Below, piece after piece: positions 1 through 64,000 of a stretch of 64,000 nt of DNA. The DNA comes from Acetobacteraceae bacterium (lineage in GTDB: Bacteria; Pseudomonadota; Alphaproteobacteria; Acetobacterales; Acetobacteraceae), in assembly GCA_024280945.1 (NCBI GenBank), contig JAMXLO010000122.1, forward strand, positions 1 to 64,000, in the 5' to 3' direction. Each line of letters begins with the position of its first letter. The stretch's first letter is position 1. The position numbers were made by a program, and so were the translations under genes. The notes under the pieces were generated by a model. The model had not been told where the DNA came from. It searched no databases and saw nothing but the letters and a program-made list of their open reading frames with translations.

Positions 1-50
1 AGCTGTAACAGCACGGCTGGCCGGGATGGTCCAGAGCAGCTTTCATCCGC

Positions 51-71
51 GTCGGAACATCTAGTTCCGAC
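51..71. promoter_or_regulatory. Inverted repeat, possible operator
   Basis: Perfect 8-bp arms (GTCGGAAC at 51-58, GTTCCGAC at 64-71) around a 5-nt spacer, ending 28 bp before the ATG of the RidA-like gene at 100. Size and position fit a dimeric repressor site or a short hairpin. The role is inference; no regulator gene adjoins it inside the window. Confidence 0.3.
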
Positions 72-99
72 CGTAGCCATCGACAGACGGGAGCCAGGC

Positions 100-466
100 A
101 TGACATCGCGAGTCGAGACCTCGACGCTCATAGGTCCTTACAACCACATCGCCAGGTGGACGACCATATCGCGGCACAGCGGGCGTGGACCCGACGACCG
201 GGCAACTTGCAGGACCCGATGTCGCAACGCAGACAAAGCGGATGCTGCAATCGTTCAAGGTGATGCCGAACACCGCCTCCGACCTTGACCACACTATGCA
301 TATCAACATCTTCCTCAAGAGCATGGCGGATTTCGATGCCATGAATGCGGCCTGTGCCGAGGTGATGGGCGGGCATCGTCCGGCGCGCACGGTCGTTGCC
401 GTCAGTGAGCTGCCTAAAGCCGGCTTGCTGCTGACAATGAACCTGGTGGCGGTGCAGCGATCCTAG
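100..466 (+). pseudogene. RidA/YjgF-family protein, frameshifted
   Basis: RidA-family proteins are small trimeric enamine/imine deaminases. An ATG at 100 follows a GGGAG ribosome site and encodes a RidA-like start containing GPYNHIAR. The frame is lost near 156. A short piece (VDD) lies in a second frame, and the rest (GTAGVDPTTG through HRPARTVVAV to the stop at 466) lies in a third. The C-terminal part keeps the RPAR arginine segment, but the position usually holding a glutamate near the end reads MNLVA, so it was probably a divergent Rid paralogue. At least two indels are needed to rebuild one frame, with a few bases probably missing near the SG motif. A translatable C-terminal fragment from GTG 185 is possible. 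Sequencing error cannot be excluded. Confidence 0.6.
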
Positions 467-552
467 TCACCGCGGAACATGCGCCGGCGGTTGTCGCGCC
501 TGACCTCCCGCCGCACAATGCTCGCGAAAACGATGCAGGAGCAAGCCGCACC

Positions 553-1500
553 ATGACCTCGCGTTGGGAGCAGGGATCACCCATCCGCTATCCGGACCCC
601 GACATCGTCTCGCTCGATCCGCGCTTCGAGCGCATCGCGTTGGGACACGCGGCGATCGAGCGTATCGCCACCAATTGCCGCTTTACCGAAGGACCGGTGT
701 GGTTCGGCGACACGCGGCAGTTGCTGTGGAGCGACATTCCGAACGATCGCATCATGCGCTGGGACGAGGAAACCGGGGCGGTGAGCGTGTTCCGGCGTCC
801 GTCACACTACGCCAATGGCAACACGCGCGACCGACAGGGACGGCTGATCACCTGCGAAATGGGCAGTCAGCGACTGACCCGCACCGAATATGACGGCACG
901 ATCACCGTGCTGGCCGAACGCTTCGAGGGCAAACGACTGACCGGGCCCAACGACGTGGTGGTGAAATCGGACGGCTCGATCTGGTTCAGCGACAACGGCG
1001 CGGGTATCCGGGGCAACTACCTCGGGCACAAGGGTGAGGCGGAGCTGCCGTTCCGGGTGTATCGCATCGATGGCCGCACGGGTGCGCTCACGGTGGCGAT
1101 CGATGACATGGCGCGACCGAACGGGCTTGCGTTCTCTCCGGACGAATCGAAACTTTATGTGGTCGATACGCCGGCAGAGCCGAAGACCACCCACGTGTAC
1201 GACATCGTGGATGATGGCATGCGAGCGGTGAACGGACGCGTGTTCTTCGACACCAAAGGTTGGGCTGACGGCATCAGAGTGGATACCGAGGGCAACGTGT
1301 GGTGCGGGTTCACCGGGGGCGAGGGCGAGGATGGCGTGGCGGTGTTCGCGCCGGATGGCAAACTGATCGGCCGCATCCTGCTGCCCGAGCGGTGCGCCAA
1401 CGTGTGCTTCGGTGGGGCGAAGCGGAACCGTTTGTTCATGGCCGCGAGCCAGTCAGTGTATGCGCTGTATGTCGAGACACAAGGTGTGCTGGGAGGATAA
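553..1500 (+). CDS. SMP-30/gluconolactonase family lactonase
   Basis: A 315-residue six-bladed beta-propeller of the SMP-30/gluconolactonase/LRE family, which hydrolyses sugar lactones or related esters using one divalent metal. The expected metal ligands are visible: Glu46 in EGPVW, Asn190 in RPNGLAF and Asp239 in WADGI. The NGNT and TGPND loops typical of bacterial gluconolactonases are also present. There is no signal peptide, so it is probably cytoplasmic. The ATG at 553 has AGGAG about 10 nt upstream. It is convergent with the esterase at 1522-2529. The substrate cannot be deduced; nearby genes do not define a sugar pathway. Confidence 0.85.
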   Translation: MTSRWEQGSPIRYPDPDIVSLDPRFERIALGHAAIERIATNCRFTEGPVWFGDTRQLLWSDIPNDRIMRWDEETGAVSVFRRPSHYANGNTRDRQGRLITCEMGSQRLTRTEYDGTITVLAERFEGKRLTGPNDVVVKSDGSIWFSDNGAGIRGNYLGHKGEAELPFRVYRIDGRTGALTVAIDDMARPNGLAFSPDESKLYVVDTPAEPKTTHVYDIVDDGMRAVNGRVFFDTKGWADGIRVDTEGNVWCGFTGGEGEDGVAVFAPDGKLIGRILLPERCANVCFGGAKRNRLFMAASQSVYALYVETQGVLGG

Positions 1501-1521
1501 CGATCAGCCCGGCGTAACGGG

Positions 1522-2529
1522 TCAACCGACCAGTGCCTTGGCGAGAAACGGCAGGCTTTCGTCCATCCGGTAATCGACGCCGCTATGGTTGTCGGGGAAC
1601 TCCTCATAGCGGTGCTCGATGCCGAGCTGCTTGAGCCGACGGACGAACCGACGCGCGCCATACAGCAGGTTGAACTGGTCCCTCTCGCCGCAGTCGATAT
1701 ACAGCGCCTTCAGCCGGCGCAGATTGTGGGCCTGGGTATCGATGGCAACGACGGGATCGTGCCGTAGCCAGTTCACCCAGCGTTCCTCGATCACCTCACA
1801 GGTGTCGAAGGTCACTGGCAGCCGCATGCCAAGGAACTGCGTCGGGTCGGGATCGTAACTGGCGGCCATGGCCAGTACGTTGAATACCTTGAATGCGCCG
1901 TCAGGGTGTTTCTTGGCATCCTCGAGTTGCTGCCACCAGCGTTCGATGGAGTTATCACTGCCAGCGAGGGCTCGCAGCGTTGCGGGCATGTCGGGCAGAT
2001 AGCACAGTTCGAAGCCCATATCGCCGGAGTGACATGCGACTGCCGACCAGATGTCGGAATGACGCAGCCCGTGCATGATGGCGCCATAGCCGCCGGAACT
2101 CTTGCCGAACACACCACGCCTTCCGTCGCCACCGCAGTGGAAGCGCTGCTCGATCGCGGGCAGCATTTCGTGCAGCAGGTAATCCTCCCACGCACCGATT
2201 GCCGCGGAGTTGATGTACTGATTGCCGCCCACGCGGGTGAAGCAGTCGGGGAACGCGACGACGGCCGGCGGCATGTGGCCTTCGCCGATCAGGCGATCGA
2301 GCCGTTCCGGCAGGTTCTCGCGGAAGCCGAACCAATTGGTGTGCCCAAGTCCGCTGCCAGTGAAGCCGACGAGGTCGACCAGCACCGGCAGTCCATCGCC
2401 GCTGTGGCCGGCGGGGACGTACACATCGACCAGCCGTGCCGTAGGATCGCCCAGCATGTTGGACTTGAGAGCTTCGCTCTCGACGGTGATTCTGCTGACT
2501 GTGCCCATGGGGCCAAAGAACTTGCGCAT
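1522..2529 (-). CDS. Alpha/beta-fold serine esterase (esterase D/enterochelin esterase-like)
   Basis: A 335-residue alpha/beta hydrolase of the esterase D superfamily, related to enterochelin esterase and feruloyl/acyl-ester hydrolases. The nucleophile elbow is GKSSGG, with Ser144 as probable nucleophile. A conserved core around GGNQYINS and a C-terminal FPDNHSG histidine segment complete the triad. The open frame continues upstream to 2646, into the preceding MFS gene, but homology begins near MGTVSRI. I therefore choose the ATG at 2529, 32 bp after the MFS stop, with GGGGA upstream. It is probably translated from the same transcript as the MFS transporter, perhaps coupling hydrolysis and transport. 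The substrate is unknown. Confidence 0.75.
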   Translation of the reverse strand: MRKFFGPMGTVSRITVESEALKSNMLGDPTARLVDVYVPAGHSGDGLPVLVDLVGFTGSGLGHTNWFGFRENLPERLDRLIGEGHMPPAVVAFPDCFTRVGGNQYINSAAIGAWEDYLLHEMLPAIEQRFHCGGDGRRGVFGKSSGGYGAIMHGLRHSDIWSAVACHSGDMGFELCYLPDMPATLRALAGSDNSIERWWQQLEDAKKHPDGAFKVFNVLAMAASYDPDPTQFLGMRLPVTFDTCEVIEERWVNWLRHDPVVAIDTQAHNLRRLKALYIDCGERDQFNLLYGARRFVRRLKQLGIEHRYEEFPDNHSGVDYRMDESLPFLAKALVG

Positions 2530-2561
2530 GACAGCGAGCACATCCCCACGTTGGGGGGCTG

Positions 2562-3749
2562 TCAATGCGGGGACACTGGACGGCGTGTTGTGGGCGCGAT
2601 CAGCAGAGCTGCGACGAGAGCGCTGAACAGAATGACGAACAGCCATAGCAGACCCTGCGGGCTGCGGATGTCCATCGCGAGGCCGCCAAGCGGCGGTCCC
2701 ACCAGTGCACCGAGCCCGTAAGCGATGATCATGGCCGCGTTGACGCTGACCAGCTCGCCGCCGCGGAACCGGTCACCCGCGATACTCAGCGCGACGGGGT
2801 AAATTCCCGAGGCCATCCCGCCCCAGACGAACAGCACAACGAACAGCGCTGCTTCCGGCATCGGCAGATTTGCCAGCAGTGCCGCACCCATCAGTCCGGC
2901 CACGCCGCACAGGCGCAGCGCCGCGATGCGAGAGACGCGGTCAGACAGCCAGCCGATCACGACCTGCAGGATGATCGAGCCGAAATAGACGGCGGAGAGA
3001 GTTGCCGCCGTCAGCCGCTCGCTCAATCCGCTGCGCACACCCCAGATCGGCAGCAGGCTCATCAGTGCGGCCTCGTAGAGGCCGAAGACGGCGACTGTCG
3101 CCATGATTTCAGGCGCCCGTAAGAACATGCGCAGCGGTGTGGCAGCTGCTTCGCCGCCGAAAGTGCCGCCGGTCCGGCGGACACCCAATAGCGGGACGGC
3201 CGCAAGCGCACTGATGACAGCGTTGGCGACAAAGGGCGGCCAACCACTGATTCCGGTTATGGACAGGATCAGCGGGCCAAGTCCGAAGCCCGCCGAGAGA
3301 GCCGCGGCGTACACCCCGATGATACGCCCGCGACCCGCATCGCCGGCAAGTTGATTGATCCACGCTTCTCCCGCGGTGAAGATACTCGACCCGACCGCCG
3401 CACCAAGCGGACGCAGCACGAACCACGCGACGATGGTGTCGAACGGCTTCAGCGCCAGGAACAGTGCGATGTCGAGGCCGAAGCAAATGAGCAGGAAGTC
3501 GCGGATGCCGAAGTGGCGCACCAGGCGCGGGGCGAGCAACGGTCCGACGATCACGCCGATGAATGTTGCGCCGGCATTCAATCCATTCAGCGTTGCGTCA
3601 ACGCCGCGTTGCTCCAGCAGCAGGGACAGAAGCGGGCCGCCCTGACCCACGCTTAGTCCGAACACCGTGACCGACGCGATCGCCGCCGCCAGGCTCCAGC
3701 GCCGCTCGCGTTCGTGTTCTGGCAGCCTGCTTGCATTCATGCTTGGCAT
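2562..3749 (-). CDS. MFS transporter
   Basis: About 395 residues with some twelve hydrophobic helices, and a GRGRIIGVYAA segment and GWLSDR loop typical of the major facilitator superfamily. It resembles the YcaD-like/MFS_1 group. It is an inner-membrane secondary transporter whose substrate cannot be assigned. The open frame reaches 3830, but the first 27 codons are rich in Arg, Cys and Pro and do not look membrane-associated. ATG 3749 (MPSMNASRL) or 3740 is the likely start. Its promoter region is shared with the divergent Bcr/CflA gene starting at 3785, and the esterase follows 32 bp downstream. Confidence 0.8.
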   Translation of the reverse strand: MPSMNASRLPEHERERRWSLAAAIASVTVFGLSVGQGGPLLSLLLEQRGVDATLNGLNAGATFIGVIVGPLLAPRLVRHFGIRDFLLICFGLDIALFLALKPFDTIVAWFVLRPLGAAVGSSIFTAGEAWINQLAGDAGRGRIIGVYAAALSAGFGLGPLILSITGISGWPPFVANAVISALAAVPLLGVRRTGGTFGGEAAATPLRMFLRAPEIMATVAVFGLYEAALMSLLPIWGVRSGLSERLTAATLSAVYFGSIILQVVIGWLSDRVSRIAALRLCGVAGLMGAALLANLPMPEAALFVVLFVWGGMASGIYPVALSIAGDRFRGGELVSVNAAMIIAYGLGALVGPPLGGLAMDIRSPQGLLWLFVILFSALVAALLIAPTTRRPVSPH

Positions 3750-3784
3750 CGCCGCGGATCGGCTCCGACAGGGTGAGACAGGAC

Positions 3785-4978
3785 ATGGAGTGGCACAGAT
3801 CGCTGCTTTCCGGCAGCCGCGGAAAGGCACCGTTTCCGCTGATTGTGGCCGTGACCGCGTGCGGCACGCTGGGAATGCACCTGATCATCCCGGCGTTACC
3901 CGCAACCGCAAAGGCCCTCGAGGTTTCCGCAGGGACTGTCCAACTCACCATCACGCTGTACCTGATCGGCCTGGCGATCGGGCAGCTGCTGTATGGACCG
4001 ATATCCGATCGTTTCGGCCGCCGCCCCGTGCTGCTGGTGGGGCTCGCCGTGTTCACTCTGGCTGGCATTGCCAGCGCCGCCGCCCCGAATGCCTGGACGC
4101 TGGTGATTGCCCGCATCCTTCAATCGATCGGTGCGTGCGCCGGCCTGGTTCTGGGCCGTGCGATCGTGCGCGACTCCGCCACACCGGACCGGGCCGCGGC
4201 GCAGCTCGCGTTGTTGACGCTGGTGATGTCGGCGGCGCCTGCGATCGCCCCAGTGCTGGGCGGTTACGCCACCGCCTGGTTCGGCTGGCGCGCGGCATTC
4301 GCCCTGCTGGCGATTGTCGGCGGGGTCACGCTGGCTTTTGCAGTGGCGCTGCTGCCGGAGACAAACGCTCTACAGGCAAGTCCCAGGGCGTCGCTGCTGT
4401 TGAATTCGCTTCGCCTGTTCCGATCGCGCGCCTTCTGCGGGTTCGTGCTGGGCGGGGCCTGTACGACCACGTCGTTCTACGCCTTCATGGCGGCCTCGCC
4501 GTTCATCCTGGTCGACCTGCTGCACCAGCCGGCCGAACGCGTGGGGCTCTATTATCTGCTGCTGATGGCTGGGGTGGCGGCCGGCAGTCTGTCGGCCAAT
4601 CGTCTGGCGGGAAGGATCAGAACACCGAACGCGCTCCGGATCGCCAACTCGATCGCGATCGCCGGGTCTGCGTGTTTCCTGCTGGCCGACCTCGCCGGAT
4701 GGCTGAACGTGGTGTCAGTGATTGCACCGGTGGTGCTGTTCATGGTCGGTGCCGGCATGGCCAGTCCGTTCGCGCTGAGCGGCGCGGTCAGCGTCAATCC
4801 GCATGCGATCGGCGCCGCCTCCGGGCTGTACGGGTTCACGCAGATGGCTTACGGTGCCCTGTGCACCGTGGTGGTGGAGGTCTGGCGGCCGGGGTCGGTA
4901 TTCACCGTCGCAGTGGTCCTGTTCGGTTCGGCGCTGCTGGGCCAGGCGGCGCTGTCCTTCGCGGTGCGGCGGCACTGA
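3785..4978 (+). CDS. Bcr/CflA-family multidrug efflux MFS transporter
   Basis: A 397-residue twelve-helix exporter. The N-terminal half carries hallmarks of the DHA1 Bcr/CflA family: LYGPISDRFGRRPVL after helix 2, ARILQSIGA in helix 4, and a PAIAPVLGG motif C in helix 5. These proteins export drugs such as bicyclomycin by proton antiport across the inner membrane. An upstream ATG at 3731 would overlap the divergent gene and add an unsupported leader. ATG 3785 follows GGTGAG at a suitable distance and gives a normal N-terminus. The back-to-back arrangement with another MFS gene suggests a shared control region. Confidence 0.85.
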   Translation: MEWHRSLLSGSRGKAPFPLIVAVTACGTLGMHLIIPALPATAKALEVSAGTVQLTITLYLIGLAIGQLLYGPISDRFGRRPVLLVGLAVFTLAGIASAAAPNAWTLVIARILQSIGACAGLVLGRAIVRDSATPDRAAAQLALLTLVMSAAPAIAPVLGGYATAWFGWRAAFALLAIVGGVTLAFAVALLPETNALQASPRASLLLNSLRLFRSRAFCGFVLGGACTTTSFYAFMAASPFILVDLLHQPAERVGLYYLLLMAGVAAGSLSANRLAGRIRTPNALRIANSIAIAGSACFLLADLAGWLNVVSVIAPVVLFMVGAGMASPFALSGAVSVNPHAIGAASGLYGFTQMAYGALCTVVVEVWRPGSVFTVAVVLFGSALLGQAALSFAVRRH

Positions 4979-4984
4979 TGCAAT

Positions 4985-5287
4985 TCATCGCGCCGCACGC
5001 GATGGCGTCGGCAAGGTTCTTCTGCCTGGGACACTATTGCCGAGGTACATCGGCCACCTGTCGGTCACCGCCTCCAGGTCGATGTCTCCCCACTTCGGAT
5101 GGGTGCCTCGGGTTTCGCGTATGTCACCGACCACGTTCGCAAGCTTGTCGTGAATCAGCTCGAGCTGATCATGCTTGCTCTTCGACGCGAAGTTGCGCGT
5201 CACGAGCACCGCCCTGACAGCGAGCGACTGCACACCCTCCTGACCGAGGTTCCTGCAGGTCAGCGTCGTCCGGTCATAAGCCGGCGC
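4985..5287 (-). pseudogene. C-terminal remnant of a TAXI-type TRAP solute-binding protein
   Basis: About 100 codons on the minus strand read like the end of a TAXI-family periplasmic binding protein. A YDRT segment leads into SLAVRAVLVTR, then a helix-rich tail with HDKL, TRGTHP and YLGN. Upstream, the frame runs into the start of the plus-strand peptide-binding gene and no longer resembles the family; no start or signal peptide can be placed. I read it as a 3' fragment left after deletion. The assignment is by recognition of this motif order only and is moderate at best. Confidence 0.4.
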
Positions 5288-5409
5288 CAGCCGCGTCGCC
5301 GCACGACGCCAGCGTGGCGACCGCCGCTGCGGATAGCGGTCCGATCGGTGAGGATTTGACGTTCCGCAGCGCGATGCACACGCTGCCGGACCACGCAATG
5401 GTTCCCGGC

Positions 5410-6978
5410 ATGCGACGCACGCTTCTCTTGTTGTCCAGCTTCCTTGCCCTGAGCACCGCGGCCTCGGCCGCCGAGCTACGCCTGGGACTGGCGGTCGAGC
5501 CGGATTCGATCGATCCGCACTACCACAACTTTGGTGGCAACAAGGGGCTGATGCCCAATGTGTTCGATGCCCTGACATCGATCGATCCGCAGGATCACCT
5601 GATCCCGGACCTCGCACTGTCCTGGCAGTTGACCGACAGCACGACATGGGAATTCAGGCTGCGCGAAGGCGTCACCTTTTCCGATGGTACGCCGCTGACC
5701 GCCGATGATGTCGCCTTCACCATCGACCGCGTGCCGACTGTGCCGACCACCGTCACCGATATGTCCGAATATGTGAAGCAGATCGCGCGGATCGAAGTGA
5801 TGGACCCGCACACCGTGCGGTTCCAAACCAAGGGACCGTTCCCGCTCGCCCCCGAATACCTGTCCGCCATCGGCATCGTGTCGCGTGCGCACGGCGCAAG
5901 CGCCAGCACGGCCGATTACAACAGCGGCAAGGCGGCGATCGGCACCGGGCCTTTCCACTTCGTGAGCTGGGCCCGCGGTGATCGGATCACACTGACGCGC
6001 AATGAAAAATGGTGGGGAGGAACGCCGGCATGGGACAACGTCACCATCCGCTACATCAGGAACCCCGCCTCGCGCCTTGCTGCGCTGCTCGCAGGCGATG
6101 TGCAGCTGATCGATCAGGTGTCGGTGCAGGATATTGCGCGCGTCAAGGACGATGCGCGCTTCACCCTTGCGTCCGGTCTGTCCGACGACATCGTCGGCTT
6201 TGTGTTCGACGTGCAGGAACGCTCTTCGCCAAAGATCAGTGGTAATGATGGCGCACCGCTGCCGGTAAATCCGTTCCGCGACCGCCGCGTGCGCGAGGCA
6301 GTGAACCTGGCGATCGACCGCATCGCCATTCGCGATCGGATCATGAATGGCCAGTCCGATCCCGACAATCAGTACATGAAGCCGGGCCAGTATGGTTACG
6401 ATCGCGACCTGTCGCCATTGCACTTCGATCCGCAGCGCGCGCGGCAATTGCTGGGCGAGGCCGGGTATCCGGACGGCTTCCGCCTGACCGTGTCGTGTCA
6501 GAACGACCGCTTCGTCAACGATGCGGCGATCTGCCAGACGCTCGCGCAGATGCTGACGCGTATCGGCATCGCAGCCACGCCGGAGGTAATGCCGCACGCG
6601 GTGTGGGTGCCGCGTGCCAACCGGCACGAATTCAGCCTGTTCACCTACTTCTGGACCATCGATACGCCCGAGCCGTCGATCATGCTGATCAGCCAGCTCG
6701 CCACGCCGGATGCCGGGCGCGGGCGTGGCGCATTCAACCGCGGCGTCTATAGTAACCCGGCGTTCGATGCGGCATTGGATCAGGCGCTGGTGACGCTCGA
6801 CCGCGAGGCGCGCGAGGCGCTGCTGATCAAGGCCACCGACATCGCCTTCCGCGATTGCGCGCTGACGCCATTGCACCACCAGTTCAACATCGAGGCGATG
6901 ACGCGTAGCATTCGCCACGCACCCAGGATCGACGGCCATCTGCGTGCCGTCGAAGTCCAGCCGAAGAAGGGAGAATGA
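5410..6978 (+). CDS. Peptide-type ABC transporter substrate-binding protein (family 5)
   Basis: A 522-residue periplasmic binding protein of the DppA/OppA (SBP_bac_5) family, which delivers peptides, nickel chelates, opines or glutathione to an ABC importer. A Sec signal peptide (MRRTLLLLSS to ASA) precedes the mature AELRLGL. The family core follows: EPDSIDPHYHN, DLALSW, and FRLREGVTFSDGTPLTADDV. ATG 5410 is chosen because it begins the signal peptide; 5398 is possible. No permease or ATPase gene is nearby, so it is an orphan that must borrow membrane components. Its stop meets the gamma-glutamyltransferase-like gene, so gamma-glutamyl peptides or glutathione are plausible ligands (inference). 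Confidence 0.85.
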   Translation: MRRTLLLLSSFLALSTAASAAELRLGLAVEPDSIDPHYHNFGGNKGLMPNVFDALTSIDPQDHLIPDLALSWQLTDSTTWEFRLREGVTFSDGTPLTADDVAFTIDRVPTVPTTVTDMSEYVKQIARIEVMDPHTVRFQTKGPFPLAPEYLSAIGIVSRAHGASASTADYNSGKAAIGTGPFHFVSWARGDRITLTRNEKWWGGTPAWDNVTIRYIRNPASRLAALLAGDVQLIDQVSVQDIARVKDDARFTLASGLSDDIVGFVFDVQERSSPKISGNDGAPLPVNPFRDRRVREAVNLAIDRIAIRDRIMNGQSDPDNQYMKPGQYGYDRDLSPLHFDPQRARQLLGEAGYPDGFRLTVSCQNDRFVNDAAICQTLAQMLTRIGIAATPEVMPHAVWVPRANRHEFSLFTYFWTIDTPEPSIMLISQLATPDAGRGRGAFNRGVYSNPAFDAALDQALVTLDREAREALLIKATDIAFRDCALTPLHHQFNIEAMTRSIRHAPRIDGHLRAVEVQPKKGE

Positions 6979-6980
6979 CG

Positions 6981-8723
6981 ATGGCCGACCAGCACCGCAT
7001 GCCGACGCATCATCCGCGCATCATCGGCACGCGGCACATGGTGTCGTCGGCCAACTACCTGGCAGCCGAGACGGGTTTCGCAATTCTCGAAGCGGGCGGC
7101 AATGCGATCGATGCCGGCGTCGCCGGTGGCATCGCGCTCGGTGTGCTGCAGTGCGAATACGTGCACTTCGCCGGCGTCGCGCCGATCATGATCCGCCTCG
7201 CGGAGACCGGCGAGACGGTATCGATCAGTGGCCTTGGACCCTGGCCGAACTTGGCCAGCGCCGCGTGGTTCCGCGAGCAGCAAGGCGGTCGTATCCTGTC
7301 CAACGTCAAGCGCTGCGTGGTGCCCGCGGCACCGGATGCCTGGATCACCGCGCTGGAACGCTATGGCACTATGAGCTTCGGCGACGTCGCCAACGCGGCG
7401 ATCCGCTTTGGTCGCGAAGGCTTCGGCTTCCAGTCGATCTCACACGAAGTGATGACGGAAGCGGTCGACACCATCCGCCGCTATCCACAGAACGCCGCGA
7501 TCTATCTGCCGAACGGTCAGGTGCCGAAGCCCGGAACCCGCTTCTTCCAAAGCGATCTTGCCAACTCGATCCAGTATATGGCGGACCAGGAGGCCGCTGC
7601 CGCACGCAAGGGCGGACGTGCGGCGGGATTGGCTGCCGCACGCGATGCGTTCTATCGCGGCGATATCGCGCAGAAGATCGTCGCCTATCATAAGGCGAAC
7701 GACGGATGGCTGCGGGAAGACGACCTGGCTGAGTTCCGCTCGGATGTCGAGACGCCGCTCTCTGTGCGATATGGCGATGTGACGGTGTTCGGTTGTCGCC
7801 CCTGGTGCCAGGGACCAGTGCTGCTGCAGACGCTGAAGATCCTCGACGGTATCGATTTACAGGCGCTGGGCCATAACTCGCCCGCTTATGTCCATACACT
7901 GATAGAGGCGCTGAAGCTCGCCTTCGCCGATCGCCACGTCTATTACGGCGACCCGAAGTTTGTCGATGTGCCGATCGATGCGTTGCTGAGTGACGCGTAC
8001 GCGGCGAGGCGGCGCACGCTGATCGACCCGCTCAGGGCGTGTCCGGAAATGCCGCAAGCCGGCACAGCAGAAGAACTCGGCCTTGCGGCCCGTGCTGCAC
8101 CCGCTGTCAAAGCGGATCGCGAATATGTCGAGGGCGATCCCGACACCTCTTACGTCTGCGCCATCGATCGGGAGGGAAATTGCTTCTCGGCCACGCCAAG
8201 CGATGGCGCGATCAACGGCCCGGTGATTCCTGGCACGGGTCTCGCACCTTCGTCGCGCGGCATGCAGTCATGGACCGATCCGGCGCACCCGGCCTGCCTG
8301 GCACCGGGGAAGCGACCGCGCCTCACGCCAAATCCGTCGATTGCCATGCGTGACGGCAAGTGGATCATGCCGTTCGGTTCACCGGGCAATGACGTGCAAC
8401 CGCAGGCGATGCTGCAGGTCTTCCTCAACATGGTGGTGTTCGACATGACGCCGCAGCGGGCGATCGAGCAACCGCGCTTTGCCTCATCCAGTTTTCCCTC
8501 CTCGTCCGACCCGCACAGCTACACGCCGGGCCGCATGAGTATGGAGCGGCGCTTCAGCGATGCGACGGCAGCGGCGCTCGATCAGATGGGACACAGCGTC
8601 AACTGGTGGCGGGAGTGGGAATGGAAGGCTGGCTGCGTCTGCGCTGTCGTGCATGACCGTGAAAGCGGCCTGTTGGAGGGCGGTGCCGATATACGCCGTC
8701 CAGGCGGCGTGCGCGGGTGGTGA
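6981..8723 (+). CDS. Gamma-glutamyltransferase family protein (Ntn hydrolase)
   Basis: About 580 residues covering both halves of a gamma-glutamyltransferase-like Ntn hydrolase. Such enzymes self-cleave and use the exposed threonine to transfer or hydrolyse gamma-glutamyl or related acyl groups. The cleavage site is at DPD-TSYVCAID (Thr near residue 390), followed by GNCFSATPSDG and the glycine-rich FGSPGND loop. EAGGNAIDA near the N-terminus is a family signature. No signal peptide is seen, unlike periplasmic E. coli Ggt, so it may be cytoplasmic. ATG 6975 overlaps the previous stop, but AAGGGAG is better spaced for ATG 6981. It is co-transcribed with the binding protein upstream and cdh downstream. 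Confidence 0.85.
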   Translation: MADQHRMPTHHPRIIGTRHMVSSANYLAAETGFAILEAGGNAIDAGVAGGIALGVLQCEYVHFAGVAPIMIRLAETGETVSISGLGPWPNLASAAWFREQQGGRILSNVKRCVVPAAPDAWITALERYGTMSFGDVANAAIRFGREGFGFQSISHEVMTEAVDTIRRYPQNAAIYLPNGQVPKPGTRFFQSDLANSIQYMADQEAAAARKGGRAAGLAAARDAFYRGDIAQKIVAYHKANDGWLREDDLAEFRSDVETPLSVRYGDVTVFGCRPWCQGPVLLQTLKILDGIDLQALGHNSPAYVHTLIEALKLAFADRHVYYGDPKFVDVPIDALLSDAYAARRRTLIDPLRACPEMPQAGTAEELGLAARAAPAVKADREYVEGDPDTSYVCAIDREGNCFSATPSDGAINGPVIPGTGLAPSSRGMQSWTDPAHPACLAPGKRPRLTPNPSIAMRDGKWIMPFGSPGNDVQPQAMLQVFLNMVVFDMTPQRAIEQPRFASSSFPSSSDPHSYTPGRMSMERRFSDATAAALDQMGHSVNWWREWEWKAGCVCAVVHDRESGLLEGGADIRRPGGVRGW

Positions 8724-9421
8724 AGCCGGCGGCCGGCGTCGCGCTGCTTGTCTTGCTCGCGGCGCCGTGCAGCGCCGCCGACCCGAATGCGTTGTGGCAG
8801 ATCGTCGGCGGTCAATGCGTGCCGGATGAGCAGCAGCACCACTCGCCGGAGCCGTGCGCCGCGGTCGATCTCGCTGGCGGCTACGCGGTGCTGAAGGACA
8901 TTGTCGGCGACACGCAGTTTCTGCTCATTCCGACCACGCGTGTCACCGGGATCGAGAGTCCGGAGATCCTGGCCCCCGGTGCACCGAACTACTTTGCAGC
9001 CGCCTGGCGAGCACGGCGTTTTGTTGACGAGCGGGCACATCAGGAGCTGCCGCGCGAGGACCTAAGCCTGGTGATCAACGCGAAAGATCGACGCTCACAG
9101 AACCAATTGCACATTCACGTGGACTGCATGCGCCTGGATGTAGCAGCTGCGTTGCGCGAGCACGCAAGCGCCATCAGCACTCACTGGGCACCATTCCCGG
9201 TAAGCCTCGTCGGGCACGACTACATGGCGATGCGCATCGATCAGCCGGACCTGACGCAGGCCAATCCGTTCCTGCTGCTCGCCGATGGCATCCCTGGCGC
9301 GCGGGAGGACATGGGAAGCTACACGCTGGCGGTTGTCGGACAACCCCACGGCTTCGTGCTGCTCGCCGGTCATGGCTGGGGCGAGGCTTTGCAGGACCAT
9401 TCCTGCGCCGCGGCGCACTGA
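8717..9421 (+). CDS. cdh: CDP-diacylglycerol pyrophosphatase
   Basis: A 234-residue CDP-diacylglycerol diphosphatase (Cdh family), which hydrolyses CDP-diacylglycerol to CMP and phosphatidate at the membrane. The N-terminal MVKPAAGVALLVLLAAPCSA is a signal or anchor sequence. The HIT-like catalytic signature is visible as NQLHIHVDC near residue 130, with VLKDIVGDTQFLLIPT upstream as in the family. The start is GTG (8717 or 8720), overlapping the end of the gamma-glutamyltransferase gene, so translation is probably coupled. Length matches known Cdh proteins. A phospholipid nucleotide enzyme in this operon is unexpected; see findings. Confidence 0.8.
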   Translation: MVKPAAGVALLVLLAAPCSAADPNALWQIVGGQCVPDEQQHHSPEPCAAVDLAGGYAVLKDIVGDTQFLLIPTTRVTGIESPEILAPGAPNYFAAAWRARRFVDERAHQELPREDLSLVINAKDRRSQNQLHIHVDCMRLDVAAALREHASAISTHWAPFPVSLVGHDYMAMRIDQPDLTQANPFLLLADGIPGAREDMGSYTLAVVGQPHGFVLLAGHGWGEALQDHSCAAAH

Positions 9422-9438
9422 TCACGGGAGAACTATGC

Positions 9439-10392
9439 ATGCAACTTGGCTTCAATCTGCCGATCAGCGGCCCCAATTCTGCGCCGCGCAGCCTCGCCAG
9501 GCTTGCACAGGAAGGCGAGGCCATGGGTTATGACTATCTGACCCTGACAGACCATGTCGTGCTGCCTGATGTAGGCTCGCCCGGCTATCCCTATTCCGAA
9601 TCCGGCGAGTTCATCGCCAACGCGCCGACCGAACGGCACGAACTGCTGACAGCAACTTCATTCATCGCCGCCAAGACGTCGCGCATTCGGCTGGTGCTCG
9701 CGGTTCTGGTGGTGCCGCATCGTCCCGCGGTGCTGGCTGCCAAGATGCTGTCGACGATTGACGTGTTGTCGGAGGGCCGTCTGGTGATCGGCATTGGCGC
9801 CGGCTGGCTGAAGGCGGAATTCGACGCTGTGGTCACCACGCCGTTTGCGGAACGTGGTGCTGTGACCGACGAATACCTGGAGGCGTTCCGTGCCTTGTGG
9901 ACCCGGGAGCGCGCACGCTTCGATGGTCGTTATACAAAGTTTGCCGACCTCGTGTTCCTGCCGCGCCCGGTGCAGCAACCGCATCCGCCGATCTGGGTCG
10001 GTGGCGAGAGCGGTCCTTCGATGCGTCGTGCCGCGCGTTTCGGCAACGCCTGGTACCCGATCGGTTCGAACAACAAGCACCTGCTCGATACGCTGCCACG
10101 GCTTGCCGCCGGCATTGCCCGCCTGCGCAAGCTGACCGCCGAGGCCGGGCGGGATCCGGCGGATGTATCCGTGGTGTACCGCGTAAAACGCTACGGCCAT
10201 GCCGTGGCGCCGGCCGCTTCGGATGGTGAGCGACGGCTGTTCTCTGGCGACGATGCCGATATCATCGCCGACCTTCGTGCTCTGCGCGACCTCGGCGTGA
10301 CAGCGATCGATGTCGAGGTCGAAGGGCATGACGAAGCCGCCACGATCGACAATATGCGGCGCTTCAAGGATACGATCTTCGCGAGGGTCTGA
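9439..10392 (+). CDS. LLM-class (F420- or flavin-dependent) oxidoreductase, TIGR03619-like
   Basis: A 317-residue TIM-barrel protein of the luciferase-like monooxygenase superfamily. Visible features are YDYLTLTDHV, SRIRLVLAVLVVPHRPAVLAAK, the GRLVIGIGAGWLKAEF segment and HPPIWVGG. These match the TIGR03619 group usually annotated as F420-dependent oxidoreductases, although the cofactor (F420 or FMN) cannot be told from sequence. ATG 9439 follows GGGAG at good spacing, 17 bp after cdh. It heads a sub-run with a second LLM protein and an alpha/beta hydrolase, suggesting oxidation then hydrolysis of one substrate. Confidence 0.8.
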   Translation: MQLGFNLPISGPNSAPRSLARLAQEGEAMGYDYLTLTDHVVLPDVGSPGYPYSESGEFIANAPTERHELLTATSFIAAKTSRIRLVLAVLVVPHRPAVLAAKMLSTIDVLSEGRLVIGIGAGWLKAEFDAVVTTPFAERGAVTDEYLEAFRALWTRERARFDGRYTKFADLVFLPRPVQQPHPPIWVGGESGPSMRRAARFGNAWYPIGSNNKHLLDTLPRLAAGIARLRKLTAEAGRDPADVSVVYRVKRYGHAVAPAASDGERRLFSGDDADIIADLRALRDLGVTAIDVEVEGHDEAATIDNMRRFKDTIFARV

Positions 10393-10479
10393 CCGACGAC
10401 GTGGCCGGGCATGACAAGGGCTCTGCTTTCTTGTCACCACCGACGACTGGGCCGAAACTCCGTTCGGGAGGAGCACATC

Positions 10480-11556
10480 ATGAAAGTCTCCTACTTCGAG
10501 ACCGGCCGCTATGTCGCACCACCGGACATGCCACGCGAATGGCCGGTTCCGTCAGGCAGCTACGATGCAGCAGTAGGCACGGAATCGCTGCGTGGCATGG
10601 TTGAGCGCGTGAAGTTCGTCGAATCCCTTGGCTTCGACTGGATCAGCCTGTCCGAGCACCACTACTCGCCGCGCATTCTGACGCCGTCGCCGGTCGTCGC
10701 CGCCACCTGGCTCGCTGCCCGCACCGAGCGGATCAAGATTGCCATGCTCGGGCCGATCGTGCCGGTCAGCAATCCGATCCGTATCGCTGAGGAGATGGCG
10801 ATGCTGGACACGCTGGCGCCCGGCCGCATCGTCATCGGCCTGCTGCGCGGCACCACCAACGAATACCTCAGCTACGACCTGAACCCGACCGAGGCGCGCG
10901 AGCGCACCGATGAGGGAATGGACCTGATCCTCAGGGCCTGGACCGAACCGCAGCCCTTCGGCTGGCAGGGCCGGCACTTTCAGTTTCGCACCGTGTCGAT
11001 CTGGCCGCGCCTGCAGCAGCCGCCGCCACCGACTTATGCTCTGGGCACCAGCGCTGAAGCCGGCGAGTTCGCCGCGCGCCATCGGATCGGGCTGGGCGTG
11101 TCATACGGCACGTTCGAGATCATGGCGCGCGCAACCACTTACTACCGCCAGCGCTGCGCCGAGTACGGCTGGACGCCCGGGCCGGATGACATCATCTACC
11201 GCGCCAACATGATCCTGGGCGAAACGGACGAAGCGGCGGAGGACGCGTTGCGCCGGCGCGACAAGCAGGGGGCGTTCCCGGTGCGTCCGTCATTGCGCGA
11301 CGCCCTGCTGGAGGCCGACATCAAGCGTAACGTCGCCGGTGAGCGGCGCGCTCAGCCCGTCGGCGGTGTGCTCCCGATCAGTTTCTGCGGCGGGCCGGAT
11401 CGTGTCGTCGAGCAGATCCGCCAGTGCCGCGAGGAAGTCGGCGCCGGGGTGCTCGACCTGTCGCTGCAAGATCCCGGCACCGGCGACACCGACGGAATGC
11501 TGCGCGCGCTCGATCTGTTCGGACGCAAGGTTCTGCCCCGCATTCGGGAGATCTGA
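10480..11556 (+). CDS. LLM-class flavin-dependent oxidoreductase
   Basis: A 358-residue luciferase-like monooxygenase of the LuxA type. It has the SEHHYSPRILTPSP active-site loop, IAEEMAMLDTLAPGRIVIGLLRG and WPRLQQPPPP motifs seen in bacterial FMN/FMNH2-dependent members. The open frame starts at 10411, but GGGAGGAG precedes ATG 10480 at ideal distance and the protein aligns from there. It lies 87 bp after another LLM gene and 2 bp before an alpha/beta hydrolase. It is paralogous to the LLM gene at 36047-37240, which also follows an alpha/beta hydrolase. A flavin reductase is not encoded nearby. Confidence 0.82.
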   Translation: MKVSYFETGRYVAPPDMPREWPVPSGSYDAAVGTESLRGMVERVKFVESLGFDWISLSEHHYSPRILTPSPVVAATWLAARTERIKIAMLGPIVPVSNPIRIAEEMAMLDTLAPGRIVIGLLRGTTNEYLSYDLNPTEARERTDEGMDLILRAWTEPQPFGWQGRHFQFRTVSIWPRLQQPPPPTYALGTSAEAGEFAARHRIGLGVSYGTFEIMARATTYYRQRCAEYGWTPGPDDIIYRANMILGETDEAAEDALRRRDKQGAFPVRPSLRDALLEADIKRNVAGERRAQPVGGVLPISFCGGPDRVVEQIRQCREEVGAGVLDLSLQDPGTGDTDGMLRALDLFGRKVLPRIREI

Positions 11557-11558
11557 CC

Positions 11559-12356
11559 GTGACGGCACTGGAGGGGGCGTTCAGCGAAGGTTTCGTCGAG
11601 GCGGACGGCTTCCGCATCCGCACCATGGAAGCGGGGCAGGGGACGCCGCTGATCCACCTGCACGGCGCCGGTGGAATGCGGCTGACACAGGCCCACACAC
11701 TGCTCAGCCGGCAATACCGCGTCATCGTGTTCGAGATGCCTGGCTTTGGTCTGTCGCCGGTCAATGACCGCACGCAGAGCGTGCGCGAACTCGGCGCGAC
11801 GATGGCCCGTGCGGTAAGCGCCCTGGGCATCGAGCGCTGCAATGTGATCGCCACGTCGTTCGCTGCACGTGTCGCGTTTTGGCTGGCGCTGCAGGAGCCC
11901 GGGCGTGTGCAGGCGCTCGTGCTGGAGGCGCCAGCCGCAATTCGTCCGGCGGGTCACCAACCGCCGTCGGGTGCGCCGGAACAGATCGCACGCCAGCTCT
12001 TCGCGCATCCAGAACGCGCCGCGCCGATGGCGCTGGATCCCGATGTGCAGGCAAAACAGCGTGCCCTCACCGGCAGACTGCGCGGGCCAGATCGCGACGC
12101 CGATCTCGAGGCACGACTGCGTGAACTCGCGACGCCGACGCTCGTGCTGTTCGGCACGCTGGACAGGGTCATCCCGCCAGAGATGGGACGGTACTACAAG
12201 GAGCTGTTGCCGAATTGCCAGCTCGTGTTCGTGTATGACGCGGGGCACGAGATCAGCACCGATCGACCCGAGGCGTTTACCGACGTGACGGCGGATTTCC
12301 TGGAGCGGCACGAAGCGTTCGTGATCAACCGCAAGGAGACGCTGATCAGCCCGTAA
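11559..12356 (+). CDS. Alpha/beta hydrolase with atypical nucleophile elbow
   Basis: A 265-residue alpha/beta-hydrolase fold protein. The oxyanion segment HLHGAGG, the nucleophile Ser100 in ATSFAA, the acid in FGTLDRVIP and the histidine in YDAGHEI give a complete triad. The elbow departs from G-x-S-x-G: both flanking glycines are alanines. I choose GTG 11559 because it follows GGGAG by 8 nt, immediately after the LLM stop at 11556; the longer frame from 11424 overlaps that gene. Its stop abuts the mnmE stop on the opposite strand. It probably hydrolyses an ester or C-C bond in a product of the LLM enzymes (inference). Confidence 0.78.
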   Translation: MTALEGAFSEGFVEADGFRIRTMEAGQGTPLIHLHGAGGMRLTQAHTLLSRQYRVIVFEMPGFGLSPVNDRTQSVRELGATMARAVSALGIERCNVIATSFAARVAFWLALQEPGRVQALVLEAPAAIRPAGHQPPSGAPEQIARQLFAHPERAAPMALDPDVQAKQRALTGRLRGPDRDADLEARLRELATPTLVLFGTLDRVIPPEMGRYYKELLPNCQLVFVYDAGHEISTDRPEAFTDVTADFLERHEAFVINRKETLISP

Positions 12357-13751
12357 TCACTTGCCGATGCAGAAACGGGCGAACAGCGTATCGAGAATGT
12401 CCTCGACGCCGACATTGCCGGTGATGCGGCCGAGAGCACGCAATGCAAGTCGCAAGTCCTCGGCGCGCAGTTCCGGCAGATCGGCGCAGCGCGCGCCGGC
12501 CAGGCGCGCCGCAGCCTCCTGCAACGCGGCACGATGCCGTGCCTGCGTCAGCGGCGGCGGCCCTGCGCTCTCCGTCAGCGACCGAGCGGCTGCCTCAAGT
12601 CGCGCGCGCAACGCCGGCAGTCCTTGTCCGGTCAGAGCACTGACCGCGATCGCGCTCGCCGGCACAGGGCCACCGAGGTCGATCTTGTTGGCCACCGGCA
12701 CCAGCACAATCTCCCCCTCCCCTTGCGGGAGGGGGGTGGGGGGAGGGCGCATCGGGCCAGTTTCGACCCCCTCCCCCCACCCCCCTCCCGCAAGGGGAGG
12801 GGGAGAGTAGCCCGGCTCTCCTGCCTGCTCCGCCGCATCGCCTGCCTCCTCCACCATTACGACCAGGTCCGCTGCCGCTGCTCGCGCGCGTGCCCGCCGG
12901 ACCCCCTCCGCCTCGATTTCATCCATCGCGTCACGAAGCCCGGCCGTGTCCACCAGGGTCACCGGCACGCCACCAAGCACAACGCGCGTTTCCAGCGCGT
13001 CGCGCGTGGTGCCCGGCACAGCCGATACGATCGCCACGTCCCGTTCAGCCAGTGCATTGATCAGCGACGACTTTCCAACGTTCGGCCTACCGGTGATGGC
13101 GAACACCAACCCCTCACGCAGTCGTTCGCCGCGCCGGTTGTCGTTCAGATGTGCCGCAACCTCGCATTCCAACCCGTCCAACTCGGCCATGACTTGGACT
13201 TCGACCTCCGGCGGCAGATCTTCGTCCGGGAAATCGATCAGCGCCTCCTGCTGCGCCAGCAGCAGGCGCAGTCGCTCTGCCCAGCCACCGTACAGCGCAC
13301 CCAATGCGCCATCGAGCTGACGCAGTGCCTGTTGCCTCTGCGCCACCGTCTCCGCTGCGACCAGATCATGCACCGCCTCTGCGGCAGTCAGGTCCATCCG
13401 GCCGTTCAGAAATGCGCGACGCGTGAACTCGCCCGCCTCTGCCGGTCTCGCACCGAGCGCGACCAGGGCATCGGCCACTCCCGTGATCACCGCCCGACCG
13501 CCATGCAGATAGAGCTCCGCGCAATCCTCGCCGGTGTAGCTCCCTGGACCCGGCAGCCAGACGACAACGCCTTGATCCAGCTCGCTTCCCTCGACATTTC
13601 GCAGGCGACGAAACGACGCGCGCCGCGGCGCTGGCAGGCGCCCGCAAAGCGACGCGAGGATCCCCCGGCTGGCAGGTCCGCTGACCCGCATCACCGCGAG
13701 CGCAGCCTGGCCAGCCCCCGACGCGACCGCGAAGATGGTGTCGGCGTTCAT
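12357..13751 (-). CDS. mnmE: tRNA modification GTPase MnmE, with palindrome-encoded insert
   Basis: MnmE, with MnmG, forms the (carboxymethyl)aminomethyl group on U34 of certain tRNAs. The 464-residue product has the tetrahydrofolate-binding N-domain, helical domain and inserted G domain: G1 GRPNVGKSS at 221-229, G2 GTTRD at 247, G3 DTAG at 268 and G4 NKID at 355. It ends in the catalytic CIGK. Between G3 and G4, residues about 312-350 form a Pro/Gly-rich insert ([13 protein letters not shown] ... [12 protein letters not shown]) encoded by a 97-nt palindrome and absent from typical MnmE. Frame and all motifs are kept, so the gene is probably functional. It is divergent from the YyaL-type gene, 54 bp apart. 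Confidence 0.97.
12710..12806. repeat. 97-nt GC-rich palindromic element inside mnmE
   Basis: Perfect 38-bp inverted arms (12710-12747 and 12769-12806) flank a 21-nt loop. The arms consist of C-runs, a central TTGCGGGAGG core and G-runs. It lies within mnmE and is read through in frame as residues about 316-348. Its encoded peptide pattern ([13 protein letters not shown] / [11 protein letters not shown]) is one I recall from many unrelated proteins of GC-rich proteobacteria, as expected of a dispersed palindromic repeat inserting into genes, like Rickettsia palindromic elements. No second copy occurs in this window. Confidence 0.9.
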
Positions 13752-13805
13752 GTCTTCCTATGTCACGCCGACACGCAAGGGGCGCAACGCCCAAGGAGCG
13801 CAACC

Positions 13806-15839
13806 ATGGCCGCCCAGCAGAACCTGCTGCGCCAAGAAACCTCGCCCTATCTGCTGCAACACGCCGACAATCCGGTGCACTGGCGCCCCTGGGGGCCGGC
13901 CGCGCTCGAGGAAGCTCAGGCAGAGAACAAACCGATCCTGCTGTCGATCGGCTACGCCGCCTGCCACTGGTGCCATGTCATGGCACACGAATCGTTCGAG
14001 GACCCTGACACCGCAGCGGTGATGAACGAACGTTTCGTCAATATCAAGGTGGATCGCGAGGAGCGGCCGGACATCGATCATCTCTACATGTCCGCACTGC
14101 ACGCCATGGGCGAGCAGGGCGGCTGGCCTCTCACCATGTTCATCGCCCCCGACGGAGCCCCGTTCTGGGGCGGCACGTATTTCCCGCCCGAGCCGCGCTG
14201 GGGCCGCCCCTCGTTCCGTCAGGTGCTGCATGGCGTATCGGACGCCTGGCGCAGTGGCCACGACATGGTGCAGAAGAACACTGCCGCGCTGCGCCGTGTA
14301 CTTGCAGGCCTGTCCAACGCAAATCCCGGCGATTTGCCGACACCGACGCATCTCGATGCGGTCGCTGCCGCGTTGCTGCGGTTGAACGACCCAGACCAGG
14401 GCGGGCTGCGCGGCGCGCCCAAATTTCCCAACCCGCCGATCTTTCGCTTCCTTTGGCAGAACGCGTTCCGCACTGGCGCGTCCGAAGGACAGGACGCTTT
14501 GCATCTGTTGCTCAATCGCATGTCGCAGGGCGGGATCTACGACCATCTTGGCGGCGGCTATGCGCGCTACTCCACGGATGCGATCTGGCTGGTACCGCAT
14601 TTCGAGAAGATGCTGTACGACAATGCGCAGCTGCTGGAACTGCTGGTCCTTGCGCACGCCCAGCGTCCCGATCCGCTCTATTCGGCACGCGCAGCGGAGA
14701 CGATCGGATGGATGATCCGTGACATGACCGCCGAACGCGTGAATGGCCGCGCGGCGTTCGCCGCGTCCGAGGACGCCGACAGCGAAGGCGAGGAGGGCAG
14801 GTTTTACGTCTGGACCGAGGCTGAGGTGGACGCGTTGCTGGGAGGTGCTTCGCCCGCATTCAAACGCGCTTACGACGTCACGCATGCGGGCAATTGGGAG
14901 GGTCATACGATCCTGCGCAGGGTCACACCGCCGGGCACTGCAGAGGACGAGGCGGAACTGACTCGTGCGCGAGCAGTGCTGTTCGAAGCCCGCTCCAGGC
15001 GCATCAGGCCGGGGCGCGACGACAAGGTACTGGCAGACTGGAATGGCCTCGCCATCACCGCACTGGTGCGCGCGGCAGCGGTGTTCGATCGCCCCGATTG
15101 GCTGGCGCGCGCGGAGGAGGCGCAGGACTTCATCCTGGCTGAAATGTCAGCGCCGGATGGGCGCGTGCAGCATGCGTGGCGGCTGGGGCGTGTCACCGCC
15201 GCGGGCCTCCTCGACGACCAGGCGTCGATGGCACGTGCCTCGCTGGCACTGTACGAGCGGACCGGCGACGCGCGGCGCCTGGAGCAGGCTGTCCGTCTGG
15301 CGGAGGCTGCGGAAGCGGCTTTTGCCGATGGGCAGGGCGGGTTCTACACAACCGCCGCAGACGCTGCGGATGTACCGCTGGCGCGCCCTCGGACGGCAGC
15401 CGACAACGCCACACCGGCGGGAAATGGTCTGCTTGCCGAAGTGTTCGCGCGTCTTTGGCAGCTGACCGGCGAAGCGATTTGGCGAACCCGGTGTGAGGGA
15501 TTGCTGCGAGCATTTACCGGCAATCCCGACCAGCTAGCCGCCATGCCAACATTGCTCGCGGCTGCTGATCTTCTGGAAGAAGGGGCTACCGTCGTTGTCG
15601 CTGGTCAATCTGAGCAGCCGCTGGTTGCCACGCTGATCCGCGCAGCCCTCGCCTCACCTGACCCCGCGCTTGCCGTGTTGCGCGTGGCCCGGCCGGATGC
15701 GCTAACCGAGAGCCATCCTGCAGCCGGCAAGTGGGCGGGCTCCGAGGGCGCCGCCGCCTTCGTTTGCAGACGCAACGTGTGCGGTCGGCCGGTGACTGAC
15801 CGCACGTCGCTCTCGACAACATTGATGCGGCGGCAGTGA
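13806..15839 (+). CDS. Thioredoxin-fold/six-hairpin glycosidase-like protein, YyaL (SSP411/SPATA20) family
   Basis: A 677-residue member of the YyaL/SPATA20 family. An N-terminal thioredoxin-like domain starts with [20 protein letters not shown] and carries a CxxC-type site in [16 protein letters not shown], then DREERPDID and [10 protein letters not shown]. An (alpha/alpha)6 domain with [25 protein letters not shown] and [11 protein letters not shown] follows. The molecular function is not established; a redox or N-acylglucosamine epimerase-like role is suggested for relatives. No signal peptide is present. ATG 13806 opens the conserved N-terminus; the much longer frame upstream crosses mnmE and is not coding. 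It is convergent with the GGDEF/EAL gene. Confidence 0.9.
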
Positions 15840-15858
15840 ACAAGGCCATGCGAGGTCG

Positions 15859-18291
15859 CTAGTCCGCCGCCTCCAGCTCTTTGATCCGAAGCAGCTCGGG
15901 TACCTTGCTGGCGGGTACTGGGCGCCCGAATAGGTATCCCTGGGCCTCGCCGCAAGCCGCGCGCAAGACAAGCTTGGCCTGCAGTTCGGTCTCCACGCCC
16001 TCCGCGAGCGTCGGGACTCCGAGACTTACCCCGAGTGCTGAGACCGCACGAACGATCGCGTCGCTTTCATCCCTGCGACCGAGTTCGCGCACGAACGACT
16101 GGTCAATCTTGATCCGGTCGAACGGGAACTTCTGCAGGTAGTGCAGCGCTGAGTAGCCCGTGCCAAAATCGTCCACCGACAGTTTGACCCCCAAACCCCG
16201 CAACTTCGTCAGCACCGCCAACATGTGCTCGCCGTCGTTCAACATGGCGGTCTCGGTAATCTCGAGTTCCAGGCGACGCGGAGACAGGCCGCTCTCGCGG
16301 AGCGCGGCCCGAACGACGTCCACGAATCCCTCATGCCGGAATTGCTGAGAGGCGACATTGACCGCGATTCTTGCTTCCGTGTCCCACGAAGCTGCGTCCC
16401 GGCAGGCACGCCGCAGCACCCACTCGCCTAGCCGGATGATCAGGCCGCTTTCCTCGGCGATCGGGATGAACGCTGATGGCGGGATTATCCCGCGAGTCGC
16501 ATGCTCCCACCGTGCCAGCGCTTCAAAGCCAATGATGTGGCGCGATTCCAGATCGACCTGGGGCTGGTAATGTACCGATAGCACCTCAGCATCAATCGAC
16601 AGCCGCAGTTCGGCCTCCAGCGCGCGCCGCTCGGCAAACTGCTCCGCCATGCCGGCGTCGTAAGCCACGAACCGGTCTCGCCCGCCGCGCTTCGCGACAT
16701 AGAGCGCCAGGTCCGCCTGCTTCAGCAGCTCGACCGGGGAGGCGGCGTCGATTGGCGCGGAGGAGACTCCGATGCTGACGCCGATAGTGACCTTGTTTCC
16801 CTGCACCTCGAAAGGTTGGTTCAGCGCCGAGACAATACGCTCTGCCAGAGCATGTGCCTCCTCCGGTTCCGAACCGGTGATATGGACGATGGCAAACTCA
16901 TCACCGCCTAGCCGGGCAAGCAAGTCGGTCTTGCGCATCGTCGCCCGGATCCGTTCGGCGGCTTCCCGCAAGAGCTCGTCGCCGGCGGGATGGCCGAAGG
17001 TGTCATTGACCTCCTTGAAGTGGTCGAGGTCACACAGGAGGAGCGTGACGGCTAGCCCGCGCTCTGAAATCGCATCGTCCACGGCGAGTTCCAGTCGCTC
17101 CTGAAAGGCGGCCCGGTTTGGCAACCCGGTCAGCGCGTCATGGTGCGCGAGATGATGGATGCGTTGTGCCGAAATGCGGCGCTCGGTCACATCCTCAGCC
17201 GCAACCAGCAGGTTGCCGTTCGGCATCAAGGTCGTGGTAACATTGTACGAGCGGAGGTCCTGCAGATCGATATCGAAGGTTGCCGTACCTCCGTGCTTGC
17301 GCACTGCTGCAGCGCGCTCCCACATGCCCTCGATCAGTTCAGGGGTCCAACCCTGCTCGTCAATCAGGTGTCGGGAGATCTCGGCCGACGACAAGCTGGT
17401 GCAGTCGTTCCGGCTCAGGTGCAGCATCTCAGCAAATTTGTTGTTGTGCCAGATGATCCGGTGATCGTCTGAGAAGATGACGATGCCCTCGACCATGCTC
17501 TCCAGCGCGGCCTTTAGGTTAGCCTCGCTCATTAAAGCGGAACCGGTCAGGGCTCGGAACACCTCGAGCGCGTCTGCCAACTCGCCAACTTCGTCGTGCT
17601 CTCCCTTAAACGGCACAGTTGTGGAGTTATCGCCCGAAGCGAGCGACAACATGGCGGCCGTTAGCCTGCGCAGGCGCCACAGTACGCCCCGGCTGACCAA
17701 GATTGCGGCCAGGCCGATCAGGCAGGCGCCCGCCATGGCGAACGAATACAGGCGGTGCATATCAGCCGCTCGTGTGCTCAGGCGATCCAGCTCGACGCTC
17801 GTTGCTTCGCGAGCAAGCGATTTCCATTCGGTGACACTGTCCTCAGCGGCGTTTATGATCTCAGCAAAATGCTCCTTGGCACCAGCTCGCGCCGCCTCAT
17901 CTGCCAAGCTCAAGATGCCGCGCGCATGCTCTTGAAGTGCCGCGACATGGGAGAACAGCGTCTTGGCCACTGCGGGCGTCAATGCGCCGGATCTCTCAGA
18001 CTCCGAAACAATTTTGCGCAGCTGGCCCTCGGCGCCTGCCAGCTGATCCTCGGATGCGGGATCTGCCGCTAGGGCCAGGCGGCGGTAGCTGTCCATCTGC
18101 TCGTCAAATTGATCGGCGTCGCCAAGGGCGTCTATGCTGTCGCGAGCGACCAAGCGAGCACTGACTGCGACCGAATCAGAGTAGACGATGGTCTGCAAGC
18201 CCATAGCCAGCATTAGGAGGCAGAGCACTCCTATGGCTGTGTACAGACGGCCAGTGATGCTGTGTGATAACCTGGCGAGTGAGCGTGCCAT
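15859..18291 (-). CDS. Membrane sensor diguanylate cyclase/phosphodiesterase (HAMP-PAS-GGDEF-EAL)
   Basis: An 810-residue c-di-GMP turnover protein. Transmembrane segments near residues 18-36 and 183-201 bracket a periplasmic helical sensor. A HAMP segment (about 202-255), a PAS-like domain (about 256-372), a GGDEF domain with intact RLGGDEFAI at about 461-469, and an EAL domain from about 560 follow. The EAL domain keeps GFEALARWEH, NVASQQF, DDFGTGYSAL and the DRIKIDQSFV lysine. Both catalytic motifs look intact, so synthesis and degradation are both possible. The signal is unknown; the nearest genes offer no clue. The frame opens directly at the membrane segment, supporting the start at 18291. 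Confidence 0.92.
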   Translation of the reverse strand: MARSLARLSHSITGRLYTAIGVLCLLMLAMGLQTIVYSDSVAVSARLVARDSIDALGDADQFDEQMDSYRRLALAADPASEDQLAGAEGQLRKIVSESERSGALTPAVAKTLFSHVAALQEHARGILSLADEAARAGAKEHFAEIINAAEDSVTEWKSLAREATSVELDRLSTRAADMHRLYSFAMAGACLIGLAAILVSRGVLWRLRRLTAAMLSLASGDNSTTVPFKGEHDEVGELADALEVFRALTGSALMSEANLKAALESMVEGIVIFSDDHRIIWHNNKFAEMLHLSRNDCTSLSSAEISRHLIDEQGWTPELIEGMWERAAAVRKHGGTATFDIDLQDLRSYNVTTTLMPNGNLLVAAEDVTERRISAQRIHHLAHHDALTGLPNRAAFQERLELAVDDAISERGLAVTLLLCDLDHFKEVNDTFGHPAGDELLREAAERIRATMRKTDLLARLGGDEFAIVHITGSEPEEAHALAERIVSALNQPFEVQGNKVTIGVSIGVSSAPIDAASPVELLKQADLALYVAKRGGRDRFVAYDAGMAEQFAERRALEAELRLSIDAEVLSVHYQPQVDLESRHIIGFEALARWEHATRGIIPPSAFIPIAEESGLIIRLGEWVLRRACRDAASWDTEARIAVNVASQQFRHEGFVDVVRAALRESGLSPRRLELEITETAMLNDGEHMLAVLTKLRGLGVKLSVDDFGTGYSALHYLQKFPFDRIKIDQSFVRELGRRDESDAIVRAVSALGVSLGVPTLAEGVETELQAKLVLRAACGEAQGYLFGRPVPASKVPELLRIKELEAAD

Positions 18292-19116
18292 ACGGCTTTC
18301 CTGCGTGCAAGAATTCGCAATCCGTGCCGTTCTGGCTATCGCAGAAGCGCCCGTTTACAGGACCGTCACCGCTACGGGGCTTTTCCCGAAGCGGCGTGCC
18401 TCGCCCGGCGCTCCATCTGCTGTTCTAAGGCCGCGAGATTACGGGTGGATTAACCGACTGGCCGGACGGCCGGGCCACGCAGTACGTGGTCATGCGAAAG
18501 CGTCAGCCTTGCTCACACAGCTCTGGCAAACTGCCTCGACGAAGCTGTACTCAAGCTTAAGAACGGTCTGAGCAGATCTGCGCTTGGGTAGTACAATTGC
18601 GAGCAGGCGACGAACACCACAGCGTCGACGGAATGGTCGACAAGCTGCCGTGAGGTCCTTGGTGCTCCGCCGCAGCACAAACCTGCTGCGGTCAGTCTCC
18701 CTCATCGATATCGCGGAATGAGCGTCTCAAGCGAGCAGCCTCCTAATCGCGCAGAACGCGCTCGATCCGATCGATCGCCACGCAGCAGGATGGCTTCCGC
18801 CAACCAAACCAGGTGCGGCTTTCGAGAGGGGGTTGCGCTTTGATCGTCGAGCCGATCGAGGAGCGCTAGCCACCTTTCACGTCACGTGAAGCGGGTTGCT
18901 CTAAGCGAGCCGTACCAGCGCAGGGCCAATCCTCTGCACCAACACGACCATTGCTGGGGCAACATCAGCGGATTGGGGGAATGCCGTGCGCATTGCTTAT
19001 CAAGAATGCCAACGGCGTCCCGAGTGCGACCCCGATCTCCTCACGCGTCATGGGCGATCCTACCCGAACGCACTGCCCTTGACACATGCCGCAGGGCGGC
19101 GCTGCCATTCGTCCCC
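18292..19116. other. 825-bp gap without a supported gene
   Basis: The stretch between the GGDEF/EAL start and ogt contains only short frames on both strands with no recognisable motif, including a 71-codon minus-strand frame at 18490-18705 and the unsupported upstream extension of the ogt frame from 18886. Its sequence looks less constrained than the flanking coding DNA. It could hold promoters for both neighbours or a decayed gene. A 15-bp palindrome at 18876-18890 is the only clear structure. Confidence 0.5.
18876..18890. promoter_or_regulatory. 15-bp palindrome upstream of ogt
   Basis: TTCACGT and ACGTGAA separated by a single C form a perfect palindrome, about 230 bp before the chosen ogt start. 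It could be an operator. Nothing in the sequence identifies a binding protein. Confidence 0.25.
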
Positions 19117-19623
19117 GTGCCTCAGCTTTCGCTCCATACCCCGGTCGGTGACCTCTCCGTCTCGGAAGAGGACGGCGCCATCGTCTCAGTCGATTGGGGT
19201 TGGGGGAGCCAACAAGGTTCGACCCGACTGCTGCGTCGCGCCTGCGATCAGCTCCACAGATATTTCGACCGGGAGTTGACCGCATTCGACTTGCCGCTCG
19301 CTCCTGCCGGGAGCACCTATCAACAAGGAGTGTGGCGGGCGCTGTGTACGATTCCTTACGGAGCGACCAAGACCTACCGCGACATTGCCAGAGTGGCCGG
19401 TGGCAGTCCTCGGTCGGTTGGTCAGGCCAACGGCAACAATCCCATACCGATCCTCATCCCCTGCCACCGCGTCGTCCTTGCCCCCGGGCGCCTGACGCGA
19501 GGGGCGACCACACATATCGGCGGCTATTCCGGCGGTGACGGCCTCGACACAAAGCGGTGGCTGTTGGCGCTCGAAGCACAAACGCAGCCATTGCTGCAGC
19601 CCATTGCACCTGCGGCCGCCTGA
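19117..19623 (+). CDS. ogt: Methylated-DNA--protein-cysteine methyltransferase
   Basis: Ogt/Ada-C type O6-alkylguanine-DNA alkyltransferase, which transfers the alkyl group from damaged guanine to its own cysteine. The product has QQGVWRALCTIPYGATKTY, the DNA-binding RSVGQANGNNP segment and the acceptor Cys116 in PCHRV, then the C-terminal RWLLALE. A few extra residues lie between PCHRV and the GGYSGG turn. The open frame begins at 18886, but its first 77 codons look non-coding. GTG 19117, just before the conserved PVGDLSV, gives 168 residues, the usual family size. The ribosome site is weak, so the start is uncertain. The quinone oxidoreductase follows 26 bp later. Confidence 0.85.
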   Translation: MPQLSLHTPVGDLSVSEEDGAIVSVDWGWGSQQGSTRLLRRACDQLHRYFDRELTAFDLPLAPAGSTYQQGVWRALCTIPYGATKTYRDIARVAGGSPRSVGQANGNNPIPILIPCHRVVLAPGRLTRGATTHIGGYSGGDGLDTKRWLLALEAQTQPLLQPIAPAAA

Positions 19624-19649
19624 TCGGCCAAACGCGTACGGAGAAAACC

Positions 19650-20621
19650 ATGATCAAGGCTATCCGCATCCACACGACCGGTGGTCCAGAGGTGATGAAG
19701 TGGGACGATGTGCCCCGCCCTGAACCGGTTCCTGGCGAGGCACTGATCAAACAGGAAGCGGTCGGCCTCAACTACATCGACGTCTATTTCCGGTCGGGCC
19801 TGTACAAGGCGCCCTCCATGCCGCTGACCATTGGTCAGGAAGGAGCAGGAAGCGTCATCGCCGTCGGACCGGGGGTGACGAACGTCAAGCCGGGCGACCG
19901 CGTCGCGTATGCTGGTTCACTCGGTGGGTATGCGACCGAACGCGTCATTGCCGCTGACCGGCTGGTGAAACTTCCCGACTCGATCGATTTCAGGACCGCG
20001 GCAGCCATGATGCTGCAGGGCATGACCGCGCAATACCTGATCCGCCGTACGTACCGCGTGAAGGAAGGCGATACGATCGTGGCGCACGCGGCCGCCGGCG
20101 GAGTCGGCTTGATCCTTTGTCAGTGGGCGAAATACCTGGGAGCAACCGTGATCGGTGTGGTGTCGACCGAGCAAAAGGCGGAACTGGCGCGCGCGCATGG
20201 CGCGGCGCATACCGTCATCGGGCATGCCAACCTGGCGGCGGAGGTAAAACGCATCACCGGCGGGGCGATGGTTCCGGTGGTGTACGACAGCGTCGGCAAG
20301 GACACCTGGAACGCCAGCCTCGACAGTCTCGCACCACTCGGCCTGATGGTGAGTTACGGCAACGCATCCGGTCCGGTGCCGCCATTCGATATCGGCGTTC
20401 TGTCGGCAAAAGGCAGCCTGTATGTGACCCGGCCGAGCCTCGCGACCTACACGGCGAAACGCGAAGATCTGGAGAAGGTAGCGGGCGAACTGTTCGAGGT
20501 GGTGTCCAAGGGCGTCGTCAAGATCGCGGTGAACCAAACCTTCCCGCTCAAGGACGCGGCGGCGGCACACATTGCCTTGGAGGCGCGTAAAACCACCGGC
20601 AGTACCGTGCTGTTGCCATAA
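19650..20621 (+). CDS. NADPH:quinone oxidoreductase (zeta-crystallin/QorA-like)
   Basis: A 323-residue zinc-independent medium-chain dehydrogenase/reductase. It has GLNYIDVYFRSG and the YRVKEGDTIVAHAAAGGVG nucleotide-binding segment. These match quinone oxidoreductase 1, which reduces quinones by one or two electrons using NADPH in the cytoplasm. No catalytic or structural zinc-binding cysteines are seen. ATG 19650 has GGAG upstream; the frame before it lies inside ogt in another register. It is likely co-transcribed with ogt, a pairing that would fit repair or detoxification of reactive compounds (inference). Confidence 0.9.
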   Translation: MIKAIRIHTTGGPEVMKWDDVPRPEPVPGEALIKQEAVGLNYIDVYFRSGLYKAPSMPLTIGQEGAGSVIAVGPGVTNVKPGDRVAYAGSLGGYATERVIAADRLVKLPDSIDFRTAAAMMLQGMTAQYLIRRTYRVKEGDTIVAHAAAGGVGLILCQWAKYLGATVIGVVSTEQKAELARAHGAAHTVIGHANLAAEVKRITGGAMVPVVYDSVGKDTWNASLDSLAPLGLMVSYGNASGPVPPFDIGVLSAKGSLYVTRPSLATYTAKREDLEKVAGELFEVVSKGVVKIAVNQTFPLKDAAAAHIALEARKTTGSTVLLP

Positions 20622-20674
20622 CCGGACGCTCGACCGCGGCAACCGCGAACGGGAGGAGGCTGCGAGCGGCGTCG

Positions 20675-20690
20675 CGGGAGGTTTCTCCCG
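20675..20690. other. Small hairpin between qor and the DHA2 exporter
   Basis: CGGGAG and CTCCCG around GTTT form a six-base-pair stem, 54 nt after the quinone oxidoreductase stop. It lacks a T-tract, so it is not a convincing intrinsic terminator. Confidence 0.2.
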
Positions 20691-20720
20691 GGGGGGACCG
20701 GTGCTACTGACCAGCGGGCA

Positions 20721-22175
20721 ATGAGCGACCCCGCCCGCCCACCGCGGATCCGTACCAGTAGCCGAACCCGAACGACCGCCATGATCGTGGCCTGCGCCAT
20801 GTTCATGCAGAATCTCGACTCGACGATCATTGCCACCGCGCTGCCCACGATGGCGAAGGCGTTCGGCGCCGAACCGGTGCACATGAATGTCGCGCTGACC
20901 TCTTACCTGTTGTCGCTTGCGGTGTTCATTCCGGCCAGTGGCTGGATCGCCGATCGTTATGGCGCACGCAGCGTGTTTCGCGCCGCAATTGCCGTCTTCA
21001 CCGTTGGATCGGTACTCTGTGGCCGCGCTGACAGCCTGGCCTTTTTGGTCGGCGCGCGAGTCCTGCAAGGCATCGGCGGGGCGATGATGGTGCCGGTGGG
21101 CCGTCTGGTGTTGCTGCGCACCGCTGCCAAACAGGAACTCGTCGCAGCGATGGCATGGCTCACGGTTCCGGCGCTGCTCGGCCCGGTGCTTGGACCGCCG
21201 GTCGGCGGCTTCATCGTCACCTATTTCAACTGGCGCTGGATTTTCGACATCAACGTGCCGATCGGCATCCTGGGCATCGTCCTGGTCAGCATCTTCGTCG
21301 AAGAGGTGCGCGAGCCACCGCGCGGCCGGTTCGATGGAGTCGGACTTGTCCTGTCCGGCGTCGCATTGTCGGGGTTGATGTTCGGACTCGAGACCGCCGG
21401 TCGGGGCGTCGTGCCGCGCGACCTGACCGAGGCGATGATCGGCGTCGGTCTGGTCGCCATGGTTGCCTATCTGCTGCACGCGCGGCATCACCCGGCGCCT
21501 CTGCTCGACCTGTCATTGATGCGTCTTCCGTGCTTCGGCGTCGCTTTGTCGGCGATGGTGCCGTTTCGCATCGGCATTGGCGCCATTCCCTTCCTGCTGC
21601 CTTTGATGCTGCAGGTCGGCTTCGGCGCTTCCGCAGTGCAAAGCGGTATGATCACCTTCGCGAGTTCTGCCGGCGCACTGGTGATGAAGCCGGCGACCCA
21701 ACGTGCGCTGCGGCTGTTCGGGTTTCGCGACACGCTGGTATGGAACGGCGTGATCTCCGCAGCGATGATCGCGATCTGTGCAGCGTTCCGTCCCACCTGG
21801 CCGGCCGCGGCGATCTACGCGGCGTTGCTGATCGGCGGCTTCTTCCGGTCGTTGCAGTTCACTGCCTACAACACCCTTGCTTACGGTGATGTGCCGCGCT
21901 CGCGCATGAGCTCGGCGACCAGTCTCTACGTCACCGGCCAGCAGCTCGCGGCGGTTCTCGGTATCTCAGCGGGTGCGGTGTCGCTGGAAATCTCCATGGC
22001 ACTGGCGGGGCGATCGGTCCCCGAGCCGATCGATTTCAGCCATGCCTTCCTCGTCGTCGCACTTTTCACCTTGTCCGCCGCACCGGTCGCGCTGTGGATG
22101 CCGCGCAATGCCGGCGACGAACTGACGGGCCGTCGCTCGCTCCCGGCGCAGCCAGCGCGCGGCGCGGCGGATTAG
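20721..22175 (+). CDS. DHA2-family (EmrB/QacA) MFS exporter
   Basis: A 484-residue inner-membrane protein with about fourteen predicted helices. The DHA2 signature MFMQNLDSTIIATALPTMA in helix 1, SGWIADRYGARSVF in loop 2-3, and VPALLGPVLGPPVGG in helix 5 identify the EmrB/QacA drug-proton antiporter group. No EmrA-type membrane fusion gene adjoins it, so it probably works alone or with a distant partner. The N-terminal 20 residues are Arg-rich and cytoplasmic. It stands as a single gene between qor and the mannonate-dehydratase-like gene. Confidence 0.88.
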   Translation: MSDPARPPRIRTSSRTRTTAMIVACAMFMQNLDSTIIATALPTMAKAFGAEPVHMNVALTSYLLSLAVFIPASGWIADRYGARSVFRAAIAVFTVGSVLCGRADSLAFLVGARVLQGIGGAMMVPVGRLVLLRTAAKQELVAAMAWLTVPALLGPVLGPPVGGFIVTYFNWRWIFDINVPIGILGIVLVSIFVEEVREPPRGRFDGVGLVLSGVALSGLMFGLETAGRGVVPRDLTEAMIGVGLVAMVAYLLHARHHPAPLLDLSLMRLPCFGVALSAMVPFRIGIGAIPFLLPLMLQVGFGASAVQSGMITFASSAGALVMKPATQRALRLFGFRDTLVWNGVISAAMIAICAAFRPTWPAAAIYAALLIGGFFRSLQFTAYNTLAYGDVPRSRMSSATSLYVTGQQLAAVLGISAGAVSLEISMALAGRSVPEPIDFSHAFLVVALFTLSAAPVALWMPRNAGDELTGRRSLPAQPARGAAD

Positions 22176-22257
22176 GGACGCGCCACAAGCACTGTTCCCT
22201 TGCAGCAAACGCAGCAGCAAACTCGGGCCGGGAGCGCACCTGACACGAGATTGTTTC

Positions 22258-22275
22258 CCCCCGCTTGCGCGGGGG
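22258..22275. repeat. Intergenic C/G hairpin, palindromic repeat half
   Basis: CCCCCGC and GCGGGGG around TTGC form a strong 7-bp stem in the 212-bp gap after the DHA2 exporter, followed by TCGCCATGACACG. The composition resembles the short dispersed palindromes common between genes in alphaproteobacteria. It could also serve as a transcript end, but no T-tract follows. Confidence 0.5.
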
Positions 22276-22387
22276 TCGCCATGACACGTAAGGCTGAGCC
22301 ATGCTTCACTGATAGCAGGTATCAGCGGCGCATCGATGCTGTAATGCCGGCGACGAGTGTGGCATTCCGGTCCAGAAGGAGGCGGCA

Positions 22388-23362
22388 ATGTATGTCGGAA
22401 CCCAGATCAGGCCGCGGGATGACCATGACTATCGTGTCTGGGCGCAACTCGGAGTGACGCATGTCTGCGTTGATCCGCCGGGCAATCCGCATGATTGGAC
22501 CGTCGCTGATCTCACCCGGCAGCGCGAGCACGCAGAAAGATTCGGCCTTACGCTCGACATGGTGCAGCTGCCGTTGTCGTCGCGTCCGATCGAGGAGGCG
22601 CAGAGCCCGCATGTCTTATTGGGCAAAGACCCGGAGCGGCAGCGGGAACTGGACTCGATCTGTCGGCTGATCGAGCGCATCGGCGCAGCGGGGATTCCAG
22701 CGGCAAAATACAATTTCAATATCATCGGCATTCCGCGTACTGGCGATGAACCGGGACGCGGCGGATCGCGCAATGCGGCGTTTCGCTGGGCGAATGCCGA
22801 CCACGCGGCGCCACCCGGCAAGGCGGGCGTCGTCTCCGAGGACGAAAACTGGGAACGCATTGACGCGTTTCTGGCCGCGGTCGTGCCGGTGGCGGAGGCG
22901 GCAAAAGTGCGTCTGGCCTGCCATCCGCATGATCCGTATACGCCGCCCGGCTACAAGGGCGTCACCCGTGTGCTGGGCACGGTCGATGGACTGAAGCGCT
23001 TCGTGACGATGCGTGAAAGCCCATATCATGGCTTGAACTTCTGCCAGGGCACCGTGGCGGAGATGCTCGACGATCCGAGCCAGGAAATCTATGACGCAAT
23101 CCGCTGGTTCGGCTCACGGGGCAAGCTGTTCAACGTGCATTTCCGCAATATCCGTGGGCGCAAGCTCGACTTCATGGAGGTGTTTCCGGACGAAGGCGAT
23201 ATGGATATGGCGCGGTCGCTGCGGACCTACCACGAGGTCGGCTATCAGTACATGCTGATGCCGGACCACGTGCCCGAAATCGCCGGTCGCGATCCGTCCG
23301 GCACTGCCTTCGCATTCTGTTATGGTTACATCCGCGGCTTGATGGACGCAGTCTGCCGATAG
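22388..23362 (+). CDS. Mannonate dehydratase-like TIM-barrel protein
   Basis: A 324-residue protein of the xylose-isomerase-like/UxuA superfamily. ACHPHDPY, LNFCQGTV, NVHFRNIRG and LMPDHVPEI correspond to the metal- and substrate-binding segments of mannonate dehydratase, which removes water from D-mannonate in hexuronate breakdown. It is somewhat shorter than typical UxuA, and no uxaC, uxuB or kdgK gene is nearby, so the sugar-acid substrate is uncertain. ATG 22388 follows AGGAGGC closely. It stands alone between two palindromic repeat sites. Confidence 0.75.
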   Translation: MYVGTQIRPRDDHDYRVWAQLGVTHVCVDPPGNPHDWTVADLTRQREHAERFGLTLDMVQLPLSSRPIEEAQSPHVLLGKDPERQRELDSICRLIERIGAAGIPAAKYNFNIIGIPRTGDEPGRGGSRNAAFRWANADHAAPPGKAGVVSEDENWERIDAFLAAVVPVAEAAKVRLACHPHDPYTPPGYKGVTRVLGTVDGLKRFVTMRESPYHGLNFCQGTVAEMLDDPSQEIYDAIRWFGSRGKLFNVHFRNIRGRKLDFMEVFPDEGDMDMARSLRTYHEVGYQYMLMPDHVPEIAGRDPSGTAFAFCYGYIRGLMDAVCR

Positions 23363-23373
23363 CTGTGCCGCCA

Positions 23374-23452
23374 CGTCATGCCAGGCGGCGAAGCCGACCC
23401 GGATCCGGTGCCGACGCCCAGGCTTTGGCCATGCACGCCGGTCGGGATGACG
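23374..23452. repeat. 79-nt intergenic palindromic repeat
   Basis: The segment starts with CGTCATGCC and ends with GGGATGACG, near-complementary ends with GC-rich inverted pieces between. It fills the gap between the convergent mannonate-dehydratase-like and slipin genes. It has the same 79-nt length and end sequences as the element at 33952-34030, although the interiors differ. Confidence 0.5.
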
Positions 23453-23457
23453 GGGGA

Positions 23458-24246
23458 TCAACTATCGGTCTGCTGCGACTTGGCCATCGCCTCGGCCAGC
23501 CCCATCAGGCCGCCGAGACTGCTCGCCATGTCCGTGGGAATCAGCACGGTCGTGCCGCGATCCTTGTTCATTTCATACAGCAGGTTCATCTGACGCAGCT
23601 TCAGCGCATTGGCATTTTGCCCATACAGCGCCGCAGCCTCCAGCACCTGGCGCGCGATTTCCCGCTCCGCCGATGCCAGCGTGACACGGGCATCCTTCTC
23701 ACGCTCCGCCTGCGCCTGACGACTCATCGCATCCTGCAACTCGCGCGGGATCGATACATCCTTGATCTCGACGCTGCGTGCGACCACGCCCCAGTGAGTG
23801 GTCTTCTCGCTGATCGTCCGTCGCAGTTCCTCGTCGGCCGCCTTGCGATCCGAGAGCAGGCGTGAAAGGTCGGTGGCGCCGATCATCTCGCGCAGGCTGG
23901 TCTGTGCCACCCGCTCGATCGCCTCGCGGTAGTTGGCAATGTTGACGGCGGCAGCCTGCGCGTCACTGACCTGCCAGAACACGATGGCGTCCACCCCGAC
24001 GGCAACCGTATCACGCGTCAGGGCCTGTTCTGCCGTGATGGTCGTGGTCTGGATGCGGAGATCGACCACCTGCGCGACACTGTCGATGATCGGAAATACC
24101 AGATAGAGGCCGGGTCCCTTCACCTTGTGGAAGCGCCCCAGTCGCAGCACTACCGCGCGCTGCCATTCCGAGGCGATGCGCAGTGACCGTGCGACCACCA
24201 GCAGCACAACGACAGCAGCGACGATCAGGATGATCTGCAGTGTCAT
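23458..24246 (-). CDS. Slipin/stomatin-like SPFH (band 7) protein
   Basis: A 262-residue membrane protein: an N-terminal anchor (residues about 3-20) followed by an SPFH/PHB domain with LRIASEWQRAVVLRLGRFH, GPGLYLVFPIID and TRDTVAVGVDAIVFWQV. A helical, charged C-terminal part follows (EKDARVTLASAEREIARQVLEAA). Slipins form oligomers in membrane microdomains. They are often paired with an NfeD-type protease partner; no NfeD gene adjoins this one. It is divergent from the cupredoxin gene with about 140 bp between. Confidence 0.9.
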   Translation of the reverse strand: MTLQIILIVAAVVVLLVVARSLRIASEWQRAVVLRLGRFHKVKGPGLYLVFPIIDSVAQVVDLRIQTTTITAEQALTRDTVAVGVDAIVFWQVSDAQAAAVNIANYREAIERVAQTSLREMIGATDLSRLLSDRKAADEELRRTISEKTTHWGVVARSVEIKDVSIPRELQDAMSRQAQAEREKDARVTLASAEREIARQVLEAAALYGQNANALKLRQMNLLYEMNKDRGTTVLIPTDMASSLGGLMGLAEAMAKSQQTDS

Positions 24247-24384
24247 GAGGTCCCAACGGGTTCACATGTCGAACGTCACCTATAGCAGGGGGGAGCAGTG
24301 GTGGCGCCATTCTGCTGGCCGATCTTGCATTCAGCGCCCGGATGTGCGACTGCAAATCAGTCGCAACTATGCGGACGGAAACCG

Positions 24385-24705
24385 ATGCAGTTCAGACTCG
24401 CCCTGCTGTCCTTTGTCTTCGTGGCGTCCTCAGCCGTGGCCGAGACGCCGACGGCCAATCTCACGATCCGCAATCGCGTCTTCGAACCGAAGGAACTGAA
24501 CGTGCCGGCCGGGCAGAAGGTCGAGCTGCGCGTGCGCAACGAGGATGCTGCGGCCTCCGAATTCGAAAGCCATGAGTTGCATCGAGAGAAGGTCGTTCCT
24601 GCGGGGCAGGAGGTGGTCCTCAATATCGGGCCGCTACGGGCGGGCCGCTACGAGTTCTTCGACGACTTCAACCCGAAATCGCGCGGCCATATCGTCGCAA
24701 AATAA
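24385..24705 (+). CDS. Periplasmic cupredoxin-domain protein, iron-transport-associated type
   Basis: A 106-residue protein with a signal peptide (MQFRLALLSF to AVA) and a single cupredoxin-like domain: RVFEPKELNVPAGQKVEL, FESHELHREKVVPAG and a C-terminal RYEFFDDFNP. The FFDDF form in place of the usual Cys-x-x-His copper loop is what I recall from small cupredoxins encoded with P19 and FTR1 iron permeases. Type 1 copper binding is therefore doubtful. Neither P19 nor FTR1 is present nearby. ATG 24385 starts the signal peptide; the longer frame from 24298 is not supported. Confidence 0.75.
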   Translation: MQFRLALLSFVFVASSAVAETPTANLTIRNRVFEPKELNVPAGQKVELRVRNEDAAASEFESHELHREKVVPAGQEVVLNIGPLRAGRYEFFDDFNPKSRGHIVAK

Positions 24706-24735
24706 CCTGCGCCGCGGCCGGCTCCGGACACGCGC

Positions 24736-25110
24736 CTAACGGCATGGATCGAGCCGCAGCGTCGTCGGCACGATCTCGTCCGAGACCATCACCTGTGCAT
24801 AGGGGCTGGTTGCATACTTGCTCAGGATCGCCTGGCTGACGGCAGCCACGCTGCCGGGATCGGTTGCCGGCGTCACGCGCACCGGCAACTTTTCCTGCCC
24901 GATAACCAAGGTCGCCTCGCCATCCGCGCGTGCGGCAATGTACCATCTGCCCTGCGGACCACGCACGGAGCGGACAAACACGGCGTCGTCCACGACGACA
25001 ATCCAGATCGTCACCGGTCGCTGTGGATTGCGGCTGGTCCGGATGCCGACTTCCTTCCGGCGCCGCAGAGTGTCGAGAACATCGGCATCAAAGGTTGCAC
25101 GGTCTGACAA
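24736..25110 (-). CDS. DUF2255 family protein
   Basis: A 124-residue protein with VGIRTSRN, PVTIWIVVVDDAVFVRSV and a GRWYIAA segment, which I recognise as DUF2255. These small beta-barrel proteins resemble the split-barrel flavin/deazaflavin fold, with no established function. No signal peptide. It is the last gene of a minus-strand run after galM (15 bp) and the GH65 phosphorylase. Confidence 0.7.
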   Translation of the reverse strand: MSDRATFDADVLDTLRRRKEVGIRTSRNPQRPVTIWIVVVDDAVFVRSVRGPQGRWYIAARADGEATLVIGQEKLPVRVTPATDPGSVAAVSQAILSKYATSPYAQVMVSDEIVPTTLRLDPCR

Positions 25111-25125
25111 TGCGCATCTCCTGTG

Positions 25126-26283
25126 TCAGCGTGGCAGTGGCGGCAGCGGTGCGTCAGTCGCGAAGCGGAACATCGTCGAGGAGCGAAACTCCTGCCCGGG
25201 CTTCAGCACAGTGCTCGGAAAGCCGGGCTTGTTCGGACTGTCCGGAAAATGCTGCGTCTCCAGTGTGAACCCCTCCGTCTGGCGATACGTCGACCCAGAT
25301 GAACCAACCACCGACCCGTTCAGATAGTTGCTGGTATAGACCTGCAGACCGGGCTCGGTGGTGAAGCAGTCGAGCACGCGGCCGGACCGTGGATCATAGG
25401 CGCGCGCAGCAAACGTCGTGCTCTCGCCGAGCTTGCGGTTCAGCACGAAGTTGTGGTCGTAACCATGTGCATAGACCATCTGCTGAGTGGCACTGTGCAG
25501 TCGCGCGCCGATGGGCATCATCTGCCGGAAGTCGAATGGCGTACCCTCCACGGGAGCCAGCTCGCCGGTTGGGATCTGATCCGGACCTGTTGGTGTGTAA
25601 CGCTCGGCATTGATCAACAGCATCTGGTGTTCCACCGAACCTGAACCGTTCCCTGCCAGGTTGAAGTAGGAATGATTGGTGAAGTTGACCACCGTGTCCT
25701 TGTCAGTCGTGGCCTGATAATCAATGCGCAACTCATTGTCGTTGGTCAGGGTGTAGGTGACGTGTGTCGTCAGCGTGCCGGGGAAGTTTTGCTCGCCATC
25801 CTTGCTGACATAGGTGAGTGTCGCGGCAACGCCGTTCGGAGCAGGCGTAGGCGACACGGTCCATACCTGCTTGTCGAGCGCGTCGGGTCCGCCATGCAGC
25901 GAGTTGCTCCCATTGTTGGCGATCAGATGATAGGTCTGGCCATTCAACGTGAATTGCGCATTGGCGATGCGGTTGGCAAAGCGCCCGGTGATCGCGCCGT
26001 AATGCGCGCTGAGCGTCTCGTAGTCGCGCAGGTTCCGCAGCCCGAGCACGACATTGTCCAGGCGTCCTGCGCGGTCCGGCACCACCATCTCGGTAATGAC
26101 CCCGCCATAGCTGAGGAACCGCACGTGCAGGCCATGCTGGTTGGTCATGGTAAAGATCTCGACGGGTTGGCCAGCCTGCGTGGTGCCGTACGACGTGCGA
26201 TCAAGCGTGGCCGTGGCATTGGCCGTACCGGTGACGGCACCGGCAAGCGTCGCGGTGATGGCGAAGCCGCGCATCTTGTTCAC
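25126..26283 (-). CDS. galM: Aldose 1-epimerase (galactose mutarotase), secreted
   Basis: A 385-residue GalM-family enzyme that interconverts alpha and beta anomers of aldoses. A signal peptide (MNKMRGFAIT to TANA) precedes the domain. HGGPDALDKQVW and NHSYFNLAG hold conserved substrate-binding histidine positions, and DHNFVLN is near the usual aspartate; a C-terminal TEGFTLETQHFPDSPN contains the catalytic glutamate region. Secretion suggests action on sugars in the periplasm. It lies 25 bp after the GH65 gene, whose product is cytoplasmic, so the two act in different compartments unless the leader is not cleaved. Confidence 0.88.
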   Translation of the reverse strand: MNKMRGFAITATLAGAVTGTANATATLDRTSYGTTQAGQPVEIFTMTNQHGLHVRFLSYGGVITEMVVPDRAGRLDNVVLGLRNLRDYETLSAHYGAITGRFANRIANAQFTLNGQTYHLIANNGSNSLHGGPDALDKQVWTVSPTPAPNGVAATLTYVSKDGEQNFPGTLTTHVTYTLTNDNELRIDYQATTDKDTVVNFTNHSYFNLAGNGSGSVEHQMLLINAERYTPTGPDQIPTGELAPVEGTPFDFRQMMPIGARLHSATQQMVYAHGYDHNFVLNRKLGESTTFAARAYDPRSGRVLDCFTTEPGLQVYTSNYLNGSVVGSSGSTYRQTEGFTLETQHFPDSPNKPGFPSTVLKPGQEFRSSTMFRFATDAPLPPLPR

Positions 26284-26308
26284 TCCCCTATTGCCGACTC
26301 CTCGCGGG

Positions 26309-28612
26309 TCAGAACCCGGTACGATACGTCCCAGCAGGTCTGAGCAGGTGGCTCTTGCCGCTCACCTCCAGCGGCATGGCATCGCCCTTGACGAGCGAGA
26401 CGGCGACTTCCTTCGCTGCCTGATCGATGTCCACCCTCACCAGCCGGCCGCGCCAGTGTACGCAGAAACCCAGCCGCTGCCACCCGGCCGGCAGGTGCGG
26501 ATTGATGCGGAGGGCATTGCAACGCAGCGATACTCCGGCGAAGCCGAACACGGCCGCCTGCCACAGGCCGCCAAGGGCCGCGATGTGCACGCCGCCGGCG
26601 ACGCTGTCGCTGGCGCCATGCAGATCGATGGCCGCCGTTTCGCGAAAGTAGCGGAGCGCGCTGGCCACGTCGCCCAATTGGGCGGCAACCAGTGCATGCA
26701 TCCCCTTGCTGAGCGAGCTGCCATGCGCACAGCGCTTGGCATAAAATTGAAAATTCGCCAGCCGGGCCTTGGCACCGCATTCGTCCGGTAGCATTGCGAG
26801 CAAAGCGACAACGTCGGCTTGTTTGACGATCTGCGAGCGCTGCACTCGCTCGCGTCCGAGCACGACGTCCAGGGGCAATGTCTGGCCGGCGTACTGTGCC
26901 AGATCGACCTCTTCGAGTTCGAAGAAGCCGGTGAATTGCTCGAACAGTCCGCTCTTCGGATCGAAGTTGATGAACAGCGTGTCTGCAACGTCGGCCCAGC
27001 CCCTCAGCTCGGCGTCATCGCAACCGAGTTTGCCTGAAAGCTGTTCCCAACGGTCCTTCCAGCGTTCACGTAAGGTCGTGGCAATGTCGATGCCTCGCCG
27101 GATGGTCCAGCGCGCCAGGACATTCGTGTAGGCGCTGTCGTCGATGGATTCGTGGTACTCATCGGGGCCGATGACTTCTCGAATGTGGCGCTTGCCGTTC
27201 GCCTCGAGCACCGCTCGGCTGGCCCAGAACCGCGCGGTTTCCAGCAATATCTCGGCGCCGGCGTCGAGCATGAACCGATCATCGCCGGTCGCCTCCCAGT
27301 ACTGCCAGACTGCGTAAGCGACGTCGGCGCTGATGTGCTGCTCCTGGATGCCGCACAGTACGCGGATCGTCGCTCCCCGGGGGTCCAGGACGTGGTCCGG
27401 CGTGGTTTCTTCGCCGGTATCGGCGGATTCCCAGGCGTACATCGCGCCGCGCCAACCCATCCGGGCGGCCTTGGCGCGTGCGGCCGGCAGCATGTGATAG
27501 CGATACATGAGTAGAGCGCGCGCCGCCTCCGGCCACGTCGCGATATAGAATGGCAGCACATACGTCTCGGTGTCCCAGAACACGTGCCCGAGATACGCAT
27601 CGCCGGTCAGCGCACGAGCGCCGATCGAAACCTTTTCGTCGGCCGGATTGGCGGCGCCGTTGAGATGATAGACGGCAAACCGCAGGGCCTGCGTTGCAGC
27701 ATCGTCTCCAGCGACTACCAGATCACTCTGCTGCCACCGCTCCGCCCAAGCTGCCTCGTGTTGCGCGAGCACGTCCCGCCAGCCGCCCCGCTTCGCGCGA
27801 TCGAGCGCGTTCAGCGCCTCTCGTGAAGGATCACCGGCCGGGTCGTCGGCACGCACGACCGCGATCATGCGTTGGAACGATGCGGCCAACCCGGCCTCTG
27901 ATGTCCAATGCCAGGACCAATGGAACGGGCTAGGCGCCCGCCCAGGCAATTCTGCGCCATTCAGTTGCAGCGCAGCCGAGCAGGCGATCGCCAGGCTCTT
28001 GCCGGACTGTTCGGTGCGCCATACGCCCAGGTCCTGCTCCAGCCGGTCGGCATCGAGCCCGCCGCCCATCTGGCCGAACCGAGCCTCCAGGCTGACCTCA
28101 TGCGCCGCTTCATCCTCGACCTCCACCCGGACAAGCTGGAGGCCCAGCCGGCGATCGGCCAAGGATACGGCGCGATATGTGGACACCTTCACCACCACGC
28201 CGCTGGGGTTCCGGTGACGCCACTGCGTCAGCAGCGCTCCCCGGCGCATGTCCAGAATCCGCTGGTGAGACAGCTTCTCGCCCATGTGCTGCAGGACCGG
28301 TTCGCCGTCGAGATGCACACGCACGCGCAGCCAGTCGGGAGCCGGTACCAGGGCGGGCACAGGTGGGTCGATATTCGGCGTATCGAACAGCCCGGCGACG
28401 AAGGTTCGTGGCCAGGATGCCCATTTGAGATGCTGCAGCCACGACACCCAGGTCGGCCCGCGGCTGATCGCGCGAGCGCCGCGAACCCCCAAAAGACCAT
28501 TGCTGACGGTGAAGCGGGATTCGATGCTGACCTCGCGAACTGGATCATAGCCCTGCTCGATCAGCAGCCAGCCAGAATCGGCGGTTGGTTCGAGCGCCTG
28601 CAGCATGTCCAT
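26309..28612 (-). CDS. Glycoside hydrolase family 65 phosphorylase/hydrolase
   Basis: A 767-residue GH65 protein. The family includes inverting maltose, trehalose and kojibiose phosphorylases, which split a disaccharide with phosphate to give beta-glucose 1-phosphate. The N-terminal beta-sandwich spans roughly 1-270 and the (alpha/alpha)6 barrel follows. GHVFWDTE (344-351) and IGPDEYHE (481-488) are present, with Glu485 as the probable general acid. A C-terminal beta-domain ends the chain. No beta-phosphoglucomutase gene is near. There is no signal peptide. It is first in the operon with galM and DUF2255; the specific substrate is undetermined. Confidence 0.88.
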   Translation of the reverse strand: MDMLQALEPTADSGWLLIEQGYDPVREVSIESRFTVSNGLLGVRGARAISRGPTWVSWLQHLKWASWPRTFVAGLFDTPNIDPPVPALVPAPDWLRVRVHLDGEPVLQHMGEKLSHQRILDMRRGALLTQWRHRNPSGVVVKVSTYRAVSLADRRLGLQLVRVEVEDEAAHEVSLEARFGQMGGGLDADRLEQDLGVWRTEQSGKSLAIACSAALQLNGAELPGRAPSPFHWSWHWTSEAGLAASFQRMIAVVRADDPAGDPSREALNALDRAKRGGWRDVLAQHEAAWAERWQQSDLVVAGDDAATQALRFAVYHLNGAANPADEKVSIGARALTGDAYLGHVFWDTETYVLPFYIATWPEAARALLMYRYHMLPAARAKAARMGWRGAMYAWESADTGEETTPDHVLDPRGATIRVLCGIQEQHISADVAYAVWQYWEATGDDRFMLDAGAEILLETARFWASRAVLEANGKRHIREVIGPDEYHESIDDSAYTNVLARWTIRRGIDIATTLRERWKDRWEQLSGKLGCDDAELRGWADVADTLFINFDPKSGLFEQFTGFFELEEVDLAQYAGQTLPLDVVLGRERVQRSQIVKQADVVALLAMLPDECGAKARLANFQFYAKRCAHGSSLSKGMHALVAAQLGDVASALRYFRETAAIDLHGASDSVAGGVHIAALGGLWQAAVFGFAGVSLRCNALRINPHLPAGWQRLGFCVHWRGRLVRVDIDQAAKEVAVSLVKGDAMPLEVSGKSHLLRPAGTYRTGF

Positions 28613-28782
28613 GCCGTCCTAATTCCTCCGCGCGGCGGACGGCTTGGCTCAGCGCGCCCTCATCCACGTCCTCTGGGAGCTTCAACCGTTGCGTGTGGCC
28701 CTACCTACTCTAGTTGGGAGACGACTGGAACGCCGACATCGGCCTCCTCGCCGGCTCGCGCCGATGTATACTGGGGAGTTCC

Positions 28783-30114
28783 ATGACCCCTATGCCGGCC
28801 ACCACCACTCCTGATCCCACTCCGGCAGAGCTGATCGCCGGGCGGCCGCATCTCGCGATGCACGCGATGGACGGGCTGCTGATCGACGAGGTTCCGCTGA
28901 ATGCCATCGCCGATATCACAGGCACGCCGGTATGGGTCTATTCCGCCTCCTCGATCCGACGGCGGTATCGTATGCTTGTTGGCGCGCTGTCCGCTGCCGG
29001 CGTGGAAACACACATCCACTATGCCGTGAAGGCGAATGACCGGCTGGCCGTGCTGCGGCTGCTGGCTGCGGAGGGTGCCGGAGCTGACGTGGTCAGCGAA
29101 GGCGAACTGCGCCGTGCATGCGAGGCCGGCATCCCAGCGGGCAACATCGTCTTCTCGGGCGTCGGCAAGACCGAGCGCGAAGTCCGTTTTGCACTCATCC
29201 AAGGCATTGCCCAGATCAATGTGGAAAGCGCCGAAGAGTTGGAGATGCTCTCGGCGATCGCGACGGCAACGGGCCATACCGCGCAGGTCGCGCTGCGGAT
29301 CAATCCAGACGTCGATGCGGGTACACACGCCAAGATCACCACTGGACGGGCGCAGGACAAGTTCGGCATCCCCTATGCCGATGCCGCCGCGCTGTATCGA
29401 CGTGCCGCAGCATTGCCTGGCATCCAGCCGGTGGGCCTCGCAGCACATATCGGCAGTCAGATCCTGTCGCTCGCACCCTATCGCGCCGCATTCGGGCGGC
29501 TTGCCGAGCTCACCCGCGCCCTGCGCGCGGATGGCCTGCCGGTGCGCGTCATCGACTGTGGCGGCGGGCTCGGCATCCCGTATCGCGACGAGCCAGCCCC
29601 CCTCCCCGCCGCGTTGGCTGGCGCGATCCGCAGCGCCCTGCGCGATCTCGACGCCGGCGTCCTCATCGAGCCCGGTCGCTGGCTGGTCGGGCCTGCGGGC
29701 GTCCTGCTGTCCAGCGTCATCCTGGCCAAGCAAACGCAGGGCGGTCGCTTCGTCGTGCTGGATGCAGCCATGAACGACCTGGTCCGTCCCGCCATGTACG
29801 ACGCCTGGCATGGCATCGTCCCCGTCTCGCCGGTCGATGCCGTCGCTGCACCAGCACCGGCCGATGTGGTCGGTCCGGTGTGCGAGTCCGGCGATACATT
29901 CGCACGCGATCGCCTGCTGCCACCGCTCACCCCCGGCGCCCGCGTCGCGATACTCGACGCCGGTGCCTATGGCTCGGTGATGAGTTCGTCCTACAATGCA
30001 CGCCTGCCCGCGGCCGAGGTGATGGTGGACGGCAGCAACTGGTCAGTGATCCGCCAACGAGAAGCCCTTGCCGACTTGTGGCGAGGCGAGCGGGTGCCAC
30101 ATTGGCTGAAATGA
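28783..30114 (+). CDS. lysA: Diaminopimelate decarboxylase
   Basis: LysA, the last enzyme of lysine biosynthesis, decarboxylates meso-diaminopimelate using PLP. The 443-residue product has the PLP lysine Lys83 in HYAVKANDRL, the GADVVSEGEL and GLAAHIGSQI segments, a GGGLGIPY loop, EPGRWLVG, and the subunit-contributed cysteine in GPVCESGD. ATG 28783 follows GGGGAG; an upstream extension to 28714 is not supported. A TATACT hexamer at 28767 could be a minus-10 element, but then the leader would be very short. The stop overlaps the start of the DUF4175 gene (ATGA), a coupling I recall as common in alphaproteobacteria. Confidence 0.96.
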   Translation: MTPMPATTTPDPTPAELIAGRPHLAMHAMDGLLIDEVPLNAIADITGTPVWVYSASSIRRRYRMLVGALSAAGVETHIHYAVKANDRLAVLRLLAAEGAGADVVSEGELRRACEAGIPAGNIVFSGVGKTEREVRFALIQGIAQINVESAEELEMLSAIATATGHTAQVALRINPDVDAGTHAKITTGRAQDKFGIPYADAAALYRRAAALPGIQPVGLAAHIGSQILSLAPYRAAFGRLAELTRALRADGLPVRVIDCGGGLGIPYRDEPAPLPAALAGAIRSALRDLDAGVLIEPGRWLVGPAGVLLSSVILAKQTQGGRFVVLDAAMNDLVRPAMYDAWHGIVPVSPVDAVAAPAPADVVGPVCESGDTFARDRLLPPLTPGARVAILDAGAYGSVMSSSYNARLPAAEVMVDGSNWSVIRQREALADLWRGERVPHWLK

Positions 30115-32672
30115 ACGCACCGGGCGGGGATACCGATCGCCTGCTCCGCCGCCTCGCCGGGCGGCGCACCCTGGCACGCATCGCCATCCTGTTCGAGCGT
30201 ATCTGGCCAGCGCTCTGGCCGGCTTTGGCCGTCGCCGGCCTGTTCGTCGTGGCGGCACTGCTGGACCTGCCGCGACTCCTGCCGCCCTGGTTGCACATCG
30301 CGTTGTTATTGGTCACGCCGCTGCTGGTCCTTGCGTTGCTTGTCCGCGGCCTGTGGCATCTCGCGGCGCCGGACGACAAGGCGGCGGACCGGCGGCTCGA
30401 GCTTGCGTCAGGACTTGCCCACCGGCCGCTTTCGGTGCTGACGGACCGGCCATCGGGCGGCCCCGACAGTGCGTCGCTTGCGCTGTGGCAGGCGCATGTC
30501 ATGCGCGCAGTGCGCTCAGTGCGGCAATTGCGGGTCGGGTTACCGCGGCCTGGCCTGGCGCGGCGCGATCCGCGTGCGCTCCGCGCTGCGCTGTTGCTCG
30601 CCCTGATCGCCGCCCTCGCCATCGCTGGCAACGATGCACCATCGCGACTGGCCATGGCTTTGCAGCCGACGCTGCCGCGCGAAACGCCGCCGCCGGCCAC
30701 TGAGCTGCAGGCGTGGATCACGCCACCGGCCTATACCCGTCTGGCGCCGGTCTTTCTGAAGGCGGATAGCGGCACCGTGTCGGTGCCCGCCGGCTCCCGG
30801 CTGACCGTCAGCGTCACCGGAGGAACTGACGCTCCTACGCTGTCCCTGGCTGGCCGGTCGGACGCGTTTCGGGCGCTGGACCAGACGAGTTTTCAAGCTG
30901 ACCGCGACCTGTCGCAAGGAGGCCATCTAACTGTCCGCCGCGACGGCCGCCAGCTGGCCGCCTGGGATCTGGCCGTCATTGCCGATCAAAGGCCGACAGC
31001 AGCGTGGAGCGAGAACCCCGGCCGGGCAGCCGGCAGCCAACAAACTCGGCTGCCCTGGCGTGCCTCTGACGACTACGGAGTGGTTTCCCTCCAGGCCGAG
31101 CTGCGCTTGCGCGACCGGGCCGACGCCTCGCCGCTGGTGGTCAGTATTCCGCTCCCGGGCGGCCAGCCGAAATCGGCGCATGGCGTTAACCAGCAGGACC
31201 TGACCGCGCATCCTTGGGCGGGGCTGCCGGTGATCGGCAAGCTGGTGGCGCGAGACGCGATAAACCAGCCGGGTGAAAGTGCCGAAGCCGAGTTCGTGCT
31301 GCCGGAGCGTCCGTTTCAGCACCCCGTCGCGCGCGCGCTCATGGCGATCCGCCGCGGCCTCAGCCTCCATCCGGACGACCGGGACCCCGCGATCAACGGT
31401 CTCGACGCGCTGCTCACCAAGCCCGAGGCATTCGCCGGTGACTACGGCGCGTATCTGAACCTGGGCGCAATCTATTACCTGCTCGAGCGCAACAAGGCGT
31501 CCGAGGCGGTCAGCGAAGCCCAGCGACAAATGTGGGAGCTCGCGCTTCATCTGGAGGAGGGTCAGACCGAACGAACCGCGCATGCGTTGGAGGAGGCACG
31601 CCAGGCAGCCCGGGATGCGCTCGACAAGGCGATCCGCGAGCCGACCGATGCCAACCGGCAGGCGCTGGAGCAGCGGCTGAAGGAACTGGAGGAGGCGATC
31701 GCGCGCCACATGGAGGCTCTCGCAGAGGAAGCGCGGCGCAACAACTCCGAGATGCCGTACGATCCGAACGCGCAGCACCTGACCAATCGCGACCTGGACA
31801 AGCTGGCTGACCAGGCGCGTGAGGCTGCGCGCGAAGGCCGCATGCAGGACGCGCAACAGCGCATGGCGGAACTGGAGCGGATGCTCGACAAGCTGCGCAA
31901 CGCCCGCGCCGAACACGGGCGCGAGGGCGAGCGCGCCGAGTCACAGCGTCGCCGCGGCCGACAGCAGATGGGCGCGGTGCAGGACATGATCGGACGCCAA
32001 GGGAAATTGCTCGACCATTCGCAAAGCCGTGCCGATCAGGGCACGCGGTTCCGCGGCAATCAGCCGCCCTCCCAGCCTTCGGATGACACTGCGCAGCGCG
32101 AAACGGATCGGCGGGTGCAGCAGGCATTGCGTCGCTCTCTCGGTGAATTGATGCAGCAATTTGGCGACCTTACCGGGCAGGTGCCGCCCAGTCTGGGCGA
32201 GGCGGACACCGCCATGCGCGAAGCAGGTCGCCAGCTGGCTGAAGGCAACGACGCTGTCGCCGGCGAGTCCGAGCAAAAGGCGATCGAGGCGCTGCAGAAG
32301 GGCGGCCGCGAAATGGGCCAGGCGATGGCGAAGCAATTCGGCCAACAGAACGGCCAGGACGGCAGCGAGCAGGAAGGTGACGGTGACGGCCCGATGGGAC
32401 TGACGCTGCGTGACGGCCAGGGCGACGATCAGGGCAATGGCTACCGGCCGGGGCCACCGCCTGGGCGCGCACAGACGGGCCGCGACCCGCTCGGCCGTCG
32501 CTACGGCCAGGGCAGCTCTGGCGCCGATGAGAGCGCCGATGTGACAGTACCGGAGGAGCGGGAACGACAGCGTACTCAGGCAATTCAGGAGGAGCTGCGC
32601 CGCCGTGGGGCCAACCGTGAGCGGCCGCAGATGGAATTGGACTACATCGAGCGCCTGCTGAAGCAGTTCTGA
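30111..32672 (+). CDS. TIGR02302 (DUF4175) family membrane protein
   Basis: An 853-residue envelope protein of the TIGR02302/DUF4175 family, known mainly from alphaproteobacteria and of undefined function. Two hydrophobic segments lie at about 33-80 and a third at about 157-175. A beta-rich domain beginning ELQAWITPPAYT follows. A long charged coiled-coil region (about 460-640) and a low-complexity Gln/Gly/Asp tail end the chain. ATG 30111 overlaps the lysA stop. The much longer open frame upstream is the alternative reading of lysA. The large extracytoplasmic part suggests an envelope-structural or assembly role (inference). Confidence 0.88.
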   Translation: MNAPGGDTDRLLRRLAGRRTLARIAILFERIWPALWPALAVAGLFVVAALLDLPRLLPPWLHIALLLVTPLLVLALLVRGLWHLAAPDDKAADRRLELASGLAHRPLSVLTDRPSGGPDSASLALWQAHVMRAVRSVRQLRVGLPRPGLARRDPRALRAALLLALIAALAIAGNDAPSRLAMALQPTLPRETPPPATELQAWITPPAYTRLAPVFLKADSGTVSVPAGSRLTVSVTGGTDAPTLSLAGRSDAFRALDQTSFQADRDLSQGGHLTVRRDGRQLAAWDLAVIADQRPTAAWSENPGRAAGSQQTRLPWRASDDYGVVSLQAELRLRDRADASPLVVSIPLPGGQPKSAHGVNQQDLTAHPWAGLPVIGKLVARDAINQPGESAEAEFVLPERPFQHPVARALMAIRRGLSLHPDDRDPAINGLDALLTKPEAFAGDYGAYLNLGAIYYLLERNKASEAVSEAQRQMWELALHLEEGQTERTAHALEEARQAARDALDKAIREPTDANRQALEQRLKELEEAIARHMEALAEEARRNNSEMPYDPNAQHLTNRDLDKLADQAREAAREGRMQDAQQRMAELERMLDKLRNARAEHGREGERAESQRRRGRQQMGAVQDMIGRQGKLLDHSQSRADQGTRFRGNQPPSQPSDDTAQRETDRRVQQALRRSLGELMQQFGDLTGQVPPSLGEADTAMREAGRQLAEGNDAVAGESEQKAIEALQKGGREMGQAMAKQFGQQNGQDGSEQEGDGDGPMGLTLRDGQGDDQGNGYRPGPPPGRAQTGRDPLGRRYGQGSSGADESADVTVPEERERQRTQAIQEELRRRGANRERPQMELDYIERLLKQF

Positions 32673-32736
32673 GCGACCTTCCTTTCTTTTTCCCGTGCTG
32701 CCAAAGTCGCTACCGGCCAGTAGGGAGAGACATCCG

Positions 32737-33942
32737 ATGGACCTGCGCTTCACGCCAGACGAAGCGGCGTTTCGGGACGAGGTGCGTGCTTTCATCCGCG
32801 ACAACCTGCCCGCCGACATTCGCGAGCGGATGCGCCTGGGCTACGGCCCGCGCAAGGAAGACACCGTCCGCTGGCAACGCATCCTGAACAAGCGCGGCTG
32901 GGCGGCGATTTCCTGGCCGGAGGAACATGGCGGCCCTGGATGGACGGCGATTCAGAAGATGATCTTCCTGGAGGAAAATCAGGTCGCACCCGCGCCCGAG
33001 TTGTCCTCGTTCAACATCACCATGCTGGGGCCGGTGCTGATACAGTTCGGCACCGACGAGCAGAAGAAGCGTTTTCTGCCGCGCGCGGCAAACCTGGACG
33101 ACTGGTGGTGCCAGGGTTTTTCCGAGCCTGGGGCCGGGTCGGATCTCGCCTCGCTGAAAACTGCGGCGAAGCGTGATGGTGACCATTACGTGGTGAACGG
33201 CCAGAAGATCTGGACCTCGACCGCGCATCACGCCGACTGGTGCTTTCTGTTGGTGCGCACCAATCCCAATGCGGCCAAGCGCCAGGAAGGCATTTCCTTC
33301 CTGCTGGTCGACATGAAGACACCGGGCATCACCGTGCGGCCGATCATCTCGATCGACGGCAGTCATCACCTGAACGAGGTGTTCTTCGACGACGTGCGCG
33401 TGCCGGTCGAGAATCGTGTCTATGAAGAGAACAAGGGCTGGGATGTCGCCAAGTTCCTACTGGGCAACGAGCGCACTGGCATTGCACGCCTCGGCAAGTC
33501 AAAGGAGCGCGTACGCTCGGCCAAGGAAATGGCGCGCAGCGTACGCGAGGGAGGAAAACCGCTGATCGAGGATGCGGCGTTCCGGCAGCGTATCGCTCAG
33601 CTCGAAGTAGACATGAAGGCGCTGGAGATCACCCAGTACCGCGTCGTCTCAGCCTACGACAAACAGCGCGATGGACGTCCGGACCCTCTGTCGTCGGTGC
33701 TGAAAGTGAAGGGCACCGAGCTGCTGCAATCGACGACCGAGCTGGCAATGGATGTCGGTGGGCCGATGTCCATGCCGATCTGGGCGGAAGAACTCGCGGC
33801 GCTGTCGAATGAACCGGACGTCGGACCGGAATGGGCGACGCAGGCCACCGGCAGCTATCTGTTCCTGCGCGCAGCCTCGATCTATGGCGGCACGAACGAG
33901 ATACAGAAGAACATCCTGACCAAGGCCGTGCTGCGGCTGTAG
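32737..33942 (+). CDS. Acyl-CoA dehydrogenase, PimC-like large subunit
   Basis: A 401-residue FAD-dependent acyl-CoA dehydrogenase. It has WPEEHGGPGW, QGFSEPGAGSDLASLKTAA (FAD/substrate loop) and the C-terminal IYGGTNEIQKNIL. It resembles the large subunit of pimeloyl-CoA dehydrogenase (PimC), which pairs with a small subunit to oxidise dicarboxylyl- or other unusual acyl-CoAs. The catalytic glutamate of the medium-chain enzyme (YEGT) is Gly here, as in many heteromeric members. ATG 32737 follows GGGAGAG. The likely partner starts 108 bp downstream, beyond a palindromic repeat. Confidence 0.87.
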   Translation: MDLRFTPDEAAFRDEVRAFIRDNLPADIRERMRLGYGPRKEDTVRWQRILNKRGWAAISWPEEHGGPGWTAIQKMIFLEENQVAPAPELSSFNITMLGPVLIQFGTDEQKKRFLPRAANLDDWWCQGFSEPGAGSDLASLKTAAKRDGDHYVVNGQKIWTSTAHHADWCFLLVRTNPNAAKRQEGISFLLVDMKTPGITVRPIISIDGSHHLNEVFFDDVRVPVENRVYEENKGWDVAKFLLGNERTGIARLGKSKERVRSAKEMARSVREGGKPLIEDAAFRQRIAQLEVDMKALEITQYRVVSAYDKQRDGRPDPLSSVLKVKGTELLQSTTELAMDVGGPMSMPIWAEELAALSNEPDVGPEWATQATGSYLFLRAASIYGGTNEIQKNILTKAVLRL

Positions 33943-33951
33943 CTACTCCAG

Positions 33952-34030
33952 CGTCATGGCCGGCCTTGTGCCGGCCCTCGGTCGCGGCACGGTGCGGCCA
34001 CGGATGGCCGGGACAAGCCCGGCCATGACG
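33952..34030. repeat. 79-nt intergenic palindromic repeat
   Basis: Two imperfect inverted halves, CGTCATGGCCGG... and ...CCGGCCATGACG, of about 25 nt each differ at only two paired positions, and each half can also fold on itself. It lies between the two acyl-CoA dehydrogenase genes. The CATGGCCGGG-type core is common in dispersed repeats of alphaproteobacteria. It could stabilise or attenuate the transcript between the two subunits. Confidence 0.65.
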
Positions 34031-34050
34031 AATGGAAACGGGGATACGCG

Positions 34051-35187
34051 ATGGACTTCACCCTCACGGAAGAACAACGCCTGCTGAAGGACAGCGTCGA
34101 TCGGCTGATGACCGAGCGCTACGCCTTCGATCAGCGCAAGAACTACCTCAAAGAGCCCGGTGGCTGGAGTGCGGCACTTTGGTCGCAGTACGCCGAACTA
34201 GGACTGCTCGGACTGCCGTTTGCCGAGCAGTACGGCGGCTTCGGCGGCGGCGCGGTCGAGATCATGCTGGTGATGGAGGCGTTCGGCCGCGGGCTGATCC
34301 TGGAGCCATTTGTTGCCAGTGTGGTCCTGGGTGGTACTGCGGTGCGTCTCGGCGGCAGTGAGCAACAAAAGTCGCGGATTCTGCCAACTGTCGCCGATGG
34401 CAGCACGAAGCTGGCCTTCGCACATGGGGAACGCCAGGCGCGCTACGACGTCACCGATGTCATGACAACCGCGCGCAAGGACGGCTCCGGCTGGGTGCTG
34501 GATGGCGCCAAGAGCGTCGTTACCCACGGTGATTGCGCCGATGCACTGGTGGTCAGCGCGCGCACCTCGGGCGAACGCGATGACCCCAACGGCATCACCT
34601 TGTTCCTGGTCGATGCCGGCGCGAGCAGCGTGGCTCGCCGAGGATACGCAGTACGAGATGAGCAACGCGCGGCGGAAGTATCGCTATCAGGTGTGCGCGT
34701 CGACGGTGACGCCGTGCTGGGAGAAATCGGCAACGGACTGCCCTTGATCGAGCGGGTCATGGAAGCGGGCATCGCGGCGACCGCTGCGGAGTGCGTCGGC
34801 TGCATGGGGGCGCTGTACGACATGACGCTGGAGTACAGCCGCACGCGCGAACAGTTCGGCCGCACCATCGGATCGAATCAGGTGGTTCAGCACCGGCTTG
34901 CGGACATGCTGATGTCATTGGAGCAAGGGCGCTCGATGGCGATGCTGGCGGCGATGATGGTGGACGAGCCGGACGCTGCCGAGAGGGCGCACAACATCGC
35001 CATGGCAAAGGTCGGTGTCGGGCAGGCAGGGCGCTTCGTCTCGCAGAATGCCGTGCAACTGCATGGCGGCATCGGCATGACCGAGGAACTGGCCGTCGGT
35101 CATTACTTCCGTCGTTGCATGGTCATCGAACGCCTGTTCGGCGACACCGCGCACTATCTGGCGAAACTGGCCGTGGCAGTGGAATAG
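34051..35187 (+). CDS. Acyl-CoA dehydrogenase, PimD-like small subunit
   Basis: A 378-residue acyl-CoA dehydrogenase starting MDFTLTEEQRLLKDSVDRL with GLLGLPFAEQYGGFGGG, closely recalling the small subunit of pimeloyl-CoA dehydrogenase (PimD). The C-terminal part has QLHGGIGMTEELAVGHYFRR, and no YEGT glutamate at the usual place. Together with the preceding gene it probably forms a heteromeric flavoenzyme with few or one functional active site per dimer, as in the mycobacterial ChsE-type and Pim enzymes. The true substrate is unknown. An alpha/beta hydrolase and an LLM oxidoreductase follow. Confidence 0.86.
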   Translation: MDFTLTEEQRLLKDSVDRLMTERYAFDQRKNYLKEPGGWSAALWSQYAELGLLGLPFAEQYGGFGGGAVEIMLVMEAFGRGLILEPFVASVVLGGTAVRLGGSEQQKSRILPTVADGSTKLAFAHGERQARYDVTDVMTTARKDGSGWVLDGAKSVVTHGDCADALVVSARTSGERDDPNGITLFLVDAGASSVARRGYAVRDEQRAAEVSLSGVRVDGDAVLGEIGNGLPLIERVMEAGIAATAAECVGCMGALYDMTLEYSRTREQFGRTIGSNQVVQHRLADMLMSLEQGRSMAMLAAMMVDEPDAAERAHNIAMAKVGVGQAGRFVSQNAVQLHGGIGMTEELAVGHYFRRCMVIERLFGDTAHYLAKLAVAVE

Positions 35188-35258
35188 TTCGCAGGTGGCA
35201 ACGGCTAACCCGCCAGGGCACGCTTGAGCCACAACACACCGTCGCGCACACTCATCCC

Positions 35259-36032
35259 ATGGCACGTTCGATCAGCATCGCCGGCGTTGCGTTGGAACTG
35301 GAGGAGGTTGGCTCCGGCCAGCCGCTGCTGTTTCTCCACCCTGGTGAGGGACTGCAGCCGCAACGAGAATGGTTCAGCCTGCTCGCGCGGCGATTCCATT
35401 TGATCGCACCGCATCACCCGGGCTGGGGCAATTCGGCGCTCCCGGACTGGCTGATGACAGTCGACGACCTGGCTTATCTCTATCTCGACCTTGCTGCGTC
35501 GGAGGGCCTCGAGGATGCAATCCTCGTCGGCGCCTGTTTTGGCGGCTGGATCGCCGCCGAGATGGCAGTACGCGATACGCGGCGGTTCGGCCAACTGGTC
35601 GTGGTGGATCCACTTGGCATCAAGGTCCGCGGTTTCACCGAGCGCGATATCGCCGATATGCACGCGATGTCGCGCGACGAGTACATGCGGCTCGCGTGGG
35701 CCGACCCGGCGAAGGGCGAGCGGGACCTGATGCAATTGCCGGACACGGACCTTGCGGGAATTGCACGTGGGCGGGAGGCGTTCACCCGGTTCGGCTGGAA
35801 GCCCTACATGCACAACCCGCGCCTGAAGCACTGGTTGCACCGTATCGATCTACCCACCCTGGTGCTGTGGGGTGAGCAGGACGGCATCGTCTCGACCGAT
35901 TATGGCCAGGCTTGGCAGAAGGAAATTCCAGCCGCACGGATGGAGATCATTCCGCGCGCTGGTCACTTCCCGCACTGGGAGCAACCGAAGGAATTCGTCG
36001 ATCGGCTCGTGCGTTTCGTCGAAACCAACTGA
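35259..36032 (+). CDS. Alpha/beta hydrolase with cysteine nucleophile
   Basis: A 257-residue alpha/beta-hydrolase fold protein. The elbow reads VGACFGGW, placing Cys93 where serine is usual. The acid lies in WGEQDGIVS and the histidine in RAGHFPHWEQP. Cysteine nucleophiles are known in dienelactone hydrolase but are unusual in this subgroup. The open frame extends into the preceding gene; ATG 35259 starts the conserved MARSISIAGVALE. It lies 71 bp after the PimD-like gene and 14 bp before the LLM gene, so it may hydrolyse an LLM or dehydrogenase product such as a lactone or thioester (inference). Confidence 0.8.
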   Translation: MARSISIAGVALELEEVGSGQPLLFLHPGEGLQPQREWFSLLARRFHLIAPHHPGWGNSALPDWLMTVDDLAYLYLDLAASEGLEDAILVGACFGGWIAAEMAVRDTRRFGQLVVVDPLGIKVRGFTERDIADMHAMSRDEYMRLAWADPAKGERDLMQLPDTDLAGIARGREAFTRFGWKPYMHNPRLKHWLHRIDLPTLVLWGEQDGIVSTDYGQAWQKEIPAARMEIIPRAGHFPHWEQPKEFVDRLVRFVETN

Positions 36033-36046
36033 GGAGCGGGGGAAAG

Positions 36047-37240
36047 ATGCGCTGCTGGTATTTTTCCGAGATGGCGTATCACCCGGCGTGGGAAGCCGGG
36101 CTTGCGCGCGGCACGCTGCGCGTGGTCCTGCCGTCCAGCAACTTCGATCCACCGACCGGGCACGGCCTGCTGAACCGCTACCTCGACGAGTTCGCGCTGT
36201 GCGACGAGGTGGGACTCGACATCATGGTGAACGAGCACCACAGCACCGCGACCTGCATGACCGTTTCGGTGCCAATGGCCCTGGCGATCATCGCGCGCGA
36301 AACCAAGCGCGCGCGCCTGCTCTCGCTGGGCACGCCGATCGCCAACCGTCCCGATCCGGTCCGCGTGGCGGAAGAGATGGCATGGCTCGATGTGCTGTCA
36401 GGCGGGCGGCTCGAGATGGGCCTCGTGAAGGGCGCCCCCTACGAGATTCAACCGGCGAACTCCAATCCCGCCACGCTGATGCGGCGATACTGGGAGGCGC
36501 ATGACCTCATCCTGAAGGCGCTCTCCACGCATGACGGACCGTTCAACTGGGAGGGTGAGTTCTTCCACTACCGCAGCGTCAATATCTGGCCCAAGCCGAT
36601 CCAGAAGCCGACCCCGCCGGTCTGGATGACCGGCATGAGTGTCGATACCGGCAAGCTCGCAGCCGAGCGTGGTCACGTTGTCGGCACTCTGCTCTCAGGG
36701 GGAACGGCGAAGCCGATGTACGACGCGTACCGGCAACGGGCACGCGAGCTCGGCTGGGAAGCGGGCCCGGACCGGCTCGCCTATGCCGCGGTGGTCGGGG
36801 TCGGCGCCACGCGTGAGGAAGGGCTGCGCCGCGCCGACCAGATCGCTGACTATGTGCGCACCGCGCCGGTGGTGGCCGAGCCGTTCACCAATCCGCCAGG
36901 CTACAACTCGGTCGGCGCCAATGTTGCCATCATGAAGGCGGGACCGCGCGCGCATCGAATCGTGAAGGACCGGCAGGGTAATCCGATTGACCATCGCCGC
37001 GCGACCGTGCAGCAGTTCATGGACACCGACACGGTATTTGCCGGCACGCCGGACGACGTCTTCCAGCAGATCAGGGATTTTTCCAACCGCATGGGGGGTG
37101 TCGGCCACCTGCTGTTCTTTGGCCAGGGGGGACACCTCGGCCACGAGGACACTGCGGAGAACATAAAATTGTTCGGCCGAGAGGTTGCGCCGCGGTTGCG
37201 CGAACTGACGGTCAAACCGGCAGCCGTGGCGGCAGAGTAA
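36047..37240 (+). CDS. LLM-class flavin-dependent oxidoreductase
   Basis: A 397-residue LuxA-type luciferase-like monooxygenase with the NEHHSTATCMTVSVP active-site loop, RVAEEMAWLDVLSGGRLEMGLVKG and the WPKPIQKPTPPVWMTG segment. It likely uses reduced FMN and oxygen on a hydrophobic substrate such as a ketone or terpenoid. ATG 36047 follows GGGGGAAAG at good distance. It is a paralogue of the gene at 10480-11556 and sits in a similar hydrolase-plus-LLM arrangement. A short acidic protein gene follows by 19 bp. Confidence 0.85.
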   Translation: MRCWYFSEMAYHPAWEAGLARGTLRVVLPSSNFDPPTGHGLLNRYLDEFALCDEVGLDIMVNEHHSTATCMTVSVPMALAIIARETKRARLLSLGTPIANRPDPVRVAEEMAWLDVLSGGRLEMGLVKGAPYEIQPANSNPATLMRRYWEAHDLILKALSTHDGPFNWEGEFFHYRSVNIWPKPIQKPTPPVWMTGMSVDTGKLAAERGHVVGTLLSGGTAKPMYDAYRQRARELGWEAGPDRLAYAAVVGVGATREEGLRRADQIADYVRTAPVVAEPFTNPPGYNSVGANVAIMKAGPRAHRIVKDRQGNPIDHRRATVQQFMDTDTVFAGTPDDVFQQIRDFSNRMGGVGHLLFFGQGGHLGHEDTAENIKLFGREVAPRLRELTVKPAAVAAE

Positions 37241-37259
37241 CGGATACGGAGATTACTGC

Positions 37260-37478
37260 ATGAGCGGTACCAGCGACCACGACGTCGAAAGCCTGATCGA
37301 AGCGGCAAGAAATTACGGCACCGACGACCCGGAGCAGGAAATCGAAGCATTGCAGGACCTGCTGCGCGCGGCGTGGAACCTGATGACCGAGCGTCAGCAG
37401 GCGTCGCTGCTGCAAAGCGACGAAGCGCTCACCGTGCTCGAGGCGGAAGGGGAGGCGGACGAAGACGAGGACGAGTGA
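37260..37478 (+). CDS. Small acidic protein of unknown function
   Basis: A 72-residue soluble protein, strongly acidic, ending in an Asp/Glu run (EADEDEDE). It is mostly helical in appearance, with an ALQDLLRAAWNLM central helix. I do not recognise the family. The frame starts with ATG 19 bp after the LLM stop, and a GGATACGGAG segment upstream provides a plausible ribosome site. Codon use matches its neighbours. It could be an accessory or regulatory subunit of the preceding enzymes or an independent protein. Confidence 0.7.
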   Translation: MSGTSDHDVESLIEAARNYGTDDPEQEIEALQDLLRAAWNLMTERQQASLLQSDEALTVLEAEGEADEDEDE

Positions 37479-37485
37479 GTGAGGC

Positions 37486-38355
37486 CTATAGCCATTTCAC
37501 CTCCGGCGGCAGGCTCATGAGGATTGCCTCGACATTGCCGCCCGTCTTCAGGCCAAACAGCGTCCCCCGGTCGTAGATCAGGTTGAATTCCACGTAGCGA
37601 CCGCGGCGCACCAGTTGGTGCTCACGCTCTTCCGGCGTCCACCTCTCGTGCATCCGACGGCGTACGATGCGAGGGAACACATCAAGAAACGCCAGCCCCA
37701 CGTCGCGCGTGAAAGCGAAGTCGGCGTCGGCATCGCCGCGGAAATGGTGGTCATAGAAGATGCCGCCCGCGCCGCGGGGCTCGTTCCGGTGCGGCAGGAA
37801 GAAATAACGGTCGCACCAGGCTTTGAACTCAGGATAGTAGGCTTGGTCATAGCGGCCGCAGGCAGTTTTGAGGGCGTCGTGAAAATCGGCGGCGTCCTCC
37901 ATCGCCTCGGGCGTGTCGAGCCGCATCGGCGTCAGGTCACCGCCCCCGCCGAACCAGCCCTTGGTGGTCACCAGCATGCGCGTGTTGAAGTGCGCCGCCG
38001 GCACGCGCGGGCTGCGCATATGCGCCACCAGGCTGATGCCGCTTGCCCAGAAGCGTGGGTCCTTCTCGGCGCCGGGAATTTGCCCGCGGAACTCAGGGGT
38101 GAATTCACCCCATACAGTCGAGACGTTGACGCCCACCTTCTCGAACACACGGCCGCGCATCACGCTCATCACCCCACCGCCACCACCCTCCCGCGGCCAT
38201 GGTGTACGGATGAAGCGTCCGGCATCCTGATCGGATGGCAGCGCGTCCTCGATGGCCTCGAATGCGCTGCACAGGCGGTCGCGCAGCTCTTCGAACCATG
38301 CCTGGGCAGCGCCTTTCAGCGCATCATGTGGCGGCGGAGTATCGGCGTAAGGCAT
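37486..38355 (-). CDS. hemF: Oxygen-dependent coproporphyrinogen III oxidase
   Basis: HemF oxidatively decarboxylates two propionates of coproporphyrinogen III to give protoporphyrinogen IX, using oxygen, in the cytoplasm. The 289-residue product has the family's [42 protein letters not shown] and [19 protein letters not shown] signatures. It ends 7 bp from the convergent acidic protein gene. It is divergent from petABC, so heme synthesis and the heme-bearing bc1 complex share a 195-bp control region that contains two inverted repeats. Confidence 0.97.
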
Positions 38356-38415
38356 GGGACTTGTCCTTGGCGCAGCAGTAGGTTAGCCCCTCGCCGCGGC
38401 GTGTTGCAGGGGGTA

Positions 38416-38429
38416 TAGGAGCGCTCCTA
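38416..38429. promoter_or_regulatory. 14-bp palindrome in the hemF-petA intergenic region
   Basis: TAGGAGCGCTCCTA is a perfect palindrome 61 bp before hemF and 122 bp before petA. It is well placed for a regulator acting on both. It does not match an FNR box. Confidence 0.3.
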
Positions 38430-38502
38430 GTATGCACGCCGCCCGCAGCCGGGAGCGGCCGCGAGTAAGAAATCCGGGCAGGCCATGGGGTCCGTCCGCG
38501 GT

Positions 38503-38521
38503 TTGGCGTGACCTGCGCCAA
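38503..38521. promoter_or_regulatory. Inverted repeat upstream of petA
   Basis: TTGGCG and CGCCAA separated by seven bases, centred about 40 bp before the petA start. It could be an operator or a leader hairpin. No known consensus is matched with confidence. Confidence 0.3.
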
Positions 38522-38550
38522 GCCGGAAGTGCGATTGTATCGAGGGGAAG

Positions 38551-39114
38551 ATGGCTGATTCGTCTACCGCCGTAGTCCACCATACCGGCCACCCCGATGT
38601 CACCAAACGCGATTTCCTGAAGCTGATTACCGGCGCTTCCGCCGCGATCGGTACGGCGGCGGTGGCTTGGGCCTTTATCGACTATATGAATCCCGCCAAG
38701 GACGTGTTGGCACTGTCATCGGTCGAAGTGGACCTGACTCCGATCGTCGCCGGCCAGGGCATTACTGTGCTGTGGCAAGGCAAGCCGATTTTCGTGCGCC
38801 ATCGCACCGAGAAGGAGATCAAGGAAGCTGAGGATGTACGGATGTCGCAGCTGATCGAGCCGCAACCGGACTCGCAGCGAGTGAAGCCGGGACACGCGCA
38901 GTGGATCGTGTTGATCGGCATCTGCACCCATCTCGGTTGCGTACCCCTCGGGAACAAGCCGACTGATCCGCGCGGGGATTGGGGCGGTTGGTTCTGTCCT
39001 TGCCACGGCAGCCAATACGACACGTCCGGGCGCGTGCGGCACGGGCCGGCTCCGGCGAACCTTGGCCTCCCACCCTACGCGTTCGAGTCCGACACCAAAG
39101 TCAAGCTCGGCTGA
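38551..39114 (+). CDS. petA: Ubiquinol-cytochrome c reductase Rieske iron-sulfur subunit
   Basis: The 187-residue Rieske protein of the cytochrome bc1 complex, carrying electrons from ubiquinol to cytochrome c1. A twin-arginine-like region ([13 protein letters not shown], with KR rather than RR) leads into one membrane anchor near 25-45. The [2Fe-2S] ligands lie in CTHLGC (125-130) and CPCHGSQYD (from 149). A GAGGGGAAG ribosome site precedes the ATG. It is the first gene of petABC with petB 31 bp downstream. Confidence 0.97.
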
Positions 39115-39145
39115 CCCCAAGGAAATCGCCCCAAGGAACCGACTG

Positions 39146-40414
39146 ATGGCCGAAGCCCACAAGAGCGAGTTCAGCAATCCGCTGGTCAACTGGATCGATA
39201 CTCGTCTGCCCATCTTCACGATGATGCAGAAGGAGTACGGGACCTTTCCGACACCGAAAAACTTCAACTACTTCTGGAACTTCGGCGCGCTGGCGACAGT
39301 CTCCCTGGTGATCATGATCGTGACCGGGATCTTCCTGGCCATGAACTACCAGCCGAACGCGCAATTGGCGTTCGACTCGGTCCAACACATCATGCGCGAC
39401 GTCAATTATGGCTGGCTGATCCGCTACATCCACCAGAACGGCGCTTCGATGTTCTTCATCACCGTTTACATCCACATTTTCCGCGGCATGTACTACGGCT
39501 CGTACAAATCGCCGCGCGAGCTGCTATGGATGCTGGGCGTGGTGATCCTGCTGCTGATGATGGCGACCGCATTCATGGGTTACGTGCTGCCATGGGGACA
39601 GATGTCCTACTGGGGCGCCACCGTCATCACCAACCTGTTCTCGGCCTTCCCGATCGTCGGAAAGCCGATCGTGACCTTCCTGTGGGGCGGCTACAGCGTG
39701 TCAAACCCGACGCTGAATCGTTTCTTCTCGCTGCACTACCTGCTGCCGTTCGTCCTGGTCGGCGTGGTGTTCCTGCACGTCGCTGCGTTGCACGTGGTGG
39801 GGTCGAACAACCCGCTCGGGATCGACGTGAAATCCCCGCAAGACACGGTGCCGTTCCACCCGTACTACACGGTGAAGGACAGCGTCGGGCTGTGTGTGTT
39901 CTTCCTGGTCTACGCGATCCTCGTGTTCTTCGCGCCGAACTTCCTGGGCGACGTCAACAACTTCATTCCGGCGAACCCGTTGCAAACGCCCGCGGACATC
40001 GTGCCGGAATGGTATTTGCTGCCGTACTACGCAATCCTGCGCTCGGTGCCGAACAAGCTGCTCGGCGTGTGCATGATGTTCGGCTCGATCCTGATCCTGT
40101 TCGTGCTGCCCTGGCTGGATACGTCGAAGGTGCGCAGCGCGCGGTTCCGACCGATCTACCGGCAGATCATCTGGGTCTGGCTCGCCGCTGTCATCGTCCT
40201 GGGCGTCTGCGGTGCCCATAAACCAGAAGGCATCTGGGTGGTTCTCGCCCGTATCGGCACGCTTTACTACTTCCTGCACTTCCTGGTGATCTTGCCGATT
40301 CTGGGCAAGCTCGAGCGCCCACTGCCACTGCCAGAGAGCATCAGTCGTCCGGTTATCGTCGGTGGAGGTCCGATGCCTTCGGGCGCAACGGCCAAGCCCA
40401 TGGAGAAGGCGTGA
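39146..40414 (+). CDS. petB: Cytochrome b of the bc1 complex
   Basis: A 422-residue integral membrane subunit that binds two b-type hemes and both quinone sites. Visible are [13 protein letters not shown] and [50 protein letters not shown] and [14 protein letters not shown], the PEWY motif of the Qo site. About eight helices are expected. ATG 39146 with AAGGAAC upstream is chosen; the longer frame runs into petA. Its stop overlaps petC. Confidence 0.97.
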
Positions 40415-41211
40415 TGGGGATCATGCGTTCTTCGTTGGTGGCAATAGCGCTGACGGCGCTCGCCGCTCCGGCATTGGCGCAGGAGGAGGCGCCGACGCCT
40501 CCGTCCCAGCACTGGAGCTTTCAGGGGCCGTTTGGTTCGCTTGACCTTGCCTCCGCGCAACGCGGCTTCCAGGTCTACTCCGAGGTGTGTTCGGTCTGCC
40601 ACTCGCTGGAGTACCTGCACTACCGCGACCTCCGCGGCATTGGTCTGAGCGCCGATCAGATCAAGGCGATTGCAGCGTCGGTCACCGTGCCGCAGGGCCT
40701 GGACGACAATGGGGATCCGAAGGAAGGGCCGGCAACGCCGGCGGATCAGTTCAAGGTACCATATCCGCTACCCAATCCGCTGCAGATCGGGGTCACCCAC
40801 ACCAACGAGAAGGCAGACCGCGCAGCCCATAACGGGGCACTGCCGCCGGACCTGACGCTGATCGTCAACGCGCGCGAGAACGGCCCGAACTACGTCTATG
40901 CCGTCCTCACCGGATACGCTGATGCACCAGCCAGTTTCAAGTTGATGGAAGGGATGAACTACAACAAGTTTTTTCCCGGCCATCAGATTGCCATGCCGCA
41001 GCCGCTGCACGACGACCAGGTGACCTATGCAGACGGCACGAAGGCGACGGTCGAACAGATGTCGCACGACGTGGTCACTTTCCTTGCCTGGGCAGCGAAT
41101 CCCGAAATGGTACAGCGCAAGCAGATGGGCTGGCGCTGGGTCCTGTTCTTCCTGGTGATGGCCGGCCTGACCTACGCTGTGAAGCGCAAGGTCTGGGCGG
41201 ACGTGCACTGA
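40414..41211 (+). CDS. petC: Cytochrome c1 of the bc1 complex
   Basis: A 265-residue cytochrome c1 with an N-terminal signal ([10 protein letters not shown] to LAQ), heme c attachment at CSVCH (residues 59-63), PPDLTLIVNARENGPNYVYAVLTGY, a methionine-ligand region near NKFFPGHQIAMPQPL, and a C-terminal anchor (WVLFFLVMAGLTY) holding it on the periplasmic face. GTG 40411 or ATG 40414 may start it; GAGAAGG precedes both and the gene overlaps the petB stop. mtnP follows 15 bp later. Confidence 0.96.
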   Translation: MGIMRSSLVAIALTALAAPALAQEEAPTPPSQHWSFQGPFGSLDLASAQRGFQVYSEVCSVCHSLEYLHYRDLRGIGLSADQIKAIAASVTVPQGLDDNGDPKEGPATPADQFKVPYPLPNPLQIGVTHTNEKADRAAHNGALPPDLTLIVNARENGPNYVYAVLTGYADAPASFKLMEGMNYNKFFPGHQIAMPQPLHDDQVTYADGTKATVEQMSHDVVTFLAWAANPEMVQRKQMGWRWVLFFLVMAGLTYAVKRKVWADVH

Positions 41212-41226
41212 GCTTACAGCGTCGAC

Positions 41227-42102
41227 ATGCTGAAGCCCGTCATCGGCGTTATCGGCGGCTCAGGCATCTATGACATTGAGGGGCTGGAAGAGAAGGTGTG
41301 GCGGCAGGTTGCCACACCCTGGGGGACGCCGTCCGATGCACTGCTGTTCGGACGCCTCGCGGATGTCCAGTGCGTCTTCCTGCCCCGTCACGGCCGCGGC
41401 CATCCGCTGTCGCCGACACATCTGAACTATCGCGCCAACATCGACGCACTGAAGCGCTCGGGCGTCACCGACGTCATCTCACTTTCCGCGGTCGGCAGCC
41501 TGAAGCCGGAACTGCCGCCGGGCCACTTCGTCATCGTCGACCAATTCATCGACCGCAGCTTTGCGCGCGAGAAGAGCTTCTTCGGCGACGGCATCGTTGC
41601 GCATGTATCGATGGCGCATCCGGTGTGTCCGCGTCTTGGTGATGCGCTGGAAATAGCCGCTCGCTCACTGCACCTCCCGGTGACACGCGGCGGCACCTAC
41701 TTGGTGATGGAAGGGCCGCAGTTTTCCACCAAGGCCGAAAGCGAGCTTTATCGCTCCTGGGGCTGCAGCGTGATCGGCATGACCAACATGCCGGAGGCGA
41801 AGCTCGCACGCGAAGCGGAGCTGAATTACGCCACCGTGGCGATGGTCACCGACTTCGACTGCTGGCATCCGGATCATGACCACGTCACGGTCGAGGCCGT
41901 GGTGCGCGTGCTATTGGACAATGCCGATAAGGCGCGCGCGCTCGTGCAGCTTGTGGTGCCAGAGGTCGGCAGGCTGCGCGACCCCTGCCCTGCGGGTTGC
42001 GAGCACGCCCTCGACAACGCGATCATCACCGCCAGCCACATGCGCGATCCGCAGGTTGCGGCAAAACTCGACGCTGTCGCCGGGCGCGTGCTGACGCGAT
42101 AG
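41227..42102 (+). CDS. mtnP: S-methyl-5'-thioadenosine phosphorylase
   Basis: A 291-residue purine nucleoside phosphorylase family 2 protein that cleaves methylthioadenosine to adenine and 5-methylthioribose 1-phosphate. It shows GVIGGSGIYDIEGL, LPRHGRGHPLSPTHLNYRANI, YLVMEGPQFSTKAES and a MTNMPEAKLAREAE purine-binding segment; the NMPE form fits MtnP. It follows petC in the same direction and may share its transcript. It ends 6 bp from the convergent rlpA-like gene. Confidence 0.93.
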   Translation: MLKPVIGVIGGSGIYDIEGLEEKVWRQVATPWGTPSDALLFGRLADVQCVFLPRHGRGHPLSPTHLNYRANIDALKRSGVTDVISLSAVGSLKPELPPGHFVIVDQFIDRSFAREKSFFGDGIVAHVSMAHPVCPRLGDALEIAARSLHLPVTRGGTYLVMEGPQFSTKAESELYRSWGCSVIGMTNMPEAKLAREAELNYATVAMVTDFDCWHPDHDHVTVEAVVRVLLDNADKARALVQLVVPEVGRLRDPCPAGCEHALDNAIITASHMRDPQVAAKLDAVAGRVLTR

Positions 42103-42108
42103 GCGCAC

Positions 42109-42714
42109 TCAGCGGCCGTTCGCGAGAATGGCGGGCGCCTCTGCCACTTCATCTACACCGGCCACCGCCGCTCCGGCGCCGAGTTTCATCCCGCCGTCGG
42201 GTTGCGGCACCACAATCGGTGCGACCACGACAGGTACCACGCCGACCTTCTTCATCCCCAGTTGTTCGGCCACCTTGGGCGCCAGGTCGACGATGCGCCC
42301 ATCGATGAATGGTCCGCGATCTTCCACCTTCACCGTCGCAGTCATGCCGTTGCGCAGATTGGTCACCCTCGCCGTGGTCCCCAAAGGCAGACTCTTGCTG
42401 GCGGCGACGGCAGAGTTTGGATCGAATCGATTGCCGTTCGCCATCTTCCGGTTGGTGAACTCTGGCGCATAGTACGAAGCTCGCCCCTGCTGCTTGCGCC
42501 CGGAATGATCCACGCCATGCGGCGCGATCGGCGGAAGTTGCGCCAACTCCGCCGCCGCCTGTACCCGCGGATCCGGCTGTTGTTGTGCGGCCTGGTTCGC
42601 AGTGGCGGGATCCTGCGTGCTGGCCGCGGGACCAGGTGTGGAGGTGCAGCCGGTCGACGCGCAGATCACCGTCACCAGCCCGGCCAGGGCGGCGCGTTTG
42701 ACGTCTGTCATCAA
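42109..42714 (-). CDS. rlpA: RlpA-like septal-ring lipoprotein lacking two catalytic residues
   Basis: A 201-residue lipoprotein: lipobox ending at Cys23 (ASTGC), a Pro/Gln/Ala-rich linker, and a double-psi beta-barrel from about residue 76. The barrel has GRASYYAPEF, SLPLGTTARVTNL and VEDRGPFIDGRIVDLAP. RlpA cleaves peptidoglycan strands lacking stem peptides during cell separation. The glutamate of the family's ANGE motif is Asn95 and the histidine of AAHxTLP is Ser106, while Asp132 is kept, so activity is doubtful. No SPOR domain is present. It may bind rather than cut glycan. It is the last gene of the minus-strand envelope run. Confidence 0.82.
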   Translation of the reverse strand: MMTDVKRAALAGLVTVICASTGCTSTPGPAASTQDPATANQAAQQQPDPRVQAAAELAQLPPIAPHGVDHSGRKQQGRASYYAPEFTNRKMANGNRFDPNSAVAASKSLPLGTTARVTNLRNGMTATVKVEDRGPFIDGRIVDLAPKVAEQLGMKKVGVVPVVVAPIVVPQPDGGMKLGAGAAVAGVDEVAEAPAILANGR

Positions 42715-42860
42715 GAAGCTCTCTAGATGTGAACCTGTGATTTCGTCGCGAAGTCTCAGTGATCAAACCGCAAGGCGATGCGGCAACATCGTGGCAGCGG
42801 ATAGTGATTTACGATTTCGTGTACGCGGCGCGCCGCCTCGTGAACGGCGCGCCGATCGCA

Positions 42861-43526
42861 TCAGCCGAGGTGCTTGGTGAAGAATTCCAGCGTGCGCTTC
42901 TGTGCGAGCTCGTAATCGGCTTTGCTGAAACTGCCGCGCTCATCACAGCCAAAACCGTGGCCTGCTCCCTTATAGACGTACGTCTCTACCTTCGGTTGCG
43001 CGGCGCGAATTGCTTCAACGTCACTCATCGGAATAGAGGCGTCCGTTTCACCGAAGTGCATTTGCACAGGGCACTGCGGCCGTTCATCCTTTGTGCCAGC
43101 AATTCCGCCGCCGTACCAGCAACTCGATGCGGCAAACTTCGTGGTCCGCGTTGCGCCCCACCACGCGACGGTGCCACCGAAGCAATAACCGACGATACCG
43201 AGTTTCTTGCCTGCCAAATGTGTAGCGGCAGCTTCGACATCCAGCATGACCTGCTTGTCATCGAGCTTCATGCGATACCCGCGACCTTGGTCGATGTCGG
43301 ACTGCGCGTAGCCGAGTTCGATGCCCTTTTCGACACGATCGAACAGCGCCGGCGCGCAGACGGCGTACCCCTGTGCGGCGAAACGATCGCACATGTCGCG
43401 CATGTGGTGATTGACCCCGAAGATCTCCTGGATGACCACAAGACCCTTGTTCCCGCCGGTCGGTCCCGCGGTGTAGGCGGTGAGCGTGAATCCGTCCGAA
43501 GCCTTGAGGTTGATCGTGCTGCCCAT
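42861..43526 (-). CDS. Dienelactone hydrolase family protein
   Basis: A 221-residue alpha/beta hydrolase of the dienelactone hydrolase family, which opens lactone rings such as dienelactone in catechol breakdown. VVIQEIFGVN, the nucleophile Cys115 in VGYCFGGT, the acid in FGETDASIP and the histidine in GAGHGF are all present. Length fits the family. It is cytoplasmic. No ring-cleavage genes are adjacent, so the natural substrate is unknown. It lies between rppH and the RlpA-like gene on the minus strand. Confidence 0.88.
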   Translation of the reverse strand: MGSTINLKASDGFTLTAYTAGPTGGNKGLVVIQEIFGVNHHMRDMCDRFAAQGYAVCAPALFDRVEKGIELGYAQSDIDQGRGYRMKLDDKQVMLDVEAAATHLAGKKLGIVGYCFGGTVAWWGATRTTKFAASSCWYGGGIAGTKDERPQCPVQMHFGETDASIPMSDVEAIRAAQPKVETYVYKGAGHGFGCDERGSFSKADYELAQKRTLEFFTKHLG

Positions 43527-43583
43527 CTGTTTCCACTCCCGGTGCTGGCAATGGCACGCAGGATGGCGTTCTGGGCGCTGTGG

Positions 43584-44075
43584 TCAACCTCTCGGCGCGG
43601 CAAACGGTGCGAAGGATTTCGCCAGCAATTCGTAAATCGCCCGCTTGAACCCCACTGCCATGGCTGGCAACTCCGCCAGTTCCGCCCAGCGCCACGCATC
43701 GAATTCCGGATGCGGATCGAGATCCAGCCGTATATCGCTGTCTTTTCCCAGGAAGCGCAGCGCGAACCAGCGCTGGCGCTGGCCGCGATAACGTCCACCG
43801 AGTGCAACACCAACCAGTTCGGGGGGCAGATCGTAGGTCAGCCAACCGGGATGCTCACCAATGATTCTGGCGCGGCTGGTGCCGATCTCTTCTTCCAGTT
43901 CGCGTAGCACGGCTGCCCGTGGGTCTTCGTTCGCGTCGATACCGCCTTGCGGCAATTGCCAGCCGCCTGCCATGCCTTCCGCATTCGGCAGGTCCGCACG
44001 TCGGGCGACGAACACCTTGCCGTCGCGATTGAACAACACGGCGCCGACGTTGGGGCGATAGGGCAGCTCGGTCAT
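43584..44075 (-). CDS. rppH: RNA pyrophosphohydrolase (Nudix)
   Basis: A 163-residue Nudix hydrolase that removes pyrophosphate from the 5' end of triphosphorylated RNA, triggering decay. YRPNVGAVLFNRDGKVFVARR and WQLPQGGID lead into a full Nudix box (GGID..EDPRAAVLRELEEEIG, about residues 44-66). The C-terminal region containing WFALRFLG fits RppH. It lies downstream of the divergent polysaccharide deacetylase gene in the conserved alphaproteobacterial order. Confidence 0.92.
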   Translation of the reverse strand: MTELPYRPNVGAVLFNRDGKVFVARRADLPNAEGMAGGWQLPQGGIDANEDPRAAVLRELEEEIGTSRARIIGEHPGWLTYDLPPELVGVALGGRYRGQRQRWFALRFLGKDSDIRLDLDPHPEFDAWRWAELAELPAMAVGFKRAIYELLAKSFAPFAAPRG

Positions 44076-44157
44076 GTGTGGTTCCGGGCGCCACCCCCGT
44101 CTCCCGAGCCTGCCAGCGCGCTTGTTCCGGTGGTCGCGGCCAGGCTTGATCCGCCCA

Positions 44158-45141
44158 TCATTGGCCAGCCGCCGGTTGCACCAACGCGCTTACGGGCGCC
44201 AGTGCCAGCCCATCGGCCTGCAGGTTCACCGCCCATGTCGCAAGCCGCTGGAGAACCACGGGACGCGGGGTTCCCGCGAACCCCAACGCGCTGCCCTTGG
44301 TCCGGGCGATCTGCGCCAGCTGCGCCAGTTTATTCTCGACGTCGGCCGCCGTCGGGGGCTCGTCCACGATGACATCGACCGACCTGCCCCACACCAGCGC
44401 AGGCGGTGGTGAGCCAGGCCGAGGATCGACGTAAAGCAGGCCGCACTTCTTCAGCTCGCCAAGCACGAGGCCCATTTCCTCGGGCAGCGAGGCGAAGCGC
44501 TCGCCCAGCTGCGAGCCTTCGGCGCCAATGGCGCCCACATAGCCCTGAATGCGTGACATCACCCAGACGAGGCGCGCGCGGTTCTGCTCCAACGACAGGC
44601 TGGTCATCAGCGCCTGTTTTCCTGGGTCATTGAGAGGAAAACCCTGCGGTTCCATCGGAATAGAGATCAGATACTCGTGCTCGCTCGAACGCGCCGTCGA
44701 CAACAGCCTGCCGGGGTTCTGCGCATACGGCGAAATGGCCAGCGTGATGCCATGAGGCAGACCGCGAACCGCCGCCTCGCTGTCGGCCTGATTCAATCCG
44801 AGCCCCGCCAGGACGAGCCCGACGCGTGGCCGGCGCGAAGTGCTGTCAAAACCCGCCGCGTAGACCTGCATCGGAAGCCGCCCGTCCGCAGCAATCCGGG
44901 GCAACTGGTTCGGCGCGAAGCCGGGCGCAGGTTCCAGGAGCGCCGGGTCAGGGTCGGCAATCGGTCCAGGCGTATCCCGCCCGGGGCGTGGGGTGGCGGG
45001 CTTTTGTGGCGCTGCCTGCGGCTGAGTAAGGGCAGCCTGGCTCTCGGTCTCATTCGGTTGAGCCGGCGGAACAGCAACCTGCCGGAGCGCGCGTGGCGCG
45101 GGAGGGCCGGCCATCTGCAGCCCTACCCCGCCGATGACCAT
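44158..45141 (-). CDS. Divergent polysaccharide deacetylase family protein (DUF610)
   Basis: A 327-residue protein of the YibQ-like divergent polysaccharide deacetylase group. The conserved domain runs from RRPRVGLVLAGLGLN through ITLAISPYAQNPGRLLSTAR, YLISIPMEPQGFPLNDPGKQ and LYVDPRPGSPPPALVWGR. Its function is undefined, but its constant position after ctpA suggests an envelope role. The first ATG at 45141 lies inside a hydrophobic segment; the frame continues upstream with FWLLVAGS, so translation probably starts at an earlier non-ATG codon and yields a single N-terminal anchor. Start uncertain. Confidence 0.85.
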   Translation of the reverse strand: MVIGGVGLQMAGPPAPRALRQVAVPPAQPNETESQAALTQPQAAPQKPATPRPGRDTPGPIADPDPALLEPAPGFAPNQLPRIAADGRLPMQVYAAGFDSTSRRPRVGLVLAGLGLNQADSEAAVRGLPHGITLAISPYAQNPGRLLSTARSSEHEYLISIPMEPQGFPLNDPGKQALMTSLSLEQNRARLVWVMSRIQGYVGAIGAEGSQLGERFASLPEEMGLVLGELKKCGLLYVDPRPGSPPPALVWGRSVDVIVDEPPTAADVENKLAQLAQIARTKGSALGFAGTPRPVVLQRLATWAVNLQADGLALAPVSALVQPAAGQ

Positions 45142-45224
45142 CGATCCCGCGACGAGCAGCCAGAAGCGGCCGAAACCCCGCCAGCCAGCGAAGAATTTCC
45201 CGCAGCCCAGCCAACTCCGACAGG

Positions 45225-46643
45225 TCAGTTGGCCGTCACCCTGCTCTGCGCTGCCATGGCCTTCGCCAACACAAGGGCCTCCTGGAGCTGGAAATCGGTC
45301 TCGTCAGGCTTTGCCGGATCGAACTTCGGGAAGCCTTGCGGCGGCTTGGTGGGTATTTCCTTGGCGATCGGCGGCAGATCGGAACGTGGCGGCCGCGCGG
45401 CGTCCTGCGTACCACCCTGGTTCTTCAACACATGATTGAGGTCCGCCTCTCTCTCGGCGCCAAAACGAGGTTGCTCTTCACGGCTCTCCGCCACCGGCAC
45501 GTCGGGGCTGATTCCCAGCCCCTGGATCGAGCGGCCGGATGGCGTGTAGTAGCGCGCTGTCGTCAGACGCATCGCACCATTGCCGGGCAGCGGTATTACC
45601 GTCTGCACCGACCCCTTGCCGAAGCTCCGGGTCCCGAGCAGCACCGCGCGATGATGATCCTGCAAGGCACCTGCGACGATTTCGCTGGACGAGGCTGAGC
45701 CGCCGTTGATCAGCACCACCAACGGAGCGCCGTCCATGATGTCGCTGCCCTTGGCGTCCCAACGCTGCGCGTCCTCGGTGTGCCGCGCGCGGGTCGAGAC
45801 GATCTCGCCCTGATTGATGAAGTCGCCGGAGATCGCCACGGCCTGGTCGAGCAGCCCTCCCGGATTGTTTCGCAGATCAAGGATCAGGGCCCTCAGCTTT
45901 CCGCCTGCCTGCTGCCTCAGCGAACGCACGGCCTGCTTCAGGCCGGCATCCGCCTGCTCAGTGAACTGCGATAGCCGCACGTAGCCGATATTGTCCGGCT
46001 CCATTCGCGACTTGACCACCTGGATGTGGATGATCTCGCGCAGCATCGACACCTCGAGCGGCTTATCGACACCTTCGCGCTTGATCGTCAGCGAGATCTT
46101 CGAGTTGGGCGGCCCACGCATCCTGTCCACCGCATCCTGCAGCGACAGACCTTGCACGGTCTTGCCGTCGAGCGCGGTGATGAGATCGCCCGCCTTGACT
46201 CCCGCCTTGGAAGCCGGCGTGTCGTCGATCGGGCTGATCACCTTGATGAACCCGTTGTCCTGCGTGACCTCGATGCCAAGGCCGCCAAACTCGCCCTTGG
46301 TCTGCACCTGCATGTCGCGGAACGCCTTGGCGTTCATGTAGCTGGAATGCGGGTCCAGCCCGGTGAGCATGCCATTGATCGAGTTCTCGATCAGGTCCTT
46401 GTCGTCCACCTGATCCACGTACTCGGCGCGCACCCGCTCGAACACATCGCCGAACAATGTCAGCAACCGATAGGTATCGGCACGGTTGCCGTCCTGTGCC
46501 GCCAGAGCGCTGAAGCCGAAATCGTAACCGAAATGGCGGCCAAGCAAGCCTGACGCAGGGCCGAGGGCAACGCCGGCGGCGAAGGCGGTGCCAAGCAACA
46601 GGCCGGTTCGCAGGCGCGGTGAGCGAAAATCCATACGTTTCAT
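45225..46643 (-). CDS. ctpA: C-terminal processing peptidase (S41)
   Basis: A 472-residue S41-family serine protease acting in the periplasm, where such enzymes trim or degrade envelope proteins. It has a signal/anchor near residues 12-30, and LDPHSSYMN. A PDZ domain with GEFGGLGIEVTQD and GVKAGDLITALDG covers about 115-200. The catalytic domain has LILDLRNNPGGLLDQAV, the serine in GGSASSSEI (314-322) and the lysine in SFGKGS. The Pro-rich tail is unstructured. EnvC-like and CtpA proteins encoded together recall the NlpI/Prc or LbcA/CtpA control of peptidoglycan hydrolases (inference). Confidence 0.95.
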   Translation of the reverse strand: MKRMDFRSPRLRTGLLLGTAFAAGVALGPASGLLGRHFGYDFGFSALAAQDGNRADTYRLLTLFGDVFERVRAEYVDQVDDKDLIENSINGMLTGLDPHSSYMNAKAFRDMQVQTKGEFGGLGIEVTQDNGFIKVISPIDDTPASKAGVKAGDLITALDGKTVQGLSLQDAVDRMRGPPNSKISLTIKREGVDKPLEVSMLREIIHIQVVKSRMEPDNIGYVRLSQFTEQADAGLKQAVRSLRQQAGGKLRALILDLRNNPGGLLDQAVAISGDFINQGEIVSTRARHTEDAQRWDAKGSDIMDGAPLVVLINGGSASSSEIVAGALQDHHRAVLLGTRSFGKGSVQTVIPLPGNGAMRLTTARYYTPSGRSIQGLGISPDVPVAESREEQPRFGAEREADLNHVLKNQGGTQDAARPPRSDLPPIAKEIPTKPPQGFPKFDPAKPDETDFQLQEALVLAKAMAAQSRVTAN

Positions 46644-46678
46644 CCTCTGTGCGCTGTCACCGGACCGCCAGTGCGCGC

Positions 46679-46694
46679 GCTCTCCATGGAGAGC
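46679..46694. promoter_or_regulatory. 16-bp palindrome upstream of ctpA
   Basis: GCTCTCCATGGAGAGC is a perfect palindrome ending 36 bp before the ctpA ATG, in the 110-bp gap after envC. The part nearer envC is AT-rich and promoter-like. It is a candidate operator for ctpA or a transcript hairpin. Confidence 0.35.
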
Positions 46695-46753
46695 ATCTTT
46701 TCGCGCGGGCGTGCCACCGCCGTCCAGTATTCAAATCAGATATGTATGAGAGT

Positions 46754-47992
46754 TTAACTGCTCGCCTTCAGCCAAGGCGCTGGGTTCACCGGCCGTCCAT
46801 CGCGCCGCAGTTCAACGTACAGCGTGGGCCTGCTGCCGGCCAGGCCTGGCTGCCAGGTCGGCATCACGCCGACCGGCTCGCCGGACACAACCAATTGCCC
46901 GACCTTTGCGTCGAGCCGTTCGAAACCGGCAAGGACCGCGTGGTAGCCGCCGCCGCAGCCGACGATGAGCAGCAACCCATAACTGCGAAACGGCGCTGAA
47001 AATGCGACCCGACCGGTGCACGGCGAGACGACGCGGGCGGCAGGTGCGGCGCGATAGGATATTCCGATCGCCGGACCGGCATCGGTTGCGTCGCCCCAGC
47101 TGCGGATGATGGTGCCCTCGACCGGGGCGGTGAGCTGGCTGCGCGGTTGCGCCGTACTTGCCTGGTCGAGCGCCGTTTCCCGTTGCCGCGCGGCGGCGGC
47201 TTCGTCGCTTCGCCTGTGACGCTCGGCGATAACCGCCTGTTCCCTGGCTCGCTCCCGTTCCGCCTGACGCGCGGCCTCGAGGTCGGCCAATACGCCCCGC
47301 AGCGTCTCGGCATGGGCTGCCTGCGCAGCGACACGCTCCGCGGCGGCGGCGGCTTCGCCTTCCGCCAGACGCTGTCCGGCCTGGGCTGCTGCGATCTGGT
47401 GGTCGAGTGCCATGGCCTCGGTCTTTTGCCGTGCTTCCGCCGCCGCGAGGCGCGGCATTTCCGCCTGGAGCGCCTTGGTTGCCGCCGCCAGCCTGTCCTG
47501 GTCGCGTCGGAGCGCAAGTGCCTCCTGGCCTGCCTGATTCGCCATGCCGCGAAGTACCAGCACACCGCGCAGGGTGTCCTCCGCCGGCCCGGGAACCGCG
47601 AGCAAGGTCTCGGCTGGGAATAGGGACAGCCGCTCTATCACCGGCAACAGCGGCTGCATCGTCTCCGCGCGGGCATCGAGCGCGGTCTGCGCCTTGCGCT
47701 GTTCTGTCCCGAGCTGATCCATTCGCGCAGCCACCTCAGCGGTTGCCGCCTCGGCCTGGCGAAGGCGTGCGACGGCGGCAATTTTGCCCTCGGCGAGCCG
47801 TTGCGCTTCAGCTGCTGCCGCAGCGGCGCGCGCTGCCGCCTGTTGCTGTGCGGCCTGCTCGGCCGCACGGGCCTGCTCGGCCCGTTCCATTTCGCGCCGG
47901 GTGGCCTCCTCTTTGTTCGGACGCGCCGGATGCGCACCGGCCACGAACAGGGCGATCAGGAGGAGAAAACTATTCCGCTGCGCGCGCCGCAT
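46754..47992 (-). CDS. envC: EnvC-like murein hydrolase activator (M23 fold)
   Basis: A 412-residue periplasmic coiled-coil protein. A signal peptide (MRRAQRNSFLLLIALFVAG) is followed by long Ala/Glu/Gln/Arg coiled coils (about 30-280) and a C-terminal LytM/M23-like domain with LTAPVEGTIIRSWG, GRVAFSAPFRSYGLLLIV and LYVELRRDGRPVNPAPWL. The zinc-binding HxH of active M23 peptidases is not visible (YVELR replaces it). It is thus a degenerate LytM activator of amidases during division, as with EnvC. ATG 47992 is preferred over GTG 48010. It overlaps the end of gpmI by 23 bp. Confidence 0.85.
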   Translation of the reverse strand: MRRAQRNSFLLLIALFVAGAHPARPNKEEATRREMERAEQARAAEQAAQQQAAARAAAAAAEAQRLAEGKIAAVARLRQAEAATAEVAARMDQLGTEQRKAQTALDARAETMQPLLPVIERLSLFPAETLLAVPGPAEDTLRGVLVLRGMANQAGQEALALRRDQDRLAAATKALQAEMPRLAAAEARQKTEAMALDHQIAAAQAGQRLAEGEAAAAAERVAAQAAHAETLRGVLADLEAARQAERERAREQAVIAERHRRSDEAAAARQRETALDQASTAQPRSQLTAPVEGTIIRSWGDATDAGPAIGISYRAAPAARVVSPCTGRVAFSAPFRSYGLLLIVGCGGGYHAVLAGFERLDAKVGQLVVSGEPVGVMPTWQPGLAGSRPTLYVELRRDGRPVNPAPWLKASS

Positions 47993-49526
47993 GTTGCGCC
48001 CCGGGGGCACGGATCAACGAATGACCGGTCATCTCGCGCGGCCGGGGCAGGTCCATCAGCTCGAGCAATGTCGGGGCAATGTCAGCGAGCCGCCCATCCC
48101 GCAGCGAGGTCACAGCGCCGCCCATCAACATCACCGGCACCGGGTTCGTGGTGTGCGCCGTATGGGGGCCGCCCGTCGCCGGATCGCGCATCAGCTCGCA
48201 GTTGCCATGATCGGCGGTGACCAGCAGGGCCCCGCCCTGCTTCTCCACCGCCGCGGCGATGCGGCCAAGGCCGGCATCCACCGTCTCTACCGCCTTGATG
48301 GCGGCAGGCAGACTGCCGGTATGACCCACCATGTCCGGATTGGCGTAATTCAGCACGATCAAGTCGTACTTCTGCGAATCGATCGCTGTCACCACTTTGT
48401 CGGTCAGTTCCGGCGCCGACATCTCCGGCTGAAGGTCATAGGTCGCGACTTTCGGCGATGGCACCAGGATGCGGTCCTCGCCTGGGAACGTCGTCTCCTG
48501 CCCGCCATTCAGAAAATAGGTGACGTGCGGATACTTTTCGGTCTCCGCCGTGCGCAGCTGGGTCCGTCCAGCCTCCGCCACGACCTGTCCGAGTATGTGC
48601 CCCAGGGTTTCGGGCGCAAACAGCACGCCAAGATACGGTGCCAGTTCGTCTGAATAGCGCGTCATGCCGACCGCGGCGGCAAATTGGATCACACGCTTGC
48701 GCGGAAACCCGTCGAACTTCGGTTCCAGCAGCGCGGCCAGGATCTCGCGCACCCGGTCAGCACGGAAGTTGAAGCACAGGATGCCATCACCGTCCTGCAT
48801 ACCGCGGTAATCACCGATCACCGCGGGGAGGATGAACTCGTCAGTGACGTCGTGAGCGTAGGCGTCCTGCACCGCTTTGACGGCATCCTCGTAACGGGCG
48901 CCTTCACCGTCGGCCAGAGCGGCATATGCTTTGGCCACGCGGTCCCAGCGCCTGTCGCGATCCATTGCGTAGTAGCGCCCGATCACCGTGCCGATCGCCA
49001 CGTCCGGGGGCAACGCTTTACGCAGCCAGGCCATATCGTCGGCTGCGGATCGTGGCGGAGTGTCTCGGCCATCCGTCAGCGCATGGACGATCGTCTTTAC
49101 ACTCGCCTGGTTCAGGATCCTGGCGAGCGCAACGGCATGGTCCTGATGCGAGTGCACACCGCCCGGGGACATGAGGCCGAGAAGGTGGCACGTCCCGCCG
49201 GAGGATTTCAGCTGGCGGATCAGCTCCGTGAGTGCCGTGGCCTTCGCGAGATCCCCGTCCTTGGCGGCTTTGCCGATCCGCACCAGTTCCTGCATGACGA
49301 CGCGTCCGGCGCCGATGTTCAGGTGTCCGACCTCCGAATTGCCCATCTGGCCATCCGGCAACCCGACGTCGCCGCCCGATGTGTGCAGGAAGGCATGCGG
49401 GCAGGCGCGCCAGAGACGGTCGAAGTTTGGCTTGCGTGCCTGGCGCACGGCGTTGTCAGCGGCGTCCTCACGCCAGCCGAACCCGTCGAGGATGACCAGC
49501 ATCACCGGCCGAATAGCCTGCTTCAT
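47970..49526 (-). CDS. gpmI: 2,3-bisphosphoglycerate-independent phosphoglycerate mutase
   Basis: GpmI interconverts 3- and 2-phosphoglycerate in glycolysis using two manganese ions. The 518-residue product begins PVMLVILDGFGWRED. It carries the phosphoserine Ser64 in PDGQMGNSEVGHLNIGAGR, then HALTDGRDTPPRSA, and the metal ligands in NYANPDMVGHTG and LVTADHGNCE. It is the first gene of the minus-strand run and overlaps envC, so an essential glycolytic gene drives envelope genes in this order. It is divergent from the VOC protein gene. Confidence 0.97.
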   Translation of the reverse strand: MKQAIRPVMLVILDGFGWREDAADNAVRQARKPNFDRLWRACPHAFLHTSGGDVGLPDGQMGNSEVGHLNIGAGRVVMQELVRIGKAAKDGDLAKATALTELIRQLKSSGGTCHLLGLMSPGGVHSHQDHAVALARILNQASVKTIVHALTDGRDTPPRSAADDMAWLRKALPPDVAIGTVIGRYYAMDRDRRWDRVAKAYAALADGEGARYEDAVKAVQDAYAHDVTDEFILPAVIGDYRGMQDGDGILCFNFRADRVREILAALLEPKFDGFPRKRVIQFAAAVGMTRYSDELAPYLGVLFAPETLGHILGQVVAEAGRTQLRTAETEKYPHVTYFLNGGQETTFPGEDRILVPSPKVATYDLQPEMSAPELTDKVVTAIDSQKYDLIVLNYANPDMVGHTGSLPAAIKAVETVDAGLGRIAAAVEKQGGALLVTADHGNCELMRDPATGGPHTAHTTNPVPVMLMGGAVTSLRDGRLADIAPTLLELMDLPRPREMTGHSLIRAPGAQHAARAAE

Positions 49527-49669
49527 GGTTTACGCCCTCCGAACGTGGCCGTGGCCAACCCTTGCCAGGGTCCAACGAGTGTAGGTCAAAATGGCGTTCA
49601 CGATCATGTCCTTTGCATTGCCGCGCGGCGTCCCTAGCTCCGTTGTGTCAGCCATAGAGGAGCGAAACA

Positions 49670-50119
49670 ATGGCGGTCACAGCCAAGCCCGCGGACTATC
49701 ACTCGCTGACCCCATATCTGGTTGTAGAGGGGGCGGCCCGGTTGATCGACTTCCTTGAAGAGGTGTTCGACGCGGAGGAGAAGGAGCGTTTCGCTGCTCC
49801 CGGCAATCTGATCGGCCACGCCGAGCTACGCATCGGCGACTCGGTTGTCATGCTAGGCGACGCGCGCGGCCCGCATACGCCGATGCCCGCGATGTTATAT
49901 GTCTATGTCGATGACGTGGACGCCACCTTTCAACGCGCGCTCGCGGCGGGTGGCGCACAGGTCCAGGCGCCCACCGACCAGTTCTATGGCGACCGCAGCG
50001 GCGGCGTGAAGGATCCCTGCGGCAATATGTGGTGGATCGCGACCCATATCGAGGACGTGCCGCCGGACGAGCTCAAACGCCGCGCCAAGCAGGCAATGGA
50101 GAGTGCCGCGCACGCCTGA
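49670..50119 (+). CDS. VOC-family (glyoxalase/PhnB-like) protein
   Basis: A 149-residue vicinal-oxygen-chelate protein of the PhnB/YdcJ-like glyoxalase group: LTPYLVVEGAARLIDFLEEVF, IGHAELRIGDSVVMLGDA, a central MLYVYVDDVDATFQRALAAG strand-helix unit and DPCGNMWWIATHIEDV. Family members bind a metal and act in detoxification, antibiotic resistance or demethylation; the specific role here is unknown. The ATG at 49670 is preceded by GAGGAGCG. It is divergent from gpmI and stands alone before the ABC binding protein. Confidence 0.85.
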   Translation: MAVTAKPADYHSLTPYLVVEGAARLIDFLEEVFDAEEKERFAAPGNLIGHAELRIGDSVVMLGDARGPHTPMPAMLYVYVDDVDATFQRALAAGGAQVQAPTDQFYGDRSGGVKDPCGNMWWIATHIEDVPPDELKRRAKQAMESAAHA

Positions 50120-50181
50120 TCCGCGGGCGCCGGCACCAGATGACACCACCCCCCATTCGAGCTAGCCTGCGGTAACGCGCC

Positions 50182-50277
50182 GGCCGTCGCACTCCCCCGA
50201 CGGCCCCAAGGGGTCGCAACGTTGGGGTCACGACCCGGAACGAAAGGCACGACACGACGGCCGGACCATTCCGGCCG
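50182..50277 (+). other. Run of three hairpins in the leader of the ABC binding protein gene
   Basis: Three successive inverted repeats precede the gene at 50296: GGCCGTCG/CGACGGCC (50182-50205), GGGTC/GACCC (50225-50236, tight), and CGGCCGGA/TCCGGCCG (50258-50277). The last ends just before the GGGGAGAG ribosome site. They could be a structured 5' leader affecting mRNA stability or translation. The first could also end VOC transcription, although it lacks a T-tract. No known riboswitch class is matched. Confidence 0.35.
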
Positions 50278-50295
50278 CACTGGGGAGAGCACGTC

Positions 50296-51483
50296 ATGCG
50301 TACAACGACACGCCGTTCGGTGTTGGCCGGTGCCACCGGTCTGTTGGCCTCACCCTCGATCCTGGGCCGTGCCGCCGCCGCCACCCGTGGCGTATCGGAT
50401 ACCGAGATCGTCATCGGCATGATGACCGACCTCTCCGGCGTCACCGCGGTGCAGGGCAGCAACGCCGCCAAGTCGATCCGTATGGCATTCGACGACGTCA
50501 ACGAGAAAGGCGGCATCAACGGGCGAAAGGTCCGCTTCATCGTCGAGGACATGGAGTATCTGGTCCCCAAGGCCGTGCAGGCGATGAACAAGCTGGTCAA
50601 TCGCGACAACATCTTCCTCTCGTTTGCCAGCGGTGGCACACCGCAGATGGACGCCGTGCTGCCGATGATGCTCGAGAAAGGTGTGCCAAGCGTATTCCCG
50701 CTGACCTGCGCGCGATCGATGTACGAGCCGTTCAACAAGTACAAGTACGGCCAGTTCTCGTCGTACTACGACCAGATGCGCGCCTGCGTGAAATACTTCG
50801 CGGAGACGAAGGGCAAGAAGGTCATCGGGTCAATGTATCAGGACACCGATTTCGGCCGGGACGTCCACGCAGGGGTCGTCGCGCAGGTGGAAGCGATGAA
50901 GCTGAAGCTTGGCGCCACATCGGCGTCGCGTCCGACCGATACCGACTTCAACGCGCAGGTTACCCGGCTCAAAGAGGCCGGCTGCGATCTGGTCTGCATG
51001 GGCACCATCGTAAAGGACACGGTCATCATTCTGCAGACCGCGCACAAGATGGGTTGGGACCCTGACTTCTGCGGTCAGTTCGCCACCTACTCGACTGCGG
51101 TGGCCGAGGCGCCGGGCGAGCCGGCCGAAGGCTTCTATTCGATGTCGCCGGGATTGTATGCCTATTCTGACGATCCGCGCCCGGCGGTGCGCGATGTCGG
51201 CAGTCGCTTCAAGCAGCGGTTCGGCATCGAGATAAACTATCTCGGCGAGGCGGGCTATGCAGGGGCCATGTGCCTGATAGACGCGCTGCAACGTGCCGGG
51301 CGCGATCTGAACCTGGACACGTTCCAGCGGGCCATGGAGAGCACCAAGGAGTGGCGCGACATCTTCGGCGGCCCACCGCTGACGATCACGCCGACCGACC
51401 ACCATGCCTCCACCCAGTCCTTCCTTTCGGTTGTGAAGAAGGCTCGGTGGACGCCGGTCGTGTCGGAGCCGTTGGGGTACTGA
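50296..51483 (+). CDS. Branched-chain amino acid-type ABC substrate-binding protein
   Basis: A 395-residue periplasmic type I binding protein of the LivK/urea/aromatic-compound group (Peripla_BP_6). The signal peptide carries a twin-arginine motif (TTRRSVLAGATGLL), suggesting Tat export. The mature part begins VSDTEIVIGMMTDLSGV and continues with NEKGGINGRKVRFIVED and SGGTPQMDAVLP, which holds the ligand site. No permease or ATPase genes follow, so it is an orphan. The molybdenum hydroxylase gene lies 162 bp downstream in the same direction, so the ligand may be that enzyme's substrate, for example an aromatic or N-heterocyclic acid (inference). Confidence 0.85.
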   Translation: MRTTTRRSVLAGATGLLASPSILGRAAAATRGVSDTEIVIGMMTDLSGVTAVQGSNAAKSIRMAFDDVNEKGGINGRKVRFIVEDMEYLVPKAVQAMNKLVNRDNIFLSFASGGTPQMDAVLPMMLEKGVPSVFPLTCARSMYEPFNKYKYGQFSSYYDQMRACVKYFAETKGKKVIGSMYQDTDFGRDVHAGVVAQVEAMKLKLGATSASRPTDTDFNAQVTRLKEAGCDLVCMGTIVKDTVIILQTAHKMGWDPDFCGQFATYSTAVAEAPGEPAEGFYSMSPGLYAYSDDPRPAVRDVGSRFKQRFGIEINYLGEAGYAGAMCLIDALQRAGRDLNLDTFQRAMESTKEWRDIFGGPPLTITPTDHHASTQSFLSVVKKARWTPVVSEPLGY

Positions 51484-51645
51484 CGCCGGGGCGAGCATTT
51501 GCAGCCAGGCGAAACGGTGTCGAACCGAGCATCGGGAGCGCTCGACCGCTTTGCCTGCCAACGCGCAGCACTTGCCATCCTGTCCCCGCTGCGCGACCCT
51601 TGACCCCTGCAGAGGCAGTCCAGATCAAGCAGAGCGAGGGATGCT

Positions 51646-53931
51646 GTGAACGACACAGTCGTGACCGATTCGGTAAAGCGCTTCAAATGGGTTGGAACCA
51701 GGCCGATCCGTCCGGATGGCGTTCCCAAGGTGACAGGCAAGGCACTGTACGGCGGCGACTACAAGGTCCCCGGCATGCTGTACGGCAAGATCCTGCGGTC
51801 GCCGCACGCGCATGCGCGCATCCGCTCAATCGATACCTCGGCTGCCGAGAAGCTGCCTGGCGTCAAGGCCGTGGTCACCTCGAAGGACCTGCCAGAACAG
51901 AAGTTCGACTACATCGGCCCCGAGCGTGTTGCGCAAAACTTCTGGCACATCACTCGCAACATCATGGCACGCGAGAAGGCTTTGTACGAGGGGCACGCGA
52001 TTGCCGCCGTTGCCGCGATCAGCACGTCGATCGCCGAAGAGGCGGCCGCCCTGATCAAAGTGGACTACGAAGTGCTGCCGCATGTCATCGACGTTGACGA
52101 GGCGATGGCCGACGGCGCGCCGTTGCTGTTCGAGGATATGATCACCCGCGGCATCGAGCCGGCACCGACCAAACCCTCCAACATCTCGAAGCGGCTCGAA
52201 TTCAAACTCGGCGATGTCGATGCCGGCTTCAAGCAGGCCGACGTGGTGATCGAGAAGGAGTTCAAGACAGCGGCGGTGCATCAGGCGTACATCGAACCGC
52301 ACGCCTGCGTCGCGCGCTGCGACGCCGATGGACAGACCGAGATCTGGTCCTCGTCGCAGGGCCACTTCCAGATGCGCGCACTGACGGCGGCGATCCTGAA
52401 GAAACCGGTCGGCGACATCCGCGTGTATCCGGCGGAAATCGGCGGCGGCTTCGGCGGGAAGACGATAACATATCTGGAACCAGTCGCACTGCTGCTGTCG
52501 ATGAAGTCGGGCAGCCCGGTACGACTCATGATGACCCGCGAGGATGTGTTCCGCGCCACCGGTCCCACCTCGGGTTCGTCGATGTGGGTGAAGATCGGCG
52601 TCACCAAGGACGGCAAGATCGTTGCCGCCGACGGTATATTCAAATTCCAGTCCGGCGCCTTTCCCGGCTCGCCGGTGATGAACGGATGCCTGTGCGCCTT
52701 CGCGCCGTACGAGATCCCGAACCAGCGTTCGGTCGGCTACGACGTGGTAAGCAACCGACCGAAGGCAGCGGCCTATCGTGCGCCTGGCTCGCCGATCTCC
52801 GCCTTCGCGGTGGAAAGCGTGCTGGACATGTGCGCCGGGGAAATCGGCATGGACCCGCTGGAACTGCGGCACAAGAATGCCTGCCGGATCGGCACGCCCA
52901 CGATCCAGGGGCCAAAGCACGCACACGACGGCTACATTCAGACCGTCGAGGCGCTGATTAATCATCCGGCCTATAAGGTGAAGCTGGGACCGAACCAGGG
53001 ACGCGGCGTCGCCTCTGGCTACTGGTTCAACGGTGGCGGCGAGTCGAGCGCGACGGTCCAGGTGAACACCGATGGCACGGTGCTGGTGGCGACCGGCAGC
53101 CCCGACATCGGTGGCTCGCGCGCTTCCATGGCTCTGATGGCCGCCGAAACCCTGGGTGTGGACTACAGCCAGGTGCGTGCCATCGTCGCCGACACCGGCT
53201 CGATTGGCTACACCCACGTCACCGGCGGTTCGCGCGTCACCTTCGCGTCCGGCATGGCAGTGGTGAATGCCACCAAGTCAGTGATCAAGGACCTGTGCAG
53301 GCGCGCCGCCGTGATCTGGGACGTCGACCCCGAAGGGGTGATCTGGGAGGACGGCTTCGCCAAGCCGGCAGGCTCCAACGTCGGGGACTTCGAGCCGTTG
53401 TCGCTGAAGGCGCTGGCGGCGAAGGCGTCGGCCACCGGCGGTCCGATCACCGCGGCGGCGAGCGTCAATGCCGGCGGCCAGGCACCGGGCTTCTCGACCC
53501 AGTTCTGCGACGTGGAAGTGGACCCGGAGACCGGCAAGGTCACCATCCTGCGCTTCGTCGCCGCGCAGGACGTCGGCAAGGCGATTCACCCGAGCTACGT
53601 CGAGGGGCAGATCCAGGGCGGCGTGGTGCAGGGCATCGGTTGGGCGCTGAACGAGGAGTACATCTACAACGACAAGGGCCAGCTCGATAATCCGGGCTTC
53701 CTCGACTACCGCTGCCCGGTGGCATCCGACCTGCCGATGATCGACGCGGTCCTGGTCGAGGTGCCGAACCCGGCGCATCCCTATGGCGCCAAGGGCGTGG
53801 GCGAGGTGAACATCTGCCCGCCAATGGCCGCGATCGCCAATGCGATTGCCGCCGCAACGGGCGTGCGGATGACCGAGTTGCCGATGTCGCCACCCAAGGT
53901 GCTGGAGGCCATAGACGCCGCGAGTGCCTGA
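51646..53931 (+). CDS. Xanthine dehydrogenase-family molybdopterin-binding subunit
   Basis: A 761-residue large subunit of a molybdenum hydroxylase (CoxL/XdhB family), inserting oxygen from water into aldehydes or N-heterocycles. The start (VPKVTGKALYGGDYKVPGML) and RSPHAHARI are typical. GGGFGGKT (about 265-272) and AAYRAPG (about 374) contact the cofactor. GAKGVGEVN near residue 715 carries the catalytic glutamate. The start is GTG 51646 with GAGG upstream. Neither the FAD subunit nor the 2Fe-2S subunit is nearby, which is unusual. A MoaD-like gene follows after only 3 bp, so the two are surely co-expressed. Confidence 0.9.
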   Translation: MNDTVVTDSVKRFKWVGTRPIRPDGVPKVTGKALYGGDYKVPGMLYGKILRSPHAHARIRSIDTSAAEKLPGVKAVVTSKDLPEQKFDYIGPERVAQNFWHITRNIMAREKALYEGHAIAAVAAISTSIAEEAAALIKVDYEVLPHVIDVDEAMADGAPLLFEDMITRGIEPAPTKPSNISKRLEFKLGDVDAGFKQADVVIEKEFKTAAVHQAYIEPHACVARCDADGQTEIWSSSQGHFQMRALTAAILKKPVGDIRVYPAEIGGGFGGKTITYLEPVALLLSMKSGSPVRLMMTREDVFRATGPTSGSSMWVKIGVTKDGKIVAADGIFKFQSGAFPGSPVMNGCLCAFAPYEIPNQRSVGYDVVSNRPKAAAYRAPGSPISAFAVESVLDMCAGEIGMDPLELRHKNACRIGTPTIQGPKHAHDGYIQTVEALINHPAYKVKLGPNQGRGVASGYWFNGGGESSATVQVNTDGTVLVATGSPDIGGSRASMALMAAETLGVDYSQVRAIVADTGSIGYTHVTGGSRVTFASGMAVVNATKSVIKDLCRRAAVIWDVDPEGVIWEDGFAKPAGSNVGDFEPLSLKALAAKASATGGPITAAASVNAGGQAPGFSTQFCDVEVDPETGKVTILRFVAAQDVGKAIHPSYVEGQIQGGVVQGIGWALNEEYIYNDKGQLDNPGFLDYRCPVASDLPMIDAVLVEVPNPAHPYGAKGVGEVNICPPMAAIANAIAAATGVRMTELPMSPPKVLEAIDAASA

Positions 53932-53934
53932 TCG

Positions 53935-54195
53935 ATGAGCGAAGCGCCCGCGCGCGTCGTGTTCACCACCGGCTTCTCACGCCGCTACACCGGCGGCGTG
54001 ACGGAGTTTGCCGTGGCGGCCAAGACCTTGCGTGGGGTCATTCGCGAGATGGACAAGCAGTTTCCCGGTCTGGCGGAGACGCTGGCAGAGGAAACCACGG
54101 TCGCGATCGATGGCGAATTGTACGAAATCGACTTCCTCCGCCCCATCAAGCCTGGGGCGGAGGTGTTCTTCATTCCGAGAATCGAAGGCGGGTGA
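53935..54195 (+). CDS. MoaD/ThiS-family sulfur carrier-like protein
   Basis: An 86-residue beta-grasp protein: an N-terminal strand VVFTTGFSRRYTGG, a LRGVIREMDKQFPGL helix, and DFLRPIKPGAEVFFIPRIEGG at the C-terminus. The di-glycine end is the hallmark of MoaD/ThiS/Urm1-type carriers, which are adenylated and thiocarboxylated there. It probably serves molybdopterin synthesis or cofactor sulfuration for the hydroxylase immediately upstream. No MoaE or MoeB-like gene is adjacent. The Arg before EGG is not unusual. Confidence 0.82.
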   Translation: MSEAPARVVFTTGFSRRYTGGVTEFAVAAKTLRGVIREMDKQFPGLAETLAEETTVAIDGELYEIDFLRPIKPGAEVFFIPRIEGG

Positions 54196-54513
54196 CAGAG
54201 GTCCGGAAGGGACCTACTGCGATCGAGGCAAACGCTCTTGCCGCGTTACCCAACGCGAGCATGGTCGCCCGTAGTTGGCGCTCGATATGGGACACTCGGA
54301 AGTTTCTCGCGCCGTTGAACCGATCCGGACCGCCGGATCGGACGTGTTCGATAATCTGCAGGCGCGACCATCCCCCAGCGGCGCGATCGAGCATGCGTTC
54401 CGCCTCGCCCTCTACCGCGTACATTCCGCAGCCGCTACGCTGCTGTCGTCGACGCAATGCAGAACCGGCACGACGGCTGAAGGCCAGCGAGAAAACCGCT
54501 CATCGGGGGTGAG
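54196..54513. other. 318-bp gap without a supported gene
   Basis: Short frames on both strands cover this stretch but none shows a recognisable family, a good start and consistent codon use together. It may be a decayed gene or a control region for the ketopantoate reductase gene. A hairpin at 54320-54341 is the only evident structure. Confidence 0.5.
54320..54341. other. Hairpin, 9-bp stem
   Basis: CCGATCCGG and CCGGATCGG form a perfect stem around ACCG. It lacks a T-tract, so a terminator for the molybdenum hydroxylase operon is possible but unproven. Confidence 0.35.
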
Positions 54514-55440
54514 ATGAAAATAGCCGTTATCGGAACCGGCGGTGTCGGCGGGTCCTTCGGAGCCGCACTGGCAAAGGCCGGCGCGGACGTGGCGTTTGTG
54601 GCCCGCGGCGCGCACTTGGCGGCTATGCAGGAGAATGGCCTGCGGGTTGAAGGCGGCCGAGGCGAGACGGTAATCCGCCCAGTCCAGGCGACCGACAATA
54701 TCGCCAGCATCGGGTCGGTCGATATCGTCCTGTTCTGCGTGAAGTTGTGGGATGTGAAGCCAGTGGGTGCGCAACTCGGCCCATTGCTTGCACAGGACAC
54801 GGCAGTCATTCCGCTCCAAAACGGGGTCGATGCGGCGCGTTGGCTGGTCGAGATTCTTGGGGCCACTGCGGTGATGAACGGAACGGTCGCTGTCAGCGCG
54901 ACCATCGATCGTCCAGGGGTGATCCGTCAGACGGGCAAGATGATGTCGTTGACGTTTGGCGAAATGGACGGGCGCATGACGCGGCGCGCGGAGCAATTCC
55001 ACGCGCTTTGCGACAGGGCCGACTTCGACGTGACGCTCAGCGACAATATTGCGGTTCCGCTGTGGGTGAAATTTATGGCTCTGACCGCCATGAGCGGTTG
55101 CACTGCGCTCTCTCGACTGCCGATCGGCAAACTGCGTGATGATCCGGAGATCTTTGCCTGGTTTGAAAGCGTGATGCGGGAAACCGAAGCGGTCGGCCGC
55201 GCCGAAGGTGTCGCGCTGCCTGCGGATACTGTGGACAAGCTGATCGGACTCACCAGGTCGCTGCCGCCCGAAGCGAGAGCTTCGATGGCGGTCGATCTGT
55301 CCCGCGGCAATCGCCTGGAACTTCCCTGGCTCGCCGGCAAGGTCGTCGAGCTAGGCCGGAAGCATGGCATTCCGACGCCGTCGAACTGGGGCATTTATGT
55401 CGCGCTCAAGCCCTACGCCAACGGCGCGCCACCACCCTAG
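54514..55440 (+). CDS. panE: Ketopantoate reductase (2-dehydropantoate 2-reductase) family protein
   Basis: A 308-residue NADPH-dependent reductase of the ApbA/PanE family, which reduces 2-dehydropantoate to pantoate for coenzyme A synthesis. The Rossmann motif GTGGVGG sits at residues 8-14. VDIVLFCVKLWD with a catalytic Lys region, and IPLQNGVDA follow. Helices of the C-terminal domain contain the ALTAMSGCTALSR segment. Several paralogues are usual in such genomes, so this copy may reduce another 2-oxo acid. An ATG with GGGGGTGAG upstream starts it. Its stop overlaps the convergent ligase gene by 4 bp. Confidence 0.82.
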   Translation: MKIAVIGTGGVGGSFGAALAKAGADVAFVARGAHLAAMQENGLRVEGGRGETVIRPVQATDNIASIGSVDIVLFCVKLWDVKPVGAQLGPLLAQDTAVIPLQNGVDAARWLVEILGATAVMNGTVAVSATIDRPGVIRQTGKMMSLTFGEMDGRMTRRAEQFHALCDRADFDVTLSDNIAVPLWVKFMALTAMSGCTALSRLPIGKLRDDPEIFAWFESVMRETEAVGRAEGVALPADTVDKLIGLTRSLPPEARASMAVDLSRGNRLELPWLAGKVVELGRKHGIPTPSNWGIYVALKPYANGAPPP

Positions 55441-56963
55441 ACCAGATACCGCGCCCGGAGCGCCTGCTTGTACAGCTTCCCCGTCGGCAGGCGCGGCAAC
55501 GCGTCGATGAAATCCACCGACTTCGGCACCTTGAAATGCGCAAGGTGGGCGCGGCCATAGGCGATCAGCTCCATCGCCAGCGCATCGCACGGAACGACAT
55601 CGTCCATCACCTCGACCACTGCCTTCACCTGTTCTCCCATCTCGGGGTCCGGTATCCCGAACACCGCCACGTCCCGCACCGAGGGATGACCGATGAGCAC
55701 GTCTTCCACCTCGCGCGGATAGATGTTCACGCCGCCCGATATGATCATGAACGCCTTGCGGTCGGTCAGATAGAGATACCCATCTGCATCCACATAACCG
55801 ACGTCCCCAAGCGTCGACCAGTTGGGATGAATGGGATGTTGTGCCGCCGCGGTCCGTTCCGGATCCTTGTGGTAGGCGAACGGCATCGTGTCGCGCTCGA
55901 AATACACCGTCCCAGGCTCAGCCACAGGGAGCTCATTGCCAGCTTCGTCGCAGATATGCAGCACACCGATCACCGCGCGGCCGACCGAACCAGGATGACT
56001 GAGCCAGTCAGCCGATGAAATCCGGGTGAGTCCGTTGCCCTCGGTCCCGCCGTAATATTCCTCCAGGATCGGTCCCCACCAATCGATCATTGCCCGCTTC
56101 ACGTCGACAGGGCACGGTGCCGCTGCATGAATTGCGCAGCGGTGGCTCGACAGGTCGAACCGTCGACGCCCACTCTCCGGCATCTTCAGCATGCGCACGA
56201 ACATCGTCGGCACCCATTGGCTGTGCGTCACCCGATAGCGCTGGATCAGTTCGAGCGACTCTGCCGCGTCGAAGTGCGGCATCATGATCACCGTTCCACC
56301 GGTGTGCTGCACGCCGAGTGAGAATGCGAGTGGCGCCGCGTGATACATCGGCGCGGGCGACAGGTAGACGGTGTCTTCGCCGAAACCATAACCCTGCACG
56401 ACCCGCAGCAGCAGATCATCCTCGCCGACTTTCGCGTCACGCAGCTCGCGTCGCACGCCTTTCGGGCGACCGGTCGTGCCAGAGCTGTACAGCATCAGTT
56501 CGCCGAGCCATTCCTCCTCTGGCGGACCGCTCGCAAAGTCGGCAACCGCGGCTTCGTAAGCGGACCAACCCGCAATCGTGCCGTCGACCATCAGGAACCT
56601 CCGGCACCGTGGCAATCTGCCCGGCAGAGCAGCCGCAACCTCTGCCATAGCGTGCGACGAGATCAACACGGCGGCGTCCGAATCATCGATGATGTACGCC
56701 GCCTCGTCGGAAGTCAGGTATCGGTTCACCGCCGTCAGGTACAGACCGGAACGCCTGGCCGCCCAAACGACTTCCATGAACCGGGGATTGTTCTCCATGA
56801 ACATAGCCACGGTGTCGCCGCGTCGAACGCCTTGTGCCTGCAGCAACCGGGCCAGCCGGTTCGAACGCTCGTCGAGCTCGCGATATGTCAGGATCTCGCC
56901 GCTGCTGCCGATGATCAGCGCCGGATGGTCGGGCGCCCTTCTGGCATGAGTCCCGATATACAT
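55437..56963 (-). CDS. Acyl-CoA synthetase (AMP-binding, ligase family)
   Basis: A 508-residue ANL-superfamily ligase, activating a carboxylic acid to the adenylate then the CoA thioester. The P-loop is YSSGTTGRPKGV; YYGGTEGNG, LGDVGYVDADGYLYLTDR and ISGGVNIYPREVEDVL are the core motifs, with the catalytic lysine in RLPTGKLYK near the C-terminus. It is most like fatty- or aryl-acyl CoA ligases of the FadD/CaiC group; the substrate is not predictable. ATG 56963 begins a normal N-terminus. It is divergent from the MmgE/PrpD gene, with which it may share control. Confidence 0.88.
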   Translation of the reverse strand: MYIGTHARRAPDHPALIIGSSGEILTYRELDERSNRLARLLQAQGVRRGDTVAMFMENNPRFMEVVWAARRSGLYLTAVNRYLTSDEAAYIIDDSDAAVLISSHAMAEVAAALPGRLPRCRRFLMVDGTIAGWSAYEAAVADFASGPPEEEWLGELMLYSSGTTGRPKGVRRELRDAKVGEDDLLLRVVQGYGFGEDTVYLSPAPMYHAAPLAFSLGVQHTGGTVIMMPHFDAAESLELIQRYRVTHSQWVPTMFVRMLKMPESGRRRFDLSSHRCAIHAAAPCPVDVKRAMIDWWGPILEEYYGGTEGNGLTRISSADWLSHPGSVGRAVIGVLHICDEAGNELPVAEPGTVYFERDTMPFAYHKDPERTAAAQHPIHPNWSTLGDVGYVDADGYLYLTDRKAFMIISGGVNIYPREVEDVLIGHPSVRDVAVFGIPDPEMGEQVKAVVEVMDDVVPCDALAMELIAYGRAHLAHFKVPKSVDFIDALPRLPTGKLYKQALRARYLV

Positions 56964-57070
56964 GTTGCCTCCCGCGTGAACCCGCTCCGTGAACCGCCCA
57001 CGGTTCTCGTCTGTCTGACCAACGTCTAACCTGCCGCCCCGACCACACCAAGCAACAGGGAGCGAAGCGC

Positions 57071-58465
57071 ATGTCCCTCAGTCGCGACTTTGCCGCGTTC
57101 GTCGCCAATCTGCGCTACGAGGATCTGCCGCCTGCCGTTGCCGACCGCGCCAGAGGAGTCACGCTGCAGGCGCTCTCCTCCGCCCTTGTCGCGCACGATA
57201 TGGCGGCCAGCCGACAGGCGCTCGCCCTGATGCAGGACGAAGAACAAGGTGGCGCAGGCATCGCAACGGTCCTCTGTTCAGGCGCGAAACTGACCAAGGC
57301 CGGTGCCGCATTCGTCAACGCCGAGATGATCCTCGCCGGAGGCAAGTGGGACACGTTCCGCATGCTGACCCATCCAGGCACTGCGATCATCCCTGCTGCA
57401 CTGGTGGCGGCGGAGCTTGGCGGCGCAACTGGACAACAGTTCCTTACCGCGGTTGCGGCGGCCTACGAGGTGATGGAGCGTATGGCGGCGGAATTCATCC
57501 CGACCGTCATGTCGCGCGGATTCCACGCCGGACCAGTGTTCGGCATTTTCGGCGCCGCGGTTGCGGCCGCAAAGCTGGGCGGGCTCAGCGCCGAACAGAT
57601 CCACAGCGCGATTGCCCAGTGCGTCAATCTGGCGGCGGGAAACCTGGAGGGTGCGCGCAGCGGTGGACGCTCACTGCGCGAGGGCGGCGCTGTGCGCAAT
57701 GCTTTGCTCGCTGTCGCGATGGCGAAACACGGTACGCCGGGTGGCGAGACGACGCTGGAAGGCGAGGCGGGATTCTATCACGCCTATGCAGGAAACAATC
57801 TCGGGCGACTGAACTACAGTTTTACCGGTCGCACCAGCACCAACATCGCCGACATCACGCAAGGCCTCGGGCGTGACTGGATGTTTCTGGAGACGCTGTA
57901 CCGCATTTACTCGACGGCCGGCTACAACATCGCCCATGTCGATGTGACCGCACGCCTCTGCGAGGAGCATGACATCAGCTACGCTGACATCGATCGCATC
58001 GAGGCGGTGGTGAACTGGTTCGAGACCGAATACCCAAGCCCCGCCTTCCCCACACCCGGCAGCGATGGCAAGCCACGTGTCGGCAGCACCCACTACTTCA
58101 CCGCCTACGGCGCAGCCACGCGCGGCTATCCGCTGCTGCGCGGTGCACAGCCAGGACCTGGTGAGATCGATCCGCCCGAAGTGCTCGACCTCATGCACCG
58201 CGTGACGCTGATTCCGATGGTGCGACGCACCTTGTTCGGACCGCGCATCACCGTGTTCACCAAGGACGGCCGCAGCTACACGCGCGAAGGCACCGGGCAC
58301 GAGTTCATCTGGGACTTCGAGGAACAGGCCCGGCGTATTCACCCCATCAGCGCCGGCCTCGCGATCAGCGAAACCCAGTTTGCCGAATTGGCAGATACGT
58401 GCCGCAGGCTGGACCGGCTCGACATGGCTGGACAAAGGCTGATCGCGCTAACCATCCCGCGCTGA
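57071..58465 (+). CDS. MmgE/PrpD family protein
   Basis: A 464-residue MmgE/PrpD-family protein. The family includes 2-methylcitrate dehydratase and cis-aconitate decarboxylase relatives. Typical segments are DRARGVTLQALSS, FVNAEMILAGGKWDTFRMLTHPGTAIIPA, GRSLREGGAVRNALLAVAMA and the C-terminal domain starting near HVDVTARL. No prpB or prpC lies nearby, so a methylcitrate role is doubtful. The ATG at 57071 has AGGGAGCG upstream. It is adjacent and divergent to an acyl-CoA ligase, which may supply or use its product (inference). Confidence 0.82.
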   Translation: MSLSRDFAAFVANLRYEDLPPAVADRARGVTLQALSSALVAHDMAASRQALALMQDEEQGGAGIATVLCSGAKLTKAGAAFVNAEMILAGGKWDTFRMLTHPGTAIIPAALVAAELGGATGQQFLTAVAAAYEVMERMAAEFIPTVMSRGFHAGPVFGIFGAAVAAAKLGGLSAEQIHSAIAQCVNLAAGNLEGARSGGRSLREGGAVRNALLAVAMAKHGTPGGETTLEGEAGFYHAYAGNNLGRLNYSFTGRTSTNIADITQGLGRDWMFLETLYRIYSTAGYNIAHVDVTARLCEEHDISYADIDRIEAVVNWFETEYPSPAFPTPGSDGKPRVGSTHYFTAYGAATRGYPLLRGAQPGPGEIDPPEVLDLMHRVTLIPMVRRTLFGPRITVFTKDGRSYTREGTGHEFIWDFEEQARRIHPISAGLAISETQFAELADTCRRLDRLDMAGQRLIALTIPR

Positions 58466-58618
58466 TGCATGCACCAGGGTGGGAGGAAGGAAAGCCTGCC
58501 GTGCTTCCGGCTTGAAAGGCGCGGGCGCACGCGACTGCCTCCCTTGACCCCCGTCAATGGACGTCTGCATCTTCCATTTGACCGACAAGCGCCGCTTCGA
58601 AGCGACATGGAGTAGGAA

Positions 58619-59848
58619 ATGGCCGAAGCATCACCCATCGCAAGCCGACGCATCGACAGGCGTATCCTACTTCAGGCTGCGGCCGCCATGGCCGTTGCAG
58701 GCCCGGCGGTACTGCGGGGACGACATGCGGAAGCGCAGCCGCGAGCCGGCAGCGCTTCGGCGCTGTTCGCCTATGTCGGCGCCTTCACGACCCCGGAGCG
58801 CAAAGGACATGGCGGCGGCATCAACGTCTACCGGGTGAACCCGGCCTCGGGCGTCTGGAGCCACGAACAGCTCCTCGAGATCGTCAACCCCTCGTTCCTG
58901 GTGCTCGACCGGGCGCAGCGCTTTCTCTATTCGGTGCATGCAGACCTCGACGAGGTCAGCGCCTATGCGATCGACAAGCAAAGCGGGCGCATCACGGCGC
59001 TCAACCGGCAATCCTGCGGCGGCAAGAACGCGGTGCACCTGTCGATCGATCCGACCGGTCGCTGGATCATCACCGCCAATTACGCCGCCGGCTCGGTCGG
59101 CGTGGTGCCGATCGAGAAGGACGGAACCCTGGGGCCGCGCGCCGATCTGGTCACCCTGCAAGGTGAACCCGGCCCAGATCGCGTGCGACAGACAAGCTCG
59201 CATCCGCACGAAGTTGTTGTCGACCCGAGCGGTCGGTTTATCGCCGTACCCGATCTGGGGTTGGATCGGATCTTCGTGTTTCGCCTCGACGCGGCAAGCG
59301 GGAAACTGGCACCGAACGATCCGCCCTTCGTCGCCACGCGCAAACGCGCCGGCCCGCGGCACATCGCGTTTCATCCGAAGATGCCGCTCGCGTATGTGGT
59401 CAATGAGCTGGACTCCACCGTCGTCGCGTACCGCTTCGATCCGCAGCGCGGCAGCTTGCAAGCGATCCAGACCCTGCCGTCCACGCCTTCGAGCTACAGT
59501 GGCGAGCTCAGCAGCGCTGAGATTGCCGTCGCGCCGAATGGCCGCTTCGTCTACGCGTCCAACCGGTGCAACAATAGTATCGCCAGCTTTGCCGTCGATG
59601 GAGGCGCCGGAACGTTGACGCCGATAGGTTGGGCTCCGACCCATGCCAACTCGCCCCGCTTCTTTGGCCTCGATCCAGCGGCCAAATTCCTCTACGCGGC
59701 CAACGCCGACGAAGGCTTTGGGCCACCGAACGAGAAGAGCACCGACACGATCGTACAATTCACAGTAGAAGCAAATGGGGCGCTGAAGCCGACCGGTCAG
59801 GTCATCAAGACCAACAGTCCGTGCACGATCGTCTTTGCCAGGGTCTAG
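58619..59848 (+). CDS. Secreted beta-propeller lactonase family protein (6-phosphogluconolactonase-like)
   Basis: A 409-residue seven-bladed propeller of the YbhE/Lactonase_7 family. A Tat-like signal (SRRIDRRILLQAAAAMAVAG) leads to a mature start near AEAQPRAG. Repeated blade motifs include SVHADLDEVSAYAID, NAVHLSIDPTGRWIITANYAAGSVGVV, HPHEVVVDPSGRFIAVPDLGLDRI, GPRHIAFHP and NGRFVYASNR. Cytoplasmic members hydrolyse 6-phosphogluconolactone; the signal peptide here suggests a periplasmic lactone or a non-catalytic role. The first ATG 58619 is used. It is a single gene in the same direction as the PrpD-like gene. Confidence 0.85.
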   Translation: MAEASPIASRRIDRRILLQAAAAMAVAGPAVLRGRHAEAQPRAGSASALFAYVGAFTTPERKGHGGGINVYRVNPASGVWSHEQLLEIVNPSFLVLDRAQRFLYSVHADLDEVSAYAIDKQSGRITALNRQSCGGKNAVHLSIDPTGRWIITANYAAGSVGVVPIEKDGTLGPRADLVTLQGEPGPDRVRQTSSHPHEVVVDPSGRFIAVPDLGLDRIFVFRLDAASGKLAPNDPPFVATRKRAGPRHIAFHPKMPLAYVVNELDSTVVAYRFDPQRGSLQAIQTLPSTPSSYSGELSSAEIAVAPNGRFVYASNRCNNSIASFAVDGGAGTLTPIGWAPTHANSPRFFGLDPAAKFLYAANADEGFGPPNEKSTDTIVQFTVEANGALKPTGQVIKTNSPCTIVFARV

Positions 59849-60006
59849 CCATTGAATTTGTCGCTTGGATTCGCTTTCACGCTCCGATCCGGACACTCGA
59901 TCCGCACGATTGATTTGTCGGGCGATCGAGCCCGGTTGACCTGGGGCGTCTGGCTGCGCGACGCTCCCCGATAAGCCGCGCAGACGGCGAAGGAGGAGGA
60001 AAGCGG

Positions 60007-60508
60007 GTGGCCCAGACAGTCGAGGGCTTCGTCGGCGCGTCGCTCGACAATGCGCGCATGAGCCCAATCCACTGGCGCGTGTTCGCGCTGATCGCCGCCG
60101 GCTACTTCTTCGACGTCCGCGACTACGTCATTCTCGGTGCGTCGTTCATCCTCGCTGGGGCCTTTGCAATCGCCTTCGTCGATGCAACCACTGATGCGAT
60201 GCTGCTGGCGGTCGGGTTCTGCATGATCTTTTTCATTCAGCTCGCCGGCAACTCGATGCAGATCTTTCGCCTCCGAGGTGTTTCCCACCAACGCGCGCGC
60301 CTCCGTCTTCGGCATCGCTCGGGCGGCCGGCCGTCTCGGCGCAGCGTTCATTATTCCAGCAATCTTGTGGATTCAGATCAATTATGGCGTTGGTGCGGTA
60401 TTCATCTCGGTCGCGGCGGCACTGATCATCGCGGCATTTACCGTGAAACTGCTCGGTCCCGAGTCGCGTGGCGTGCCGCTCGACGAACTGGCCCCGCCGA
60501 CCGGTTGA
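60007..60508 (+). pseudogene. MFS transporter remnant, internal deletion plus frameshift
   Basis: The GTG at 60007 starts an MFS-like N-terminus (SPIHWRVFALIAAGYFFDV) that passes straight into what looks like a C-terminal helix of the same family (FILAGAFAIAFVD, FCMIFFIQLAGNSMQIF). Most of the central protein is missing. Near 60265-60275 an extra T shifts the frame; restoring it yields EVFPTNARASVFGIARAAG to the stop at 60508. The full-length family is about 450 residues, so roughly 165 codons remain. The gene is non-functional. Its 3' end overlaps the opposing TIGR04282 gene. Confidence 0.8.
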
Positions 60509-61070
60509 GCCGGCGCAGATCCTCGGCAGTATCCACATCATGCAACGTGCGCAGCAGCGCGACTCGCCGGCCGGCAAAGTTCGCCAGCGTGTCCGCCAGC
60601 GCGTGCTCGGTAGACCAGCGCACCGCAGCGAACGGACGCGCCGGCCGGCGTCGCGACATCGCCACCAGCCAATAGCCGCCATCCGCCGCCGGACCGAACG
60701 CCGCGTCCGCCATGCCCAACGCGCGAAACGCCGCGAGCGCGTCCTGCGGGCCAGCGTCAGGAATGTCGCAACCGATCAGCGCAACGCGGGCACAAGGAAA
60801 ACGAAGGAACGCACGGTGCATGCGCACGCCGAGGTCGCCGTTGCCCTGCCCCACAGATTTAACCGCCACCGGCAGGCGGAGACGCGCGCGATCCGGGGTG
60901 AGGGCCAGCACCGTGCGGACGCGACGTTCGGCCACCAGCGTCCGCAACAGTCGGTTCAGTGTCGCCACATGGAAGCGCAGCGCGCCGCGATCGCCGATAT
61001 CGCGCGCCAGACGCCGCTTCACCGCCCCTAACCGCGGCGCGCGCGCAAACACCACGACCACATCCCTCAT
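60438..61070 (-). CDS. TIGR04282 family glycosyltransferase-like protein
   Basis: A 210-residue nucleotide-sugar-transferase-fold protein: VVVVFARAPRLGAVKRRLARDIG at the start, VALIGCDIPDAGPQDALAAF, GPAADGGYWLVAM and the conserved DVDTAEDLRRL near the end. This family (TIGR04282) is named from arsenosugar biosynthesis gene clusters. The frame extends beyond DLRRL for about 20 residues over the MFS remnant, perhaps because its original stop was lost. ATG 61070 overlaps the upstream TIGR04283 stop (ATGA), so both are co-translated. No arsenic methyltransferase or arsenosugar radical SAM gene is adjacent. Confidence 0.82.
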   Translation of the reverse strand: MRDVVVVFARAPRLGAVKRRLARDIGDRGALRFHVATLNRLLRTLVAERRVRTVLALTPDRARLRLPVAVKSVGQGNGDLGVRMHRAFLRFPCARVALIGCDIPDAGPQDALAAFRALGMADAAFGPAADGGYWLVAMSRRRPARPFAAVRWSTEHALADTLANFAGRRVALLRTLHDVDTAEDLRRLNRSAGPVRRAARHATRDRAVSR

Positions 61071-61708
61071 CCGTAAAGCCGCGCGATGGTGCGCGGAGGC
61101 ACGCCGGCGAAATACAGTGTCAGGCATCCGATATTGCGCAGCGAACGCCGATACCATCCCTCGCGTCGCCACTTTTCAGCCGAGGTCGTTGCTGCGATGT
61201 CGAGTGGGATCAGCCGCTGATGTCCCAGCCGCCGCACAAGGTCGACGTCCTCCATCAGTGGCAGCGGCTTTATCCCACCCACCTGCTGCAACAGGTCACG
61301 GTGAATCAGCAGGCCCTGATCGCCATAGGGCAAGGCGAACAGCCGGCAACGCCACGCCACCAGGCGCTCCAGTTGCCGGGCTAGTGGATCGTCGCTGTCC
61401 AGCGCGAAGCGAAAATATCCGGCGCAATTTTCGGGCGGAGCCGCCTCTCGCCAGCCGGGGGCCAGACGCGTGTCAGCGTGCAACAGCAACAGCCATTCGC
61501 CCTGGGCGACCCGCACGCCTTGCGCAAGCTGTATACCGCGTCCACGCGGTGCGGATACCACCTTTGCTCCCAGCGAGATTGCCAGTGCCGGTGTTCCATC
61601 GCTGCTGCCGCCATCAACCACCACCACCTCGTCGGCATCGGCGACCGATCGCACAGTGGCAGCCAGCGTGTCGGCTACGTCCAGAGTGGGTATCACGACC
61701 GAGAGCAT
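61067..61708 (-). CDS. TIGR04283 family arsenosugar biosynthesis-type glycosyltransferase
   Basis: A 213-residue GT2-fold glycosyltransferase: SVVIPTLDVADTLAATVRS, DEVVVVDGGSSDGTPA, GRGIQLAQGVRVAQGEWLLLLHADTRL (DxD-like HAD), PYGDQGLLIHRDLLQQVGG and a PLPLMEDVDLVRRL acceptor segment. It matches TIGR04283, usually paired with TIGR04282 as here. The start ATG 61708 has GGGA close upstream. Function beyond glycosyl transfer is not known for most carriers of the pair. It is divergent from the radical SAM gene at 61781. Confidence 0.88.
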   Translation of the reverse strand: MLSVVIPTLDVADTLAATVRSVADADEVVVVDGGSSDGTPALAISLGAKVVSAPRGRGIQLAQGVRVAQGEWLLLLHADTRLAPGWREAAPPENCAGYFRFALDSDDPLARQLERLVAWRCRLFALPYGDQGLLIHRDLLQQVGGIKPLPLMEDVDLVRRLGHQRLIPLDIAATTSAEKWRREGWYRRSLRNIGCLTLYFAGVPPRTIARLYG

Positions 61709-61780
61709 GTTCCCTTATTGTTCTTGACCGGCCGGCTTGAGATTGCCAGTGTAGGTATGTGAACGAACGAGGAACGTAGC

Positions 61781-62899
61781 ATGCGCGACGCCGAGGACCG
61801 TGGCAACATGCCCTCGCTTGCACGCAAGGGCCGCGGAGCCGTCACCAACCCTCCGGTTCGTTTCGAAAGCCAGGTGATCAGTCCGTTCGACGACGGCTGG
61901 GACACGCTGGCCGCCGAGTTCGGCGAGCTGCCCAAGCTGGCCACTACGCTGACACGCGATTCCAGCAAATCGGCAATCAGTTGGAACAGCTCGCCTGACA
62001 TTGGCTTCGACCGCGCGGTCAACCCGTATCGTGGCTGCGAGCACGGCTGCATCTACTGCTACGCTCGTCCAACGCACGCTTACCTCGGATATTCGCCCGG
62101 GCTCGATTTCGAGACAAAGCTGATTTTCAAGCCGGACGTCGCCGATCTGCTGGAGAAGGAGTTGCGCAAGCCAGGCTACGTCGCCAGAACCATGGCGCTC
62201 GGGTCCAACACCGACCCGTACCAGCCGGTCGAGCGCACCCTCAAGCTGACACGATCGGTTCTCCAGGTGCTGGACCGTTACAATCATCCGGTCGGCATCG
62301 TCACCAAATCGGCCGGCGTCCTGCGGGACCTGGACGTTCTTACGTCGATGGCCGCACGCAGGCTGGTCCGTGTGTATGTGTCCGTGACGACGCTCGATCC
62401 GGCGCTGGCGCGCTGCATGGAACCGCGTGCGGCTACCCCGGAGCGAAGGTTGCATGCCATCGCCGAGCTGACACGAGCCGGTGTGCCGGCCGGTGTCATG
62501 GTTGCACCGATGATCCCGGGGCTGAACGACGCTGAAATGGAGAAGATCGTCGAGGCAGCCGCCCGCTCTGGCGCACGGCACGCCGGCTACGTTCTGCTTC
62601 GCCTGCCACATGAGCTGCGTCAGATGTTCGAGGACTGGCTGGCGACGCACTTCCCCGAACGGGCGAAGCATGTGCTCAGCCTGATCCGTGAAACGCGGGC
62701 CGGCGCCCTGAGCGACGCACGCTTCCATCACCGGTTTTCCGGCCAAGGGGTCTACGCCGATCTGCTGTTGCGCCGCTTTGCCCGGGCGACGCGGCAATGG
62801 GGCCTGGACGAGGTGCGAGAAGGGCTCGATTGCGGCAAGTTCGCGGTACCGGATGACGGCAGGCCGAAGATCAGCGAAACGCAGATGTCGCTGTTCTAG
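61781..62899 (+). CDS. PA0069-family radical SAM protein (SplB-like)
   Basis: A 372-residue radical S-adenosylmethionine protein of the PA0069/SplB-related group. The [4Fe-4S] cluster motif CEHGCIYC (Cys86, Cys90, Cys93) follows NPYRG. SNTDPYQPVE, HPVGIVTKSAGVLRDLD and VSVTTLDPALAR carry SAM-binding strands. Function is undefined; relatives of spore photoproduct lyase repair DNA, but these are found in non-spore-formers. ATG 61781 has GAGGAACG upstream. It is divergent from the TIGR04283/TIGR04282 pair. It is not the arsenosugar radical SAM protein. Confidence 0.88.
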   Translation: MRDAEDRGNMPSLARKGRGAVTNPPVRFESQVISPFDDGWDTLAAEFGELPKLATTLTRDSSKSAISWNSSPDIGFDRAVNPYRGCEHGCIYCYARPTHAYLGYSPGLDFETKLIFKPDVADLLEKELRKPGYVARTMALGSNTDPYQPVERTLKLTRSVLQVLDRYNHPVGIVTKSAGVLRDLDVLTSMAARRLVRVYVSVTTLDPALARCMEPRAATPERRLHAIAELTRAGVPAGVMVAPMIPGLNDAEMEKIVEAAARSGARHAGYVLLRLPHELRQMFEDWLATHFPERAKHVLSLIRETRAGALSDARFHHRFSGQGVYADLLLRRFARATRQWGLDEVREGLDCGKFAVPDDGRPKISETQMSLF

Positions 62900-62937
62900 G
62901 CAAGCCTAGTCCATCGCAGGCTCCATTTGCGGCAGCT

Positions 62938-63414
62938 GTGGAGGAGCAAGGTGCGGCGACAGCGGAAATCTCCCGCAATGTTGCAGAAGCGGCATCAGCT
63001 GCCAACGAGATGGCAGGGCGTAATGCCGAGGTATCCAGCGAGGCGGAACAAACCGGCAAGCACGCCGCTGAAGTGCGCGAGAATGCCGCCGAGCTGAATA
63101 GCGCAATGGCTGAGTTGCGCCGCTCAGTGAGCGGTCGGGGCAGTGACATGCTCACGGGTGGCGCGGGCGACGACCGCTTCGAGTTCTCTGGGTTCAATGG
63201 CAACGACACGATCGTCGACTTCCAGCAAGGGCTCGATAAGACCGATATCCTTGGATACGCGCTCGACAAGTTCGGCGATCTTGCCGGCCACATCAGTCAG
63301 GTCGGCGCCGACACTCACGTCGATCTGGGAGGCGCGGTCGCCGGGGCCGGGATTATCGTGCTGCGGAACACCCAGATGGCGTCGCTCAGCTCTTCCGACT
63401 TTGCGTTCAAGTAG
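62938..63414 (+). pseudogene. Chimeric remnant: chemoreceptor signalling helix joined to RTX-type C-terminus
   Basis: The 158 codons from GTG 62938 encode two unrelated pieces. Residues about 1-65 (EEQGAATAEISRNVAEAA ... AELRRSVSG) are the C-terminal signalling helix of a methyl-accepting chemotaxis protein. Residues about 66-158 (SDMLTGGAGDDRFEFSGFNGNDTIVDFQQGLDKTDIL ...) are the calcium-binding nonapeptide and secretion end of an RTX-type extracellular protein. The MCP sequence continues in frame upstream (APFAAAVEEQG) without a good start. It looks like a deletion fused two genes; whether it is translated is unknown. Confidence 0.6.
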
Positions 63415-63488
63415 CGAGCAGTTATCAGTCCTGAGTAAGAACACGACGGTGCGTCCTCGTCCGCAGAGGCGCCCGCCGTCGCTGTCAG

Positions 63489-63995
63489 CTACGTCCCGTC
63501 ACCATCGAGAACGATCTCGATGCGCCGATTCCTCGCCCGACCTTCCGGCGTATCATTGGGCGCTACCGGGTTGGCTTCGCCGAAGCCTTTCGCGTTCAGC
63601 AAATTGGGATTCACACCCTGCGACTGGAAGAAGGCCACCGCCTCTGAGGCACGCTTCAGCGACAGGTCGGTGTTGTTGCTGATCCCCATGCGCTGCAGCT
63701 GAGGACCGACTGGCGTGTTGTCGGTATAGCCGATCACCGAGATGGTGGTGTGTTGGAAGTTGCGGAATATCGGCACCATTTTGCTGAGCACGGGCGCACC
63801 AGGACGCAGGTTAAAACCGCCTGACGGATAGAGATAATCGGCACTGGAAGTCAGGGTGATGGTGCCGCTCTGCTTGAACAAGCCACTGACACCGCTGCTT
63901 GTCTCTTGTGAACTGATGATCACGGGCTCACCGGCGAGCGCCGTTTTGAGTTGCTGATCAAGTGTTTGTAGATGGTTCGCACACCCCGCCAGCAA
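63489..63995 (-). CDS. OmpA-family lipoprotein, truncated at the window edge
   Basis: At least 168 residues. A lipobox (LAGCANH) near the visible start indicates an outer-membrane lipoprotein. The C-terminal OmpA-like peptidoglycan-binding domain has HTTISVIGYTDNTPVG, LSLKRASEAVAFFQSQGV, NAKGFGEANPVAPN and GRARNRRIEIVL. It anchors the envelope by binding diaminopimelate in peptidoglycan. The signal sequence lies beyond base 64000, so the true start is outside this window. It is convergent with the chimeric remnant. Confidence 0.9.
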   Translation of the reverse strand: MLAGCANHLQTLDQQLKTALAGEPVIISSQETSSGVSGLFKQSGTITLTSSADYLYPSGGFNLRPGAPVLSKMVPIFRNFQHTTISVIGYTDNTPVGPQLQRMGISNNTDLSLKRASEAVAFFQSQGVNPNLLNAKGFGEANPVAPNDTPEGRARNRRIEIVLDGDGT

Positions 63996-64000
63996 TGCAA

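Follow-up and report, generated by a model that had tools for sequence, protein, structure and literature searches.

A molybdenum hydroxylase large subunit and a ThiS/MoaD/CysO-like beta-grasp protein encoded as a conserved gene pair in Alphaproteobacteria

The locus and its two genes

The window, i.e., the whole stretch of 64,000 nucleotides analysed here, lies on contig C122 (221,922 bases) of an Acetobacteraceae genome, and contains the large subunit gene of a molybdenum hydroxylase (L) followed by the gene of a small beta-grasp protein (S; Table 1). We confirmed both genes of the original prediction, a large subunit and a small GG-ending protein 3 bp downstream: the junction reads GCC TGA TCG ATG, so L and S, with a 3-nt gap between them, share one reading frame. 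The window has no match to any Rfam family at the gathering threshold.

Table 1. Genes of the L-S locus and its immediate neighbours (positions in the window).
Gene	Position	Strand	Basis and remarks
Periplasmic binding protein (Peripla_BP_6)	50296..51483	+	Pfam; neighbour only
L: molybdenum hydroxylase (xanthine oxidase family) molybdopterin-binding large subunit	51646..53931	+	Pfam domains; 761 aa, GTG start
S: ThiS/MoaD/CysO-like beta-grasp protein	53935..54195	+	86 aa, ATG start, C-terminus ...FIPRIEGG
Ketopantoate reductase-like (ApbA) gene	54514..55440	+	Pfam; neighbour only

Three Pfam domains were found in L, all above cut-off (Ald_Xan_dh_C, 110 bits; MoCoBD_1, 224.8 bits; MoCoBD_2, 221.1 bits). 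GGFGGK (residues 267-272) and the glutamate E720 of a C-terminal GVGE motif are invariant across 36 aligned sequences; we take the first to be the loop near the molybdenum and the second to be the catalytic glutamate. By these domains and molybdenum-site motifs, L is assigned to the large subunits of the xanthine oxidase (XO) family, for which there are 20 loci in the window's genome. The solved sequence closest to L is 4-hydroxybenzoyl-CoA reductase alpha (1rm6), and the matches listed for the predicted fold of L are XO-family enzymes (Z 33-40). Matches to 13 NCBIfam enzyme models were obtained with L, each scoring short of its curated cut-off, for example those of 4-hydroxybenzoyl-CoA reductase alpha (TIGR03194, 481.4 bits, cut-off 994.55), xanthine dehydrogenase XdhA (NF043082, 457 bits, cut-off 780; NF007426, 434.7 bits, cut-off 916), and aerobic CO dehydrogenase (TIGR02416, 289.7 bits, cut-off 991.15). 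L, like S, is under purifying selection. No signal peptide was seen in L by eye.

The S of the window falls just under the gathering cut-off of Pfam ThiS (PF02597; 20.7 bits, cut-off 22.5), while its paralogue on contig C137 (33.5 bits) and three further relatives (25.1-37.1 bits) exceed it; a ThiS match at E≤0.01 was found in 61 of the 62 aligned members (the fold alignment covers 62 of 86 rows). In comparisons with eight orthologues, S has a dN much lower than its dS, and its predicted model (pLDDT 90.8) has a beta-grasp fold with CysO, MoaD, SAMP1, and Urm1 as neighbours (TM 0.77-0.81 to CysO, 3dwg and 4n6e; 0.64-0.73 to MoaD, 1fm0). The ThiS matches, the low dN, and the predicted fold together indicate that S is a real family and not a chance open reading frame. 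S contains no cysteine and has a free C-terminal GG (IEGG-stop in the window), which is exact in 79 of 86 S proteins; the other seven tails are three GAG, one DGS, and one each of GGC, GGK, and GGNTER. CysO, MoaD, and SAMP1 act through their C-terminal glycine, and the predicted beta-grasp fold and free GG of S are those of the CysO/MoaD/ThiS sulfur carriers. S differs from CysO and MoaD in being only 14-26% identical to them in fold alignments and far below the cut-off of the MoaD equivalog TIGR01682 (18.7 bits against 66.15), and from all three carriers in being tied to a hydroxylase gene.

Pairing of L and S across genomes

The proposed two-gene pair is conserved in other genomes: L lies directly 5' of S, within 300 bp on the same strand, at 75 of the 80 S loci fetched, and of the remaining five, four are at contig ends and one is a weak 32-bit match. 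(L103-L105, duplicates of L015, L016, and L018, are excluded from the tail, tree, and orphan counts; the adjacency count of 80 includes the former and excludes the latter. S matches in G223, G451, G448, and G240:C87 were left out of the main set; the one in G448 adjoins an L, L217.) The pair spans Alphaproteobacteria, including Sinorhizobium meliloti 1021, whose pSymA (NC_003037) encodes a complete four-gene operon: an S match at 1151646-1151843 is adjoined there by L and by the genes of the 2Fe-2S and FAD subunits. Outside this class, 398 Pseudomonadota genomes gave 18 S matches, all weak (26-33 bits), and none of the 13 fetched adjoined L; the three that we opened lie, by eye, between threonine synthase-like and cysteine synthase-like genes, as CysO might. 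Judged by its gene neighbourhood, S is restricted to this hydroxylase subfamily and is not a stray MoaD. We found no account of the L-S association in the open-licence PMC literature, where "ThiS" also matches the word "this".

The reverse association is weaker. Searching the family sample with L as query gave 51 close matches, which by hand count comprise 28 with S (including those of G051 and G078, where L and S were linked over a contig break), 20 lacking it (one, L200, has just 270 bases downstream), and 3 partial. The 100 L loci examined below were sampled mostly through searches with S as query, and loci with S are therefore over-represented among them. In addition, one clade of 14 L loci lacks S entirely, and genes for the 2Fe-2S (FeS) and FAD subunits are present at 13 of the 14, indicating that S is not required by every enzyme of L's kind. 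XdhC was considered as a stand-in for S in this clade and, isolated cases aside, rejected, since it is not among the 25 neighbour families listed of 48 (42 of 100 ORFs scanned); no Pfam family has more than three members there. At least six changes for S and at least seven for FeS are needed on the tree, a quick LG+G4 tree with long outgroup branches on which gain and loss of S at the base are ambiguous. For these counts, two states were set to unknown: S at L187 (tallied as S-less in the loci table and tree), whose contig ends beside L while an S, L116, opens a different contig from that genome, and FeS at L018, which has 468 bases upstream of L.

The divergence of L and S is correlated across 79 loci (r=0.84, whereas 999 permutations peak at 0.105). 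Within the 61 complete operons the correlation with L is 0.81 for S, 0.78 for FAD, and 0.69 for FeS; S thus diverges with L at least as closely as FAD or FeS do. Co-inherited genes correlate regardless, so r by itself is no proof of contact between L and S. Such co-divergence, as strong as that of a co-inherited subunit, would also suit a structural or regulatory subunit that binds L and handles no sulfur, its GG tail being a relic; a precedent is TmoB, a beta-grasp subunit of a hydroxylase whose role is described as unclear (PMC1779556; PMC1949818). The seven tails without exact GG would suit this role as well. It is disfavoured by the exact free GG retained in 79 of 86 proteins despite wide divergence, and by best fold matches to the glycine-using CysO, MoaD, and SAMP1; we regard it as possible, if somewhat unlikely.

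Little else is shared around the pair. We scanned 131 of the 151 nearest ORFs of L-S loci against Pfam and obtained 158 families; among the 25 listed, none has more than five members, and reading the substrate from gene context was abandoned given this diversity. MoeB, XdhC, and desulfurase are absent from the 25 listed of these 158 families. Neither the ApbA gene nor the Peripla_BP_6 gene of the window occurs in any neighbour cluster seen at three or more loci, and only two of nine close loci have a match to the latter, a distant one that shares 22% identity and lies roughly 5 kb downstream of S. The suggestion that the upstream binding protein supplies the substrate is therefore not upheld; by its distribution, this gene is without link to the L-S pair.

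The same scan bears on two further roles of S. S could be a private MoaD that feeds sulfur into molybdopterin synthesis for L's enzyme, as proposed in PMC1779556 for the MoaD genes that adjoin tungsten aldehyde ferredoxin oxidoreductases (AORs), and the predicted fold does match MoaD. This is a poor prospect, given the score of S against the MoaD equivalog, the absence of MoaE from the neighbour families listed (25 of 158), and a MoaE elsewhere in the window's genome with its own adjoining ThiS-family gene; together with a second ThiS-family gene on C28, the latter implies that S is not the sole carrier of its kind. S could also act as a ubiquitin-like modifier whose attachment to L or another protein controls stability or assembly, in keeping with the predicted similarity to SAMP1 and Urm1 and with the GGC, GGK, and GGNTER tails, which run past GG and would need trimming. 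Since E2, E3, and JAB-type genes are all missing from the same 25 families, and the genome has a single ThiF match above cut-off, we find this role very improbable.

Electron-transfer subunits of the orphan large subunit

A profile search of the whole genome (E≤0.001) returned 11 Fer2_2 and 8 FAD_binding_5 matches, none of them on contig C122, so only the molybdopterin subunit is present at the locus, as originally noted. Missing FeS and FAD neighbours are not rare among the large-subunit loci of this genome: 9 of the 20 have no Fer2_2 on their own contig (one, on C113, is at a contig end). The subunits do exist elsewhere, in a complete paralogous FAD-FeS-L-S operon on C137. Complete operons of this kind were found at 61 of the 100 L loci (a sample largely S-queried), with 2Fe-2S and FAD genes alongside L at 16 more; 17 of the 100 have S and no local FeS/FAD, on at least three branches, and this orphan state is nested among complete operons on the tree. 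Placed in this way, L+S is best read as a derived branch of the four-gene FAD-FeS-L-S operon of Alphaproteobacteria rather than as a minimal hydroxylase. The earlier idea of a simplified hydroxylase, as stated, is not supported on these three grounds (the 61 operons, that on C137, and the nesting). The conserved pair in it stands, and relatives have the subunits that complete an ordinary complex, which may or may not serve the L of the window.

FeS subunits of the C137 type (≥74% identity) occur in 9 of the 12 orphan-clade genomes, the exceptions being G051 (73% complete), G113 (88%), and G482 (98%); other, more distant FeS subunits occur in all 12. In the family sample, a complete S-type operon is present in 8 of the 10 genomes of the orphan clade, compared with 11 of the remaining 110 (Fisher p 3e-6, by a test that ignores relatedness and genome size). 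We also considered, and rejected, the idea that the surface of orphan L that meets FeS has decayed: taken as a whole, the orphan clade departs from FeS-linked L at two of the 155 columns nearly invariant in the latter (residues 382 and 619), which is weak evidence because it pools columns irrespective of contact with the FeS subunit. At the same columns, four other clades differ at 0 to 2, the S-less clade at 6, the L-only pair L183/L185 at 5, and L184, which lies inside the orphan clade with FeS and FAD and without S, at 7. The conserved columns, the C137-type FeS subunits, and the co-occurrence of complete operons support supply in trans, and the electron-transfer subunits of orphan L would most likely come by that path.

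Orphan L-S might instead be a self-sufficient, simplified hydroxylase whose electrons go directly to a different acceptor with no FeS/FAD subunit; the 17 loci with S and no local FeS/FAD, on at least three branches, agree with this, as does G482, which at 98% completeness encodes the pair but lacks a close FeS subunit. We consider this unlikely in view of the few changed columns, the FeS subunits in genomes of the clade (close ones in 9 of 12, more distant ones in all), and the lack of a cysteine in S for a cluster. It concerns the electron path, and is combinable with any role of S.

A possible role of S and comparison with known systems

We propose that L and S are what has been retained here of a four-gene unit (FAD, 2Fe-2S, L, and S). 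The single MoeB/ThiF-type enzyme of the genome would adenylate the C-terminal glycine of S; S would be charged as a thiocarboxylate and dock on apo-L, where it would assist in building or sulfurating the molybdenum centre. Orphan L would use FeS and FAD subunits made elsewhere, usually from the complete paralogous operon. The adjacency, co-divergence, GG tails, and carrier-like fold neighbours support this scheme as a whole (a retained pair, S as a sulfur-carrier-type maturation partner, and FeS/FAD in trans), which we put forward tentatively, as having a little less than an even chance of being right. The more specific form, in which a dedicated ubiquitin-family carrier delivers sulfur to the molybdenum by thiocarboxylate, each L having its cognate S and orphan pairs sharing subunits, is speculative, with perhaps one chance in a handful or slightly better. 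Folding L and S as one chain, with the intervening TGA read as Gly, gave a model with no usable interface (pLDDT of the S part about 60-75 per block); in structural comparison its alignments were essentially confined to L, some rows extending to residue 801 at most.

XO-family hydroxylases are numerous, as the 20 loci in the window's genome alone illustrate, and a carrier-like protein tied to one subfamily is a concrete, testable claim on the maturation of their molybdenum centre. In Rhodobacter capsulatus xanthine dehydrogenase, XdhC and a cysteine desulfurase provide the equatorial Mo=S ligand; if the more specific form above is true, S would belong to a second bacterial route to this ligand, and orphan L-S pairs sharing distant electron-transfer subunits would be mix-and-match hydroxylases. 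These results also suggest that an "orphan" large subunit is not necessarily either a broken or a self-sufficient one.

Similar to L, 4-hydroxybenzoyl-CoA reductase alpha (1rm6_D; 34% identity, Z 35.6 to the predicted fold) and other XO large subunits have the same domain content, GGFGGK, and C-terminal glutamate; L differs from them in having S as partner and no local FeS/FAD genes. AORs are an enzyme family different from the XO family. In the clusters described by Iyer et al. 2006, a MoaD-like gene strictly adjoins the molybdo- or tungsto-enzyme, as S adjoins L, but MoeB is often included, and it is not among the L-S neighbours listed; "xanthine" occurs 0 times in the main text of that paper (PMC1779556). 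TmoB of toluene monooxygenase, as outlined in the relevant passages, is likewise a beta-grasp protein encoded with a hydroxylase (PMC1779556; PMC1949818), although its enzyme, unlike L, is no molybdenum hydroxylase. The xdhC gene, according to sections of PMC2997495, lies directly 3' of the molybdopterin subunit gene, like S, and is needed for an active molybdenum centre; installation of the Mo=S ligand had, in that account, been worked out for one XdhC as of 2010. XdhC has a Rossmann domain (PMC2997495), whereas S has a predicted beta-grasp fold, and the one XdhC_CoxI match in the window's genome is on a different contig from the pair.

The large subunit and its genomic setting

Table. Coordinates of the features discussed (locus handles mark positions within the fetched locus)
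Feature	Coordinates	Strand	Remarks
Peripla_BP_6 protein	50296-51483		upstream neighbour of L
L, molybdopterin-binding subunit	51646-53931	+	761 aa; three Pfam domains of xanthine oxidase (XO) family large subunits
S, small protein	53935-54195	+	86 aa; open reading frame 3′ of L; C-terminal end RIEGG
L030, large subunit	5951-8278		contig C6 of the same genome
L037, ThiS-family protein	5056-5262		32 bits; contig C122, near 181.1 kb
L236, split L match	6680-8940		Sinorhizobium meliloti strain ABS7

The molybdopterin-binding subunit (L) matched 13 NCBIfam models, in each case below the cut-off, so we placed it as a member of the XO family and named no substrate. Its GGFGGK motif (267-272) and the glutamate of its GVGE motif (E720) are invariant among 36 aligned sequences, and we take both to be part of the Mo site.

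That L is an orphan, with no FAD or 2Fe-2S (FeS) genes alongside, was borne out locally: in a search of the whole genome (6.42 Mb in 156 contigs, 99% complete), no match to Fer2_2 or FAD_binding_5, the Pfam families of these partners, was found on the window's contig. The genome contains 20 large-subunit loci, 11 Fer2_2 matches, and 8 FAD_binding_5 matches; nine of the 20 loci lack any Fer2_2 match on the same contig (the one on C113 lies at a contig end). Being an orphan is thus nothing special here in itself; it is common among the XO-family large subunits of this genome. The eight besides L (L025-L032) are located on contigs C134, C32, C28, C141 (two), C6, C103, and C113. The one on C6 (L030) is 69% identical to the large subunit of contig C137, and no FeS, FAD, or S gene was found beside it; it belongs to the same subfamily and is likewise an orphan, here lacking the small partner as well. 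The FAD and FeS subunits that the original prediction had suggested seeking elsewhere in the genome were found on C137, in a full FAD-FeS-L-S operon (L024) whose S and L are 39% and 62% identical to the window copies. The Peripla_BP_6 protein, earlier proposed as the substrate supplier, was not found conserved beside L-S in relatives, and we do not count it in the system.

The small protein and its pairing with L

With 20.7 bits, S narrowly misses the Pfam ThiS cut-off of 22.5, which its C137 paralogue and three other relatives tested pass, and 61 of the 62 aligned S members match ThiS at E<=0.01. Its predicted fold (pLDDT 90.8) best matches CysO (TM 0.77-0.81), with MoaD, SAMP1, and Urm1 also among the matches listed, and a profile search of solved structures returned a MoaD-related protein, CysO, a BexX-bound carrier, and human MoaD. 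That S is a private MoaD is a less likely reading: it scores 18.7 on the MoaD equivalog model, well below the cut-off of 66.15. Elsewhere in the genome, C58 carries a MoaE gene with a ThiS-family gene beside it, and C28 carries one more gene of the ThiS family, making S an additional member of this kind. A further ThiS-family protein (L037) adjoins a 357-aa gene on the window's contig, far from the hydroxylase. Of 86 S proteins, 79 end in an exact free GG; among the others, three end in GAG, one in DGS, and three have residues beyond GG. Conjugation of S as a modifier is likewise a less likely alternative.

Genomes with S number 22 of 120 in the family, 52 of 385 in the class, and 35 of 398 in the phylum; the 18 phylum-level matches outside the class are all weak, and no L was found beside the 13 of these S-like matches that were fetched. 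Three of the weak matches (L219, L221, and L229) are flanked by threonine synthase-like and cysteine synthase-like genes, judged by eye, perhaps a CysO-like sulfur-carrier operon. Among 80 fetched S loci, 75 have L on the same strand, no more than 300 bp upstream; the exceptions are four loci cut by contig ends (L116, L119, L127, and L173) and one weak match (L131). A family search with L as query, counted by hand, gave 28 of 51 loci with S, 20 without, and three partial matches. Conservation of the pair, which the original prediction had suggested examining, thus holds in one direction: S is nearly always with L, but L is often without S. After 20 loci found with L as query were added to the S-derived set, 100 L loci were long enough for use, a sample weighted towards S: 61 have FAD, FeS, and S; 17 have S only; one has FeS and S; 16 have FAD and FeS without S (including L187, which lies at a contig end and probably has S); and five have none.

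Several individual loci are unusual. A second large subunit (L137) or a second FeS and FAD set (L150) immediately follows S, possibly as double hydroxylase operons. The symbiotic plasmid pSymA of the laboratory strain S. meliloti 1021 carries a complete FAD-FeS-L-S unit (L235); in strain ABS7 the L match is split over two open frames, and the gene may be interrupted. Two L proteins 87% identical to the window copy (L019 and L020) come from metagenome bins whose titles, Nitrosovibrio and Asaia, look doubtful.

Across 79 loci, pairwise distances of L and S are correlated (r=0.84; the highest value among 999 permutations was 0.105). Since co-inheritance alone yields some correlation, FAD and FeS are fair yardsticks: in 61 complete operons, S correlates with L at 0.81, FAD at 0.78, and FeS at 0.69. 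When eight orthologous loci are compared with the window, L has a dN of 0.095-0.141 and S one of 0.172-0.245, at dS values of 0.68-1.74, indicating that both genes are maintained; genes beyond the unit are diverse across loci. This is the pattern expected of a dedicated subunit or of a maturation partner.

Origin of the orphan arrangement and electron supply

A quick tree of L (100 rows, with long outgroup branches) separates an S-less clade of 14 rows (13 with FeS and FAD; L191 with neither) from 86 rows, 79 of them with S; at the base, S may have been either gained or lost. The window L falls within a 17-row clade (SH-aLRT 100). Fourteen of its loci have L and S only (one, L018, with too little upstream sequence for judging), and two, L183 and L185, have L only. 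Also inside this clade, L184 has the reverse of the window's arrangement, with FAD and FeS present and S absent. FAD and FeS are also missing elsewhere on the tree, at L128/L130 and L156; at minimum, six changes are needed for S and seven for FeS.

The orphan clade as a whole differs at only two of 155 columns nearly invariant in FeS-linked relatives; read from the alignment, this offers no hint that the FeS interface has been lost. A C137-type FeS, at 74-100% identity, occurs in 9 of the 12 orphan-clade genomes (G020 and G111 having L only). None was found in the other three, G051 (73% complete), G113 (88%), and G482 (98%), which hold other FeS subunits at 39-51% identity. In the 120-genome family sample, a full S-type operon is present in 8 of 10 orphan-clade genomes versus 11 of 110 others (p 3e-6, ignoring relatedness and genome size, and generously counting G078, G002, and G103, whose operons are cut by contig ends). 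We prefer the reading that FeS and FAD would be supplied to the orphan L in trans, to which G482 is a real counterexample.

Proposed role of S and known systems

We infer that S is a carrier-type protein that would serve maturation of its own L, akin to XdhC and NifS4 for XDH; a single ThiF match over the cut-off and a single XdhC_CoxI match were found in the genome. The main rival is a plainly structural role, as with TmoB (PMC1949818, PMC1779556).

Parts of the unit are already annotated routinely: plasmid annotations call the S gene "MoaD/ThiS family protein", adjoining "xanthine dehydrogenase family" subunits. No account of the L-S association was found in the open-licence PMC literature searched. 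Iyer et al. (2006; PMC1779556) catalogued a MoaD gene adjoining a tungsten AOR, in a paper whose main text does not contain the word "xanthine"; here, the MoaD-like gene lies beside an XO-family L. In Rhodobacter capsulatus XDH, the cofactor is described as sulfurated and inserted by XdhC with the desulfurase NifS4 (PMC2997495), and the job of S may be related. Among known proteins, CysO is closest to S in predicted fold, and MoaD is among the fold matches, with S well below the MoaD equivalog cut-off; L is closest by sequence, among solved structures, to 4-hydroxybenzoyl-CoA reductase alpha.
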